From assembly GCA_902590895.1 (NCBI GenBank), contig CACIYM010000005.1, positions 1-52,618 on the forward strand: 52,618 nt of DNA, written 5' to 3'. A model generated the notes under the pieces. That model searched no databases. It was not told the origin of the DNA and was given only the letters and a program-made list of their open reading frames with translations. Source of the stretch: an uncultured Alphaproteobacteria bacterium. Lineage in GTDB: Bacteria; Pseudomonadota; Alphaproteobacteria; Methylaequorales; Methylaequoraceae. Positions 1 through 52,618 of the stretch are shown in pieces (position 1 is the first letter of the stretch; every line of letters begins with the position of its first letter). A program made the position numbers and the translations under genes.

Positions 1-1
1 A

Positions 2-613
2 GTAAAAAGTTTTGAAGATAAATTGCTTAAAGAGATAAGTCTTGACAAATCAATCTTTGGGTTGGAGCCAAAAGACACAATAATACATAGAATGATTCGC
101 TATCAACTATCAAAAAAACGGTCGGGAAATCATAAAACAAAAGGCATCTCTGAAATTTCAGGGACTACAAAAAAACCTTTTAAACAAAAAGGAACAGGTA
201 ATGCTAGACAAGGAAGTAGGCGTTCTCCTCAAATGAGAGGTGGGGCAGTTATTTTTGGGCCACAGGTAAGATCACATTCTCACAAATTGCCAAAAAAAAT
301 CAGATCTCTAGCTTTAAAAATGGTTTTATCTAGTAAATTAAGAGACGGAAAATTGAAAATTATAGAAGATTTTAAACTGAGCAAACCAAAAACATCTTTA
401 CTTAAGAGTAAACTAGATAAGCTAAAAATACACTCTGCTCTTTTTATTGGAGGAAACACATTAGAAAAAAACTTTTCTTTTGCAGTTAGAAACGTACCAA
501 AAATAGATTTTTTACCAGCAGTAGGAATTAATGTTTATGATATTGTAAAAAGGGATCAATTGGTTTTATCTGTTGACGCCATAAATAGTTTAAACGAAAG
601 GTTCGCTAAATGA
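2..613 (+). CDS. rplD: 50S ribosomal protein L4 (5' end cut by window edge)
   Basis: Large-subunit protein L4, which binds 23S rRNA and lines the exit tunnel. The protein carries the family signature IFGLEP near the N terminus and the KQKGTGNARQGSRRSPQMRGG loop region typical of L4. The reading frame is open to the left edge of the window. The ORF-track start is a TTG at base 23, but L4 proteins normally have about a dozen residues before the IFGLEP segment, and the upstream in-frame residues (VKSFEDKLLKEI) fit that. The true start is therefore probably a few codons outside the window. The stop overlaps rplW by four bases (ATGA), which suggests translational coupling. Confidence 0.95.
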   Translation, partial: VKSFEDKLLKEISLDKSIFGLEPKDTIIHRMIRYQLSKKRSGNHKTKGISEISGTTKKPFKQKGTGNARQGSRRSPQMRGGAVIFGPQVRSHSHKLPKKIRSLALKMVLSSKLRDGKLKIIEDFKLSKPKTSLLKSKLDKLKIHSALFIGGNTLEKNFSFAVRNVPKIDFLPAVGINVYDIVKRDQLVLSVDAINSLNERFAK

Positions 614-915
614 AAAAAATTTCAAAGGAACGAACATTTGAAGTGATAAGGTCACCGTTGATATCAGAAAAATCAACTTTTGTATCTCAATTTAATTACT
701 ATGTGTTTAAAGTTTGTAATGATTCAAATAAATCAGAGATTAAACAAGCCATTCAAAGTCTATTTAGTGTTGATGTTAAATCAGTAAATACTTTAATTCA
801 AAAAGGTAAGCAAAAAAGATTTAGAGGAAAGCTTGGCAGAAGAGTATCTTTAAAAAAAGCTTTTGTAAAACTTGCAGATGGTCAAACCATCGACACTTCA
901 GTGGAGATTAAATAG
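610..915 (+). CDS. rplW: 50S ribosomal protein L23
   Basis: L23 sits at the ribosome exit-tunnel mouth and docks SRP and trigger factor. The 101-residue length, the early [12 protein letters not shown] motif and the C-terminal [14 protein letters not shown] segment are characteristic. It overlaps the end of rplD by four bases, and rplB starts two bases after its stop, so it lies in a tightly packed S10-type operon in the usual order L4-L23-L2. Confidence 0.97.
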
Positions 916-917
916 AT

Positions 918-1742
918 ATGGCTCTAAAGACATTCAAACCAATTACATCTGCTCAAAGAGGATTAGTTTTAGTTGACAACTCTTCTCTTCACAAAGGTAA
1001 GCCTCTAAAAAAGTTAACCAAAGGTCTTAACAAAAGCGGCGGCAGAAATAATTATGGCCATTTAACAGCAAGAAGAAAAGGTGGCGGACATAAAAGAAAG
1101 TATAGAATCATAGATTTTAAAAGGTCAATAATTGATGTACCAGCTGTAGTTGAAAGGATCGAATATGACCCAAACAGGTCCGCCCATATCGCACTTATTA
1201 AGTACAAAGACGGAGATCATTCCTACATCATTTGTCCTCAAAAACTAAAAAAGGGTGACGAGGTAATCTCTTCAAAAAAAACAGAACTTAACGTTGGTAA
1301 TTGTTTAGAGCTTCGAAATATGCCAACCGATACTTTGATCCACAACATTGAACTAAAACCTGGTAAAGGAGCTCAATTATGTAGATCAGCAGGAACCTAT
1401 GGACAACTAATTGGCAAAGACTCTGAATATGCTCAAATAAAATTATCATCTGGCGAAATTAGGCTTGTAAGAGTTGAATGTAGAGCAACAATAGGCATGG
1501 TTTCTAATCCTGACAAAAAAAATATTAAACTTGGTAAAGCTGGTAGGAAAAGATGGCTAGGTATAAGACCTGTTGTGAGAGGGGTGGCTATGAACCCCGT
1601 TGATCACCCTCATGGTGGGGGAGAAGGTAGAACTTCTGGAGGCAGAAATCCTGTTTCAAGGAAAGGTATTTCAGCTAAAGGTAAAAAAACACGAAACAAC
1701 AAAAGAACCGATAAACTTATATTAAAAAGAAGGAAGAGGTAA
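918..1742 (+). CDS. rplB: 50S ribosomal protein L2
   Basis: L2 supports the peptidyl-transferase centre and subunit association. The 274-residue length is standard. The conserved C-terminal segment [17 protein letters not shown], which holds the functionally important histidine, is intact, as is the N-terminal [19 protein letters not shown] stretch. It lies between rplW and rpsS with gaps of a few bases. Confidence 0.98.
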
Positions 1743-1746
1743 GTTA

Positions 1747-2019
1747 ATGTCTAGATCAGTATGGAAAGGACCGTTTGTCGATATGTATTTGATGAAAAAA
1801 GCTGAGACTGTTAAATCATCTGGAAGAAATGATGTAATAAAAACTTGGTCGAGAAGATCAACCATCCTTCCAGAGTTCGTTGGTCTAACATTTGGTGTTC
1901 ATAACGGAAAAAAGCATATTCCTGTTACAGTAAACGAAAATATGGTAGGACATAAATTTGGTGAGTTCTCTCCCACAAGAACGTACAAAGGACATAACGC
2001 GGATAAGAAGGCTAAGTAA
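1747..2019 (+). CDS. rpsS: 30S ribosomal protein S19
   Basis: S19 binds the head of 16S rRNA with S13. The start [12 protein letters not shown], the [13 protein letters not shown] block and the C-terminal [15 protein letters not shown] are family hallmarks. The length of 90 residues is normal. The AAGAGG ahead of the ATG is a good ribosome binding site. Confidence 0.98.
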
Positions 2020-2022
2020 AAA

Positions 2023-2445
2023 ATGACACAAGAAATAAATAAAAATACTGCTCAAGCTATTGGAAAGTCACTGAAGACCAGTCCTCAAAAAGCAAATCTT
2101 GTTCTTAGTTTGATTAGAGGAAAAAAAGCTGAGGAAGCCCTAAATCTTTTAACTTTTTCTAGAAAAAGGATATCTGAACAAGTGTCAAAAATACTTAAAT
2201 CAGCCATATCAAATGCCGAAAATAATCATCAACTTGATATTGATAAGTTATATGTTAAAGAGGCTTCTGTTGGAAAGTCCATGGTATTAAAAAGATTTAG
2301 ACCGAGAGCAAGAGGAAGATCAGGAAAGATTTTAAAACCATTCTCAAGAGTAAGAATTTTAGTTGCTGAAAGACAAGAGGAAAAAGTAAAAGAAAATGTT
2401 GAAAAAAAAAATATTGATAAACAACCAAATGAGGACAAAAAGTAA
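2023..2445 (+). CDS. rplV: 50S ribosomal protein L22 with charged C-terminal tail
   Basis: L22 lines the exit tunnel. The family core ([15 protein letters not shown] to the beta-hairpin region [17 protein letters not shown]) is complete by about residue 115. The last 20 or so residues form a Lys/Glu/Asn-rich tail that short L22 proteins lack. The stop overlaps the start of rpsC by one base. The tail fits a pattern seen in several ribosomal proteins of this window. Confidence 0.97.
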
Positions 2446-3134
2446 TGGGACAAAAAACTAACCCAATCGGCTTAAGGCTTGGTATAATAAAACCGTGGGA
2501 ATCCAGATGGTTTTCTGAAAAAGATTATTCAAAGCTTTTACAAGAAGATATAGATTTAAGAAAATTCTTATTCAAAAAATTATCCTCTGCAGGCATTTCA
2601 AAAATAGTAATCGAAAGACCCGCAAAACTAGCAAACGTTACACTTTACTCATCAAGACCAGGAGTGATTATTGGAAAAAAAGGGTCAGACATTGAAAAAT
2701 TGAAAAAGTCAGTTAGCAAAATTGTTTCTGGAGATGTAAACATTAATATTGTTGAAATTAAAAAGCCTGAACTGGATTCACAGCTTGTTGCCGATAATAT
2801 TGCTCAGCAACTTGAGAGAAGAGTTGCATTTAGAAGAGCGATGAAAAGAGCAGTACAATCAGCTATGAGGCTTGGAGCATTAGGAATCAGGGTTAATTGT
2901 AGTGGAAGACTTGGTGGAGCGGAGATAGCAAGAACAGAATGGTATAGGGAGGGAAGAGTTCCTTTGCATACATTAAGAGCAGAAATTGATTATGGGGTTT
3001 CTCGAGCTAATACAACATATGGCATATGTGGAGTTAAAGTCTGGATTTTCAAAGGTGAAAAATTTGATAAAGATCTGACAGATAATTCTGATAACCTAAA
3101 ATCAACTGATGAACTGAATAAAACAAAGGATTAA
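2445..3134 (+). CDS. rpsC: 30S ribosomal protein S3
   Basis: S3 forms part of the mRNA entry channel. It begins with [14 protein letters not shown], contains the KH domain ([17 protein letters not shown], about residues 66-82) and the C-terminal domain block [27 protein letters not shown]. The length of 229 residues is typical. The last 20 residues are Asp/Asn/Lys-rich and variable. Confidence 0.98.
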
Positions 3135-3139
3135 ATAAA

Positions 3140-3553
3140 ATGTTGCAACCAAAAAAACCAAAATTTAGAAAACAATTCAAAGGCAGGATGCATGGTAACT
3201 CAAAGGGAGGAAATCTCCTTAACTTTGGAGCTTTTGGGCTTAAAGCTTTAACACCGGCTAGAATTACTTCTAGACAGATTGAATCTGCAAGAAGATGTAT
3301 TTCAAGGCATTTAAAAAGATCTGGTCGTGTTTGGATCAGAATCTTTCCAGATGTACCTGTAACTAAGAAACCTGCAGAGGTTAGACAAGGTAAAGGAAAA
3401 GGAGCGGTTGAGTTCTGGGCAGCAAGAGTGAAGCCTGGAAAAATACTATTTGAAATAGACGGTGTTCCAAAAGATTTAGCTGAAGAAGCTTTTTCCTTAG
3501 CATCAGCAAAGCTTCCTAACAAGAATAAATTTGTTAAAAGGTTAGGTGCGTAA
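3140..3553 (+). CDS. rplP: 50S ribosomal protein L16
   Basis: L16 helps place tRNA at the A and P sites. The motifs [11 protein letters not shown] near the N terminus and [26 protein letters not shown] in the middle are diagnostic. Length is 137 residues. The gene ends on the first base of the rpmC start codon, so the two are probably translationally coupled. Confidence 0.98.
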
Positions 3554-3753
3554 TGGAAAAATTTTCAGAATTGAAGAAATTAGAAAAAAAAGAGCTTTTG
3601 GAAAAAGTTTCTGTTCTCAGAAAAGAATCATTGAATCTTAGATTTCAAAAAAGCTCTGGGCAACTTGAAAAAACCGCAAGAGTAAGACAGGTAAAGAAAC
3701 AAATTGCTAGATTAAAGACCGCAATTGCCGTGAAAGGTAAAAACAATGCCTAA
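3553..3753 (+). CDS. rpmC: 50S ribosomal protein L29
   Basis: L29 is a small helical protein near the tunnel exit. The 66-residue protein has the expected two-helix pattern with [17 protein letters not shown] and the C-terminal [12 protein letters not shown] block. It overlaps rplP by one base and rpsQ by eight bases, the most compressed part of this operon. Confidence 0.96.
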
Positions 3754-3973
3754 AAGAATTTTAAGAGGAGTTGTTGTCTCCGATAAATCGGATAAAACCA
3801 TTACTGTTCTTGTGAGTAGAAAAGTTATGCATCCTGTTTATAAAAAATACATAAAAAGGTCAAAAAAATATTCTGCACACGATGAAAGTAATAAATTCAA
3901 GGTTGGTGAATCAGTTACTATACAAGAAAACAAACCAATATCCAGAACAAAAAAATGGATAGTTGTTAATTAG
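3746..3973 (+). CDS. rpsQ: 30S ribosomal protein S17
   Basis: S17 is an OB-fold primary 16S rRNA binder. [21 protein letters not shown], then [21 protein letters not shown], then [11 protein letters not shown] reproduce the family pattern. Its start codon lies inside the end of rpmC. Length is 75 residues, on the short side of normal. Confidence 0.97.
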
Positions 3974-3982
3974 GAAAAAAAT

Positions 3983-4351
3983 ATGATACAGATGCAATCA
4001 ACATTACTAGTAGCAGATAACTCAGGTGCCAAAAAAATTCAGTGTATAAAGGTACTTGGAGGTTCAAAACGAAGGTTTGCCTCAATTGGCGATGTAATTG
4101 TCATAACTGTAAAGGATGCTATCCCAAGGGGAAAAGTAAAAAAAGGGGAGGTTCATAAAGCTGTTATTGTAAGAACTGCGAAAGAGGTATTTAGACAAGA
4201 TGGGTCGTCAATAAGATTCGATAGAAATGCAGCAGTGCTTATAAATAATAACGGTGAACCCATCGGTACAAGAATATTTGGTCCTGTGACAAGAGAGTTA
4301 AGAGCAAAAAAATACATGAAAATAATTTCTTTAGCACCGGAGGTTTTGTAG
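3983..4351 (+). CDS. rplN: 50S ribosomal protein L14
   Basis: L14 lies at the subunit interface. The 122-residue protein begins [18 protein letters not shown] and includes [19 protein letters not shown] and the C-terminal [13 protein letters not shown], all conserved. The first ATG (3983) is preferred over the internal ATG because MIQ is the standard L14 N terminus. rplX follows directly with no gap. Confidence 0.98.
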
Positions 4352-4678
4352 ATGACCGCAAAAATTAAAAAAGGTGATAATGTAGTAGTTTTGTCAGGAA
4401 AAGACAAAGGTAAAAATGGTAAAGTTTTGAAAATAATAAAATCAAAAACTGATTTTAGAATCAAAGCAATTGTTGAGGGAGTTAATGTGGTAAAAAAGCA
4501 TACTAAACAATCAGCAACCTCCAAAGGAGGTATTGAGAGTAAAGAATTACCAGTTTATTTATGCAAATTATCAATTGTAGACCCCAAAACATCAAAACCA
4601 ACAAGAGTTGGTATAAAAACATTGGAAGATGGAAAAAAGGTTAGATATGCAAAAAAATCTGGAGAAACTTTAAATTAG
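4352..4678 (+). CDS. rplX: 50S ribosomal protein L24
   Basis: L24 initiates 50S assembly. The KOW motif region ([20 protein letters not shown], residues 5-24) and the segment [14 protein letters not shown] are characteristic. At 108 residues it is standard size. It abuts rplN and is followed by rplE after seven bases. Confidence 0.97.
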
Positions 4679-4685
4679 GTTAGTT

Positions 4686-5225
4686 ATGGCAAGACTGAAA
4701 AATTTTTATTTTAAAGAATTAAGGGAAAAACTTAAGGGTAAATTTGAGTTAAAAAATATTTTTGAGGTACCTAAATTAGAAAAAATTGTTGTAAATATTG
4801 GAGTTGGTGAGGCAACTGTCGATTCTAAAAAAATAAACTCAGCAATTGAAGATTTAGCTCTAATAACTGGACAAAAACCTCAAAAAACCCAAGCTAAAAA
4901 GTCAATCGCTGGTTTTAAACTAAGGAAAGGTTTAACTATTGGGTGCAAGGTTACGCTGCGAAAAAATAGAATGTACGAGTTTCTGGATAGATTAATTTAC
5001 ATAGCTTTACCAAGAGTACGAGATTTCAAAGGTCTTTCTAAAAAGTCTTTTGATGGTAATGGTAATTACTCTATCGGTATTAAAGAACAGATAATCTTTC
5101 CCGAAATTAACTATGATAAAATCGATAAAATTAGAGGCATGGATATTTGTATCGTAACGAGTACTTGTAATGAAGATCAAGCATATGAACTATTAAAAGG
5201 ATTTAATTTACCATTTAAAAATTAA
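4686..5225 (+). CDS. rplE: 50S ribosomal protein L5
   Basis: L5 binds 5S rRNA and the P-site tRNA. The motifs [11 protein letters not shown], the [18 protein letters not shown] block, and [14 protein letters not shown] are well conserved, and the length of 179 residues is typical. Confidence 0.98.
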
Positions 5226-5237
5226 AAAGGAGGGTTA

Positions 5238-5543
5238 ATGTCTAAATTGAGTCTAGTAGAAAGAAATAAAAAAAGAATAAAGCTTTATAATAAGTATAAA
5301 GCAAAACATGACAAACTTTTGAAGCAGGCTAATAATAAAAAGCTTAGTCCCGAAGAGCAATTTCAAGCAAGGTTAAAGTTATCAAAAATACCAAGAAATG
5401 CCTCTAAAGGTAGAATTAGAAATAGATGTGCTGTGACTGGAAGAGCCAGAGGTGTTTATAGAAAATTTAAACTGTCAAGAATAGCATTTCGTGAATTGGC
5501 GTCGATTGGACATGTGCCAGGTATTACGAAATCGAGTTGGTAA
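5238..5543 (+). CDS. rpsN: 30S ribosomal protein S14 (zinc-free form)
   Basis: S14 sits in the head of the small subunit. The 101-residue length and the C-terminal signature [21 protein letters not shown] identify it. Only one cysteine is present in this region, so it is the long form without the zinc ribbon. A strong GGAGG ribosome binding site precedes the ATG. Confidence 0.97.
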
Positions 5544-5557
5544 GGAAGGATTACGTT

Positions 5558-5956
5558 ATGAGTTTATCAGACCCACTTGGAGATATGTTAGCTAGAATTA
5601 AAAATGGACAACTTAGAAAAAAAGTGTCTGTTGTTATGCCAGCATCAAGATTTAGAGGTAATGTTCTTGATGTATTGCATAGAGAGGGGTATATAAGAGG
5701 TTTTAAAAAAGTTGAAATTGAAAATAACAAAAATGAATTTGAAATTGAGCTTAAATATGTTGATGGAGAACCGGTTATCAAAAATATTTCGAGAGTTTCA
5801 ACTCCTGGTCGAAGAGTTTACTCAAAAATTAAAGATTTACAAAGAAACTTTGATGGATTGGGTATATCAATATTATCAACCTCTAAAGGTGTTTTGTCAG
5901 ATAATGAAGCGAGAACTGAAAAGGTTGGTGGTGAAATTTTGTGTAAGGTTTTTTAA
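5558..5956 (+). CDS. rpsH: 30S ribosomal protein S8
   Basis: S8 is a central-domain 16S rRNA binder. The start is set at the ATG of MSLSDPLGDMLARIKNGQ rather than the GTG at 5537. The shorter form matches the family N terminus, and the AAGGAAGGA ribosome binding site at 5542-5550 lies at the right distance. The C-terminal STSKGVLSDNEARTEKVGGEILC is typical. Confidence 0.97.
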   Translation: MSLSDPLGDMLARIKNGQLRKKVSVVMPASRFRGNVLDVLHREGYIRGFKKVEIENNKNEFEIELKYVDGEPVIKNISRVSTPGRRVYSKIKDLQRNFDGLGISILSTSKGVLSDNEARTEKVGGEILCKVF

Positions 5957-5969
5957 TTATAGGTAACTT

Positions 5970-6503
5970 ATGTCAAGAAACGGTCGAATACCAATAAGCA
6001 TCCCAGAGAACACACAAGTCAGAATAGACAACGGGATCATTTTTGCCAAAGGAAAACTTGGAGAGTTGTCATTTAATTTTAAAAATGATGCTAAAGTAGA
6101 GTTAAGCGACAACAGCGTGATTGTTCAAAAAGGTGGGGACTCTCGTTATTTTGCCCAAATGTGGGGAACAGTTAGATCTAGAATTAATAATATAATTGAA
6201 GGTGTTTCTGTTGGATATGTTAAAGAACTAGTTTTGAATGGTGTTGGATATAAAGCTGCTCAAAAAGGAAAAATTTTGGAATTGTTGTTAGGTTATTCTC
6301 ATCCAATTAATTTTGAAATTCCTGAGGGTCTTAAAGTTGAAGTTCCTAAACCAACAGAAATAAAAATTTCTGGAATTGACAAGCAAAAAGTCGGGCAGAT
6401 TGCTGCTAACATTAGATCCTACAGAAAACCAGAACCTTACAAAGGCAAGGGGATAAAATATAAAGATGAAATAATCAGAAGAAAAGAAGGAAAGAAAAAG
6501 TAA
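5970..6503 (+). CDS. rplF: 50S ribosomal protein L6
   Basis: L6 lies near the GTPase-associated centre. The 177-residue protein has the two repeated alpha/beta domains, with ELVLNGVGYKAAQKGKILELLLGYSHPI and the C-terminal motif PEPYKGKGIKYKDEIIRRKEGKKK. Its stop overlaps the rplR start by one base. Confidence 0.98.
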   Translation: MSRNGRIPISIPENTQVRIDNGIIFAKGKLGELSFNFKNDAKVELSDNSVIVQKGGDSRYFAQMWGTVRSRINNIIEGVSVGYVKELVLNGVGYKAAQKGKILELLLGYSHPINFEIPEGLKVEVPKPTEIKISGIDKQKVGQIAANIRSYRKPEPYKGKGIKYKDEIIRRKEGKKK

Positions 6504-6853
6504 TGATGAATAAAAGTAAAAAGATAAGAAGAACTAATAGAATTCGTTACAAGTTAAAACGTAAGAATAATCTACGGTTGTCATTATTTAGATCAAATAA
6601 TCATATTTATGTCCAACTGATTGATGATGAAAAAAAAATTACAGTTATATCTGCATCCTCAGCTGAAAAAAAAATGCGTGATATTAAATCCTCTCCCAAA
6701 GAAATAGCATTCAAAGTAGGTGAAATTATAGGAGATAGGATTTCAGAAAAGAAGATTAAACAAAAAATAAGTTTTGACAGAGGTCCATATCTTTATCACG
6801 GTAGGGTTGAGGAGCTTGCTAAAGGTGTTAGATCAAAAGGTATAAAGTTTTAG
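6503..6853 (+). CDS. rplR: 50S ribosomal protein L18
   Basis: L18 binds 5S rRNA. The blocks [32 protein letters not shown], then [26 protein letters not shown] at the C terminus, are family features. Two in-frame ATGs (6503 and 6506) are equally plausible starts. The first overlaps the rplF stop. Confidence 0.97.
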
Positions 6854-6863
6854 GGAAAATAAT

Positions 6864-7727
6864 ATGACTGAAGAGAAAAAAGAAGTTATTAAAAATCAAT
6901 CAAAAACTGAAGTATCTAAAAAAGTTGAAGATGCCAAGTCAAGTGCAGAATCTAGCTCATCAAATGAAAAGATTTTAACAACTAAAAACACTGAAGAAAA
7001 AAAATCTAAAAAAACAAATGACACCTCAAATTTATCCAACAATAAGGTTGATAGAAAGGGTTCAGAAAAATTAACATCCTCAAAACCTATTGCAAGTTCC
7101 GATAAAAAAAAAGATAAATTATCAGTAAAACTCAATAAACCCACTGATACAAAAGATAAAAATACGAGTCGAAAAGAAAATGAAAGTAGTGAGTTAATTG
7201 AACAAAATGAGCTTCTGGAAAAGTTGGTAAGTATTAACAGGGTAGCTAAAGTAGTAAAAGGTGGAAGAAGATTTAGTTTTGCTGCATTAGTTGTTGTAGG
7301 TGATGGTAATGGAATGGTTGGTCATGGTAAAGGTAAAGCTAAAGAGGTTCCTGAAGCTATAAAAAAAGCAACCGACGAAGCAAAAAATAACATGATAAGA
7401 GTTCCCTTGAGACAAGGTAGAACTTTACATCACGATATAAAAGGAAGATATGATGCTGGTAAAGTTTATTTAAGATCTGCTCCTTCAGGAACTGGAGTAA
7501 TTGCGGGTGGACCTATGAGAGCCGTCTTTGAAGCTTTAGGAATACAAGATATTGTTGCAAAATCTGTTGGGACATCAAACCCTCACAATATGGTAAGGGC
7601 AACGTTTGAGGCTTTGAAATCAGCTTCATCTCCAAAGATAATCGCAATGCGACGCGGTTTAAAAATTAACGATATTACAAAACGAAGAAAAATTAATCAA
7701 TCGGGTTTAGATAATGGCAAAAATTAG
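6864..7727 (+). CDS. rpsE: 30S ribosomal protein S5 with long disordered N-terminal extension
   Basis: S5 guards decoding accuracy and the mRNA entry. The conserved core runs from about residue 110 ([19 protein letters not shown]) through [21 protein letters not shown] to the C-terminal domain, and is complete. The first 105 or so residues are almost wholly Lys, Ser, Glu, Thr and Asn, with no predictable fold. Typical S5 proteins are about 165-170 residues, whereas this one is 287. No good start codon lies near the core, so the extension seems real rather than a start error. Overlaps rpmD by 14 bases. Confidence 0.95.
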
Positions 7728-7899
7728 AGTTAAACAAGTAAAAAGTCCAATTGGAAGAAAAGGTGTTCAAAGAAAAATATTAATATCTCTCGGGTTAAAT
7801 AAAATGAATAGAGAAAATATTTTAGATGAGAACCCTGCCGTTATTGGCATGATAAATAAAGTCAAACATTTAGTTAAATTTGAGAAGGTGCAAAAATGA
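7714..7899 (+). CDS. rpmD: 50S ribosomal protein L30
   Basis: A 61-residue L30: [30 protein letters not shown] followed by [17 protein letters not shown] matches the family. It starts inside the end of rpsE and overlaps rplO by four bases (ATGA), the usual S5-L30-L15 order. Confidence 0.96.
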
Positions 7900-8531
7900 A
7901 ATTAAATAATTTCAATCTAAGCGAACAAGTCAATAAAAAAAGAAAAAGAATATGCAGAGGTATTGGATCTGGCAAAGGTAAGACTGGGGGTAGAGGCTTG
8001 AAAGGTCAAAAATCTAGAAGTGGCGTTTCTATAAACGGTTTTGAAGGTGGACAAATGCCTCTTCACATGAGAATGCCTAAACATGGTTTTAAGTCGAGAT
8101 CAAAAATGAAAAAAACTATATTGAAAACTGATTTTCTAAATTTTTGTTTTGAAAGAAATTTGATTGGTAAAAAAAATACACTTAAAATTGAAGACATAGA
8201 ATCTCTATCTAATACAAAAAAAAATACACATATTAAATTTCTCATGGGAAATAAATTGTCTAATGCCATAAATGTTGAAGCCCATTCGGCCTCTGAAAGT
8301 GTAGTTAAGGAGTTCAAAAGGTTAGGTGCCGAAATAAAAATTGTTAAGTTTTCAAAAAAATCTGCTAAAGTAAACAATGAAAAATCATCTTCTAAAGTAA
8401 AATCTGAAAAGACACCTATATCTAAAAAGAATAAAGTCGAGTCAAAAATAGTGGATAACAAAAAGAAAACTTTACAATCAACAACCGATAAAAAAAACAA
8501 AAATAATAAAAACAAAGAAAAAAATAAGTAA
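7896..8531 (+). CDS. rplO: 50S ribosomal protein L15 with long lysine-rich C-terminal tail
   Basis: L15 is an early 50S assembly protein. The N-terminal part has [23 protein letters not shown] and [17 protein letters not shown], both hallmarks, and the core ends near residue 150 ([17 protein letters not shown]). Some 55 further residues are nearly all Lys, Ser, Asn and Thr and are probably disordered. This is the second large basic tail in adjacent ribosomal genes. The stop overlaps the secY start by one base. Confidence 0.95.
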
Positions 8532-9877
8532 TGGCCTCTGTCTCTGAACAAATTGCATCCAGAATTAATCTAGGTTCTATAGCAAAAGCTGAAGATCTGA
8601 AGAAAAGAATAATTTTTACTCTCCTCGGCCTTATAGTCTATAGAATTGGATCATATATCCCTTTACCGGGGATCGATCCAGTTGCGTTGGAAAAAGTTTT
8701 TAGTGCCAATGTTGGAGGTATTTTAGGAATGTTTGACATGTTTGCAGGGGGTGCGTTAGGTCGGATGACAGTCTTTGCGCTAAACATCATGCCTTATATT
8801 TCAGCAAGCATAATCATGCAACTCTTAACAGTTATATCTCCCCAACTCGAGCAACTTAAAAAAGAAGGTGAAATAGGTAGAAAAAAAATAAATCAATACG
8901 CTCGTTATGGTACAGTTTTTCTTGCGACAGTTCAAGGTTATGGTGTAGCTGTAGGTATAGAAAATATGTCAAATAGTCAGGGTGTTCAAGCTGTAATGGA
9001 CCCTGGTATGTTCTTTAGATTTACTACAGTTATAACTTTAGTTTCAGGAACCATCTTTCTTGTTTGGCTTGGAGAACAAATTACCCAAAGGGGAATTGGA
9101 AACGGAATTTCACTGATAATTTTTACAGGAATTGTTGCGCAATTACCTGTTGCACTAAGCACAACATTTGAACTTGGAAGAACTGGAGCATTATCAACAC
9201 TTTTTATTGTTTTTTTGATAGTCATGTCAATTGCAGTGATAGCTTTTATGGTATTTATTGAAAGAGCTCAAAGAAGAATAACAATACAATATCCAAAGAG
9301 GCAACAACAAGGAGCTGGAAGTAGTGTTGCTAGTTCTTCACATTTACCATTAAAGATTAATACAGCTGGTGTGATCCCTCCAATATTTGCAAGTTCACTT
9401 TTGCTGTTGCCGATCACTTTTGTAAGTTTTAATGCCGGTGGTGGTCCGGAATGGCTTAATACAATTAGTCAATTTTTAAGTAGAGGTCATCCAGTTTATC
9501 TCTCACTATATACTGCAATGATAGTTTTTTTCGCATTTTTTTACACAGCAATAGTTTTTAACCCCAAAGATACTGCTGATAATCTCAAAAAATATGGTGG
9601 TTTTGTCCCAGGTATAAGACCAGGAGAAAATACTGCGAATTATTTAGATTATATTCTAACTCGTTTGACGGTACTTGGTGCTATTTATTTGTCTTTCATT
9701 TGCCTACTACCTGAGTTGTTAATTTCAAAGTATCAGGTTCCTTTCTACTTTGGTGGTACTAGCCTTTTGATTGTTGTTAGTGTGACAATGGATACAGTTA
9801 CTCAAATACAGTCTTACTTGCTAGCACATCAGTATGAGGGTCTAATTAAAAAATCTAATCTTAGAAGAGGTAGGTGA
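8531..9877 (+). CDS. secY: Protein translocase subunit SecY
   Basis: SecY is the channel subunit of the Sec translocon in the inner membrane. Length is 448 residues. Visible features are the first membrane segment and plug region (RIGSYIPLPGIDP, MFDMFAGGALGRMTVFALNIMPYISASIIMQLL), the segment LVWLGEQITQRGIGNGISLIIFTGI, the cytoplasmic loop FIERAQRRITIQYPKRQ, and the late-loop block FNPKDTADNLKKYGGFVPGIRPGENT. Position after rplO is conserved among bacteria. Confidence 0.98.
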   Translation: MASVSEQIASRINLGSIAKAEDLKKRIIFTLLGLIVYRIGSYIPLPGIDPVALEKVFSANVGGILGMFDMFAGGALGRMTVFALNIMPYISASIIMQLLTVISPQLEQLKKEGEIGRKKINQYARYGTVFLATVQGYGVAVGIENMSNSQGVQAVMDPGMFFRFTTVITLVSGTIFLVWLGEQITQRGIGNGISLIIFTGIVAQLPVALSTTFELGRTGALSTLFIVFLIVMSIAVIAFMVFIERAQRRITIQYPKRQQQGAGSSVASSSHLPLKINTAGVIPPIFASSLLLLPITFVSFNAGGGPEWLNTISQFLSRGHPVYLSLYTAMIVFFAFFYTAIVFNPKDTADNLKKYGGFVPGIRPGENTANYLDYILTRLTVLGAIYLSFICLLPELLISKYQVPFYFGGTSLLIVVSVTMDTVTQIQSYLLAHQYEGLIKKSNLRRGR

Positions 9878-10449
9878 TGAAGGTTGTATTGCTTGGTCCA
9901 CCTGGAAGTGGAAAAGGAACACAATCGAAATTTTTAGTAGATAAGCATCAGTTTGTACAACTTTCTACTGGAGATTTGTTGAGGGAAAAGGTGGCAAGTA
10001 AAGATTCCTCTTTAGGTCAAGAAATCAGTAAAATAATGAATAATGGTGATTTAGTACCAGACGATATTGTGATTCAGTTAATTGTAGAAAAAATATCAGA
10101 ACTAAAAAATAGAAATATTATATTTGACGGATTTCCAAGAAATTTAAATCAAGCAACTGTACTTGATCACTCATTAAAAGAAATTTTAGTATCTCTTGAT
10201 AAAGCGATTTTTATTGATGTAAATCATGAAATTTTAAAGGATAGAATCTTAACAAGAATTAATGAAACGAATATTGAGGATAGAAGGCCTGATGATAATA
10301 TTGATACCCTATTGAAGAGAATTGAAGTTTATAAATCTAACACTTTTCCAATTGTTGAGTATTATAAAAAAAAAGGAATTCTTAAAGAGGTTAATGGTAT
10401 GTCTTCAATTGAAAATGTGAGTCAACAAATATTAAAGATAATTAGCTAG
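9877..10449 (+). CDS. adk: Adenylate kinase (short-LID form)
   Basis: Interconverts AMP, ADP and ATP. The P-loop GPPGSGKGTQ lies at residues 7-16, followed by the AMP-binding STGDLLR and FDGFPRN motifs. The LID segment is short (RILTRINETNIEDRRPDDN), without the long zinc-type insert, giving 190 residues. The start is taken as the ATG overlapping the secY stop (TGATG). The ORF track begins one codon earlier at a GTG. Its place between secY and rpsM is usual in alphaproteobacteria. Confidence 0.96.
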   Translation: MKVVLLGPPGSGKGTQSKFLVDKHQFVQLSTGDLLREKVASKDSSLGQEISKIMNNGDLVPDDIVIQLIVEKISELKNRNIIFDGFPRNLNQATVLDHSLKEILVSLDKAIFIDVNHEILKDRILTRINETNIEDRRPDDNIDTLLKRIEVYKSNTFPIVEYYKKKGILKEVNGMSSIENVSQQILKIIS

Positions 10450-10455
10450 ATAGTG

Positions 10456-10483
10456 TTGACTTAAAAAAAAAAGAAAATATAAT
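10456..10483 (+). promoter_or_regulatory. Sigma-70 type promoter for rpsM-rpsK-rpoA-rplQ
   Basis: TTGACT, 16 bases, then a perfect TATAAT, placed in the 63-base gap between adk and rpsM. This is the only gap of that size inside the cluster, so the alpha operon probably has its own promoter as well as readthrough from upstream. Confidence 0.7.
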
Positions 10484-10512
10484 CCAAATCTGTATTTACT
10501 GAGGTTTTTAAA

Positions 10513-10887
10513 GTGGCAAGATTAGCAGGAGTTAACGTTCCAAGTAACAAAAGATTAGTAATAGCTCTAAGCTATATCTTCGGTATCGGCAAAAAATTTT
10601 CTAATGACATATGTGAGTCTGTTAACATTGATAAAAACAAAAGGGTAAACTCCCTAACGGAAGATGAAATAATTAAAATCAGAGAATGCATAGATAAAAA
10701 TTATGTTGTCGAGGGTGATCTAAGAAGGTCTGTTTCGTCAAACATAAAAAGACTAACTGACCTGGGCTGCTACAGGGGTCTAAGGCATAGAAATAAGCTT
10801 CCAGTTAGAGGCCAGCGTACCCATACAAATGCCAGAACAAGAAAAGGTAAAGCAATTCCCATAGCTGGTAAAAAGAAGGCAGTGTAG
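10513..10887 (+). CDS. rpsM: 30S ribosomal protein S13
   Basis: S13 contacts the P-site tRNA and 50S bridges. The start is GTG ([15 protein letters not shown]). The helix-two-turn-helix segment and the C-terminal [28 protein letters not shown] are highly conserved. Length 124 residues. Confidence 0.97.
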
Positions 10888-10892
10888 AGTAA

Positions 10893-11282
10893 ATGGTTTC
10901 TAAGAGCTCAAAAACAAAAAAGAAAGTAAAAAAAAATATACCGTTCGGAGTAGCTCACATAAACTCAACTTTTAACAACACCATAATTACAATTACTGAT
11001 ACAACTGGTAACACTGTTTCCTGGTCATCATCTGGTAACAAAGGATTTAAAGGTTCTAGAAAATCCACTCCTTTTGCTGCTCAGCTTGCAGCAGAAGAAG
11101 CTGGAAAAAAAGCTATTGAGCATGGAATGAAAAATATTGAAATTATAATAAAAGGCCCTGGTAATGGACGAGAGTCTGCGATTAGAGCTTTAGGCTCCAC
11201 TGGATTAAATATAACCGTTATTAAGGATGTAACTCCTATCCCTCATAACGGATGCAGACCTTCAAAAAAAAGAAGAGTTTAA
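10893..11282 (+). CDS. rpsK: 30S ribosomal protein S11
   Basis: S11 lies on the platform near the E site. Motifs include [38 protein letters not shown] and the C-terminal [18 protein letters not shown]. Length 129 residues, ordinary for the family. Confidence 0.98.
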
Positions 11283-11305
11283 TAAAAATTAATGAGGTAA
11301 TTATA

Positions 11306-12325
11306 GTGATTAATAAAAACTGGAAAGAACTTATTAAACCAAGAAAAATTGAATTTGTTAAAGATAAAGATAATTTTACAAATGCAGAGTTAGTTGCTGA
11401 GCCACTTGAAAGTGGATATGGCCAAACTCTAGGTAATATGCTAAGAAGAGTTTTGTTATCTTCAATTAGAGGAGCAGCTGTTACATCTATAAAGATAGAA
11501 GGTATTACTCATGAGTTTTCATCAATACCCGGTGTTATTGAAGATGTTACTGAAATTATTTTGAACATTAAGCAGTTAGCCCTAAAATTAAGTGATGTTG
11601 AAAGCACAAAAATACTAATTAATGCTAAAGGACCAAAAGAAATAAAAGCAGCTGATATCGATTGTGGCGCGCACGTTGAAGTTTTGAATAAAGATTTACA
11701 TATTTGTACATTAGACTCTAAAGCTAATGTTAACATATCATTAACTGTTGAAGAGGGTAAAGGTTACGTGCCTGCAGTCAAACACAACAACAGCGGAGAC
11801 GCACCGCTTGGAACGATTTTTATCGATTCATTTTTCTCTCCTGTTAGACGTGTGTCATTCAGGGTTGAGAATTCAAGAGTAGGCCAGGTTACAGATTACG
11901 ACAAGTTGATAATGAATATAGAAACTAATGGATCGGTTGTGCCTGAAGATTCTGTAGCTTTTGCAGCAAGAATTATTGATGAACAACTTAAAATGTTTAT
12001 AAATTTTGAAGAGCCAGTAGATGAAGTTTCAGCACCTGCTGTTGAAGAACCAACATTAAATGTTAATTTGTTGAGAAAAGTAGAAGAATTAGAATTATCA
12101 GTGAGATCAGCAAATTGTCTAAAAAATGATGAAATAATATATATAGGTGATTTAGTCCAAAAAACTGAATCTGAAATGTTAAGGACACCAAACTTCGGTA
12201 GGAAATCTTTAAATGAAATCAAAGAGATCCTTACAACTATGAATCTTGAACTAGGTATGAAGATTGAGGGCTGGCCTCCAGAAAATATAGACGAAATTAG
12301 AAGAAAGTTAGATGACCCTTACTAA
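11306..12325 (+). CDS. rpoA: RNA polymerase alpha subunit
   Basis: Alpha dimerises to nucleate RNA polymerase. The N-terminal domain ([32 protein letters not shown]) and the C-terminal DNA-binding domain ([24 protein letters not shown] and [14 protein letters not shown]) are both present. I place the start at the GTG at 11306 ([10 protein letters not shown]), not the track ATG at 11252. The shorter form gives 339 residues, matches family N termini, avoids overlapping rpsK, and has a GAGGT ribosome binding site. Confidence 0.97.
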
Positions 12326-12342
12326 AGGTTAAAGGAAGATAA

Positions 12343-12876
12343 ATGAGACATAAAATTTCAGGAAGAAAACTCAATAGAAAATCGAGCCACAGAATTTCTT
12401 TACTTAAAAACTTATCGAAATCTTTGATAAGAAATGAACAAATCGAAACAACCTTACCAAAGGCTAAAGATTTGAGACCATTTGTTGAAAAGCTTCTTCA
12501 CAAAGGCAAAACTAATAATCTTCATTCTAGAAGAAAAGTATATGACTATTTAAGAGACATGACATTAGTAAGCAAAGTTTTTGATACATTGGCAAAAAGA
12601 TACAGTAAGAGAAATGGAGGATATGTTAGAATCTTAAAGTCTGGTTATCGGTATGGCGATTCTGCACCTAAAGCTATAATAGAGCTTGTTGATAGAGATG
12701 AAAATGCTAAGGGACTTCAAGACAAACTTAGACTAAAAAATAAAGAAAAATCCGAGGTTAATTCTAAAGACCTTCCTGAAAATACCGAAAAATCTGTTAA
12801 ACCAGAAAAGGTTGAGAAGAAAAACCCAAAGCCTGAACTGCCCGAAAATAACCAAAAAACTGAAACAAAAAAATAA
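12343..12876 (+). CDS. rplQ: 50S ribosomal protein L17 with charged C-terminal tail
   Basis: L17 ends the alpha operon. MRHKISGRKLNRKSSHRISLLKNL and the RYGDSAPKAIIELVDRD segment define the roughly 120-residue core. A further 55 residues rich in Lys, Glu, Asn and Pro follow, again a long basic or acidic tail. An A-run into a T-run right at the stop codon could act as a weak AT-only terminator. Confidence 0.96.
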   Translation: MRHKISGRKLNRKSSHRISLLKNLSKSLIRNEQIETTLPKAKDLRPFVEKLLHKGKTNNLHSRRKVYDYLRDMTLVSKVFDTLAKRYSKRNGGYVRILKSGYRYGDSAPKAIIELVDRDENAKGLQDKLRLKNKEKSEVNSKDLPENTEKSVKPEKVEKKNPKPELPENNQKTETKK

Positions 12877-12896
12877 TTTTTTTTTTATTCATTTTT

Positions 12897-13817
12897 ATGA
12901 TAAAAAATTCTGAAAATGAGTGGATCATAGATAAGGATTTCGATGGTCATAGAATTGATTATTGGTTAAAAAAAATAAAACCTAACCTGAGTTATCCTAT
13001 TATTTGTAAAATAATTAGAAAAGGGCTAATAAAGGTTAATAAAAGAAAAGTAAAAAATTCTTTTGTTGTTCATGCTGGAGATAGAGTTAATTTATATATA
13101 CTAATAAATAATGAAAAAGAAAAAAACCTAAATATTAGATTAAAACTTAAGTTATCTGAGGAAATAAAAAAATGGATTATTTTCAAAAATGATGAATTTA
13201 TCGCATTAAATAAACCTAGTGGAATAGCAGTTCAAGGGGGTACAAATATTAAACTAAACATTGACATGCTTCTTGACTCTCTAAAGTATGAATTAGAGGA
13301 AAGACCAAAGCTTATTCACAGAATTGATAAAAACACCTCTGGTTTGTTATTGATTGCAAGAAGCCTAAAATCTGCAAAATTTTTTGGAGAAATCTTTAGA
13401 GAAAGAAAAATTAAAAAAAAATATTTATTATTAGTTAAAGGCTTAGTAAAAAATAAAACCGGAGAGATTAAGATACCCATTATCACAAATAAAAAAGAAA
13501 GCTCTGCAACTACTAAGTATACTTTAATAACTTATTTAAATAAAATTTCTCTCATTTTGGCATCTCCATTGACTGGACGAAAACATCAAATTAGAAAACA
13601 TTTCAGTACGATTGGCCATCCAATATTAGGAGATGAGAGATTCGGACTTAAAGACAACAGTAATTTTTTTTTGCATTCCTATTATACTGAATTCCAAAAT
13701 GAGAAAAAAAGATTAGTGAAATTAATAGCTCCAATACCTGATTATTTTAAAGAAGAAATTTCGAGAATGAATTTAAATTTTGAAAAAATTGAAGACAAAA
13801 TAAAAGTATTATTATGA
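12897..13817 (+). CDS. rluC: RluA-family RNA pseudouridine synthase (RluC type)
   Basis: Converts uridines in rRNA to pseudouridine. An S4 RNA-binding domain (residues about 10-75, IICKIIRKGLIKVNKRKVKNSF) precedes the catalytic domain with LIHRIDKNTSGLLLIAR, where the Asp of HRID is the nucleophile, and LTGRKHQIRKHFSTIGHPILGDERFG near the C terminus. The assignment to RluC rather than RluD or RluB is by domain order and the ATP12 neighbour, not proof. It overlaps the next gene by four bases, so the two form an operon. Confidence 0.88.
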   Translation: MIKNSENEWIIDKDFDGHRIDYWLKKIKPNLSYPIICKIIRKGLIKVNKRKVKNSFVVHAGDRVNLYILINNEKEKNLNIRLKLKLSEEIKKWIIFKNDEFIALNKPSGIAVQGGTNIKLNIDMLLDSLKYELEERPKLIHRIDKNTSGLLLIARSLKSAKFFGEIFRERKIKKKYLLLVKGLVKNKTGEIKIPIITNKKESSATTKYTLITYLNKISLILASPLTGRKHQIRKHFSTIGHPILGDERFGLKDNSNFFLHSYYTEFQNEKKRLVKLIAPIPDYFKEEISRMNLNFEKIEDKIKVLL

Positions 13818-14476
13818 GAACTTTTTTAAAAAAAAATGATAAGTATTTATTTTATATTAAAGAAAAACAAATATTTGTTGGAAAAAATAAACCCTTATTT
13901 GTTTATAATAAAAAACATGCAAACTCTTTGATTAAAAATGTTGTTATAACTCAAGACAAAAACGAATATTCCCTTGTTAATTTGACATTTTTTTCCTGTG
14001 CTTTGGATGAAAATGATAAAAAACAAATGGTGAATATATTATTAGATTATTTGAAAAATGATTTAATACTCTACAGATATTTTGAAGATGAAAAACTTCG
14101 AATATTAATAAATAACAAACTTAATTTATATGTAGAAGAATTTTCAAAAAAATTTCGAATTAAGCTTTACCTAGTAAATAATCTTAGCTTAAATACTAAA
14201 AAATTGAATGATGTTTGTTTTAAAGAATATTTATTAAATTTAAATGTTTTTTTGCTTTCTTGTATTTATAAACTCACATGTTTAACCAAATCTGTTATAC
14301 TAAGTTATTTTTTTATTGTAAGACGTTTTAATTATAATAAGCTTTTCGAATTGACAAATATTGAAAATAATTTTCAACAAAAAATTTGGGGGTATGTGGA
14401 TGAACAAAAAAAAATTGATGTGCAGAGTGTTAAAATCTTAAAAAATATTTCAATTTTTTTTAAAAATATAAATTAA
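13814..14476 (+). CDS. Divergent ATP12-family F1-ATPase assembly chaperone
   Basis: ATP12 proteins help assemble the F1 alpha subunit in alphaproteobacteria and mitochondria. Overall sequence is very divergent and Lys/Asn/Phe-rich. The pattern still fits: a middle block with DLILYRYFEDEKL where the family has DLLCYRA, and a C-terminal helical stretch ending NFQQKIWGYVDEQKK, matching the family WQxxQWGxDEE ending. The gene follows an RluC-type gene with a four-base overlap, an arrangement I recall from other alphaproteobacteria. No signal peptide. If not ATP12, it is an unknown cytoplasmic protein. Confidence 0.72.
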   Translation: MRTFLKKNDKYLFYIKEKQIFVGKNKPLFVYNKKHANSLIKNVVITQDKNEYSLVNLTFFSCALDENDKKQMVNILLDYLKNDLILYRYFEDEKLRILINNKLNLYVEEFSKKFRIKLYLVNNLSLNTKKLNDVCFKEYLLNLNVFLLSCIYKLTCLTKSVILSYFFIVRRFNYNKLFELTNIENNFQQKIWGYVDEQKKIDVQSVKILKNISIFFKNIN

Positions 14477-14510
14477 TTCGTATATATTAGTTTGATATAG
14501 TTTTATTGAT

Positions 14511-16043
14511 ATGAAGGAAATTTTAAAAAAGTTAAATCAAAAAAGAGACCTCGCAATAGTTGGTGGAGGTAAAAAAAGGCAGGAGAGTCAACATAAAAAG
14601 GGTAAATTAACTGCTAGAGAAAGAATTGAAATTCTGCTTGACGAAGGTACATTTGAGGAATGGGATATGTTTGTTGAGCATAGATGCTCGGAGTTTGATA
14701 TGGACAAACAAAAAATTCCTGGCGATGGTGTTGTTACTGGTTACGGTACAATAAACGGTAGATTGACTTTTGTTTTCAGTCAAGATTTTACAGTTTTTGG
14801 TGGATCGTTATCAGAGTCTCATGCCGAAAAAATTTGTAAAATAATGGACAAGGCATTGCAGGTAGGTGCACCTGTGATAGGTTTGAACGATTCTGGTGGA
14901 GCAAGAATACAAGAGGGTGTGGCATCATTGGCAGGTTATGCTGAGGTTTTTCAAAGAAATGTATTGTCGTCTGGCGTCATCCCTCAAATTTCTGTAATTA
15001 TGGGTCCATGCGCGGGTGGGGCCGTTTATAGTCCTGCCATGACGGATTTTATTTTTATGGTTCGTGATACATCATATATGTTTGTAACAGGCCCTGATGT
15101 CCTAAAAACAGTGACTCACGAGGAAGTGAGTCATGAAGAACTAGGAGGTGCATCTACTCATACAAAAAAATCTGGTGTGTCTGATTTGGCTTTTGAAAAT
15201 GATGTTGAGGCTTTATTCCAGTTAAGGAGGTTTATGGGCTTTCTTCCATCCTCAAATAAAGAATTACCCCCCTTAAGGAAATCTGAAGATCCTGCAGATA
15301 GAATAGAATTTTCACTGGATACATTAATTCCAGATAACCCAAATAAACCCTATGATATGAAGGAATTAATAACAAAAGTTGTAGATGATAGGGACTTTTT
15401 TGAGACTCAACCAGATTATGCAGCTAACATAATCACTGGTTTTGCAAGAATGACTGGATCGCCTATTGGTATTGTAGCTAATCAACCAATGGTACTTGCA
15501 GGTTGCTTAGATAACAATTCAGCAAGAAAAGCTGCAAGATTTGTGCGTTTTTGTGACTGTTTCAACATACCGATAATTACTTTTGTTGATGTTCCGGGAT
15601 TTTTGCCAGGAACATCTCAAGAATACAACGGTATTATAAAACACGGAGCTAAACTTTTGTTTGCTTTTGCAGAAGCTACTGTTCCAAAGATTACCGTAAT
15701 AACAAGGAAAGCTTATGGGGGAGCTTATGATGTTATGAGTTCAAAGCACCTAAGAGGAGATGTAAATTATGCTTGGCCACAAGCAGAGATTGCTGTTATG
15801 GGACCGAAGGGTGCAGTTGAAATTATTTTCAGAGGAGAGATTGGTAATAAAGATAAAATTGAACAAAAAACGAATGAGTATAGAGAAAAGTTAGCTAACC
15901 CGTTTGTTGCAGGTAGTAGAGGCTTTATAGATGATGTAATTATGCCCAATACCACAAGAAAGAGGATATGTAGATCATTGGAAATGTTAAAAAATAAAAA
16001 ATTAACTAACCCTTGGAAAAAACATGACAATATTCCTTTGTAA
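14511..16043 (+). CDS. pccB: Propionyl-CoA carboxylase beta chain (carboxyltransferase)
   Basis: Transfers CO2 from carboxybiotin to propionyl-CoA, giving methylmalonyl-CoA. The 510-residue protein has the carboxyltransferase folds: [21 protein letters not shown] at the N terminus, [22 protein letters not shown] and [17 protein letters not shown] for acyl-CoA and biotin binding, and [20 protein letters not shown] late. Its partner pccA lies nine bases downstream, supporting PCC rather than acetyl-CoA carboxylase. A related acyl-CoA substrate cannot be excluded. Confidence 0.95.
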
Positions 16044-16052
16044 ATTTTAAAG

Positions 16053-18041
16053 ATGTTTAAAAAAATTTTAATAGCTAATAGAGGGGAGATTGCTTGTAGA
16101 GTAATCAAAACCGCAAAAAAAATGGGTATTAAAACAGTAGCAATCTGTTCAGACCCAGATCTTAACTCACCACATGTAAACTTGGCTGATGAATTTGTAA
16201 ATATTGGTGGAAACACATCAGCTGAAAGCTATCTTGTTGTTGAAAAGATTATTAAAGCAATTGAAAATTCAAATGCAGATGCTGTTCATCCTGGTTATGG
16301 TTTTTTATCTGAAAATGTTATGTTTCGAGATGAAATCAACAAAATTGGAAAAATTTTTATTGGTCCGCCTAGTCAAGCAATTTCCTTGATGGGTGATAAA
16401 ATTGAATCAAAAAAAATTGCTAAAGAGGCGGGTGTTTCAATTGTGCCTGGAGGATTAGATGTTATAGAAGATATAAAAAAAGCAATGTCTGAAGCAGAAA
16501 AAATTGGCTACCCACTGATGGTTAAAGCTTCAGCTGGAGGGGGCGGGAAAGGGATGCGAATTGCATTTAACGAAAAAGAATTAAAAGAAAACTTTAATTC
16601 TGCCGTTAACGAAGCAAAATCTAGCTTTGGTGATGATAGAGTTTTTATGGAAAAGTTTATTGAATTTCCCAAACATATTGAAATTCAAGTTTTAGGCGAT
16701 CAATTTGGAAATTTTATTCATTTAGGTGAAAGGGAATGTTCGATTCAAAGAAGACACCAAAAGGTTATAGAAGAGGCACCAAGTTCATTTGTTGATGAAG
16801 CTTTAAGAGACGAAATGGTTAATCAAGCCATTAAACTTGCTAAAGCAGTTGGTTACTATTCTGCTGGTACGGTTGAGTTCGTTGTTGATAAAAATAAAAA
16901 CTTTTATTTTTTAGAGATGAACACCCGACTTCAAGTTGAGCATCCTGTTACGGAGCTTATAACAGGAATAGATTTAGTTGAGCAAATGATCAAAGTTGCA
17001 TATGGAGAAAAGTTAGAAATTCAGCAAAATGAAATTAAATTTAATGGAAGTGCTATAGAGTGCAGAATTTATGCAGAGGACTCCTCAAAAAACTTTTTAC
17101 CATCAATAGGAAGGTTAACTAGATATATTGAACCAAAAGGTAAGAATGTAAGGATTGACTCTGGTGTAGTTGAAGGTTCTGAGATAAGTATGTTTTATGA
17201 TCCAATGATTTCAAAATTATGCACTTATTCCGAAACAAGAGACTCTTCAATTAACGAAATGATAAATGCTCTTGATAGATATTATATTGAGGGTGTAAAA
17301 ACAAACAGGGACTTTCTTTCAAATATTCTGCAAAAGAAAAACTTTCATTCAGGTCTTTACTCAACATCGTTTATATCAGAAGAATATCCTGATGGGTATA
17401 ATTCTTATAACATTGAGATTAAAAATAAAGAGATACTTTACTGTGTAGCAACATTTGTTAATTTTCAATACTTGCTTAGGGCAGCTTCAATTTCAAATCA
17501 ATTAAAAGGTTTTAATAAGACTGTTGGAAACCTCTGGAGAGTTGTTGATAGAGAACAAAATATAGATGTTAAAATAAATTTTAATAATTTTAACAATAAT
17601 TACGATGTTTATTTACTTAACAAACATTTTAGTATTAAAAGTAATTGGAAAATTGGTTATCCTTTGTTTTCTGCGATAATTGATAATAAACTGCACTACT
17701 TTGCAATTAATAGAGATGGTCCTAAATTTAAGATAAATCATAAAGGTGCCATTATGGATTTAATTGTTCTCTCTAACAGACACTCAGAATTGAATAAAAT
17801 AATGATACCTAGAAAGGAAGAGGACAAGTCAAGATTATTGCTAGCCCCGATGCCAGGATTGTTAGTTTCACTTTTAGTTAAAGAGGGTCAAGTTGTTGAT
17901 GAAAATGAACCTTTAGCAATTATTGAGGCAATGAAAATGGAAAATATAATTAAATCAGAGAAAAAAGTTACCATAAAAAAAATAAATTGTAAGGAGGGTG
18001 ATAGTCTTGAGGTTGATCAAGTTATACTTGAATTTGATTAA
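16053..18041 (+). CDS. pccA: Propionyl-CoA carboxylase alpha chain (biotin carboxylase + biotin carrier)
   Basis: Carboxylates its own biotin using ATP and bicarbonate. Biotin carboxylase domain: KILIANRGEIACRVI, the Gly-rich ATP loop KASAGGGGKGMRIA, HIEIQVLGD, RECSIQRRHQK and EMNTRLQVEHPVTE. A BT-type linker follows. The biotinyl domain has EAMKMEN near the C terminus, where the Lys is biotinylated. Length of 662 residues is normal for the alpha chain. A tRNA-Leu gene starts only eight bases after its stop codon. Confidence 0.96.
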   Translation: MFKKILIANRGEIACRVIKTAKKMGIKTVAICSDPDLNSPHVNLADEFVNIGGNTSAESYLVVEKIIKAIENSNADAVHPGYGFLSENVMFRDEINKIGKIFIGPPSQAISLMGDKIESKKIAKEAGVSIVPGGLDVIEDIKKAMSEAEKIGYPLMVKASAGGGGKGMRIAFNEKELKENFNSAVNEAKSSFGDDRVFMEKFIEFPKHIEIQVLGDQFGNFIHLGERECSIQRRHQKVIEEAPSSFVDEALRDEMVNQAIKLAKAVGYYSAGTVEFVVDKNKNFYFLEMNTRLQVEHPVTELITGIDLVEQMIKVAYGEKLEIQQNEIKFNGSAIECRIYAEDSSKNFLPSIGRLTRYIEPKGKNVRIDSGVVEGSEISMFYDPMISKLCTYSETRDSSINEMINALDRYYIEGVKTNRDFLSNILQKKNFHSGLYSTSFISEEYPDGYNSYNIEIKNKEILYCVATFVNFQYLLRAASISNQLKGFNKTVGNLWRVVDREQNIDVKINFNNFNNNYDVYLLNKHFSIKSNWKIGYPLFSAIIDNKLHYFAINRDGPKFKINHKGAIMDLIVLSNRHSELNKIMIPRKEEDKSRLLLAPMPGLLVSLLVKEGQVVDENEPLAIIEAMKMENIIKSEKKVTIKKINCKEGDSLEVDQVILEFD

Positions 18042-18049
18042 AGCTTTGA

Positions 18050-18137
18050 GCGGCCGTGGCGGAACTGGTAGACGCGCAACGTTGAGGTCGTTGTAGGAGT
18101 TATTCCTGTGGAAGTTCGAGTCTTCTCGGCCGCACCA
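18050..18137 (+). tRNA. tRNA-Leu (anticodon GAG)
   Basis: A complete cloverleaf can be drawn: acceptor arms GCGGCCG and CGGCCGC, D-arm, anticodon stem CAACG/CGTTG around loop TTGAGGT, a long variable arm typical of class II tRNA-Leu, the T-arm with GTTCGAGTC, and an encoded CCA. It follows pccA by eight bases with no visible promoter of its own, so it may be processed from the pccA transcript. Confidence 0.95.
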
Positions 18138-18184
18138 ACTACAAATAAAGTTGATAATTTGTGGTAGAAATGTAGTATTTAAAT

Positions 18185-19423
18185 GTGAAATACATTTATA
18201 AACATGGGAATCAATTTTGGTATCAGAGAGCAGTTCCGTTAAAAATACAAAAAATAATTGGAAAGACTAATATTAAGGTTTGTTTGAAAACCAATAAAAT
18301 TTCCACTGCTGTTCAAAGATCGAAGTTGCAAGCCCTTGAACACAAAAAGTTGTTTCAATATGTAATTAAACAAAACTATTTGTCCAAGGTCTTCTATAAA
18401 AAAGCTATTAATATAAAAAAATATCAATTAACATTTTTTGACGACTATGAGGATTATGTAACAAATATTTTTTTTTCAAAAACGAAGATTTATGAGAATA
18501 TAAAAAATAGGATCAACTTAAACATTAATTCAAGTCAAAAAAAGAAAAATAATAAAACAATTGAGAGTTTTCTTTTCAATATTCAAAGTAAATATTCATT
18601 ATTTTCAGTTATTTTAAAAAACATTTCTCAAGATAAAAAAAAACTTGGTTCGTTAGTTGAGAAAAAAAATTTAAAATTGTTCGTTGATATTTGTGGTGAT
18701 AAACCTGTATACGAATACAACTCAGACGATTACGATAAGTTTCAACTTTTTTTATTCAAAAATAACCTTAATGCTAAACTTATTTTGAAAGCTGTAGTTG
18801 ATGTTATTATCATAGGTTATGCAAACCTAAATATTAAAGAAAAAATAAATTTTAAAAAAAAAATAAAAATTCGAAACACTGGTTCTACTATAGAATTTAA
18901 TGATGATGAGTTATCTTTAATAGAGAGTAAATGTAAAGAATCTTTAGATCTTGAGTCCTTAGTAATTTTATTATTGATGGATACTGGTTGCACTATTAAA
19001 GAAGTTGTTGGGATTACTGCTGATGACATTTATTTAGATAGCTATTTACCTTTTGTAATCATTAGGTCAAATAGATTTAGAAAAATCCATAACGTAAATA
19101 AATTAAGAACGGTCCCTTTAGTAGGGTTGGCTTTATGGGCCTTGGAAAAAATAAAAAGTAATGCAAAATATAATGATTTTTTTACATCTAAAAAAAAGAA
19201 AACTCTTTTAATTAACAAATTAAATTTTAAATTTAAAAAGATTATTTCCAATAAAAATCTGACATCTTTTAGAAAATCATTTATAAAAAGATTAATCAGT
19301 ATAAATTGTCCTGAAAGAGTTATATTAGATATAATCGGACAATCAAAGAAAAATAGATTCTACAGTGATGAAATTAGTCTCGAAATCAAAGCGAGTTGGT
19401 TAAAACAGATTACTAAATATTGA
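18185..19423 (+). CDS. Tyrosine recombinase / phage-type integrase, catalytic residues degenerate
   Basis: The N terminus (MKYIYKHGNQFWYQRAVP) resembles the arm-binding start of phage-type integrases of alphaproteobacteria, and the C-terminal half follows the tyrosine recombinase layout. Key positions look altered. The TGxRxxE motif reads TGCTIKEV (Arg replaced). The HxxR motif reads TSFR (His replaced, Arg kept). The LGH motif reads IIGQ. A candidate Tyr is in RFYSDEIS. Start is GTG. It lies 47 bases after tRNA-Leu, the classic place for an integrase, but no tRNA-Leu repeat is visible in the window. It may be a dead or repurposed recombinase. Confidence 0.7.
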   Translation: MKYIYKHGNQFWYQRAVPLKIQKIIGKTNIKVCLKTNKISTAVQRSKLQALEHKKLFQYVIKQNYLSKVFYKKAINIKKYQLTFFDDYEDYVTNIFFSKTKIYENIKNRINLNINSSQKKKNNKTIESFLFNIQSKYSLFSVILKNISQDKKKLGSLVEKKNLKLFVDICGDKPVYEYNSDDYDKFQLFLFKNNLNAKLILKAVVDVIIIGYANLNIKEKINFKKKIKIRNTGSTIEFNDDELSLIESKCKESLDLESLVILLLMDTGCTIKEVVGITADDIYLDSYLPFVIIRSNRFRKIHNVNKLRTVPLVGLALWALEKIKSNAKYNDFFTSKKKKTLLINKLNFKFKKIISNKNLTSFRKSFIKRLISINCPERVILDIIGQSKKNRFYSDEISLEIKASWLKQITKY

Positions 19424-19426
19424 GGT

Positions 19427-19846
19427 TTAATTGGCCTCTACTTCAGAAACGGTTATCGAAACATTAGTACCAAAGAAAGTGTTATCAGAAATTTGGATTG
19501 AAGCAATTCTGCTTTGATTTTGATAATTTAAAAGACTGGTATCTGATGAAACCTCCGATAACTTTTCCCAACCAAACTTAGGTAATTCATTCCTAAAGAA
19601 ATCGAACACTTTAATTTGAGACTCAGATGTGTCGAAAGTTAATCTTCCAAGCCAACCTTTACTTTTTGAAATGATAATTGATCTTTCTTTATCCAACTTT
19701 GAATTAAGTGGTATAGGGATGTCTTCAAATTCGGCTAAATTAAGTTCAGAACCTGGGTCTCCTACAGGACCTTTAACTGGTAATAAAGATTCTCCTGCAC
19801 ATGAATATAAAAAAATTAATAATAAAAAATATTTTATTGACTTCAT
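19427..19846 (-). CDS. Putative outer-membrane or periplasmic lipoprotein, unknown function
   Basis: A 139-residue protein with a lipoprotein signal: short basic start, hydrophobic segment FLLLIFLYSC, then AGES, with the Cys at residue 16 as the lipidation site. The rest is a small mixed alpha/beta protein (RLTFDTSESQIKVFDFFRNELPKFGWEKLSE) that looks like a ligand-free lipoprotein fold. It converges with the integrase gene, the two stops being three bases apart. I do not recognise a specific family. Confidence 0.75.
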   Translation of the reverse strand: MKSIKYFLLLIFLYSCAGESLLPVKGPVGDPGSELNLAEFEDIPIPLNSKLDKERSIIISKSKGWLGRLTFDTSESQIKVFDFFRNELPKFGWEKLSEVSSDTSLLNYQNQSRIASIQISDNTFFGTNVSITVSEVEAN

Positions 19847-19887
19847 AAATGTATAATTAAAAATAAATCCTTTTAATTTAAATGTAA

Positions 19888-20445
19888 ATGATTAAATTAG
19901 TATTAATGCGTATATTTATTACTTTACTTGCTTTAATGTTCTTTTCTTCAAGTTCCAATTCGTCCGAAGGTAGTTTCTACGACTTTAACATAAAATCTAT
20001 AACTGGTGAAGAGATTAAATTGTCTGACTACAAAGATAAGGTAGTTTTACTTGTAAACACAGCGTCTCAATGTGGTTTTACCCCACAATATTCTGGCCTT
20101 CAAAAGATTTATGATAGGTATAAAAACGACGACTTCATTGTTTTGGGTGTACCATCAGATGATTTTAATCAAGAGCTATCCAATGATTCTGATGTTAAGA
20201 AATTTTGCGAAATAAGATACGGGGTAAATTTTCCAATGACATCTATACAAAAGATAAAAGGAGACAATGCTCATCCATTATACAAATGGATTGCGAGCAA
20301 CGTTTCGGTAATAGCACAGCCAAGGTGGAATTTCCATAAATACTTAATCAGTAAGGATGGTCAAATTTTGAATTGGTATTCATCTATGACAAGCCCTACA
20401 TCGGATGGATTAACCAAACAGATAGAAGAAGCACTTTACAATTAA
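19888..20445 (+). CDS. Exported glutathione peroxidase family protein
   Basis: Thiol peroxidase reducing hydroperoxides. An N-terminal signal segment (LALMFFSSSSNSSEG) is followed by the GPx fold: KDKVVLLVNTASQCGFTPQYSGLQ holds the catalytic Cys (not selenocysteine), and WNFHKYLISKDGQ contains the conserved Trp-Asn pair. The second motif reads VLGVPSDDF where most family members have GFPCNQF, so the resolving Cys is missing. An ATG at 19906 is an alternative start. The stop overlaps the next gene by one base. Confidence 0.88.
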   Translation: MIKLVLMRIFITLLALMFFSSSSNSSEGSFYDFNIKSITGEEIKLSDYKDKVVLLVNTASQCGFTPQYSGLQKIYDRYKNDDFIVLGVPSDDFNQELSNDSDVKKFCEIRYGVNFPMTSIQKIKGDNAHPLYKWIASNVSVIAQPRWNFHKYLISKDGQILNWYSSMTSPTSDGLTKQIEEALYN

Positions 20446-20996
20446 TGAGAATCAAAACCGAAGAGTGTTGCCTTCTTCTCATTGATATTCAAGAAAAATT
20501 AATACCTCTTATCAATAATAATGATGATATAGTTAGTAATTCTTTGAACTTAATTGACATAGCTAGCAGCCTAAAGATTCCAATAATTTTAACGGAGCAG
20601 TATCCGAAAGGATTAGGTAATACAAAAAAAATCATTAAGGATAGTTTAATTGGCAAAGATTTTTTTATGATTCAAAAAACCAGTTTTTCTTGTTTCGATT
20701 CTACAGATTTTAAAAAACAATTAAGTTCTTTAGGAAAAAAACAAATAATTATCGCTGGTATTGAATCTCATATTTGTGTTATGCAGACTGTGTTAGATCT
20801 CCAAGCTAATGGTTATGAAATCTTCCTAGTTGAAAAAGCGATAGGCTCGAGAAAAAATTCTGATCATATACTTGGGCTTAACAGGATGATGAATTTAAAA
20901 GTATGTCTGACTAACATAGAAATGTTAATTTTTGAGTTAGTCAGAGATTCAAAGCATACTTTGTTTAAATATTTTTCAAAAAAATATATTAAATAA
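20445..20996 (+). CDS. Isochorismatase-like cysteine hydrolase
   Basis: The 183-residue protein has the family triad: Asp in CLLLIDIQEKLIP, Lys in TEQYPKGLG, and Cys in IAGIESHICVMQTVLDL. Many such enzymes are nicotinamidase- or YcaC-like amidohydrolases. The substrate here is not evident. I chose the ATG overlapping the GPx stop codon (TAATG) because the longer track start runs through GPx coding sequence. It probably forms an operon with the peroxidase. Converges with glnA. Confidence 0.85.
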   Translation: MRIKTEECCLLLIDIQEKLIPLINNNDDIVSNSLNLIDIASSLKIPIILTEQYPKGLGNTKKIIKDSLIGKDFFMIQKTSFSCFDSTDFKKQLSSLGKKQIIIAGIESHICVMQTVLDLQANGYEIFLVEKAIGSRKNSDHILGLNRMMNLKVCLTNIEMLIFELVRDSKHTLFKYFSKKYIK

Positions 20997-20999
20997 TTC

Positions 21000-22409
21000 T
21001 TAAACTGAATAATACATCTTAAATTCAACAGGATGCGGAGTATGTTCAAATTGAAGAACCTCGTCCATTTTAAGTGATATGTAAGCATCAATTAGATTAT
21101 CTGTAAAAACCCCTCCTGTTTTGAGAAATTCCCTGTCTTTATCTAATGAATTTAAAGATTCTCTTAGACTTGCTGAAACAGTGGGTATACCCTTTAATTT
21201 GCTTTCTGGAAGATCATATAAATCTTTGTCCATAGCCTCACCAGGATGTATTTTGTTTTTTATTCCATCGATACCAGCCATCAACATTGCAGCAAAAGTA
21301 AAATAAGGGTTACCAGATGCATCCCCAAATCTAACTTCAACTCTTTTACCATTTGCACTATTTGCATACGGTATTCTGCAAGAGGCAGATCTATTCCTTG
21401 CTGAGTATGCCAGTATAACAGGAGCTTCGAACCCTGGCACTAATCTTTTATAACTATTTGTAGTTGCGTTAGAAAAAGCATTAATAGCTTTAGCATGCTT
21501 TATTATCCCACCAATATAGTGTAGACACATATCCGATAAACCTGCGTATCCTTCTCCAGCAAATAGAGAACTGCTCTTAGACCAAATTGATTGATGAACA
21601 TGCATGCCTGAGCCATTATCATTATAAACTGGTTTTGGCATAAATGTAGCTGTTTTTCCATAAGCCTGTGCAACCATGTGAACACAATACTTGTATTTTT
21701 GAAGGTTATCTGCACTATCAATTAATGAACCAAACTTGAAGCCAAGTTCGTGTTGAGATGGTGCAACCTCGTGGTGATGTTTTTCCATTTCAATACCCAT
21801 TTCTGTCATTGTTGATACCATTTCAGCTCTTATGTCTGTGGCAGAATCAACAGGTGGGACAGGAAAATATCCGCCTTTATCTTTTGGCCTGTGTCCCATA
21901 TTTCCACCTTCCATTTCAGTTCCAGTGTTGTATGCACCTTCTTCTGAATCGATGCTAAAGAATGTATATTCTTGATCAGTAGCCCATTTAACATCATCAA
22001 AAATGAAAAACTCAGCTTCTGGTCCGAAGAAACATTTTTCTCCAATTCCAGATGATTTTAGATAAGCTTCTGCTTTTTTACCAGTACTACGAGGATCTAA
22101 CTCGTATGGCTTGCCATCAGCAGGCTCAATTACGTCACAAAACAGTATAAGGGAGGGTTGAGCGGTAAAGGGATCTAAGACGGCAGTAGATGGATCAGGC
22201 ATTAAAATCATGTCGGACTCATTAATATTTTTCCACCCAGCAATTGATGAGCCGTCAAACATTATTCCATCTTTGAAAGTTTTTTCATCAATTGTTGATG
22301 ATGTTTGTGCTGTATGTTGCCACTTTCCTTTCGTATCTGTGAATCTCAAATCAACAAACTTGATTTCTTTATCTTTTATTGTTTTTAAGACTTTAGCTAT
22401 GTTACTCAT
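21000..22409 (-). CDS. glnA: Glutamine synthetase type I
   Basis: Makes glutamine from glutamate and ammonia. The 469-residue dodecameric GSI type is shown by [18 protein letters not shown], the glutamate and metal site block [35 protein letters not shown] and [14 protein letters not shown]. The segment [10 protein letters not shown] holds the Tyr used for adenylylation in the GSI-beta class. A very strong AAAGGAGG ribosome binding site precedes the ATG. glnB lies 24 bases upstream, so the two are co-transcribed. Confidence 0.97.
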
Positions 22410-22433
22410 ATTTCCTCCTTTAAAGTTTTATTG

Positions 22434-22853
<420 letters not shown>

Positions 22854-22908
22854 TTAAAAATATTTTAATTGTAAGTGTTTAAATATTAGACAAAAATCAG
22901 ACTAATTT

Positions 22909-24078
22909 CTACTCATTAATAAATTCTTTAATATAAAGAACCGACTTTTTTAGGTTTGTAATATTACTTGCGTATGAAATCCTTAAAAAACCCTCTCCAT
23001 TTTTGCCAAAGGATGATCCCGGAACAGTTGCAACGTATTTATTTTCTAACAAATAATTTGATATGCTTTTTGAGGATAGTCCACTTTTTTTGATTTTAGG
23101 AAATACATAAAATGCTCCTCCAGGCAAAACACAATTAATTTCTTCGATTAGATTTAATTCACTAACCAAGAATTTTCTTCTCTTATCAAATTCTTTAATC
23201 ATATTGTCAACCTCTATTTGGCTTCCATTAAGCGCTTCAATCCCAGCGTATTGAGAGGCAACATTTACACAAGAATGACAGTTAATAGCCAATTTTTCAG
23301 CATAGTTAAATATTCTGTTAGGGAAAATGCCATAACCTAATCGCCAACCAGTCATTGCATAAGTTTTTGACCATCCATCTAAAACTATAACTCTATCGCT
23401 AATTGCAGGAAAAGACTTTAAACTTATGTGTTTGTGTTTATCGAATAGGATTCTGCTATATATTTCGTCTGAAAGTATAAACAGATTAGGATATTTCTCT
23501 AAGCCATTAGCAAGTTTTTCAAGTTCTTTAAATGGAACTACCCCACCAGTTGGGTTGGCTGGCGAATTGAGAATTATGAGTTTTGTTTTATCTGTAATAA
23601 GAGAAAGAAGTTCATCTGCATCAAATGAAAAGTTGTTTTCCATTCTATGAGGTAATGGAACTATTTTTGCTCCCATATAATCTATCATTGACTTGTACGC
23701 AATGAAACCAGGGTCTGGAGTAATTATTTCTGCTTCAGGTTGACCGAACATTAGTAGTGTATAAAAAATTACCGCTTTACCTCCAGGTGTAACCAAAATT
23801 TCGTTTGGATCAATATTAACCTTATTTCTTTTGTAAAAGTCTGATGCTATTGCTTCTCTCAGTTCTAGAATACCGTTAGAAGAGGTATAACCGTGGTGTC
23901 CATCTTTAAGTGCTTTAATTGCTGCTTCGACTATATTTTTAGGAGTAGGAAAATCGGGTTGGCCAATTCCTAAATTTATGACTTCTTTACCTTCTTTAAT
24001 TAATTGGTTACTTCTAGCCATAATTGAGAAGGCACTGTCACTTCCAATTTCGTAAATTGATTTATTTAAACCATCCAT
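22909..24078 (-). CDS. Class I/II pyridoxal-phosphate aminotransferase
   Basis: 389 residues with the fold-type I layout: NLGIGQPDFPTP near residue 38, LNSPANPTGGVVP in the middle, ILSDEIYSRI (Asp/Tyr contacts to PLP), and SKTYAMTGWRLGYG with the Schiff-base Lys. The C-terminal Arg lies in GFLRISYAS. Likely an aspartate/alanine-type aminotransferase; the exact amino acid cannot be told from sequence. Its own ribosome binding site is weak. Lies upstream of glnB and faces the same way. Confidence 0.9.
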   Translation of the reverse strand: MDGLNKSIYEIGSDSAFSIMARSNQLIKEGKEVINLGIGQPDFPTPKNIVEAAIKALKDGHHGYTSSNGILELREAIASDFYKRNKVNIDPNEILVTPGGKAVIFYTLLMFGQPEAEIITPDPGFIAYKSMIDYMGAKIVPLPHRMENNFSFDADELLSLITDKTKLIILNSPANPTGGVVPFKELEKLANGLEKYPNLFILSDEIYSRILFDKHKHISLKSFPAISDRVIVLDGWSKTYAMTGWRLGYGIFPNRIFNYAEKLAINCHSCVNVASQYAGIEALNGSQIEVDNMIKEFDKRRKFLVSELNLIEEINCVLPGGAFYVFPKIKKSGLSSKSISNYLLENKYVATVPGSSFGKNGEGFLRISYASNITNLKKSVLYIKEFINE

Positions 24079-24234
24079 AGCAAGAATATATATTATTAAA
24101 GCAGATAATCAATTAGCATTAAAATACAATGACTAAAGACTGACATTGGGTTTTGAAGTTTTTTTAAATTTCATACTTGATGAAAAACCTGTAACTTTTA
24201 AGAAAAATATTATATAAATTAATTTTAATTATAT

Positions 24235-24312
24235 GGTGGCTGTAGCTCAGTTGGTTAGAGCGTCGGTTTGTGGTACCGAAGGCCGGGGGTTCAAATCCCC
24301 TCAGCCACCCCA
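24235..24312 (+). tRNA. tRNA-His (anticodon GTG), integration target
   Basis: Full cloverleaf: acceptor arms GTGGCTG and CAGCCAC, an extra encoded G at position -1 opposite C73, anticodon stem TCGGT/ACCGA around loop TTGTGGT, T-arm GGGGGTTCAAATCCCC, and encoded CCA. The 3' 51 bases of this gene (from the anticodon stem through CCA plus one base) recur at 27364, and the 3' 48 bases at 28546, so it is the attachment site of the two elements that follow. Confidence 0.97.
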
Positions 24313-24313
24313 T
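24263..24313 (+). repeat. Attachment-site copy 1 (inside the intact tRNA-His)
   Basis: Direct repeat beginning TCGGTTTGTGGTACCGAAGG in the anticodon stem and ending at the base after CCA. It is identical over 51 bases to 27364-27414 and over its last 48 bases to 28546-28593. This is the full-length, tRNA-proximal copy (attL-like). Confidence 0.95.
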
Positions 24314-24672
24314 TTTATTTCTTGTAATCTTACAACTTTTTGTTTTCGTCTTCTTACAGTTCTTTTTTCTTTATTTCTAATAAAACCTATTTCCTGATTG
24401 ATTATATCAAGAGCTAAGTTGTCATATCCATAAGAATAACCATAAAGCAGATTAATAATCATATTAGAAACTGAATTAAATTCTTCTTCATTTAATTTTT
24501 TGGCTAGTATTTTAATACAATATTCAAAGTCTTGATCTATACGACCATCTAAAATCTTATATTTCTTATTAATTAAAATTTTAGGTTTTTTTGATGGCGG
24601 TTTTTTGAATTTATTAAAAAGTAAGCCAAGAATAGAGAATATTTTATTTTTAATTTTTGATACAAAAAACAT
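24301..24672 (-). CDS. Small unknown protein, paralogue of the 84-residue gene in the same element
   Basis: 123 residues: a Lys-rich N-terminal region with a hydrophobic patch (FSILGLLFNKF), then a helical domain with IKILAKKLNEEEF and LLYGYSYGYDN, and a basic tail. The middle domain aligns with the other small gene at 25417-25671 (shared pattern K-I-x-A-K-x-L-x(3)-E-F ... G-x(3)-G-Y-D). The stop codon and last two Gly codons are supplied by the antisense strand of the tRNA-His 3' end, so the gene's end was set by integration. Function unknown. Confidence 0.7.
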   Translation of the reverse strand: MFFVSKIKNKIFSILGLLFNKFKKPPSKKPKILINKKYKILDGRIDQDFEYCIKILAKKLNEEEFNSVSNMIINLLYGYSYGYDNLALDIINQEIGFIRNKEKRTVRRRKQKVVRLQEIKWGG

Positions 24673-24679
24673 AAAAATA

Positions 24680-25327
24680 TTAATTATCTAAGCTGGAATA
24701 AACTTGATTTAAGTTTTCCCAGTCTAAAAAATTATTTGAGCCACCATATAAGATAGAGTCAAGACTATCTGATCTATCATTGTGTATTTTAAATATTTTC
24801 CTAACACCATCAATTAAGAATCTAGTTATTTTTTTATTTTCTTTTTCTAAAACAACATTATTTTCAACTTGATGATTAATAAGATATAATATTACTCCGA
24901 TATATTTGAATGCATTATATAAATTAATCTCAAAGAAAAATTTCTTAAGATCAGTTTTCAAAACCTGATTTTGTAACAAAATAGCTTCATTTTTCGAAAT
25001 TAATTTATCTCGACCAAGATAACAGATTTTATCATCCGTTATAAATTGACTGTTGAAATGTAATTTTTCTTCTATAAGTTTCTTATAAATCAATACAAAA
25101 AACGCATTTGTAAGACCCTCACAGCAACAAGTTCCATGACATAAATGATTGCGCCAGTTATTAATATCTGCAATTTTGCAAACTTCAAAAAATGACAAGT
25201 TTTTTATCATGTAAGGTGTGGCAATATAATACATTATATTATTAAGATTAGAATTTTGAGTAATTTCAAAACCTTGAGATTGTAATAATAATTTTTTTAC
25301 TTCTTGTAATTTGTTAGATTCGACCAT
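24680..25327 (-). CDS. Unknown 215-residue protein with Cys-rich motif
   Basis: Not recognised. Mostly helical with a distinctive motif NHLCHGTCCCEGLTN at about residues 60-74, four Cys and two His close together, suggesting a metal site or disulfide cluster. The rest has hydrophobic helical segments but no clear membrane helix or signal. Its stop is eight bases from the start of the next gene, so the two are probably co-transcribed. Confidence 0.65.
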   Translation of the reverse strand: MVESNKLQEVKKLLLQSQGFEITQNSNLNNIMYYIATPYMIKNLSFFEVCKIADINNWRNHLCHGTCCCEGLTNAFFVLIYKKLIEEKLHFNSQFITDDKICYLGRDKLISKNEAILLQNQVLKTDLKKFFFEINLYNAFKYIGVILYLINHQVENNVVLEKENKKITRFLIDGVRKIFKIHNDRSDSLDSILYGGSNNFLDWENLNQVYSSLDN

Positions 25328-25416
25328 TAAAATAATAACTCCAAAGCTTTAACTATACCTAGTAAAATTAAAACGTTTTTTAAAACCCAACACATTACTT
25401 AAAATCAAACAAATTA

Positions 25417-25671
25417 TTACTTTTTAATCAGACTAAATATCTTTTTATTATTCTTAATTAGATTTTGTCGTTCTTCTTTAGATTCATCTTTTGCTACTGT
25501 GTAGGCCTTACGAGCATCTGCTAATATTCCATTAATATCACCCTCATCGTAACCAACATCACATCCCATATAGAGTTTATAAATAAAATCTTCAACTTCC
25601 TTAAACTCTTTATGAGATAAGTGCTTTGCAATGATCTTAAGTTTTCCAAATGCATAATCATTTATAGCCAT
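25417..25671 (-). CDS. Small unknown protein (84 aa), paralogue of the 123-residue gene
   Basis: Helical protein with LKIIAKHLSHKEF, then VEDFIYKLYMGCDVGYDEGD, then a Lys-rich tail. It matches the core of the 24301-24672 protein. The ATG has a good AAGGAT ribosome binding site. Its transcript should begin at the promoter at 25770-25797 and carry the structured leader at 25693-25764. Function unknown; the pairing of two related small proteins in one element suggests a dimer or antagonistic pair, which is inference only. Confidence 0.72.
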   Translation of the reverse strand: MAINDYAFGKLKIIAKHLSHKEFKEVEDFIYKLYMGCDVGYDEGDINGILADARKAYTVAKDESKEERQNLIKNNKKIFSLIKK

Positions 25672-25692
25672 AGTTATCCTTTTAAAAATTAA

Positions 25693-25764
25693 TAGGAAAG
25701 GGATATGTACCGAGAAAGGTCGCCTTACTGTGTTAACGTTGAAACTAATACAATCCCTTACCTA
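25693..25764 (-). ncRNA. Candidate structured 5' leader RNA or operator upstream of the 84-aa gene
   Basis: The ends of this 72-base segment pair: minus-strand TAGGTAAGGGATTGTA with TACATATCCCTTTCCTA, 15 pairs with one mismatch and one bulge. They enclose 39 bases that contain a small AAGG-CGA-CCTT hairpin and a possible GTT...AAC hairpin. The predicted transcription start for the minus-strand gene falls at the first base of the stem. A TATTAATTTTT stretch follows the 3' arm. It fits a riboswitch-like leader, attenuator or sRNA. A DNA operator is the alternative. No known RNA family recognised. Confidence 0.5.
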
Positions 25765-25769
25765 TAAAC

Positions 25770-25797
25770 ATCATAATAAAAAAAAAAATTGTGTCAA
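25770..25797 (-). promoter_or_regulatory. Sigma-70 promoter for the minus-strand genes of element A
   Basis: On the minus strand TTGACA, 16 bases (mostly a T-run), then TATGAT. The start site should lie near 25763, exactly at the edge of the structured leader. The plus-strand promoter at 25830 has the same hexamers and the same spacing. Confidence 0.72.
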
Positions 25798-25829
25798 CCA
25801 AAAATATAACATAAATAAATAATTGTATG

Positions 25830-25857
25830 TTGACATATAAATATGACAATATATGAT
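25830..25857 (+). promoter_or_regulatory. Sigma-70 promoter for the plus-strand genes of element A
   Basis: TTGACA, 16 bases, TATGAT. The expected start site near 25864 coincides with an in-frame ATG, so the message may be leaderless. Together with the opposing promoter, the two -35 boxes form an inverted TGTCAAC/GTTGACA pair about 30 bases apart. Confidence 0.7.
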
Positions 25858-25863
25858 ATATAT

Positions 25864-26304
25864 ATGAATGAAAAAAAATATGATTTTAAAATTGGAAAAA
25901 ACTTATTTGAAATTAAAAGCTTTAATCTTGAAACTGAAAAAGAAATTTTAATTTCACTTAAGAAAATAGAAAAGAATAATAGGACTAAGGAAGAAACTAA
26001 AAAAATTAAAGCAAGTAATTTTAAAGTTATTATTCATAGACGTATGCAAAAGTTGATTGACCTATTAAATGGTCTTTCAAAACTTTCTAACAAATCTCAT
26101 TACAAAGTTGATCATGAGATACTTTTGGAGTGTGAAAATAAGTTAAACGAAGAAATCAGAAAAGTTTTTTCTAAATTTAGATCTTATCAAAAAGAAAAAA
26201 AAATTAGATCTGAATCACAAACAAAAGCTTTGAGAAAGCAATTTGAAGAATTACGCTTATTGATCGATGAGCAAGAAAGCAAAATTAACAATGAAAAAAA
26301 TTGA
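25864..26304 (+). CDS. Unknown coiled-coil-like protein upstream of the HNH-HIT gene
   Basis: About 147 residues, Lys/Glu-rich, with long helical stretches; the C-terminal half (NKLNEEIRKVFSKFRSYQ onward) looks coiled-coil. No family recognised. The ORF track begins at 25843, but that ATG lies between the promoter boxes; the ATG at 25864 sits on the predicted start site. It overlaps or abuts the HNH-HIT gene, so the two are a transcriptional pair. Confidence 0.6.
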   Translation: MNEKKYDFKIGKNLFEIKSFNLETEKEILISLKKIEKNNRTKEETKKIKASNFKVIIHRRMQKLIDLLNGLSKLSNKSHYKVDHEILLECENKLNEEIRKVFSKFRSYQKEKKIRSESQTKALRKQFEELRLLIDEQESKINNEKN

Positions 26305-27352
26305 AAAGATGAAGAATCTTATAAGAAAAATTTTAAGAATAAAAAAAAATAAAAAAAGTATAAGTCCTAATATTTTTCTTAAACTACATAATTATATTTT
26401 ATCTAAGATGCAAATGTCACATATTTATCAACCTTTAATGTTAATTGAGTTGATAAAAGGAGATGGAAAAGCGAATAGAAGAGATATAGCGAAATCTATT
26501 TTAAGCTTTGACGAAGCACAAATTGATTATTACAAAAAAATTATTCAGTCAATGCCATTCAAATATTTGTCTAAACATCTAGATGAAATAAAAAAAAAAA
26601 AGGACGAGTATTACATTAAAGATTTTAATTTAAATGGAAATCAAAAAGAAGAATTGATTAGACTATGTAAAAAAAAATTAAATGAATTCATAAAAGAAAG
26701 AGGTATTAAAAATATTTTTCATCATAGAATATTAGCAACTGGTATTGTTTCCGGCAGTATGAGATATAAGGTTTTATTAAGAGCAAAAAATAGATGTGAG
26801 AGTTGTGGGATATCTAATGAAAAAAAACAATTAGAAGTAGATCATATCATTCCTAAAAGTAAAGGTGGAAAAGATGAGTTTAGTAACTTCCAGGCGTTGT
26901 GCTATACTTGTAACTCTCAAAAAAGTAATAAAGATAATACAAATTTTAAAAAAGTGCTAGAAAGTTATGAACTCAGAAAAAAAGGTTGTATTTTTTGTGA
27001 TTTATCAAAAGATAGAATAATAAATTCAAACGAGCTTGCTGTAGTTATTGAAGATAACTATCCTGTTACCAAATATCATTGTTTAATTATTCCTAAAAGA
27101 CATTGTGAGGATTACTTCGATTTATATCAACCAGAAATAAATGCTGTTTCACAATTGATTAATGAAACAAAAAAAGTCTTAATGAAAAAGGATAAATCAA
27201 TAAAAGGATTTAACATCGGAAGTAATTGTGGTGAGGTTGCAGGTCAGACTATTAATCATTGTCATATACATTTAATTCCAAGAAGAAAAGGTGACTCAAA
27301 AGCCCCGGAAGGTGGTGTGAGAGGAGTGATTCCAGATAAACAAAAATATTAA
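26291..27352 (+). CDS. HNH endonuclease fused to HIT-family nucleotide hydrolase
   Basis: Three parts are visible. An N-terminal helical, winged-helix-like region (MSHIYQPLMLIELIKGDGK) comes first. An HNH nuclease domain follows, with Cys pairs RCESCG and CYTCN around LEVDHIIPKSKGG. The C-terminal HIT domain begins with CIFCDL and ends with the histidine triad HCHIHLIPRR. HIT enzymes cleave nucleotide-phosphate bonds and HNH enzymes cut DNA or RNA. I recall the combination as an uncharacterised family in other proteobacteria. Start is uncertain (26267, 26291 or 26309). It is the last gene of element A, ending 11 bases before the second tRNA-His repeat. A defence role is inference. Confidence 0.85.
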   Translation: MKKIEKMKNLIRKILRIKKNKKSISPNIFLKLHNYILSKMQMSHIYQPLMLIELIKGDGKANRRDIAKSILSFDEAQIDYYKKIIQSMPFKYLSKHLDEIKKKKDEYYIKDFNLNGNQKEELIRLCKKKLNEFIKERGIKNIFHHRILATGIVSGSMRYKVLLRAKNRCESCGISNEKKQLEVDHIIPKSKGGKDEFSNFQALCYTCNSQKSNKDNTNFKKVLESYELRKKGCIFCDLSKDRIINSNELAVVIEDNYPVTKYHCLIIPKRHCEDYFDLYQPEINAVSQLINETKKVLMKKDKSIKGFNIGSNCGEVAGQTINHCHIHLIPRRKGDSKAPEGGVRGVIPDKQKY

Positions 27353-27363
27353 ATATTCTTGCA

Positions 27364-27414
27364 TCGGTTTGTGGTACCGAAGGCCGGGGGTTCAAATCCC
27401 CTCAGCCACCCCAT
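27364..27414 (+). repeat. Attachment-site copy 2 between elements A and B
   Basis: 51 bases identical to the 3' part of tRNA-His, from TCGG of the anticodon stem through CCAT. The preceding GCA differs from the tRNA GCG at one base, so identity ends there. It lacks the tRNA 5' half and cannot encode a tRNA. Confidence 0.95.
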
Positions 27415-27459
27415 ATAAAAAAGTTTAACTCAAAAAAATTTTATGATATTAATTACATT

Positions 27460-27924
27460 ATGTTAAATATTTTTTTAGCGATTGTATCATTAATTTTTTT
27501 TACGACAAGTTGCCAAACAATGAGAGGAGACAAACCTCTTGCAGAAAAAGTAATTAAGTCTGATCCAAGCACAAATTTAACTTTGGGTTTGGTTCAGATG
27601 ACCGTAAGAGAAGGTGCAAGTAAAAATGATATTATTTCATCACTGGGTTCACCTAATATGGTAACAAGTTCAGGTTCTAAAAATGAAACCTGGATTTATG
27701 ATAGAGTCTCTACTGACATTCAAAGAGAAAATGAGTCTGGTTCAGCAGGCTTGGAGGTTGGTTTTGGAGGTTCAGGTGATGTGGTGGGAGGTAATATAGG
27801 GGCTGGAGCCTCGTCTAAATCTTCTGGAGAAGTAGTTGTTCGAACACAAAGGACTTTAACAGTAATAATAAAATTTGTTGATGGAATAGTTTCCTCTTAT
27901 CAGACTAGAGCCACAAGTTTTTAA
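27460..27924 (+). CDS. BamE/SmpA-like lipoprotein with glycine-rich insert
   Basis: Lipoprotein signal with SLIFFTTSCQ, Cys at residue 18. The MTVREGASKNDIISSLGSP segment and NETWIYDR resemble the BamE/OmlA fold, where a helix precedes the G-x-P turn and a W-x-Y strand. Between them and the last strands lies a Gly/Ser-rich stretch (GLEVGFGGSGDVVGGNIG). Likely anchored in the outer membrane facing the periplasm. The stop overlaps the next start. Resemblance is by pattern only. Confidence 0.7.
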   Translation: MLNIFLAIVSLIFFTTSCQTMRGDKPLAEKVIKSDPSTNLTLGLVQMTVREGASKNDIISSLGSPNMVTSSGSKNETWIYDRVSTDIQRENESGSAGLEVGFGGSGDVVGGNIGAGASSKSSGEVVVRTQRTLTVIIKFVDGIVSSYQTRATSF

Positions 27925-28523
27925 TGTTTTTTTTTTTTCTTATTATATTTACTTTGTTTTTTATTGATTTGGGGAATACACAAGTTATAAACCAATCAAA
28001 TCAACAAAGTACAAAAGTTGAACAAAAGGTTCCAAAAAAAACTTCAGTAGAGATACAAGCAATTCAAACTCGTACATTTGAAACAACAGAGAAGAAATTA
28101 TTTAGAGCAACTCTTAAAGTACTTCAAAACAATAGTTACAAAGATATTATTTCCGATTTTAATGGAGGACTTATAACAGCAAAGTTACCATCTGTTGATG
28201 CTAGTGACTCAGCCGGAACACAAGTTGGCAAGGCTCTTGGTGGATTAATTGTTGGTGCAGTAATTCCTTTTGGAGGGTTATTAGTACCTGGCAAAAAAGT
28301 TGGTCAATTAGATAGAAGTGTGAATATTACTCTTGATCCAATCAAAGATAATTTAATTGAGATAAGAGTTGCATTCCAAATCACTGAAATGACAACCCAG
28401 AGCAATTCTTTTGTATCAACCAACGAAACAATTGAAGATGACCTTACAGATCAACCAGAAATTTACCAAGCATTTTTTGAACAAATTGATAAAGAACTTT
28501 TTGTAAGGGAGAATAAGTATTAG
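27924..28523 (+). CDS. Exported protein of unknown function, paired with the BamE-like lipoprotein
   Basis: 199 residues with an N-terminal hydrophobic segment (FFFFLIIFTLFFIDLGNT) acting as a signal peptide or anchor. It continues with a basic Gln-rich linker, a domain with RTFETTEKKLFRATLKVLQ, a hydrophobic Gly-rich hairpin (ALGGLIVGAVIPFGGLLVPG), and beta-rich remainder. The start overlaps the lipoprotein stop by one base, so the pair probably works together in the envelope. Not assigned to a family. Confidence 0.68.
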   Translation: MFFFFLIIFTLFFIDLGNTQVINQSNQQSTKVEQKVPKKTSVEIQAIQTRTFETTEKKLFRATLKVLQNNSYKDIISDFNGGLITAKLPSVDASDSAGTQVGKALGGLIVGAVIPFGGLLVPGKKVGQLDRSVNITLDPIKDNLIEIRVAFQITEMTTQSNSFVSTNETIEDDLTDQPEIYQAFFEQIDKELFVRENKY

Positions 28524-28545
28524 GTAAGATAATCTTATAAAGTAA

Positions 28546-28593
28546 GTTTGTGGTACCGAAGGCCGGGGGTTCAAATCCCCTCAGCCACCCCAT
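28546..28593 (+). repeat. Attachment-site copy 3 (distal end of element B)
   Basis: 48 bases identical to the tRNA-His 3' end, starting GTTTGTGGTACCGAAGG inside the anticodon loop region and ending CCAT. The upstream AGTAA differs from the tRNA. Three bases shorter than copy 2, placing the crossover at or downstream of the anticodon. Confidence 0.95.
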
Positions 28594-28596
28594 AAT

Positions 28597-29451
28597 TTAA
28601 ATTTCAAAAAAAGTGTAATCACTTTCTCGATTAGCCAATTCATTTAGATTCTTATCAAAGAGATAGAAATTTTCATGAAGATTAATATACAAACCTATAC
28701 CTTTTTTATTATAGTTTTTTGGAGGGTTGAATATTAGTCCAACTTTTTCATTTCCATTTTCATCTAAAGAAAAGTCATCAATATGAACTTTGAAAACTTT
28801 ACAATTATTTAAATATAGACTTGATGGTCTTACTTCAAAACCTGCTGTCAGTTCAATAGGTGAACGTTCTCGGTGTTTATCAGTCCATTTATATCCTGTA
28901 TCATTTCTTTCCCTTATTAAAAAGTTTTTTGATTTTTTTACTATAAAGGAATTTTCAATCCCACCAAGTGACATCATCTTTCCTTTTTTACAATCAAAGC
29001 CAGCATAAATTAAAAGTTGAAGAAAAACTGGAAGAATAGTGGTTGAAATATGTCCCTCCAAAAATCTCTCAGCTGGATGTTTAGGGCCTGAAATAACTAA
29101 ATCTCCATCCTCATTTAGTAAGTCATAAATTTTATCTAGAAAAAAACCTTGATTTCTCTGATGCTCTATTACGTGCGAACAATAAATCATATCATACTGT
29201 GTTTTAAAGTTATATTTATTGAAATCACCGATAAACTCAGCTTTCTTTTCATATTTGTCAATTGAATCAACTAAAAGACCAAAACTTCTCATTATTTTGC
29301 AATGTGCACCTAAAGCACCACCAATATCCAAAACTTTAAATCCTTTTTTAAATTTATTTTTAGATAGTAAGTATTCTATTAATGAGAATCCTCCATAATC
29401 TAATTTAGGTATCTGATCTAACATATAAATATTGAGCAATTTAAATGCCAA
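28597..29451 (-). CDS. SAM-dependent methyltransferase (class I)
   Basis: 284 residues. The Rossmann-type core shows FKVLDIGGALGAHC (SAM-binding motif I), then VDSIDKYEKK, then YDMIYCSHVIEHQRNQGFFL and LNEDGDLVISGPKH (motif post-I to III). The C-terminal 110 residues are variable and may bind substrate. Its stop is three bases from the third att repeat, so it lies just outside the elements or at an older insert edge. Substrate unknown. Confidence 0.8.
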   Translation of the reverse strand: MAFKLLNIYMLDQIPKLDYGGFSLIEYLLSKNKFKKGFKVLDIGGALGAHCKIMRSFGLLVDSIDKYEKKAEFIGDFNKYNFKTQYDMIYCSHVIEHQRNQGFFLDKIYDLLNEDGDLVISGPKHPAERFLEGHISTTILPVFLQLLIYAGFDCKKGKMMSLGGIENSFIVKKSKNFLIRERNDTGYKWTDKHRERSPIELTAGFEVRPSSLYLNNCKVFKVHIDDFSLDENGNEKVGLIFNPPKNYNKKGIGLYINLHENFYLFDKNLNELANRESDYTFFEI

Positions 29452-29574
29452 ATTTTTTAATCAGAAAAATTAATTTATAAATTCAAAAAAATATTTCTAA
29501 AGGTTGGTATTTCATAATTTGGGAGCAATTAAATATGTATGTTTAAAAACATTTTCAGTGATTTTACACGGTGA

Positions 29575-29772
29575 TTAGTATCCATATCCCATTAAGAATT
29601 TTAATCTTTCTGCCTCATCTGCAAGTTTGGTCAATGATCTGGCTGCATCTGAGTTACTCAATGAAATATTATCTTCTTTTGAAACATTTCCGAGGAATGT
29701 AATTAATTCTGGAAGCATTGTTATAGCTCTTTGGTTCTTATTTGCGTCTTTATATTTAGGATCAATTTTCAT
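29575..29772 (-). CDS. Small unknown protein (65 aa)
   Basis: A short helical protein (LPELITFLGNVSKEDNISLS, then AARSLTKLADEAERLKFLMG). No signal or membrane segment. No family recognised. It ends with aromatic residues MGYGY. Not an obvious shadow of another gene, and isolated in a 460-base gap between larger genes. Confidence 0.5.
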   Translation of the reverse strand: MKIDPKYKDANKNQRAITMLPELITFLGNVSKEDNISLSNSDAARSLTKLADEAERLKFLMGYGY

Positions 29773-29913
29773 AAATTCATATTATCATAATATGCTTTAA
29801 ATCTAAAAATTTTTGTTTTGTGAAATTTTTATTTCTTGAACAGATTGTAGGAGATTAAATCCACCAAACAAACTCGATAAAATTTAAAAGTATTTAAATT
29901 TTGATGTTATGAT

Positions 29914-30810
29914 TTATAAGGAGACCCATCTTCTGATATTTTGATTTGCGGGAAAGATATCGGGGTGTATAATCTCCGCTAATATTCTTGTGCTTTCAAG
30001 AATATCAGGACCTGGTCTATTAAAGTATTTATTACCATCAACTAGAAATTTTTTTTTATCTTTTAAAACATTAAAATAATCAATATTTGATTTAAATATT
30101 TCTTTTTTTGATCTATTAATATCGAAGCCACAAGGCATAAAAATTACAATATCAACTTCTTGGAAGTTTATATCTTCGAGTTTTATAAAATTAGAATTTT
30201 TTCCAGACTTGGCCAAAACACTTTTACCTCCAGCAAATTTTACGAGTTGAGGAATCCAATTTCCCGCAGTCATTATTGGTTCAATCCATTCAATGCAAAG
30301 AACATTTTTAATTTTAGAGTTTAAAGTTTTTGCCTTAATTTTATTTATTTCTTTTTTAATGTTTTTAACTAAAAAATTTGATTCCTCTTCTTTATCTAAT
30401 TTTTTACCAACTAGCTTTATATCCTTGAGTACATCTTCAAATGTATTGGGTTTTAAATCAATTAGAACAGGCTTTTTATCTATAAAATCTCCTAAACACT
30501 TCTCTACATCTTTTAAAGAAACCGCACAAACTGAGCATTGTGATTGTGTTATTATTACATCTGGATCTAATTTTTTGAGCAAATTAGATTTTACTTCGTA
30601 TACAGACAAACTTTGTTCTAAAATTTCTCTGATATCATAATCGATTTTTAATGAAACTTGTTTCGTTTTTATTCTGCTAGTTGTAAGTTTTGGAAGTTTT
30701 AAAGCTTTTTTTGGATAATCACATTCGTGAGAAACTCCAACTAAATTATCGTATAAATTTAATGCAGAAATAATTTCTGTAGCGCTTGGTATGAGACTTA
30801 CAATTTTCAC
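29914..30810 (-). CDS. BtuF-like cobalamin/metal-chelate binding protein, cytoplasmic form
   Basis: Periplasmic-binding-protein type fold: MKIVSLIPSATEIISALNLYDNLVGVSHECDYP at the start, LLKKLDPDVIITQSQCSVCAVS in the middle and KKKFLVDGNKYFNRPGPDILE near the end, typical of the class III binding-protein (BtuF) superfamily. It lacks a signal peptide, as in a subset of proteobacterial homologues annotated as cobalamin-binding. No ABC permease or ATPase is adjacent. Role in the cell is uncertain. Confidence 0.78.
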   Translation of the reverse strand: MKIVSLIPSATEIISALNLYDNLVGVSHECDYPKKALKLPKLTTSRIKTKQVSLKIDYDIREILEQSLSVYEVKSNLLKKLDPDVIITQSQCSVCAVSLKDVEKCLGDFIDKKPVLIDLKPNTFEDVLKDIKLVGKKLDKEEESNFLVKNIKKEINKIKAKTLNSKIKNVLCIEWIEPIMTAGNWIPQLVKFAGGKSVLAKSGKNSNFIKLEDINFQEVDIVIFMPCGFDINRSKKEIFKSNIDYFNVLKDKKKFLVDGNKYFNRPGPDILESTRILAEIIHPDIFPANQNIRRWVSL

Positions 30811-30852
30811 AGTAATTTTTTATGATTTAAAATCTAAACAATTTATAATTTT

Positions 30853-31434
30853 TTATACACCCGTTCCTTCAAAACACTTTCCTTCAAAATAAAAAATCTC
30901 CCATGGTTCTAAAGAAAAACTTTTAATGGTCTTTAGGGATAATTTTCCTTTTTTGTTAAACAACGGACGGTCGGTAGAAGCATTTTCTTGTAGTTTTCTT
31001 AAATTAAAAAAAAAATCAGGATCGTCAAATCTGTAGATTGTTCTTTGTGTTTTTCCGGTAACTCTATCAATATCGTATGAATCTAAAAAATACGCCTGCG
31101 AAACAAATGTATTGATGGTGATTTTATTTTCTGTCATCAAAAAATCATCAAGAAGTATTCCTTGATGATCAAACCAAGAGTTTCTTAAACGATATTCAGT
31201 TTCGCCATTGTTATTATCATGCATATTAACCTCAACTATGTCATTGCAACCAAAAGATTTGCAAATTATAGAACTATTTATTTTTTGATCATCATTTGTG
31301 CTTGGGACATTAGACTCTTTTTTTATTAATTTGGGATCATATTCACAGGATAACTTTAATATGTTAGAAGTTTTACCATCTACATTAAAAGACCATAAGA
31401 GCAGAAGTATAAAGTAAAACTTTTTGAACGGCAT
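30853..31434 (-). CDS. Exported protein of unknown function
   Basis: 193 residues with a signal peptide (FYFILLLLWSFNVDGKTSN, cleavage probably after DGK). The mature part is beta-rich with four to five Cys (LSCEYDP, SIICKSFGCNDIV, GKCFEGTGV) that could form disulfides. No family recognised. It follows the BtuF-like gene's start region and reads in the same direction. Confidence 0.65.
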   Translation of the reverse strand: MPFKKFYFILLLLWSFNVDGKTSNILKLSCEYDPKLIKKESNVPSTNDDQKINSSIICKSFGCNDIVEVNMHDNNNGETEYRLRNSWFDHQGILLDDFLMTENKITINTFVSQAYFLDSYDIDRVTGKTQRTIYRFDDPDFFFNLRKLQENASTDRPLFNKKGKLSLKTIKSFSLEPWEIFYFEGKCFEGTGV

Positions 31435-31568
31435 GTAATTTATCTAATCGATTTTATTTAACTTACAAATAAAAAATTTAGTTTTTAATAGAAAAAAATG
31501 AAGAAGCATAAGTTAAATAAATAATCTTTTTTTTTTTATTTTTTTATACATAATGTATATTTAGAAAT

Positions 31569-31643
31569 ATGCACAAATTTTTTAACTACTTGTTATGTAT
31601 AATGGTTACTATGTAAGTTGTAAGTTGTAATACTACAAAACAA
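31569..31643 (+). pseudogene. Broken lipoprotein signal sequence of the downstream protease
   Basis: In frame with the protease ORF, an ATG at 31569 opens MHKFFNYLLCIMVTM, then a TAA stop at 31614-31616, then VVSCNTTKQ joins directly to the protease start. Replacing the TAA by TTA (one base) would give a textbook lipoprotein signal ending LVVSC. It therefore looks like a recent nonsense mutation, a sequencing error, or a read-through site. A 7-base tandem repeat (TAAGTTG) overlaps the stop. Confidence 0.6.
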
Positions 31644-32891
31644 ATGGTTATACCAGAATTGAATCAAACTGAGGGATTTAAGAATATTCCTGAATCAAAA
31701 AGATCTTCAACTTTTGCTTTAGCTAAACTAATAAACGACATTCCTAGAGGAGAACCACTTTTTGCATTTCCTCCAAAGGTTGAAACTGATGGCTGGTATT
31801 GTAATTATTCATATAGCGGTGATAACACCGTTACATCAGAGGGTAGTAGACAATACCTTGGAGATTGGTCAAGTGAAATTGGTGTTGGTTTTTATGAAAC
31901 TCTTTCAAAGAAGGGTTATTCAGTGGTTGGGGATCCCAGTGATTTATTTAATCAAAAAAAATTTGCAAATTCCGCAGAATTTTTGATAGGTGGTAGGATT
32001 GTGAAAATGAGCGGAAATTTCTGTGAGGAACACCATTGGTGGGATGGACGCCCTTTAAACAGGTTCAGTGGAGAAATTTATACTGAGATCGAATGGTCAG
32101 TGCTTAATTCTTTAACTAAAAATATCGTAATTAAAAAAACAGTTCAAGGTTATTATAAACAAAAAAAGCCTGTTAAAGATGGGGTAATACTTACATTCAA
32201 GAATGCAATTCTAAATTCTGCCGATAATTTTGCATCAGCAAAAAATCTTAGAAAAATTGCTTTAGGAGAAAAAATAGACAATCTCCAGTCGGTAAAAAAT
32301 ACTAACAAAAATTTTATTGAAAATGGAAATTCATCTAGGTTTAATTTTGATAATCTAAAATCTAAAATTGTTACGATTAGAGTTGGAACAGGCCATGGAT
32401 CTGGTTTTTTTATAGGTTCAAAAGGACTTATTTTGACAAATGCTCATGTGATTGGTTCTGCAAAAAAAGTACAGATTATTTCTAACTCTGGTATTGAATT
32501 CCAAGCGGAAACTTTTTTTATTAATGAGACAAGAGATATAGCTTTATTGAAATCTAACGTTAATTTTTCTGATCCTATCGATATTAGTTTAGAAAAGCCT
32601 AAAGTTACCACAGACGTTTATGCGGTTGGGACGCCAATTTCTGAAAGTTTAAAAACAACAGTCACAAAGGGAATAATTAGCGCGATAAGAACTGATAAGA
32701 CCAGTGAGCTAGAATTTATTCAAGCTGATGTTTCAATTTCACCAGGAAACAGTGGTGGTCCTTTATTTAATGCAAAAGGAGAAGTTATTGGTATTTCCGC
32801 AGCTAAATATTTAGGAGATGGTGTTGAAGGCTTAGGGCTATTTATACCAATAAAAGAAGCATTGGAGATTTTAAATATTGAAATACTTTAG
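31644..32891 (+). CDS. Trypsin-like serine protease, probable ancestral lipoprotein
   Basis: N-terminal 220 residues form an unrecognised beta-rich domain with Trp-rich WYCNYSYSGDN. The C-terminal half is a DegP-like trypsin fold: GHGSGFFIGSKGLILTNAHV (His), NETRDIALLKS (Asp), SISPGNSGGPLFN (Ser). No PDZ domain follows. As written the ORF starts at MVIPELNQ without any export signal, but a lipoprotein signal lies immediately upstream across one in-frame stop, so the intact gene was probably 31569-32891. Without the signal it would be cytoplasmic and likely non-functional. Confidence 0.82.
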   Translation: MVIPELNQTEGFKNIPESKRSSTFALAKLINDIPRGEPLFAFPPKVETDGWYCNYSYSGDNTVTSEGSRQYLGDWSSEIGVGFYETLSKKGYSVVGDPSDLFNQKKFANSAEFLIGGRIVKMSGNFCEEHHWWDGRPLNRFSGEIYTEIEWSVLNSLTKNIVIKKTVQGYYKQKKPVKDGVILTFKNAILNSADNFASAKNLRKIALGEKIDNLQSVKNTNKNFIENGNSSRFNFDNLKSKIVTIRVGTGHGSGFFIGSKGLILTNAHVIGSAKKVQIISNSGIEFQAETFFINETRDIALLKSNVNFSDPIDISLEKPKVTTDVYAVGTPISESLKTTVTKGIISAIRTDKTSELEFIQADVSISPGNSGGPLFNAKGEVIGISAAKYLGDGVEGLGLFIPIKEALEILNIEIL

Positions 32892-33034
32892 TATTTTTTG
32901 ATTTATCTATAACCATTTTGGATAATTTTGAGCCATAGGCAAAAAAAGTTTCAACAGTTAAATAATGGAGAATCAATATAGGTGATTAATTATTAAAATA
33001 TGGTTTTTTTTCTAGAAATTATTATGTGTTATCA

Positions 33035-33208
33035 ATGGTGAGACGCACTTATGAAAGAGATGCAGTTTTTATTGAAAAAGCCTGCGATTTAGAAGATCTT
33101 GTAAAAGACAAAAGAGTTGATTGGAGGTCCAATCCCTCAAAAGCCACCAGAAGACAAAGAAGATACAAGAAAAGACTAATTAATGAGTTGTTCAAGTACA
33201 ATGAGTGA
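33035..33208 (+). CDS. Small basic protein of unknown function upstream of photolyase
   Basis: 57 residues (MVRRTYERDAVFIEKACDLE onward), with a basic C-terminal helix ATRRQRRYKKRLINELFK. The track start at 33026 is an in-frame GTG. Only nine bases separate it from the photolyase start, so they share a transcript. The basic helix could bind nucleic acid, but no family is recognised. Confidence 0.6.
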   Translation: MVRRTYERDAVFIEKACDLEDLVKDKRVDWRSNPSKATRRQRRYKKRLINELFKYNE

Positions 33209-33217
33209 GAACAAAAC

Positions 33218-34651
33218 ATGAAAAATTCATTGATGTGGTTTAGATATGACCTGAGAATAGAGGATAATGAAGCTTTTTTTGCTGCATGCAGTAAAAAAAT
33301 CTGTTTACCAGTTTTTATACTAGATGAAGGTTACTTAAAACTTAAAACTACAAGTGATTTTCATTTAAACTTTTTGAAGAACTCTTTAATTGATTTAGAC
33401 AATAGATTGAATGAAAGGTTTAATACAAGACTCAGCTTCTACAGCGGCAATACAATTCAGATTTTGCAATATTTAATAAATAAGCATAACATTGAAGAGA
33501 TTTACTCAAATAGAATATTTAAAGGAAATTATTTTAAGATTCTTGACAGAAACATAAATGTATTTCTCAAAGAAAAAGGGGTGGAATGGAATCAAAAGAA
33601 TCAATTTGGAATACAACTTGATAAAAGAATAAGAGGAAAATGGTCATCGGATTGGAATAAGTTTGTAACTAGTCCATTGTCCAAAAAAATTGTAGATAAA
33701 AACTTTATAAAAGATGATGTTGGAGAGTTAGTTTTCAAAACAACTAACTCAAATGGTCAGATAGGAGGGGAAAGTAATGCCTGTATTAATTTTAATTCTT
33801 TTTTAAAAGAAAGACACAAAGGATATTCAAAGAAAATGTCCAGCCCACTGACTGCAGAAAACTCTTGTTCTAGACTTAGCCCACACATAAGCTTTGGTAC
33901 AATTTCCATAAGATCTATAGTTCATAGAGTTGAAAAATATATTGATAAAAAAAAAATTGAAAAAACTTCCATTAATTCATTCAAAAAAAGATTAGCTTGG
34001 CATTGTCATTTTATTCAAAAATTATACGATGAACCCAGAATTGAATACGAGAATCTTCATCCATTATATGATGGATTAAGAGAAAAAAGTTTTAATTTAA
34101 ACTATTATACAAGATGGAAAAATGGGATAACAGGTTTTCCATTTCTTGATGCATGTATGAGATTTTTAAACACAAAAGGGTGGTTGAATTTTAGGATGAG
34201 AGCAATGGTAGTTTCATTTGCCTCATACCAGCTTTGGTTAGACTGGAAAAAAACATCAAAGTATCTTGCAAATTGTTTTACAGATTATGAACCGGGTATC
34301 CATTACCCACAAATACAAATGCAATCTGGTACAACTGGAATAAATACCATTCGGATATATAATGTTATTAAACAATCATATGATCAAGATCCTGATGGTG
34401 TTTTTGTTCGAAAATGGGTTCCAGAATTAAAAAATCTTCCTAACTATCTTATTCACGAACCGTGGAAAATTAATTTTTTAGAGGAAAAAGAGTTTAATTT
34501 TAAATTAGAAAAAAATTACTTTAAACCTGTTGTTGACAATGCGACTAGAACTAAATTTGCAAAAGACATGATTTGGTCAGTTAGAAAAAAACCAGAGGCT
34601 AAAGAAATTTCTGAGACCATAGTTTTAAAACATGCCAGCATGAAAAGGTAA
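33218..34651 (+). CDS. Cryptochrome/DNA photolyase family flavoprotein
   Basis: 477 residues. An N-terminal Rossmann-like antenna domain ([16 protein letters not shown]) precedes a helical FAD domain with [41 protein letters not shown], and [10 protein letters not shown] followed by WVPEL. The region where classical class I photolyases have a GGWQW-type segment reads [19 protein letters not shown] instead, so this may be a plant-like or newly defined cryptochrome/photolyase branch. Binding of FAD is likely; CPD repair is probable but not certain. Confidence 0.88.
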
Positions 34652-34721
34652 AAAAAATTAATGTTTTTTTACCACAATTAACTGAATAAATTTTTAAATT
34701 AATTCTATTGTGATTTACATT

Positions 34722-35531
34722 TTACTGACAGTTTTCAATAGATACCATTGATTCTAACAATTCATCTCCGTCGTAATTGGTTTTTACTCCTTTTATGGTT
34801 GAAGCATCAATGAAGTCATATCCAGTACTTACTCTAACATATTTTTCATCAATACACTTTTTATGAGACGGATCAAAAGCTACCCAACCTAAATCGTTAA
34901 TAAAAATTTCTACCCATGCATGAGTGGTATTTTCACCAGAACTGGTTTCCTCTAATAAAAAACCATTTATATATCTAGCTGGAAGGTTGTTAAATCTGGC
35001 AGCACTTATTAATATGTGAGCAAAATCTTGGCATACTCCTTTTTTTTGTTTTAAAGCATCTCTAGAACTTGTAGATGTTGTTGTCGAACCAGTAACGTAA
35101 TTAATAGAGTTTGAGACTGTTAAATTCAATTTGTGAGCAAATTCGATTAAGTTTTTATTATTTTTTTTTGCTTGGTCTGAAATCTTTTCTATTCTTTTAC
35201 AAGGTTTTGTTAAATGTGTTTCTCTTAAAAAACAAAGTGGGTTAACTTTCTCTTTTAACCCCTTTACGACTCCAGATAGATCCTTTGTTTTTAATATCCC
35301 CTTAGAAGTTATTTTGAGTTGTCCACTAAAATTTTTAATAAAAATATTCTGTACTCTGTGTCCTAACCCATCAAAGTGAGATTCAATTATTTTTCCGTTG
35401 CTGGTAGATGTTTCCCAATTTAATATTTCTTGATTATCACAGATTGATGGATAGAGTTTTAGACATTGTATAAGCCTTGGGACTGTTGAACTGTATTTAT
35501 AAGTTGTTGAGTGTGTTATTTTAATTTTCAT
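34722..35531 (-). CDS. Transglutaminase-like cysteine protein
   Basis: 269 residues with an N-terminal beta domain (ITHSTTYKYSSTVPRLIQCL) then a transglutaminase core: Cys in KKGVCQDFAHILISAAR, His in THAWVEIFI, Asp in GWVAFDPSHKK. It is the third member of the conserved ATP-grasp / alpha-E / transglutaminase cluster. The start overlaps the alpha-E stop by four bases. The group is thought to make or process small peptides, though the products are not known. Confidence 0.9.
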   Translation of the reverse strand: MKIKITHSTTYKYSSTVPRLIQCLKLYPSICDNQEILNWETSTSNGKIIESHFDGLGHRVQNIFIKNFSGQLKITSKGILKTKDLSGVVKGLKEKVNPLCFLRETHLTKPCKRIEKISDQAKKNNKNLIEFAHKLNLTVSNSINYVTGSTTTSTSSRDALKQKKGVCQDFAHILISAARFNNLPARYINGFLLEETSSGENTTHAWVEIFINDLGWVAFDPSHKKCIDEKYVRVSTGYDFIDASTIKGVKTNYDGDELLESMVSIENCQ

Positions 35532-36487
35532 GTTTCTACACCGAAAAAGTATTTCTGTTCAAATTTTTTATAAACATAATTAATTTCCTCAATAAAGGAT
35601 TTTAAAAACTCATGTAAACCAATTTCAGTAATTTTATTGGCATTTAAATTTTTTATTTTTTTATACATTAGGCCTATTTTTTTATTTGAAGTAGAGGTTT
35701 GTTTATAAAATTTTGATAACCTTCCTAAGTGATGATTAATTTTTTCTATTGAAAAAATTAAGGACCTTGGGCAGGTCATATTCAAAATTAAAAAATCTAT
35801 AATTTTTGTGTAAGTAATTTCTTGTCCTCCATAAGCCCACTTAAAAGCTCTGAATGATGAAATTGATCGTAACATTAAACTCCATTGAAAATTATCAATA
35901 TCACTTCCAACATAATTTATACTCGGAAGTAAAATAAAATACTTAACATTAATAATTCTTGCCGTAAAATCTGCCCTTTCAAAATAAGTTCCTAATATTA
36001 AAAAATCGTATCCATCATTTATTAGTTGTGTGTTGAGTATTGTACCTCGAATTAAATTTACTTGCTTTTTTATCCATTCAATAATTTCAGGTAATTCTTT
36101 TAAGATGTTTTTAGTCTCTTTCAAATTTTTGTCTAACTCGTGATAAGAAGAGTTTACGGCATTCCAAACTTCTAATGTTACCGCAGTTCTTACCATTCTT
36201 ATATTTTCTCTTGCTGTTTTTATACAGTTTTTTACTGAAGAAGAATTTTCTGGATCAAAAAGTAGATAGAAAATAATTTTTTCTTTAGATATTGTTTTAT
36301 ACTTTTTTAAATATTCATTTTTAATTCCTGAGGTTTCTAGTATGGACTCCCACTCGTTTGTATATCCTTTTTCAGTGTTAGGAATCAATGATATTCTATA
36401 TCCAACTTCCAAAAGTCTAGCTAATGAATCGGCTCGCTCAATATATCTAGCTGACCAAAATAAATTTTCTGCGGTTCTACTCAACAT
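35528..36487 (-). CDS. Alpha-E domain protein
   Basis: 319 residues, almost all alpha-helical, opening MLSRTAENLFWSARYIERADSLARLLEVGYR, the family signature. It usually accompanies circularly permuted ATP-grasp proteins, as here, lying five bases after that gene and overlapping the transglutaminase gene. Molecular activity is unknown. Confidence 0.92.
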   Translation of the reverse strand: MLSRTAENLFWSARYIERADSLARLLEVGYRISLIPNTEKGYTNEWESILETSGIKNEYLKKYKTISKEKIIFYLLFDPENSSSVKNCIKTARENIRMVRTAVTLEVWNAVNSSYHELDKNLKETKNILKELPEIIEWIKKQVNLIRGTILNTQLINDGYDFLILGTYFERADFTARIINVKYFILLPSINYVGSDIDNFQWSLMLRSISSFRAFKWAYGGQEITYTKIIDFLILNMTCPRSLIFSIEKINHHLGRLSKFYKQTSTSNKKIGLMYKKIKNLNANKITEIGLHEFLKSFIEEINYVYKKFEQKYFFGVET

Positions 36488-36492
36488 ACTTA

Positions 36493-37899
36493 TTATTCAT
36501 TTAGTACCCATGTATCTTTTACTCCTCCACCTTGAGAAGAATTAACTACCAATGAACCTTGATTTAAAGCCACCCTTGTTAGTCCGCCGTCAACTAATTT
36601 TGTTTTTTTTGCTCCAACTAAGCAAAATGGTCTAAGATCAACGTGTCTTGGAGATAGTTTTTTTTTGTCAAAGATCGGTACTGAGGATAACTCAAGTATT
36701 GGTTGGGCTATATAATTTGCAGGATTTAGAAGAATTTTTTTTCTAAAAATTTCAATTTCTTTTTTTGACGATTTGCTTCCAATTAATAAACCATAACCTC
36801 CAGAGCCGTGAACCTCTTTGACAACTAATTTATTTAAATTGTTAAGAACATATTTTTTTGCATCCTCTTCGCAACATCTCCATGTTTTAACATTATCTAA
36901 TATAGGTTCTTCACCTAAGTAAAATTTAATGATTTCAGGTATGTAAGAATAAATAGCTTTATCGTCAGCAATACCTGATCCAGGCGCAGAGCAAATATTT
37001 ACATTTCCGGATTTATATGAATCAAATAAACCAGGAATTCCAATTAGTGAAGAACTATCAAAAGTGATTGGATCAAGAAATTTATCATCAATTCTTCTAT
37101 AAATAATATCTACTTTCTCTGGGCCTCTAGTCGTTTTCATATATGTTATTGATTCATCAACAAAAAGATCTGTTCCTTGAACTAGCTCAACTCCCATAAG
37201 ATCAGCAAGAAAACTATGCTCGTAATACGCGCTATTTAAAGAGCCAGGTGTCAGAATCACAACTTTTGGTTCTTTATTACATTTTTTTGGAGCTAGACTT
37301 TTTAGAGCATCTAACAAATAACTTGGATAGTTTTCTACTGTTTCAATTTTCAATTTTTCAAATAACTCTGGAAACATTCTCATCATTATTTCTCTATTTT
37401 CAATCATGTATGAAACTCCAGACGGAGTTCGACAATTATCTTCTAGAACTTTAAAAATATTTTCATTTATTCTTACAATATCAGATCCAATTATTGGACT
37501 ATAAATTCTTTTGGGAACCTTAAAGCCAATCATTTTTATTTCATAAGCAGGGTTTTTATAAATTAAATTTTCCGGTATTAATTTTGCTTTTATAATTTCA
37601 CCAGAATTATATATATCGTTAAGAAATGCATTAATAGCTAAAGCCCTTTGAATAACTCCCTTTTTAATTTTTTTCCATTCAATGGAAGAGATTATTCTTG
37701 GAAACATGTCAAATGGAATTAAGCGTTCTGTAGAATCAAAGTTATTGTACACAGAAAATGTAATACCTATTTTTTTAAAAAGATTTTCAGCTTCATTTTT
37801 TTTTTTAACAATTACATTTTCGGGTAAAGACTTAGCCCAATCATATATTTGATTGTAAAATTTTCTTACTTTTGAATTTTTATAAACTTCGTTATACAT
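36493..37899 (-). CDS. Circularly permuted ATP-grasp type 2 protein
   Basis: 468 residues matching the permuted ATP-grasp group: FDMFPRIISSIEWKKIKKGVIQRALAINAFLNDIY, CRTPSGVSYMIENREIMMRMFPELF, VVILTPGSLNSAYYEHSFLA, then VKEVHGSGGYGLLIG and HVDLRPFCLVG toward the C terminus. ATP-grasp enzymes form amide or ester bonds through acyl-phosphates. First gene of the triad; about 225 bases of leader region upstream contain a candidate hairpin. Confidence 0.93.
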   Translation of the reverse strand: MYNEVYKNSKVRKFYNQIYDWAKSLPENVIVKKKNEAENLFKKIGITFSVYNNFDSTERLIPFDMFPRIISSIEWKKIKKGVIQRALAINAFLNDIYNSGEIIKAKLIPENLIYKNPAYEIKMIGFKVPKRIYSPIIGSDIVRINENIFKVLEDNCRTPSGVSYMIENREIMMRMFPELFEKLKIETVENYPSYLLDALKSLAPKKCNKEPKVVILTPGSLNSAYYEHSFLADLMGVELVQGTDLFVDESITYMKTTRGPEKVDIIYRRIDDKFLDPITFDSSSLIGIPGLFDSYKSGNVNICSAPGSGIADDKAIYSYIPEIIKFYLGEEPILDNVKTWRCCEEDAKKYVLNNLNKLVVKEVHGSGGYGLLIGSKSSKKEIEIFRKKILLNPANYIAQPILELSSVPIFDKKKLSPRHVDLRPFCLVGAKKTKLVDGGLTRVALNQGSLVVNSSQGGGVKDTWVLNE

Positions 37900-37910
37900 C
37901 TTTCATTATT

Positions 37911-37949
37911 ACCGAAGCAGAAAGAGACAGAGGGATGCGTTCCTTCGGT
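37911..37949 (-). promoter_or_regulatory. Candidate hairpin in the leader of the ATP-grasp operon
   Basis: ACCGAAG and CTTCGGT form a 7-base-pair stem around a 25-base loop, ending 11 bases before the ATP-grasp ATG on the minus strand. A smaller GGTT-TGA-AACC hairpin lies next to it. A weak promoter (TTGATT, 15 bases, TATAAC) at 37994-38020 would give a leader of about 88 bases. The segment is less AT-rich than its flanks, which supports function. No known riboswitch recognised. Confidence 0.4.
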
Positions 37950-38124
37950 TTCAAACCTACTTCCGACCAAAAAAGGTTGAACGTTTGTTTAAGGTTATAT
38001 CTTATATTTTTTTAAATCAAGAATTAAATTGATTGTAGTAATGAATTTAAAAGTAAAAGTTCCTTTAAAGTATTTATTAATAAATTTTTCTTTTAATAAT
38101 TCATTTGAAGATTAAATAGTAATA

Positions 38125-39141
38125 ATGGCAAATATAAAAGGTTTAAGCTCTGTTTTTCCAAAAAATAAGGTCTTTCAAGAAGAGATCAAAGAAATAGGCA
38201 GAAAATTATTTTCTTCAAAAATTCAATTTAAAAAAATGGAAAAAGTTTATGATAATTCGGGAGTTAAAACTAGGTATCTTACTGAAAAACTAGATTGGTA
38301 TTTAGACGAACATAATTGGTCTGAAAGAAATTTTCTTTTTAAAAAAAATGCACTCAATCTTTTAAAAGAATCAATTAATGAGACCATTGAAAAAACAAAT
38401 ACCAAACCAGAGAAAATAGGTGCAATTGTGTTGGTCAATAGTACAGGTATTTCTACCCCGACTATTGATGCTGAAATTTTTAACCTATTTAATTTTAATA
38501 ACGAAATTGTCAGGTTGCCAATTTTTGGATATGGGTGTGCAGGAGGAGTTTTAGGGCTTAATAGAGCTATTGAGATTTTTAAAAGTTTGAACAAAACTAT
38601 TCTTGTCTGTAATGTTGAGCTTTGTAGTCTGACATTTAGACCTCAAATTTTTAGTAAAGAAAATGTAGTTAGTACGGCTTTATTTGGAGATGGATGCGCG
38701 TCATATTTAATTGAGGAAGAGGGACATTGTCAAATATTAAAATCAACTGAGCACACTTGGAAAAACTCTCTGTCACTAATGGGGTGGGGTGTAGAAGATG
38801 ATGGGTTGTCCGTAATTTTTGATAAAGTTATCCCAGATTTTATTACAAAAAAATTACCAGATGTTTTAAATAAATTTTCTTTTAACAATTTAGACGGTTA
38901 TGTACTTCACTCAGGTGGAATGAAAATTATTCAAGCTTACAGACAAATATTGAATAATGATAAAACCATTTCAGAATCTGAGGCAATACTATCAAAGTTT
39001 GGAAACGTTTCCTCTGTATCTGTATTACTAACATTAAAGGAGATGATAAAAAAAAATTACAACGGAGTATATTTGATGAGTGCTTTAGGACCAGGTTTTA
39101 CTGCAGGTTTATCAGCAATAAAAATGAGTAAAAATGGTTGA
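38125..39141 (+). CDS. Type III polyketide synthase (chalcone/stilbene synthase family)
   Basis: 338 residues. The catalytic Cys lies in FGYGCAGGVLGLNRAIEI, the His in GYVLHSGGMKIIQ and the Asn in LSKFGNVSSVSVLL, giving the Cys-His-Asn triad. Bacterial members make alkylpyrones, alkylresorcinols or similar small phenolics from acyl-CoA and malonyl-CoA. Overlaps the following methyltransferase-like gene by eight bases; this pair is widespread and the second gene methylates the product in characterised cases. Confidence 0.93.
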   Translation: MANIKGLSSVFPKNKVFQEEIKEIGRKLFSSKIQFKKMEKVYDNSGVKTRYLTEKLDWYLDEHNWSERNFLFKKNALNLLKESINETIEKTNTKPEKIGAIVLVNSTGISTPTIDAEIFNLFNFNNEIVRLPIFGYGCAGGVLGLNRAIEIFKSLNKTILVCNVELCSLTFRPQIFSKENVVSTALFGDGCASYLIEEEGHCQILKSTEHTWKNSLSLMGWGVEDDGLSVIFDKVIPDFITKKLPDVLNKFSFNNLDGYVLHSGGMKIIQAYRQILNNDKTISESEAILSKFGNVSSVSVLLTLKEMIKKNYNGVYLMSALGPGFTAGLSAIKMSKNG

Positions 39142-39628
39142 TACCTACTTAATGATTTATCTTGTTTTAAGTAGATTGTTTGAACTTTTCTTAAGTAAAA
39201 AAAACACGAATAGATTATTGAAAGAAGGTGCCGTTGAGCATTATAGTTTTCATTATAAATTTATCGTTTTATTTCACATCATTTTTATTACTTTTTTTTT
39301 CATAAAATCCTTTTCAAACACTTTTTATAACCTTCAATATCTTTATGTTTTTTCTATAGTTCAAATTTTAAGATACAAAATAATTTATGATCTTGGTAAG
39401 TTTTGGACAACAAGAATTCTGGTTGTAAAAAAACCATTAGTTAAAACATGGTTTTTTCGCCATTTTAGGCATCCAAATTATATGATTGTTTTTTTGGAAG
39501 TAATATTAGTTTGCTTATTTTTTAACGATATCAATTCTTTGATTTTCTTTACCGTTATCAATTCAATTTTACTTGGCATAAGAATCTTCTATGAAGAGAA
39601 AGCGAACAAATTCAGACGTAAATTATAA
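39134..39628 (+). CDS. ICMT-like membrane methyltransferase
   Basis: 164 residues with four hydrophobic segments. The C-terminal isoprenylcysteine methyltransferase signature RHFRHPNYMIVFLEVILVC and the ending FYEEKANKFRRKL fit the family. It starts inside the polyketide synthase gene, so it is very likely the tailoring partner, O-methylating the polyketide at the inner membrane. Confidence 0.88.
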   Translation: MVDTYLMIYLVLSRLFELFLSKKNTNRLLKEGAVEHYSFHYKFIVLFHIIFITFFFIKSFSNTFYNLQYLYVFSIVQILRYKIIYDLGKFWTTRILVVKKPLVKTWFFRHFRHPNYMIVFLEVILVCLFFNDINSLIFFTVINSILLGIRIFYEEKANKFRRKL

Positions 39629-39670
39629 GATTATTTTTATGATTAATTATAGAAAACCTACCTCTGAAAT

Positions 39671-40081
39671 TTATTTTGAAATTTTCTTTAGAACATCGAG
39701 GTAACTGTTAATTAAGATTTTGCCTTTTGTGTTGGACTCTCTCCATGTAGGCAATGTTTCTTTTAACTTTTTGTATCCTTTTTCAGTCAATTTTAGAAGG
39801 TTTCCATTAATGTCTCTTTTAACAATCCTGATCAATTTCTTTTTTATTAAAAGAGATGAGTTTCTTCTAATTGTTGAAGATTCTAAATTTAATAGGTTAG
39901 CAATTTTTGTGGTTTCTATTTGATCATAAATATTAATTAGTGCCAAAATTGGAATCTGTGTTGAATTTATGCCGCTGATTTTTAGAGCACCATTGTAATC
40001 GTTAGTAAGTCGCCTTGCCATTGTCCTAAGATTGAAACAAGGACATTGTTGTAACTCATTAACTTTAATAAGCTTCTTCAT
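39671..40081 (-). CDS. MarR-family transcriptional regulator
   Basis: 136 residues with a winged helix: ALINIYDQIETTKIANLLNLESSTIRRNSSLLIKKKLI, then RDINGNLLKLTEKGYKKL for the wing. The N terminus has QQCPCFNLRTMARRL, two close Cys that could sense oxidants. Divergent from the alpha/beta hydrolase gene, with a palindromic site between them that it probably binds. Confidence 0.88.
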   Translation of the reverse strand: MKKLIKVNELQQCPCFNLRTMARRLTNDYNGALKISGINSTQIPILALINIYDQIETTKIANLLNLESSTIRRNSSLLIKKKLIRIVKRDINGNLLKLTEKGYKKLKETLPTWRESNTKGKILINSYLDVLKKISK

Positions 40082-40132
40082 GGTAATTAATTTTATACTT
40101 TACAAATTTAAAAAAAAAAGTAAACATAAAAG

Positions 40133-40154
40133 TGTATATACTCGTGTATATACA
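40133..40154. promoter_or_regulatory. Palindromic operator, probable MarR-regulator site
   Basis: Nine-base inverted arms TGTATATAC and GTATATACA separated by TCGT, in the 107-base gap between the divergent marR-like and hydrolase genes. Size and symmetry suit a MarR dimer. The adjacent TTATAT could serve as a -10 box of the hydrolase promoter, so binding would repress it. Confidence 0.62.
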
Positions 40155-40188
40155 TTATATAAAAATTTTATATTTTTTGAGGAATTTT

Positions 40189-41016
40189 ATGAAAATAGAA
40201 AAATTTAACTTAGACGATGGAACTTACATTAGGTATAAAAAGATAGGTAAGGGGGCACCTATATTGTTACTTCACACTTTTAGAAATAGATTGGAATACT
40301 CTGATAAACTAGGCAAATTACTAGAAAATAAGTTTACCGTATATTCAATTGACCTACCTGGCTTCGGTGATTCCCCTATTAATTTGAATACCAATTACAA
40401 TCTTGATTTTTTTACTAAATCTATAGTTAGTTTTATAAAAAAATTACGAATCAAAAATTTAACTATTGCTGGAGAATCCATTGGTGCAACTTTAGCAGCA
40501 AGTGTATCAGTTGAACTTCCTAAAATTGTTAAAAAAATTCTAATGTTTAATACGTATGATTACGATTCATATTTTGGTGAAGGTATTCAGAGAGGAAACT
40601 TCTTTGCAAAATTTATATTGTTTCATGTAAGTCTTCCTTTCGTTGGGGCATTATTCTCTAGTTTGGAAAATAAATTTATACTCAAGAATATTATGAGTGG
40701 TGGTTTTTTTGATAAAACGAAGTTACCTGACAGTTATTTAAACTTATTATGCACTTCTTTAAAAAAGAAAGGATATGTTTATCATTTTAGAAATGTGCTT
40801 TCACAGTTTAATAAAAATAATGGAATTAAAGAGTTGTATAAAAAGGTTGGTGTGCCGGTTAAACTTTTCTATGGAAGTCATGATTGGGCTAAAGAATCTG
40901 ATAAATTGGAAACGCAAAAGTTATTAAATTTAGATAAGTTTCATACTATAGAAAAATCGAATCACTTTTCTTTTTTAGAAAATACCGATGAGGTATCGAA
41001 GCTCATCAAACTTTAA
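40189..41016 (+). CDS. Alpha/beta hydrolase
   Basis: 275 residues. APILLLHTFRNRLEYSDKL is the oxyanion region, SIDLPGFGDSP the next strand-turn, LTIAGESIGATLAASV the nucleophile elbow (Ser in GESIG), and FYGSHDWAKESD plus KSNHFSF provide Asp and His. The ATG at 40189 with GAGG before it is better than the upstream track start. Substrate unknown; the gene is probably controlled by the divergent MarR regulator. Confidence 0.85.
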   Translation: MKIEKFNLDDGTYIRYKKIGKGAPILLLHTFRNRLEYSDKLGKLLENKFTVYSIDLPGFGDSPINLNTNYNLDFFTKSIVSFIKKLRIKNLTIAGESIGATLAASVSVELPKIVKKILMFNTYDYDSYFGEGIQRGNFFAKFILFHVSLPFVGALFSSLENKFILKNIMSGGFFDKTKLPDSYLNLLCTSLKKKGYVYHFRNVLSQFNKNNGIKELYKKVGVPVKLFYGSHDWAKESDKLETQKLLNLDKFHTIEKSNHFSFLENTDEVSKLIKL

Positions 41017-41047
41017 CTAACAAATTATTTTAAAAAAGGAGATAGCA

Positions 41048-41779
41048 ATGGACAAAGTAGCGTTTATTTCAGGAGCAAACAGAGGGATAGGATTCGAAAC
41101 CTCTAAACAATTAGCTCAAACTGGGGTGAAAGTAATTTTAGGTTCTAGAGATTTAGATAAAGGAAAAGATGCTCTAGAAAAATTAAAATCGAATGGAATT
41201 GAAGCTGATTTAGCAAAGTATGACGCATTCGATCCTGATGCTCCTCAAAAAGTTTTTGATCATGTTTCTAATAAATATGGAAAGTTGGATATATTAATTA
41301 ATAATGCAGGAGTTCTTCTTACGGGTAATTTATTTGTTACAAACAGCTCTACAGTGAGTGACAAAGATATTAAAGATACATTTCAAACTAATCTATTTTC
41401 TGTTATTTCTTTAACTCAAAAATTACTTCCATTGATTAAGAAATCTGATGCTGGACGAATTGTCAATGTTTCCACTATCCTAAGTTCCTTAACACTTCAT
41501 TCAGCAAAGGACTCTCCGATTTCGCCTGCGAAAGAATTTGCATATAATGCCTCAAAAACTGCACTTAATGCTTTTACAATTCATCTAGCAAACGAATTAA
41601 AAGATACAAATATTAAAGTTAACTCAGGTCATCCAGGTTGGGTAAAAACCGAATTAGGAGGTCCAAACGCGCCGATTGAGGTTGAAGATAGTTATAAAAC
41701 TTCATTACGTTTAGCCACATTGGATGATGATGGTCCAAGTGGGGGATTATTTCACGAAGAAGAAATATTACCTTGGTAA
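41048..41779 (+). CDS. Short-chain dehydrogenase/reductase
   Basis: 243 residues, carbonyl-reductase type SDR. NAD(P) motif AFISGANRGIGFETSKQLA at the N terminus, LDILINNAGVLL, Ser in GRIVNVSTILSS, and active-site Tyr-Lys in FAYNASKTALNAF. AAGGAG ribosome binding site. Lies 31 bases after the hydrolase gene and likely shares its transcript; substrate unknown. Confidence 0.9.
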   Translation: MDKVAFISGANRGIGFETSKQLAQTGVKVILGSRDLDKGKDALEKLKSNGIEADLAKYDAFDPDAPQKVFDHVSNKYGKLDILINNAGVLLTGNLFVTNSSTVSDKDIKDTFQTNLFSVISLTQKLLPLIKKSDAGRIVNVSTILSSLTLHSAKDSPISPAKEFAYNASKTALNAFTIHLANELKDTNIKVNSGHPGWVKTELGGPNAPIEVEDSYKTSLRLATLDDDGPSGGLFHEEEILPW

Positions 41780-41809
41780 ACCGTAGAATTTTTTTATAAG
41801 ATACCAAAA

Positions 41810-42646
41810 ATGGAATTTTCTGGTACAAAAGAATACATTTCTACCTCGGACTTAACTGTTGCTGTGAACGCATCAATTGCTCTTGAAAAACCGTTGTTAG
41901 TTAAAGGTGAACCTGGAACTGGAAAAACTGAATTAGCTAAGCAAATTGCAACTAGCTTAGATTTGGAGATCATTGAATGGAGTATTAAGTCAACAACTAA
42001 AGCTCAGCAGGGGTTATATGAATACGATGCTGTGAGTAGATTAAGGGATAGTCAGCTGGGAAATACAGTAAAAAAAGTAGAAAAGTATATTAAAAAGGGC
42101 AAGTTGTGGACATCGTTTGAAACCAAAAATAAATCTGTACTTTTAATAGACGAAATAGATAAAGCTGACATTGAATTCCCAAATGATCTTTTACAGGAGT
42201 TAGATAAAATGGAGTTTCATGTTTATGAAACAGGTCAATTAGTAAAAGCAAAAAACCGACCAATCGTAATAATTACTTCTAATAATGAAAAGGAATTACC
42301 GGAAGCATTTCTAAGAAGATGTTTTTTTCATTACATCCAATTCCCAGAGCTAGAAACATTAAAGAAAATTGTGAAAGTACATTTCCCTGAAATTAAAAAA
42401 TCTTTATTAAACTCTGCTCTTCAAACTTTTTTTGAAATAAGAGAGACTCCTGGTTTAAAAAAAAAACCTTCAACCTCTGAGGCTTTAGATTGGATTAAGC
42501 TTCTTTTAATCGAGGATTTAGATCCTTCGGATTTAAAAAGTAATAATAAAGATTTACTACCCAAACTGCATGGAGCATTAATAAAAAATGAGCAAGACAT
42601 TCAACTTTTTGAGCAATTGGCCTTTATGTCCAGGAATGCAAGATAG
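41810..42646 (+). CDS. MoxR-type AAA+ ATPase
   Basis: 278 residues: Walker A KGEPGTGKTELAKQIA, Walker B VLLIDEIDKADIEF, sensor IIVITSNNEKELPEAFLRRCFF. MoxR ATPases act as chaperones on partner enzymes or complexes, usually with a VWA-domain protein. The VWA gene follows two bases downstream, confirming the pair. Confidence 0.92.
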   Translation: MEFSGTKEYISTSDLTVAVNASIALEKPLLVKGEPGTGKTELAKQIATSLDLEIIEWSIKSTTKAQQGLYEYDAVSRLRDSQLGNTVKKVEKYIKKGKLWTSFETKNKSVLLIDEIDKADIEFPNDLLQELDKMEFHVYETGQLVKAKNRPIVIITSNNEKELPEAFLRRCFFHYIQFPELETLKKIVKVHFPEIKKSLLNSALQTFFEIRETPGLKKKPSTSEALDWIKLLLIEDLDPSDLKSNNKDLLPKLHGALIKNEQDIQLFEQLAFMSRNAR

Positions 42647-42648
42647 GA

Positions 42649-43836
42649 ATGTTTCTAGATTTTTTTTTAAAACTTAAAGACTCAAAAATTCCGGTTTCTT
42701 TAAACGAATTTTTAACATTTTTACAGGCCCTTAAGTTTAATTTTACCCAGTTTGATGTAAATAAGTTTTATTATCTTGCCAGAGCTAGTTTGGTCAAAGA
42801 CGAAAAATTAATTGATAAATTTGATATTATCTTCGGAGAGTACTTTAATTCAATTGAGAGAATTGATATTGATGATGTTATTAAGTTTTTAAATATTCCA
42901 CAAGATTGGCTTAAAAAACTATCTTCAAAAAACTTCTCAAATGAAGAAATTGAAAAAATTAAATCTCTAGGTAGCTTTGAAAAGTTAATTGAAACTCTAA
43001 AAAAAAGATTGTTGGAACAGAAAAAACGTCATCAGGGAGGTAATAAATGGATAGGTACATCTGGAACCTCACCATTTGGAGCTTATGGTTATAATCCTGA
43101 AGGAATAAGAATTGGACAGCACGAAAGTAGATATAGAAAAGCAATAAAAGTTTGGGATAAACGTATTTTTAAAGATTTTGATGAAACAAACGAATTAGAT
43201 AACAGAGGTTTTCAAGTTGCTCTTAAGAGGTTAAGAATCTGGGCAAGAACTGGTATAGAGGATGAGTTGGACATTGAGAGTACAATCAGAGAAACAGCAA
43301 AAAATGGTTATTTAGATATAAAAACTAGGAAAGAAAGGGAGAATTCCATAAAAATACTCCTGTTTTTAGACGTCGGAGGATCAATGGACGATTATATAGA
43401 GTTAACTGAAAGGTTATTTTCAGCTGCACAAAATGTATTTAAAAATCTCAAATATTTTTATTTTCATAATTGCCTGTACGAGGGTGTTTGGAAAAATAAC
43501 AAGAGAAGATGGGAGGAAAGATTCCTAACTTCAGATATCTTTAGAACCTTTGGAAAAGAATACAAATGTATTTTTGTTGGCGATGCTCAAATGAGTCCAT
43601 ATGAAATTCTTTCACCTGGTGGAGGAAACGAGCATTTTAACGATGAACCTGGGAGTGTATGGTTGGAGAGGGCTGTTGAACAGTGGCCATCAAATTTGTG
43701 GATTAATCCAACGCCCAAAAATGAATGGGAATTTTCACATTCAACCAGTTTGATAAAAGAAATTTTTATGAACAGGATGGTACCTTTGACAATCCAAGGA
43801 ATTGAGGAGGGTACCAAAATTCTCTCAAAAAAATAA
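42649..43836 (+). CDS. VWA domain protein (CoxE-like), MoxR partner
   Basis: 395 residues. The N-terminal helical part is followed by a conserved WIGTSGTSPFGAYGYNPEG segment and a VWA domain with MIDAS-like motif FLDVGGSMDDYIELTERLF (first Ser replaced by Gly, DxGxS form). The C-terminal block SPGGGNEHFNDEPGSVWLERA is typical of these MoxR-linked proteins. The target complex is not in this neighbourhood, so its substrate is unclear. Confidence 0.9.
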   Translation: MFLDFFLKLKDSKIPVSLNEFLTFLQALKFNFTQFDVNKFYYLARASLVKDEKLIDKFDIIFGEYFNSIERIDIDDVIKFLNIPQDWLKKLSSKNFSNEEIEKIKSLGSFEKLIETLKKRLLEQKKRHQGGNKWIGTSGTSPFGAYGYNPEGIRIGQHESRYRKAIKVWDKRIFKDFDETNELDNRGFQVALKRLRIWARTGIEDELDIESTIRETAKNGYLDIKTRKERENSIKILLFLDVGGSMDDYIELTERLFSAAQNVFKNLKYFYFHNCLYEGVWKNNKRRWEERFLTSDIFRTFGKEYKCIFVGDAQMSPYEILSPGGGNEHFNDEPGSVWLERAVEQWPSNLWINPTPKNEWEFSHSTSLIKEIFMNRMVPLTIQGIEEGTKILSKK

Positions 43837-43887
43837 AATATTCAAATTTTAATGATTTTGAGATTTGTATAGCTATAATTTAAAATT

Positions 43888-44328
43888 ATGTTTTTAAAAC
43901 GAGTAGACAGCATAATACAAAATTACTTAATGAAATTTCGGTTTTTATCTGTTTTGTCTATGAGAATAATCTTAGGAACGGCCTTTATTATCCATGGTAA
44001 GAGTAAATTTCCTCTACCACCCCAAAAATTAATGGAATATTTTGGTTTTAGTCCTTTTTTTGCAAGTTTTATTGCATTATCTGAAGTTTTGGCAGGTTTA
44101 ATGTTAATTATTTCATTTTTTCTAAAAAGCTTTATTGGCAATTTATTAACCAGAGTCTCTGCACTAACAATAGTTGTGATAATGATTTTTGCATTCTACC
44201 TAGCCCATAAAGATTGGTTTATAAACGAAAAACTTTTCACCAGTGAACAAATTTTTTTGTTTGTTGTAGGGATATATTTCTTAGTTAATGGAAATGAAGA
44301 TTTTAAGAAAAAAGTATTTAAAAATTAA
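43888..44328 (+). CDS. DoxX family membrane protein
   Basis: 146 residues with four hydrophobic helices; MRIILGTAFIIHGKSKF and FIALSEVLAGLMLII fit the DoxX signature (RLxLGxxFxxHGxxK). Inner-membrane protein, often linked to thiosulfate/quinone chemistry or redox homeostasis. Function here is uncertain. The first 20 residues (RVDSIIQNYLM) may be an extension, and the internal ATG at residue 15 is an alternative start. Confidence 0.85.
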   Translation: MFLKRVDSIIQNYLMKFRFLSVLSMRIILGTAFIIHGKSKFPLPPQKLMEYFGFSPFFASFIALSEVLAGLMLIISFFLKSFIGNLLTRVSALTIVVIMIFAFYLAHKDWFINEKLFTSEQIFLFVVGIYFLVNGNEDFKKKVFKN

Positions 44329-44336
44329 TTAAAGAA

Positions 44337-44453
44337 TTGCTTGAAATAAATTTTTTTTCTTTTACCTTAAGATTAACACTTTTCGCATTATTATGGGGTT
44401 CGACTTATCTTAAATCTAACCCTATTTTTTTGGATATGGAGGAATATGCGTAA
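44337..44453 (+). pseudogene. Short hydrophobic ORF, possible EamA-transporter remnant or leader peptide
   Basis: From TTG at 44337 an open frame gives LEINFFSFTLRLTLFALLWG, then STYLKSNPIF, ending at a TAA that overlaps the cytochrome start by eight bases. The block LRLTLFALLWGSTYL strongly resembles the first membrane helix of EamA/DMT transporters. The rest of such a gene is absent. It may be a deletion relic or a translated leader coupled to the cytochrome. Too short for confidence. Confidence 0.3.
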
Positions 44454-44772
44454 TTTTGTTAATCTTTTTACTTTTGCACTTTTTCTAGTGCTCTCAAACG
44501 TGGCCGTTAGTGGTGACGTAGGTGAGGGTGAAAAAAGATATGCAGTAAATTGTGGTAATTGTCACGGTCCAGGGGGTATGGGTTTAGCTAGCTATCCCAA
44601 AATTTCTGGTAAAGAAGTTGATTACCTAATTGACAGATTAAACACCTACAGATCCGGTAAAAAAATAGGTCCAAACTCTGATTTGATGATTATGATGGCG
44701 AAGCCCTTAACCGATGTCGAAATAGATAACTTAGCTGCTTACTTAGCAACAGATCCTGCTGCTAAGAGGTAA
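44446..44772 (+). CDS. Periplasmic cytochrome c, class I
   Basis: 108 residues. Signal peptide (LFTFALFLVLSNVAVSG) then heme-binding CGNCH in NCGNCHGPGGMG. The axial Met is likely in MIMMAKPL near the C terminus. GGAGG ribosome binding site. The sugar dehydrogenase gene follows after 27 bases, so this is most likely the electron acceptor for that PQQ enzyme. Confidence 0.93.
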   Translation: MRNFVNLFTFALFLVLSNVAVSGDVGEGEKRYAVNCGNCHGPGGMGLASYPKISGKEVDYLIDRLNTYRSGKKIGPNSDLMIMMAKPLTDVEIDNLAAYLATDPAAKR

Positions 44773-44799
44773 TATAAACAATAAGGGAGGATATTTTTA

Positions 44800-46104
44800 A
44801 TGTTAAAAAAATCTAAACTACTATCTGCAGCGATTTTTTCAGCTGCTACATTATTGGCTGCTAACGGCCAAGCTGATACTATGGGAACACCAAAGATCAG
44901 TGCGATGTCAATCGTTAATGGATTAGAGAATCCATGGGATATGGCATTTACAAAAAACGGTGACATGTTTTTCACTGAAAAATGTAAAGGTTTTTCTGTA
45001 AAAACAAAGTCAGGTAAAATCAACAAACTTTATGGAATGAAAGGTACATCTGGTTACAACAGTGCTGGTGATGATCTATTCTGTGAAGGGCAAGCCGGTA
45101 TGTTAGGTATTGCTGTTGATCCAAACTTCAAAAAAAACAGAAGAATTTATGTTGCTTCAGCTTCAACTAAGCACCATGGTTCTGGTTGTAAAGACAACTT
45201 TGATGTTTGTAATGGTAACATCATTATGAGATTTGAAGTAAGTAAAGACATGAAAAGTGTTTCAAACAGAACTGATATTGTAAACGACATTCAATATAAG
45301 CCGTTTGAATCTGATCACCCATTTGGTGGTCCAGGTGCACACAATGGTAACAGACTAAGATTCGGTCCTGAAGGATATCTATGGGCAACTACTGGTGATC
45401 GTCACAAAGGCGATATCCCACAACACCCAACTCTTCTAGGCGGAAACGTACTTAGAATTGATACTGATGGTAAAGCACATCCTGGTAACAAGCCTCCAAA
45501 AGGTTTTGATAAGCGTATGTATACTTATGGACACAGAAATGTTCAAGGTATCGACTTCCGTCCATCTGACGGCAGAGCTTTCACAGCTGAACACGGTCCA
45601 TGGCATAACGACGAAATTACTGCACTAGTAAATGGTGGAAATGCCGGTTGGGATCCAAAGCAAAATGTTGCTGGTCGTGGTAAATGTCCAGATGCATATT
45701 GTGGTTACATGCCTAATCAAAAAGAAGGTATGCTTCCAGCAGCTCGTGCAGAAGCAGGTACACCAATGAGTGATGAGCGTTTCAAAGACCTAATGCCTCC
45801 AGCATGGAATAATAATGGTCTTTCTCAAGGAACTGGCTCTGCAGCGTTCCTTAAAGGTAGCCAATGGGGTTACTGGGAAGGTCGTTTAGCAGTAGGTATC
45901 ATGGGGATCGCTTTCGGTGGTACGCCATCAGGTATGAGAATTGACGTAATTGACATTACTAAAGACGGTAAAGCAATTAAAAGTGTAATTCAAATGCCAA
46001 CTGGTCTAACAAAGAGATTCAGAGGTCTAAGATTAGGCCCAGACGGAGCTCTTTATGCTGCAGTAGATGAAGGTGAAATCTACAAGATTACTGCAAGAAA
46101 GTAG
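44800..46104 (+). CDS. PQQ-dependent periplasmic sugar (aldose) dehydrogenase
   Basis: 434 residues: signal peptide (AAIFSAATLLAANGQAD), then a six-bladed propeller of the soluble glucose/aldose dehydrogenase type. Blocks include GLENPWDMAFTKNGDMFFTEK, GAHNGNRLRFGPEGYLWATTGD, YGHRNVQGIDF and FTAEHGPWHNDEI. It oxidises sugars and passes electrons to the cytochrome next door. Codons are visibly richer in C/G third bases than in neighbouring genes, consistent with high expression. A perfect terminator hairpin follows. Confidence 0.93.
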   Translation: MLKKSKLLSAAIFSAATLLAANGQADTMGTPKISAMSIVNGLENPWDMAFTKNGDMFFTEKCKGFSVKTKSGKINKLYGMKGTSGYNSAGDDLFCEGQAGMLGIAVDPNFKKNRRIYVASASTKHHGSGCKDNFDVCNGNIIMRFEVSKDMKSVSNRTDIVNDIQYKPFESDHPFGGPGAHNGNRLRFGPEGYLWATTGDRHKGDIPQHPTLLGGNVLRIDTDGKAHPGNKPPKGFDKRMYTYGHRNVQGIDFRPSDGRAFTAEHGPWHNDEITALVNGGNAGWDPKQNVAGRGKCPDAYCGYMPNQKEGMLPAARAEAGTPMSDERFKDLMPPAWNNNGLSQGTGSAAFLKGSQWGYWEGRLAVGIMGIAFGGTPSGMRIDVIDITKDGKAIKSVIQMPTGLTKRFRGLRLGPDGALYAAVDEGEIYKITARK

Positions 46105-46113
46105 TAATTTTTA

Positions 46114-46144
46114 ATATTCGCACCACAATTAGTGGTGCGAATAT
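46114..46144. terminator. Strong hairpin terminator after the sugar dehydrogenase gene
   Basis: Perfect 13-base-pair stem, ATATTCGCACCAC and GTGGTGCGAATAT, with loop AATTA, starting nine bases past the stop codon. No long T-run on either side, but it sits between convergent genes and may stop transcription both ways or protect the upstream mRNA. Confidence 0.8.
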
Positions 46145-46171
46145 CTCTTCAAATTAAATTTTCTTAAAAAA

Positions 46172-46636
46172 TCAAGAAGCTTTCCATAAACCTTTATCTT
46201 CACAAAAGGTTGTAACCTTAAACTTTTCTATACCTTTGATCTTAATGGATTGTTCAATATCTTTACAATTTCTTTTGTCTTTGATAAATGTATTCAACTC
46301 AGTAATTTTACCTGTCTTGGTTTCATCATCTTGACTTGTCCAGTTAATTGTTTTGATATTATTTTCGTTTGTAAGTAGTTCTTGTGTTGCTTTTCCATAC
46401 TCTTTTTGTTCATTTTCTGTTAGCTGATTGGCTATTTCTCCGCCAATGAGTCCACCAATAATTGTTCCACCTGCAATTGAGAGTGCTCCACCAACTCCAG
46501 AACCAAATTGAAATCCAACTAAGGCACCAAGACCAGCTCCTAGGATATTTCCTAAGAGTGTTCCTTCATCTCTTTGACTACATGAGCTTAATGTAATAGT
46601 AATCAGTATTAAAGCAGTATACTTTTTTACATTCAT
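46172..46636 (-). CDS. Glycine-zipper outer membrane lipoprotein (17 kDa antigen type)
   Basis: 154 residues. Lipobox ITLSSCSQ (Cys at residue 19), then a glycine zipper (LLGNILGAGLGALVGFQFGSG and GALSIAGGTIIGGLIGG), resembling the rickettsial 17-kDa surface antigen. The C-terminal half (KATQELLTNENNIKTINW to the end) is a small beta domain with two Cys. Likely anchored in the outer membrane inner leaflet. Role is structural or assembly-related in relatives, not proven. Confidence 0.85.
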   Translation of the reverse strand: MNVKKYTALILITITLSSCSQRDEGTLLGNILGAGLGALVGFQFGSGVGGALSIAGGTIIGGLIGGEIANQLTENEQKEYGKATQELLTNENNIKTINWTSQDDETKTGKITELNTFIKDKRNCKDIEQSIKIKGIEKFKVTTFCEDKGLWKAS

Positions 46637-46698
46637 AATATAATTATAATTAGTTATGCTGTGCCTATATTAATAAAAAATTGAGTTATCTAAAAGAA

Positions 46699-46893
46699 TT
46701 ATTTTGAAATTAAAAAAATTTTAAATACTCTTGTATCAATTGTTTTTTTGTTATCTTTAAACTTTATAACTTTTTTCAGTTTCCAGCCTTTTGATTTATA
46801 AGCTTTAAGAATCTCTGATGACTCTTTTCTATATTTTTTTTTTTTCCACCAAGAAGAATGATGAGTAACAAGTTTAATTTTTTTTAAAACCAT
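46699..46893 (-). CDS. Small basic protein of unknown function
   Basis: 64 residues, very Lys-rich (KKIKLVTHHSSWWKKKKYRK), with a Trp-Trp pair. No signal or fold recognised. The reading frame has an ATG and no overlap with other genes, but short AT-rich ORFs are common here. Confidence 0.45.
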   Translation of the reverse strand: MVLKKIKLVTHHSSWWKKKKYRKESSEILKAYKSKGWKLKKVIKFKDNKKTIDTRVFKIFLISK

Positions 46894-46983
46894 AATAAAT
46901 TTTTAATTTCAAAATAAATTTAATTGTTTTTTCTTTTTAAATGCAAATTTAATAATTTGAAAATAAATTTTTAAATAATATAA

Positions 46984-47523
46984 ATGAAAAATCTTAAAGA
47001 AAACAATTTTCTTATTCCACAATATTTACTTCCTCATTTTAGAAGTAATCATGCCGGAGAAACTGGTGCTATTTATATTTATAAAGGTATATTAGCAGTG
47101 AGCAGAGATTCCGAAATTAGACAATTCTCTAGTAAACATTTAACTACAGAATCGCAACATTTAAAACTTATTGAGGAAGTTCTTGAGAAAAAAAATGTTA
47201 GTAAACTGATCACTCTATGGAAATTAGCTGGGTTTTTAACTGGTTTTATTCCAGCTCTTTTGGGGAAAAGATTTGTATACGCAACAATTTACCATGTTGA
47301 GAGTTTTGTTGAAAATCATTACCAAGAGCAGATAGATATTCTTTCAAAAAAGAATAGCCAAATTAAATTAAAAAAAATGATTACTGAGCTAATGAATGAT
47401 GAGATATCTCACAAGGAAGAATCATTGATCAATGTTTCAAAACTAAGTTTCGTTCACAAAATATGGGGAGCCATCGTTACCGCTGGGTCTAAACTAGCTG
47501 TTGGTGTATCAAAAAAAATTTAA
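46984..47523 (+). CDS. coq7: Coq7-type demethoxyubiquinone hydroxylase
   Basis: 179 residues with the di-iron ligands of the family: first Glu in HAGETGAIYIYKG, ExxH in TTESQHLKLIEE, Glu in HVESFVENHYQEQ, and ExxH in NDEISHKEES. Hydroxylates demethoxyubiquinone in ubiquinone synthesis, bound to the inner membrane by hydrophobic helix ITLWKLAGFLTGFIPALLG. Common in alphaproteobacteria. Confidence 0.92.
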   Translation: MKNLKENNFLIPQYLLPHFRSNHAGETGAIYIYKGILAVSRDSEIRQFSSKHLTTESQHLKLIEEVLEKKNVSKLITLWKLAGFLTGFIPALLGKRFVYATIYHVESFVENHYQEQIDILSKKNSQIKLKKMITELMNDEISHKEESLINVSKLSFVHKIWGAIVTAGSKLAVGVSKKI

Positions 47524-47539
47524 GAGAATATTTTAGCTT

Positions 47540-48055
47540 CTATACTAGTTTGATGGCTAGAACTGTTGTTATCAATGTGTAGACTAAGATACTAAGAATT
47601 ATTAGTACAACTTGGCTTGCCTTGAAATAACTTTCTTTTGTTAACTCCTTCACCTGATACATTAAGTTAGGCCACGTATATGATACAAAGTCACCTTGAG
47701 ACATAATATTGATTAGCTTTCCAGATTTATCCACAACAGGAACATGTCTAAATCTTTCGTTTGACATTTGTCTTAGCCAATTTACTAGGTTGTCGTCTTT
47801 ATCAGCTACTTTAACAGGTGATGTCATGATTTTACTTAATTTTGTGGTTTTAGGGTTCATTGAATTATTGAGGAGTTTCCTCATTAGATCCCTTTCGGTG
47901 ACTATTCCCGCGACTTTACCTTTGGTGTTTAATATAACTACTGACCCGAAATTATCCTTAGACATTGCTTTAACAGCGGACATTACTGAATCATTTTCTT
48001 TAAAAGTGAGTGGGGGTTTTTTACTTTTAAATTCTGGTCTATCACAAATTTTCAT
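47540..48055 (-). CDS. CBS-pair protein with C-terminal membrane helix
   Basis: 171 residues: two CBS domains (DSVMSAVKAMSKDNFGSVVILN, then VNWLRQMSNERFRHVPVVDKSGKLINIMSQGD), followed by a membrane segment (VVLIILSILVYTLITTVLAI). CBS pairs bind adenine nucleotides and sense energy state. GGAGG ribosome binding site upstream. Convergent with coq7; partner unknown. Confidence 0.85.
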   Translation of the reverse strand: MKICDRPEFKSKKPPLTFKENDSVMSAVKAMSKDNFGSVVILNTKGKVAGIVTERDLMRKLLNNSMNPKTTKLSKIMTSPVKVADKDDNLVNWLRQMSNERFRHVPVVDKSGKLINIMSQGDFVSYTWPNLMYQVKELTKESYFKASQVVLIILSILVYTLITTVLAIKLV

Positions 48056-48215
48056 ACTTCCTCCATTTATTAAGTTAGATATATAAGGAAAAAACCTGAA
48101 AAATCAAATCATATATAAATTTATTAATATTTTTTAAAAAAAATAAATTTTAGGAGTAATTTATAATAGATAATTAGTACTTAAACACAAAACTTGTGTA
48201 TTATTAAAATATTAA

Positions 48216-49043
48216 ATGAAGATTCTTATTTTCTCAGACCTTGACGGAACTTTTATGAATCATAATGATTATTCTTACAGTCATTTAAAAAATTTCATAT
48301 CGAAGATAAAAAAAAAGTCTGAAATTATTTTCACCTCTAGTAAAACATTCTCTGAAATGAGTAAAATTTACGAAAATTTAAATATAAGTTTTCCATTTAT
48401 TGTGGAAAATGGGGCATGCATTTATTTTCCAAAAAATTATTTCAATTTAAAAAAAATAAATCAAAAGGTTGTTGAATATGAAAATTTTCATTGTTTGAAA
48501 TTAAGCGATGACTCCTTAAAAAAATTTAAAGAATATGTTAAAAAAAAATTTAGTAAAAATTTTAAATTTTCTTTTTTTAGTGAACTAAGTAATCAAAAGA
48601 TAGCTGAACTTACAAATTTAACCCCAAATAAAATAGCAGATAGCAAGAAAAGGCAATTTAGTGATCCAATTTTCTGGAGAGATTCAAATAAAAATTTACA
48701 AGCTTTTAAAAAAAAACTTACAAAGAACGAAACTATTATTACTGAGGGCGGACGGTTTATTCACTTTAATGTTGGTTATGATAAAGGAAAAGCAGTCGCT
48801 AAATTTTTAGAAATTTATAAGAGACAAAAGTTTCAGAGTGTACTTTCTATTTCACTAGGAGATAGTGAGAATGACTTAAGTATGCTTGAATTAACAGATT
48901 ACAGTTGTTGTATTAAATCACCAAAAAAAAAAAAACTTTATTTAAAAAAAAGTTTTAACAATTATTATAGTGAGAAAGAAGCACCTTTTGGATGGAAAGA
49001 GTCTTTAGAATATGTTTTTAAAAAGGAGAATCTAAATTTCTGA
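48216..49043 (+). CDS. HAD phosphatase, mannosyl/glucosyl-3-phosphoglycerate phosphatase type
   Basis: 275 residues: HAD motif I FSDLDGTFMN, motif II IIFTSSKTF, IVENGACIYFP and motif IV SLGDSENDLSML, plus RFIHFNVGYDKGKAVAKFL, matching the MPGP subfamily. It dephosphorylates glucosyl- or mannosyl-3-phosphoglycerate to the compatible solute. Next to gpgS, so glucosylglycerate is the likely product. Its stop lies just inside the proposed start of gpgS. Confidence 0.87.
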   Translation: MKILIFSDLDGTFMNHNDYSYSHLKNFISKIKKKSEIIFTSSKTFSEMSKIYENLNISFPFIVENGACIYFPKNYFNLKKINQKVVEYENFHCLKLSDDSLKKFKEYVKKKFSKNFKFSFFSELSNQKIAELTNLTPNKIADSKKRQFSDPIFWRDSNKNLQAFKKKLTKNETIITEGGRFIHFNVGYDKGKAVAKFLEIYKRQKFQSVLSISLGDSENDLSMLELTDYSCCIKSPKKKKLYLKKSFNNYYSEKEAPFGWKESLEYVFKKENLNF

Positions 49044-50247
49044 CTTTTATCAAAATGGAATAGTTGCAACGCTGCATAACTTTTCAAGCAGAACTCATGA
49101 TGATTTGGAGAGAGATTTAGTTGAATTTAGTAAATTCAGACCGATCACTCTTATTCTTCCCTCTTTGTTTTCAGAGTTAACAGGCAAAGCTCTACCAAAT
49201 ATTATAAGTGAAATTAGTAAAGTAAAATACATTAAAAATATTGTAATTGGACTTGATAGAGCTAATGAAAAAGAATTTAAAAAAGCAAAATCTTTTTTTT
49301 CAAAACTACCACAAAAGCATGAAATTTTATGGCATGACGGTCCAAATTTAAAGAAACTTGATAAACAGTTAAAAAAACATAATTTAGCACCACAACAAAT
49401 GGGTAAGGGGAGAAATGTTTGGTATTGTATGGGATATATTTTATCTATTGGTGAATCTGAAGCAGTTGCGTTGCATGATTGTGATATATTAACATATGAC
49501 AGAAGTTTACTAGCAAGATTGGTTTATCCTGTAGCTAACCCAAAATTTAATTTTGACTTTTGTAAGGGATACTACCCAAGAGTATCTGAAGGAAAAGTAA
49601 AGGGAAGAGTTGCAAGATTATTAGTAACTCCACTTTTAAGAGCATTGGAAAAGACTATTGGTAATAATGAATTCATCTCATTTGTTGATTCCTTTAGATA
49701 TCCTTTAGCAGGAGAGTTTTCATTTAGAAGGAGAGTCTTAAAGGATATTAGAATTCCTTATGATTGGGGGTTGGAAATTGGAGTTTTATCTGAGATGTTT
49801 AGGAATTATGCTAGTAATAGGGTGTGCCAGGCTGATATAGCAGAAAACTATGATCACAAGCATCAAGTTGTTTCTTTTAATGACGATTCAACGGGTTTAT
49901 CGAAAATGTCTATAGATATAACAAAAGTTCTTATTAGAAAACTTGCGTCTCAAGGGGAAAAGTTTTCAATGTCAATTTTTAGATCTTTAAAAGCAACTTA
50001 CTACAGAGAGGCTTTAGATTTTGTCCAAATATATAAAAAAGATGCAATGATGAATTCTTTTGAAATAGATGTACATGAGGAAGAAACAGCTGTTGAATTA
50101 TTTGCTAAAAATATTATGACTGCAGGTCAAATTTTCTTAGAATCTCCGATGGAGTCTCCAAATATTCCTACTTGGAATAGAATTGACACTGCTTTGCCAT
50201 CCTTTTTGTCCGATCTAAAAAAAGCAGTTGCTAACGATAACTTCTAA
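49036..50247 (+). CDS. gpgS: Glucosyl-3-phosphoglycerate synthase, apparently starting at ATT
   Basis: A GT81-type glycosyltransferase that joins glucose from a nucleotide sugar to 3-phosphoglycerate. Core: TLILPSLFSELTGKALP, VALHDCDILTYD (DxD metal site), and YPLAGEFSFRRRVLKDIRIPYDWGLEIGVL. The track start (TTG 49105) cuts off a conserved N terminus: upstream in frame lie SDFYQNGIVATLHNF, matching family starts like MADFFQNGVITTLH. No ATG, GTG or TTG exists there. The codon before Ser is ATT at 49036, with an AAGGAG ribosome binding site at 49022-49027. Non-canonical ATT initiation or a base error (ATG) would explain this. Confidence 0.87.
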   Translation: MSDFYQNGIVATLHNFSSRTHDDLERDLVEFSKFRPITLILPSLFSELTGKALPNIISEISKVKYIKNIVIGLDRANEKEFKKAKSFFSKLPQKHEILWHDGPNLKKLDKQLKKHNLAPQQMGKGRNVWYCMGYILSIGESEAVALHDCDILTYDRSLLARLVYPVANPKFNFDFCKGYYPRVSEGKVKGRVARLLVTPLLRALEKTIGNNEFISFVDSFRYPLAGEFSFRRRVLKDIRIPYDWGLEIGVLSEMFRNYASNRVCQADIAENYDHKHQVVSFNDDSTGLSKMSIDITKVLIRKLASQGEKFSMSIFRSLKATYYREALDFVQIYKKDAMMNSFEIDVHEEETAVELFAKNIMTAGQIFLESPMESPNIPTWNRIDTALPSFLSDLKKAVANDNF

Positions 50248-50255
50248 TTTTTTAA

Positions 50256-51986
50256 ATGCTCAAAAAAGATTTTTCTGAAAAAGTAAAACAATATTTATTT
50301 CAAATTTATTCAAATGATTTGAGTAAAAAACAAATTAATAATCTTTTTTTTAATATTAAATCAATTTTTACTCAACAAATGAAAAGATCAAAAAAGGATT
50401 TGTGGAATGAAAAAGATTTTTTGTTGATCACATATGCTGATTCAATAAAGAAAAATAATCAAAAAAATTTAATAACATTGAACAATTTTTTAAAAAAATA
50501 TTGTAAAGAATTTAATTACATACATATCCTACCTTTTTTTCCTTTTTCATCTGATGACGGATTTGCTGTAGTGGACTATAAAAAAATAAAAATAGAACAT
50601 GGTTCTTGGAAGGATCTAAAAAAAATAACCAAAAATTTTGATATAATGGTGGATTTGGTTATAAATCACTGTTCATCAAATAATAAATTGTTTAAAAACT
50701 TTCTTGAAAATAAAAATCCTGGAAAAGACTTCTTTATAAATAGTGAAAAAAAATTTCCAAAATCAAATAAAATTGTTAGACCTAGAAGCTCTGATTTATC
50801 AAAAAAAGTTTTTGTTGATGGCAAAAATACTTACGTATGGTGTACGTTCGGACATGATCAAGTGGATTTTGATTTTAGAAACCCAAATGTTTTATTATAC
50901 TTCTTTGAGATTATTAAATTTTATCTTGATCAAGATATTAAGGCTTTGAGATTGGATGCTGTAGCATTTTTGTGGAAAGAACATGGCACTAGTTGTATTA
51001 ACCTTCCGCAAACTCATAATATAATCAGATTAATAAGGCTTATAATTGATCGTTTTTATAACAAAACACTTGTAATTACTGAAACTAATATTCCGAGTCA
51101 TGAAAACCTAACCTATTTTGGGAATAACAATGAAGCTCATTGTATTTATAATTTTTCTTTAGCACCTTTGTTAATACATGCAGTTGTTTCAGGAAATAGT
51201 TTTTATTTAAAAAAATGGTCTAGAGGAATGCCGCCCGCACAAGAAAATAATTCTTATTTAAACTTTCTCTCAACACACGACGGTATAGGCATGAGACCTG
51301 TAGAGGGAATTTTACCGGAAAATGAGATTCAAAAATATTTTAATTTTTTTAAAAAACAAGGAGGTTTATTCTCTTACAGAACTAACGCGGGTAAGAAATC
51401 TGTTTATGAGGTAAATATAACTTTATTAGAGGCATTTAAAGAGTGTTACAACGGAAAGGATAAATTAGGTTTTGAAAGATTTATCCTGGCTCATACAATT
51501 TTATTTTCTATGGAAGGAATTCCAGCAATTTATATTCAGAATTTTTTAGGATCAAAAAACGATAACTCTAAAGTAAAAAAAACTAACAGTTATAGGTCTA
51601 TTAATAGAAGAAATTGGAATTTTGATAGTTTAGTTAAGATCTTTCAAAATAAATCAAATATAAACAGTAAAATTTTGCATTCACTCAACAGACTTATGAT
51701 TTTAAGAAAAAAGCAAATTGCATTTCATCCTAATGCTACTCAATTTACTCTTCAACTAGGCGACATTTTTTTTGGTATTTGGAGGCAAAGTATTGATAGA
51801 AGCCAAAGTATTTTTTGTATAAGTAATCTGACAAATAAAAAACAAAAGATCTCTTTATTGGACATCAATTTGATCAGTACTAATAATTGGTTTGATATAT
51901 TATCAAATAAAAAAATAAAAAATATTGGAGATGAGTTAATGTTTAGACCTTATCAAACTTTTTGGATAACTAATAAAAAAATTTAG
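50256..51986 (+). CDS. GH13_18-type glycoside phosphorylase, likely glucosylglycerate phosphorylase
   Basis: 576 residues of the sucrose-phosphorylase-like GH13 group: YIHILPFFPFSSDDGFAVVDY, MVDLVINHCS, ALRLDAVAFLWKE (nucleophile Asp), VITETNIPSHEN (acid/base Glu), FLSTHDGIGMRP. Next to gpgS, cleavage of glucosylglycerate with phosphate to glucose-1-phosphate and glycerate is the best guess. It would allow recycling of the solute. Sucrose phosphorylase activity is the alternative. Confidence 0.87.
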   Translation: MLKKDFSEKVKQYLFQIYSNDLSKKQINNLFFNIKSIFTQQMKRSKKDLWNEKDFLLITYADSIKKNNQKNLITLNNFLKKYCKEFNYIHILPFFPFSSDDGFAVVDYKKIKIEHGSWKDLKKITKNFDIMVDLVINHCSSNNKLFKNFLENKNPGKDFFINSEKKFPKSNKIVRPRSSDLSKKVFVDGKNTYVWCTFGHDQVDFDFRNPNVLLYFFEIIKFYLDQDIKALRLDAVAFLWKEHGTSCINLPQTHNIIRLIRLIIDRFYNKTLVITETNIPSHENLTYFGNNNEAHCIYNFSLAPLLIHAVVSGNSFYLKKWSRGMPPAQENNSYLNFLSTHDGIGMRPVEGILPENEIQKYFNFFKKQGGLFSYRTNAGKKSVYEVNITLLEAFKECYNGKDKLGFERFILAHTILFSMEGIPAIYIQNFLGSKNDNSKVKKTNSYRSINRRNWNFDSLVKIFQNKSNINSKILHSLNRLMILRKKQIAFHPNATQFTLQLGDIFFGIWRQSIDRSQSIFCISNLTNKKQKISLLDINLISTNNWFDILSNKKIKNIGDELMFRPYQTFWITNKKI

Positions 51987-52073
51987 ATTATGATGAATAT
52001 ATTAAGAATAGTATTAAAAGAATTATTATAACTAAAATAATTTTACTAAGGCTCTACAAGCAGCATCAATTTA

Positions 52074-52120
52074 ACTGTTTTCAGGTTTTGATTCAAATGA
52101 AAGCCCTGAAGTATGACAGT
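52074..52120 (+). terminator. Imperfect hairpin terminator after the phosphorylase gene
   Basis: Two stacked arms: ACTGT with ACAGT, and TTCAGG with CCTGAA, around a 19-base loop, then AGTTTTTC. Lies about 90 bases past the stop codon of the glucosylglycerate operon. Confidence 0.5.
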
Positions 52121-52184
52121 AGTTTTTCATTCTTTAATGGTTATTAATTTACTTTAAATTAAAGTAGTTTAAAATTAAATGAGT

Positions 52185-52469
52185 TTAAGATTTTTCTACG
52201 ATAAATAATCTTTCACCTTCAAAAATTTCTACTCTTATATTTGGATTTTTCTTCATATTGTCAATGTAAACAACCTTAGACTTTTCAGCAGATTCTTTAG
52301 AGTCAAACTTTAGTATTCCAATGCTATGCAATTCACTAACTTGAAATGTTTCTATAGATAAAATACCAGGTAGGTTATTAATCATTTCATGCTTTGCTAA
52401 TGCTTGCATTGCGTCTGAATCAATTTTAGATGAAAACTTTAGGTTTACTACTCTTATATACATGTTCAA
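52185..52469 (-). CDS. Small protein, possible dimeric alpha/beta-barrel (ABM-like)
   Basis: 94 residues, no signal peptide. The pattern of two strand-helix repeats (MYIRVVNLKFSSKID, then LPGILSIETFQVSELHSIGILKFDS) fits stress-response or antibiotic-biosynthesis monooxygenase-like ferredoxin folds. No active-site assignment is possible. A weaker unique-function alternative remains. Confidence 0.6.
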   Translation of the reverse strand: MNMYIRVVNLKFSSKIDSDAMQALAKHEMINNLPGILSIETFQVSELHSIGILKFDSKESAEKSKVVYIDNMKKNPNIRVEIFEGERLFIVEKS

Positions 52470-52618
52470 AAGATAAGTTAAAAAAATTAAAATTTAAAGT
52501 GTTATTAAAATTTTCCTAGTAAACCAGAAATCAGAAAGTGAATTGTAATTTAATAGAAAAAAATTGCACTTAATATTTATAATACGACTTTTTTAAATAT
52601 TGTTAAAATAAGTATATC

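Follow-up and report, generated by a model that had tools for sequence, protein, structure and literature searches.

Additive flexible islands with tRNA-fragment repeats have been described in Alteromonas (PMC4119200), 'Ca. Actinomarinales' (PMC7771536) and 'Ca. Methylopumilus' (PMC10872708), as far as the portions of these papers drawn on here go. In Dehalococcoides, many ssrA islands stand in tandem behind one RNA gene, bounded by a repeat of its 3′ end; 16 of them carry a serine-recombinase module, and some have no integration module and were proposed to be mobilisable in cis (PMC3146451). CIMEs are recombinase-less, att-bounded elements accreted at the 3′ end of tRNA genes; they are decay products of ICEs or IMEs and are mobilised in cis with one (PMC5704250), and CALINs are attC arrays that have no integrase (PMC11389934). 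A paper on genomic islands in HIMB59 mentions tRNA once and integrases never (PMC10734472).

Here, we analyzed a 52,618-nucleotide stretch of DNA (the window) from an alphaproteobacterium of the HIMB59 order, an abundant, streamlined ocean lineage with gene turnover, in which short blocks of cargo genes are separated by copies of the 3′ half of tRNA-His. Such arrays provide a precise place and a precise unit for this turnover. Across genomes, the units are present, absent or shuffled, and the arrays contain no recombinases; we consider it probable that the locus is an integron-like, tRNA-anchored cassette array into which phage-type tyrosine integrases load the units in trans. The repeated sequence, or att core, begins at about position 30 of the tRNA. 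The features referred to below are the following.

18050-18137 (+), tRNA-Leu(GAG)
18185-19423 (+), INT33, tyrosine-recombinase-like (DUF6538 + Phage_integrase), 4.8 kb upstream of tRNA-His
24236-24312 (+), intact tRNA-His(GTG), found by ARAGORN; insertion platform (attB/attL)
24313-27365, unit 1, 3,053 bp, five ORFs, GC 24.9% (window, 30.5%)
24301-24672 (-), unit 1 ORF, 123 aa, its 3′ end overlapping the end of tRNA-His
24680-25327 (-), unit 1 ORF, 215 aa
25417-25671 (-), unit 1 ORF, 84 aa
25843-26304 (+), unit 1 ORF, 153 aa
26267-27352 (+), unit 1 HNH endonuclease-HIT domain fusion, 361 aa
27366-27413 (+), second copy of the tRNA-His 3′ half (att site), exact over 48 bp, closing unit 1
27414-28545, unit 2, 1,132 bp, two ORFs
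27460-27924 (+), unit 2 ORF, lipoprotein-like, 154 aa
27924-28523 (+), unit 2 ORF, 199 aa
28546-28592 (+), third copy of the tRNA-His 3′ half (att site), exact over 47 bp, closing unit 2
28593-29830, unit 3, a methyltransferase ORF and a 65-aa ORF
28597-29451, unit 3 methyltransferase ORF
29575-29772, unit 3 ORF, 65 aa
29831-29877 (+), fourth att copy, decayed (match at 25 of 47 bases), closing unit 3
29879-31478, conserved backbone, before which the array of recent units stops; 92% identical to positions 5620-7218 of locus L031 in the congener G002

The original prediction, made from the sequence of the window, described two tandem elements delimited by three directly oriented copies of the tRNA-His 3′ half. 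ARAGORN (one intact tRNA-His(GTG) gene in the window), the exact copies and a position-specific profile scan covering both strands over the 52.6 kb agree on this repeat structure: the copies lie on one strand throughout with start-to-start spacings of 3101 and 1179, the three intact copies score 96.4 bits each, and the runner-up independent site, at 29831, scores -31.1 bits. Counted from 27361, the second copy extends to 53 bp at 98% identity. The site at 29831 is a decayed fourth copy, at a position where homology to other genomes predicts one; it occupies the 49 bp that separate unit 3 from the conserved backbone. Both predicted elements are thus present, but the count was too low, with at least three units at this site and a second system at tRNA-Leu(CAA).

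Four of the five ORFs in unit 1 are without homologues in other loci. The HNH-HIT fusion (Pfam HIT, 2.9e-18; HNH, 2.5e-15) gives a ThsC-like HIT match and a PtuB-like HNH match in PADLOC and is, judging by these domain matches, possibly a defence effector; a search for viral relatives of this gene found none. Unit 2 is homologous from att site to att site with a unit located directly behind tRNA-His in G026 (27366-28593 versus 3730-4913 of locus L053). Both parts of unit 3 are found as units or parts of units elsewhere: positions 28597-29475 align to G005, and positions 29574-29829 align to a unit in G020 whose end is exactly an att site. Searches of the cargo blocks against Pfam and PHROGs gave no match to integrase, transposase or replication genes, in accordance with what had been proposed for the 3.1- and 1.2-kb blocks; the absence of a recombinase holds inside the blocks, but the tyrosine-recombinase-like gene INT33 sits outside them, upstream of tRNA-His.

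A gene search identified the relatives as HIMB59-type alphaproteobacteria, mostly single-cell genomes, and we compared 32 genomes of the family, in which the tRNA-His, tRNA-Leu(CAA) and tRNA-Leu(GAG) genes were screened for partial copies. The core genes of G002 are 92-95% identical to those of the window at the DNA level, and the homology covers tRNA-His up to position 24320 and restarts at 29879; positions 24321-29878 (5.56 kb) are missing at tRNA-His in G002, with 1.9 kb of other genes there instead. Between the two genomes, tRNA-His is identical at positions 1-43 and differs only at positions 44, 46 and 48, that is, in the 3′ half, and the window's variant of this half is common to all three window copies, which is what one would see if each unit came with a 3′ half of its own. 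Partial copies are absent in G004, G011, G015 and G018, and one to four copies with other cargo are present in G005, G009, G010, G012, G020, G021, G024, G026, G027, G029 and G030, the copy in G030 being strongly decayed. Empty, single and different-cargo versions of the locus, which the prediction had expected among relatives of a mobile element, are all found. An old fixed duplication, the reading it had reserved for relatives with the same copies and the same genes throughout, is ruled out by the congener without the units, and an assembly artefact is rejected because many independent genomes, mostly single-cell, show the same structure.

The His system comprises 26 units in 15 loci, at tRNA-His or at a relic tRNA-His, with a median length of 1.2 kb between successive copies (range 0.25-6.6 kb), and all partial His matches at E<0.05 lie on the tRNA strand. 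Across the units, 31 gene families are present in at least two genomes, and the order and neighbourhood of recurring units differ between genomes: a transglutaminase-type operon, for instance, makes up a unit in G005, G010 and G027, forms one portion of a unit in G012, and is found in G026 as an insertion at a relic site. Units have been transferred between genera. The unit c55 has a single gene, which is 98.9% identical in G002 and G020, genomes of different genera whose core genes (glnA, glnB, aminotransferase) are 73-80% identical. From att to att, the unit is 97.6% identical over 845 bp, and it occupies a different site in each genome. The cargo consists of defence genes, among them C5-methyltransferase restriction-type modules (G009, G006) and a DruA-type module (G024), together with small envelope or metabolic genes; the HNH-HIT fusion may be a further defence gene.

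The second system came to light when the flank of a relic tRNA-His was used as a query. Copies of the 3′ part of tRNA-Leu(CAA) stand behind the intact gene, in runs of as many as six or seven, in most genomes of the family, including contigs of the window's own genome; we count 50 units with a median length of 1.6 kb, and 70 of 70 matches share one orientation. Families c11, c38 and c158/c159 and a DNA methyltransferase are shared by units of the two systems. A fall of copy identity with distance from the tRNA is a prediction of simple stacking, and it is seen for Leu(CAA), with identity dropping with rank (rho -0.47, p 0.002), and is absent from the His arrays (rho 0.04). An exact pattern search for phages with the Leu(CAA) half gave no match, and tRNA-Leu(GAG) is ruled out as an array site, with zero partial copies across the family.

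The boundary of the units is constant. In 19 non-redundant left flanks, unrelated AT-rich sequence with an information content of ∼0.1-0.4 bits per base extends as far as the anticodon loop, from which point conservation is near complete, and a T two bases ahead of the boundary is conserved in 16 of the 19. Sites at a relic tRNA-His are chimeric: in G002, G006 and G026, the right-hand copy retains the native end, TCAATTAAT or a variant of it, and the left-hand copy is a normal CCA-ending half in G002 and G026. A chimera of this kind results when a circle with a 3′ half of its own is inserted by a crossover at the anticodon loop.

The same att core is used by a phage. Three IMG/VR temperate-phage contigs (L136-L138) represent one phage and a fourth (L139) a relative; all four contain the 3′ half of tRNA-His only, as attP, with a tyrosine integrase next to it, ∼440 bp away (at 5681-6817 in L137), and with genes for a CI-like repressor, SSB, endolysin and tail proteins. 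The phage half is identical over 49 bp to the tRNA-His half of G010, and with at most one mismatch the phage core occurs in 4 of 385 genomes of the class, all in the HIMB59 family. In G024, the DruA unit, which has no integrase, matches the phage attP plus left arm over 155 bp at 86% (E 3e-44); this is the only unit with the phage left arm, the arms of other units being unrelated to it. Neither the phage nor its integrase is present in the 32 family genomes, which rules out a resident prophage as the carrier of this integrase, and no named phage has an integrase more than 60% identical to it. Within the arrays, PF00589 (tyrosine) and PF00239 (serine recombinases) gave zero matches in 76 units. 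Elsewhere in the family, the tyrosine recombinases detected with PF00589 are Xer-sized or of phage/island type, serine recombinases are found in two genomes only, on contigs other than those with arrays, and no related element with an integrase at tRNA-His was found.

A unit consists of one to about five genes and, behind them, the tRNA-His 3′ half from the anticodon loop to CCA. In the reading that we consider probable, a circular unit would recombine through this half with the identical sequence in tRNA-His; the resident 5′ half and the incoming 3′ half would together make up an intact tRNA again, and the insertion would displace older units, with their own 3′ halves attached, away from the tRNA. 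The enzyme would be a tyrosine integrase acting in trans, most likely from temperate phages with a tRNA-His-half attP; units may pass between cells inside phages or by uptake, and RecA recombination between the 47-bp halves may shuffle them further. It should be noted that the lack of the phage integrase in the family genomes and the single unit with the phage arm count against loading in trans, and the flat identity profile of the His arrays counts against stacking; also on the negative side are the lack of a Leu(CAA)-half phage in the exact pattern search and of any observed circular unit.

A different account, in which the halves were left once by decayed integrase-bearing islands and shuffling is now due to RecA acting at the 47-65-bp repeats and in flanking genes, accommodates several of these observations: no unit has an integrase, certain copies are strongly decayed, the His arrays are without a rank-identity trend, and homologous recombination is the accepted mode for replacement islands. 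We nevertheless regard it as unlikely, given that the left flanks of unrelated units stop at exactly one base, that the chimeric halves at relic sites require a crossover within the core, that c55 has passed from one tRNA site to another with its borders att-to-att, and that the core is in current use by a phage. The phage-type attP arm in G024 and a defence cargo typical of prophages and satellites would also be expected if the units were cargo remnants of prophages or satellites, each having lost its own integrase in CIME-type decay, with no mobilisation in trans. This seems quite improbable to us, because no recognisable integrase is left in any of the 76 units and nearly identical one- or two-gene units recur across genera and sites, so that movement is required after any integrase loss.

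The array might, alternatively, be served by a recombinase of its own, INT33, in the manner of an integron integrase beside its array. INT33 is present in 18 of the 32 genomes, always fixed behind tRNA-Leu(GAG), and is under purifying selection (dN 0.063, dS 0.443, dN/dS about 0.14); its modest structural model (pLDDT 73.7) matches the tyrosine-recombinase fold of Xer and Tn1549 integrases, and His arrays are commoner in genomes that have it (11/14 versus 1/6, Fisher p 0.018, uncorrected for kinship). Against this, ArgI, HisII and HisIII are missing in 18 of 18 copies, with Tyr retained, Leu(CAA) arrays occur in three genomes in which INT33 was not detected (G004, G006 and G007), and G006 has a His-type unit and no INT33. 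From its residues, catalysis by INT33 appears unlikely and an accessory role possible, and that the protein is the recombinase of the array is, in our estimate, highly improbable. Returning to loading in trans by phage-type integrases, one may tentatively extend it to a cassette economy based on two tRNA genes, in which the bacteria have no working recombinase for the units, single-gene units retain nothing but a tRNA half as their pass, temperate-phage integrases load, excise and exchange them, and the conserved but catalytically degenerate INT33 is an accessory or restraining factor. The phage with the identical att core and the unit with its attP arm make the idea of mobilisation in trans testable with one integrase and two short sites. 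More generally, the locus bears on how recombinase-less additive islands at tRNA genes move, with the phage as a candidate helper.

Additive flexible islands, Dehalococcoides ssrA islands and CIMEs are already known, and the present arrays share features with each. As in additive islands, a conserved tRNA is followed by cassettes that end in a repeat of part of the tRNA and that are present, absent or different between strains at one place; the portions of the papers drawn on here describe no cross-genus unit map, relic-tRNA chimera or phage attP match, all of which are present here. In contrast to the Dehalococcoides type of array, for which an integration module would be expected in a large share of the islands, 0 of 76 units carry a recombinase, most units measure 0.3-4 kb, and the crossover is at the anticodon loop. 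Like CIMEs, the units have att on both sides and neither recombinase nor transfer genes, but no ICE or IME partner for mobilisation in cis was seen. The likeness to integrons and CALINs is that cassettes of one or a few genes, every one with its recombination site, are lined up in an array and would be shuffled in trans, whereas the site here is a tRNA 3′ half rather than an attC that folds, and an essential tRNA gene serves as the platform. Tycheposons, the parallel drawn in the original prediction, are likewise tRNA-anchored cargo in streamlined marine bacteria (Prochlorococcus and others, PMC10872708), but in the portion of that paper drawn on here they carry a tyrosine recombinase, whereas PF00589 finds none in the units. 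Tycheposons are a looser fit than CIMEs, additive flexible islands or the ssrA islands of Dehalococcoides. The G024 unit, with its phage-type attP, defence cargo and lack of an integrase, recalls phage satellites and hitcher elements, and an att specificity in common with a candidate helper phage is seen in the 49-bp core and in the left arm of this one unit; unlike satellites, the units have no recognisable packaging or replication genes. What is new here is that all 76 units are free of recombinases, that the units are of minimal size, that they are exchanged both among genera and from platform to platform, that the relic site bears a chimeric signature, and that a phage has the same att.

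The tyrosine-recombinase-like protein encoded at 18185-19423, with relatives in the family-genome stretches L062-L079, is conserved and keeps a fixed position behind tRNA-Leu(GAG). ArgI and both catalytic His residues are missing in 18 of the 18 family members, yet purifying selection acts on the protein; it is possibly a domesticated, dead recombinase. An integrase of 389-396 aa is nearly identical across several HIMB59 genera (L106-L110, L117) and is adjoined by restriction or helicase genes; for most copies, no tRNA was called in the stretch examined around each.

Cassette arrays at tRNA-Leu(CAA) are larger than that at tRNA-His, can hold as many as six or seven partial tRNA copies, and are found in most HIMB59-family genomes (L165-L184), including the window's own (contigs G000:C27, G000:C28, and G000:C16; L172-L174). 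Nested near tRNA-Leu(CAA) in L032 (minus strand), L047, and L057 is a full-length but degenerate tRNA-His relic, not called by ARAGORN, at which His-type units are still inserted; L036 holds partial copies of this relic only.

Two other ORFs lie in the window:
26267-27352, HNH nuclease-HIT domain fusion (weak matches to defence models)
31644-32891, trypsin-like protease ORF

The protease ORF lies inside a ∼1.5 kb segment (31479-32987) that is missing in the congener G002, where 12 bp stand instead; no tRNA half was seen at its borders. A search for viral relatives of the HNH-HIT fusion returned no close one. The DruA-type defence unit of another family genome, G024 (L051:2824-9411), lacks an integrase and carries a phage-type attP arm.
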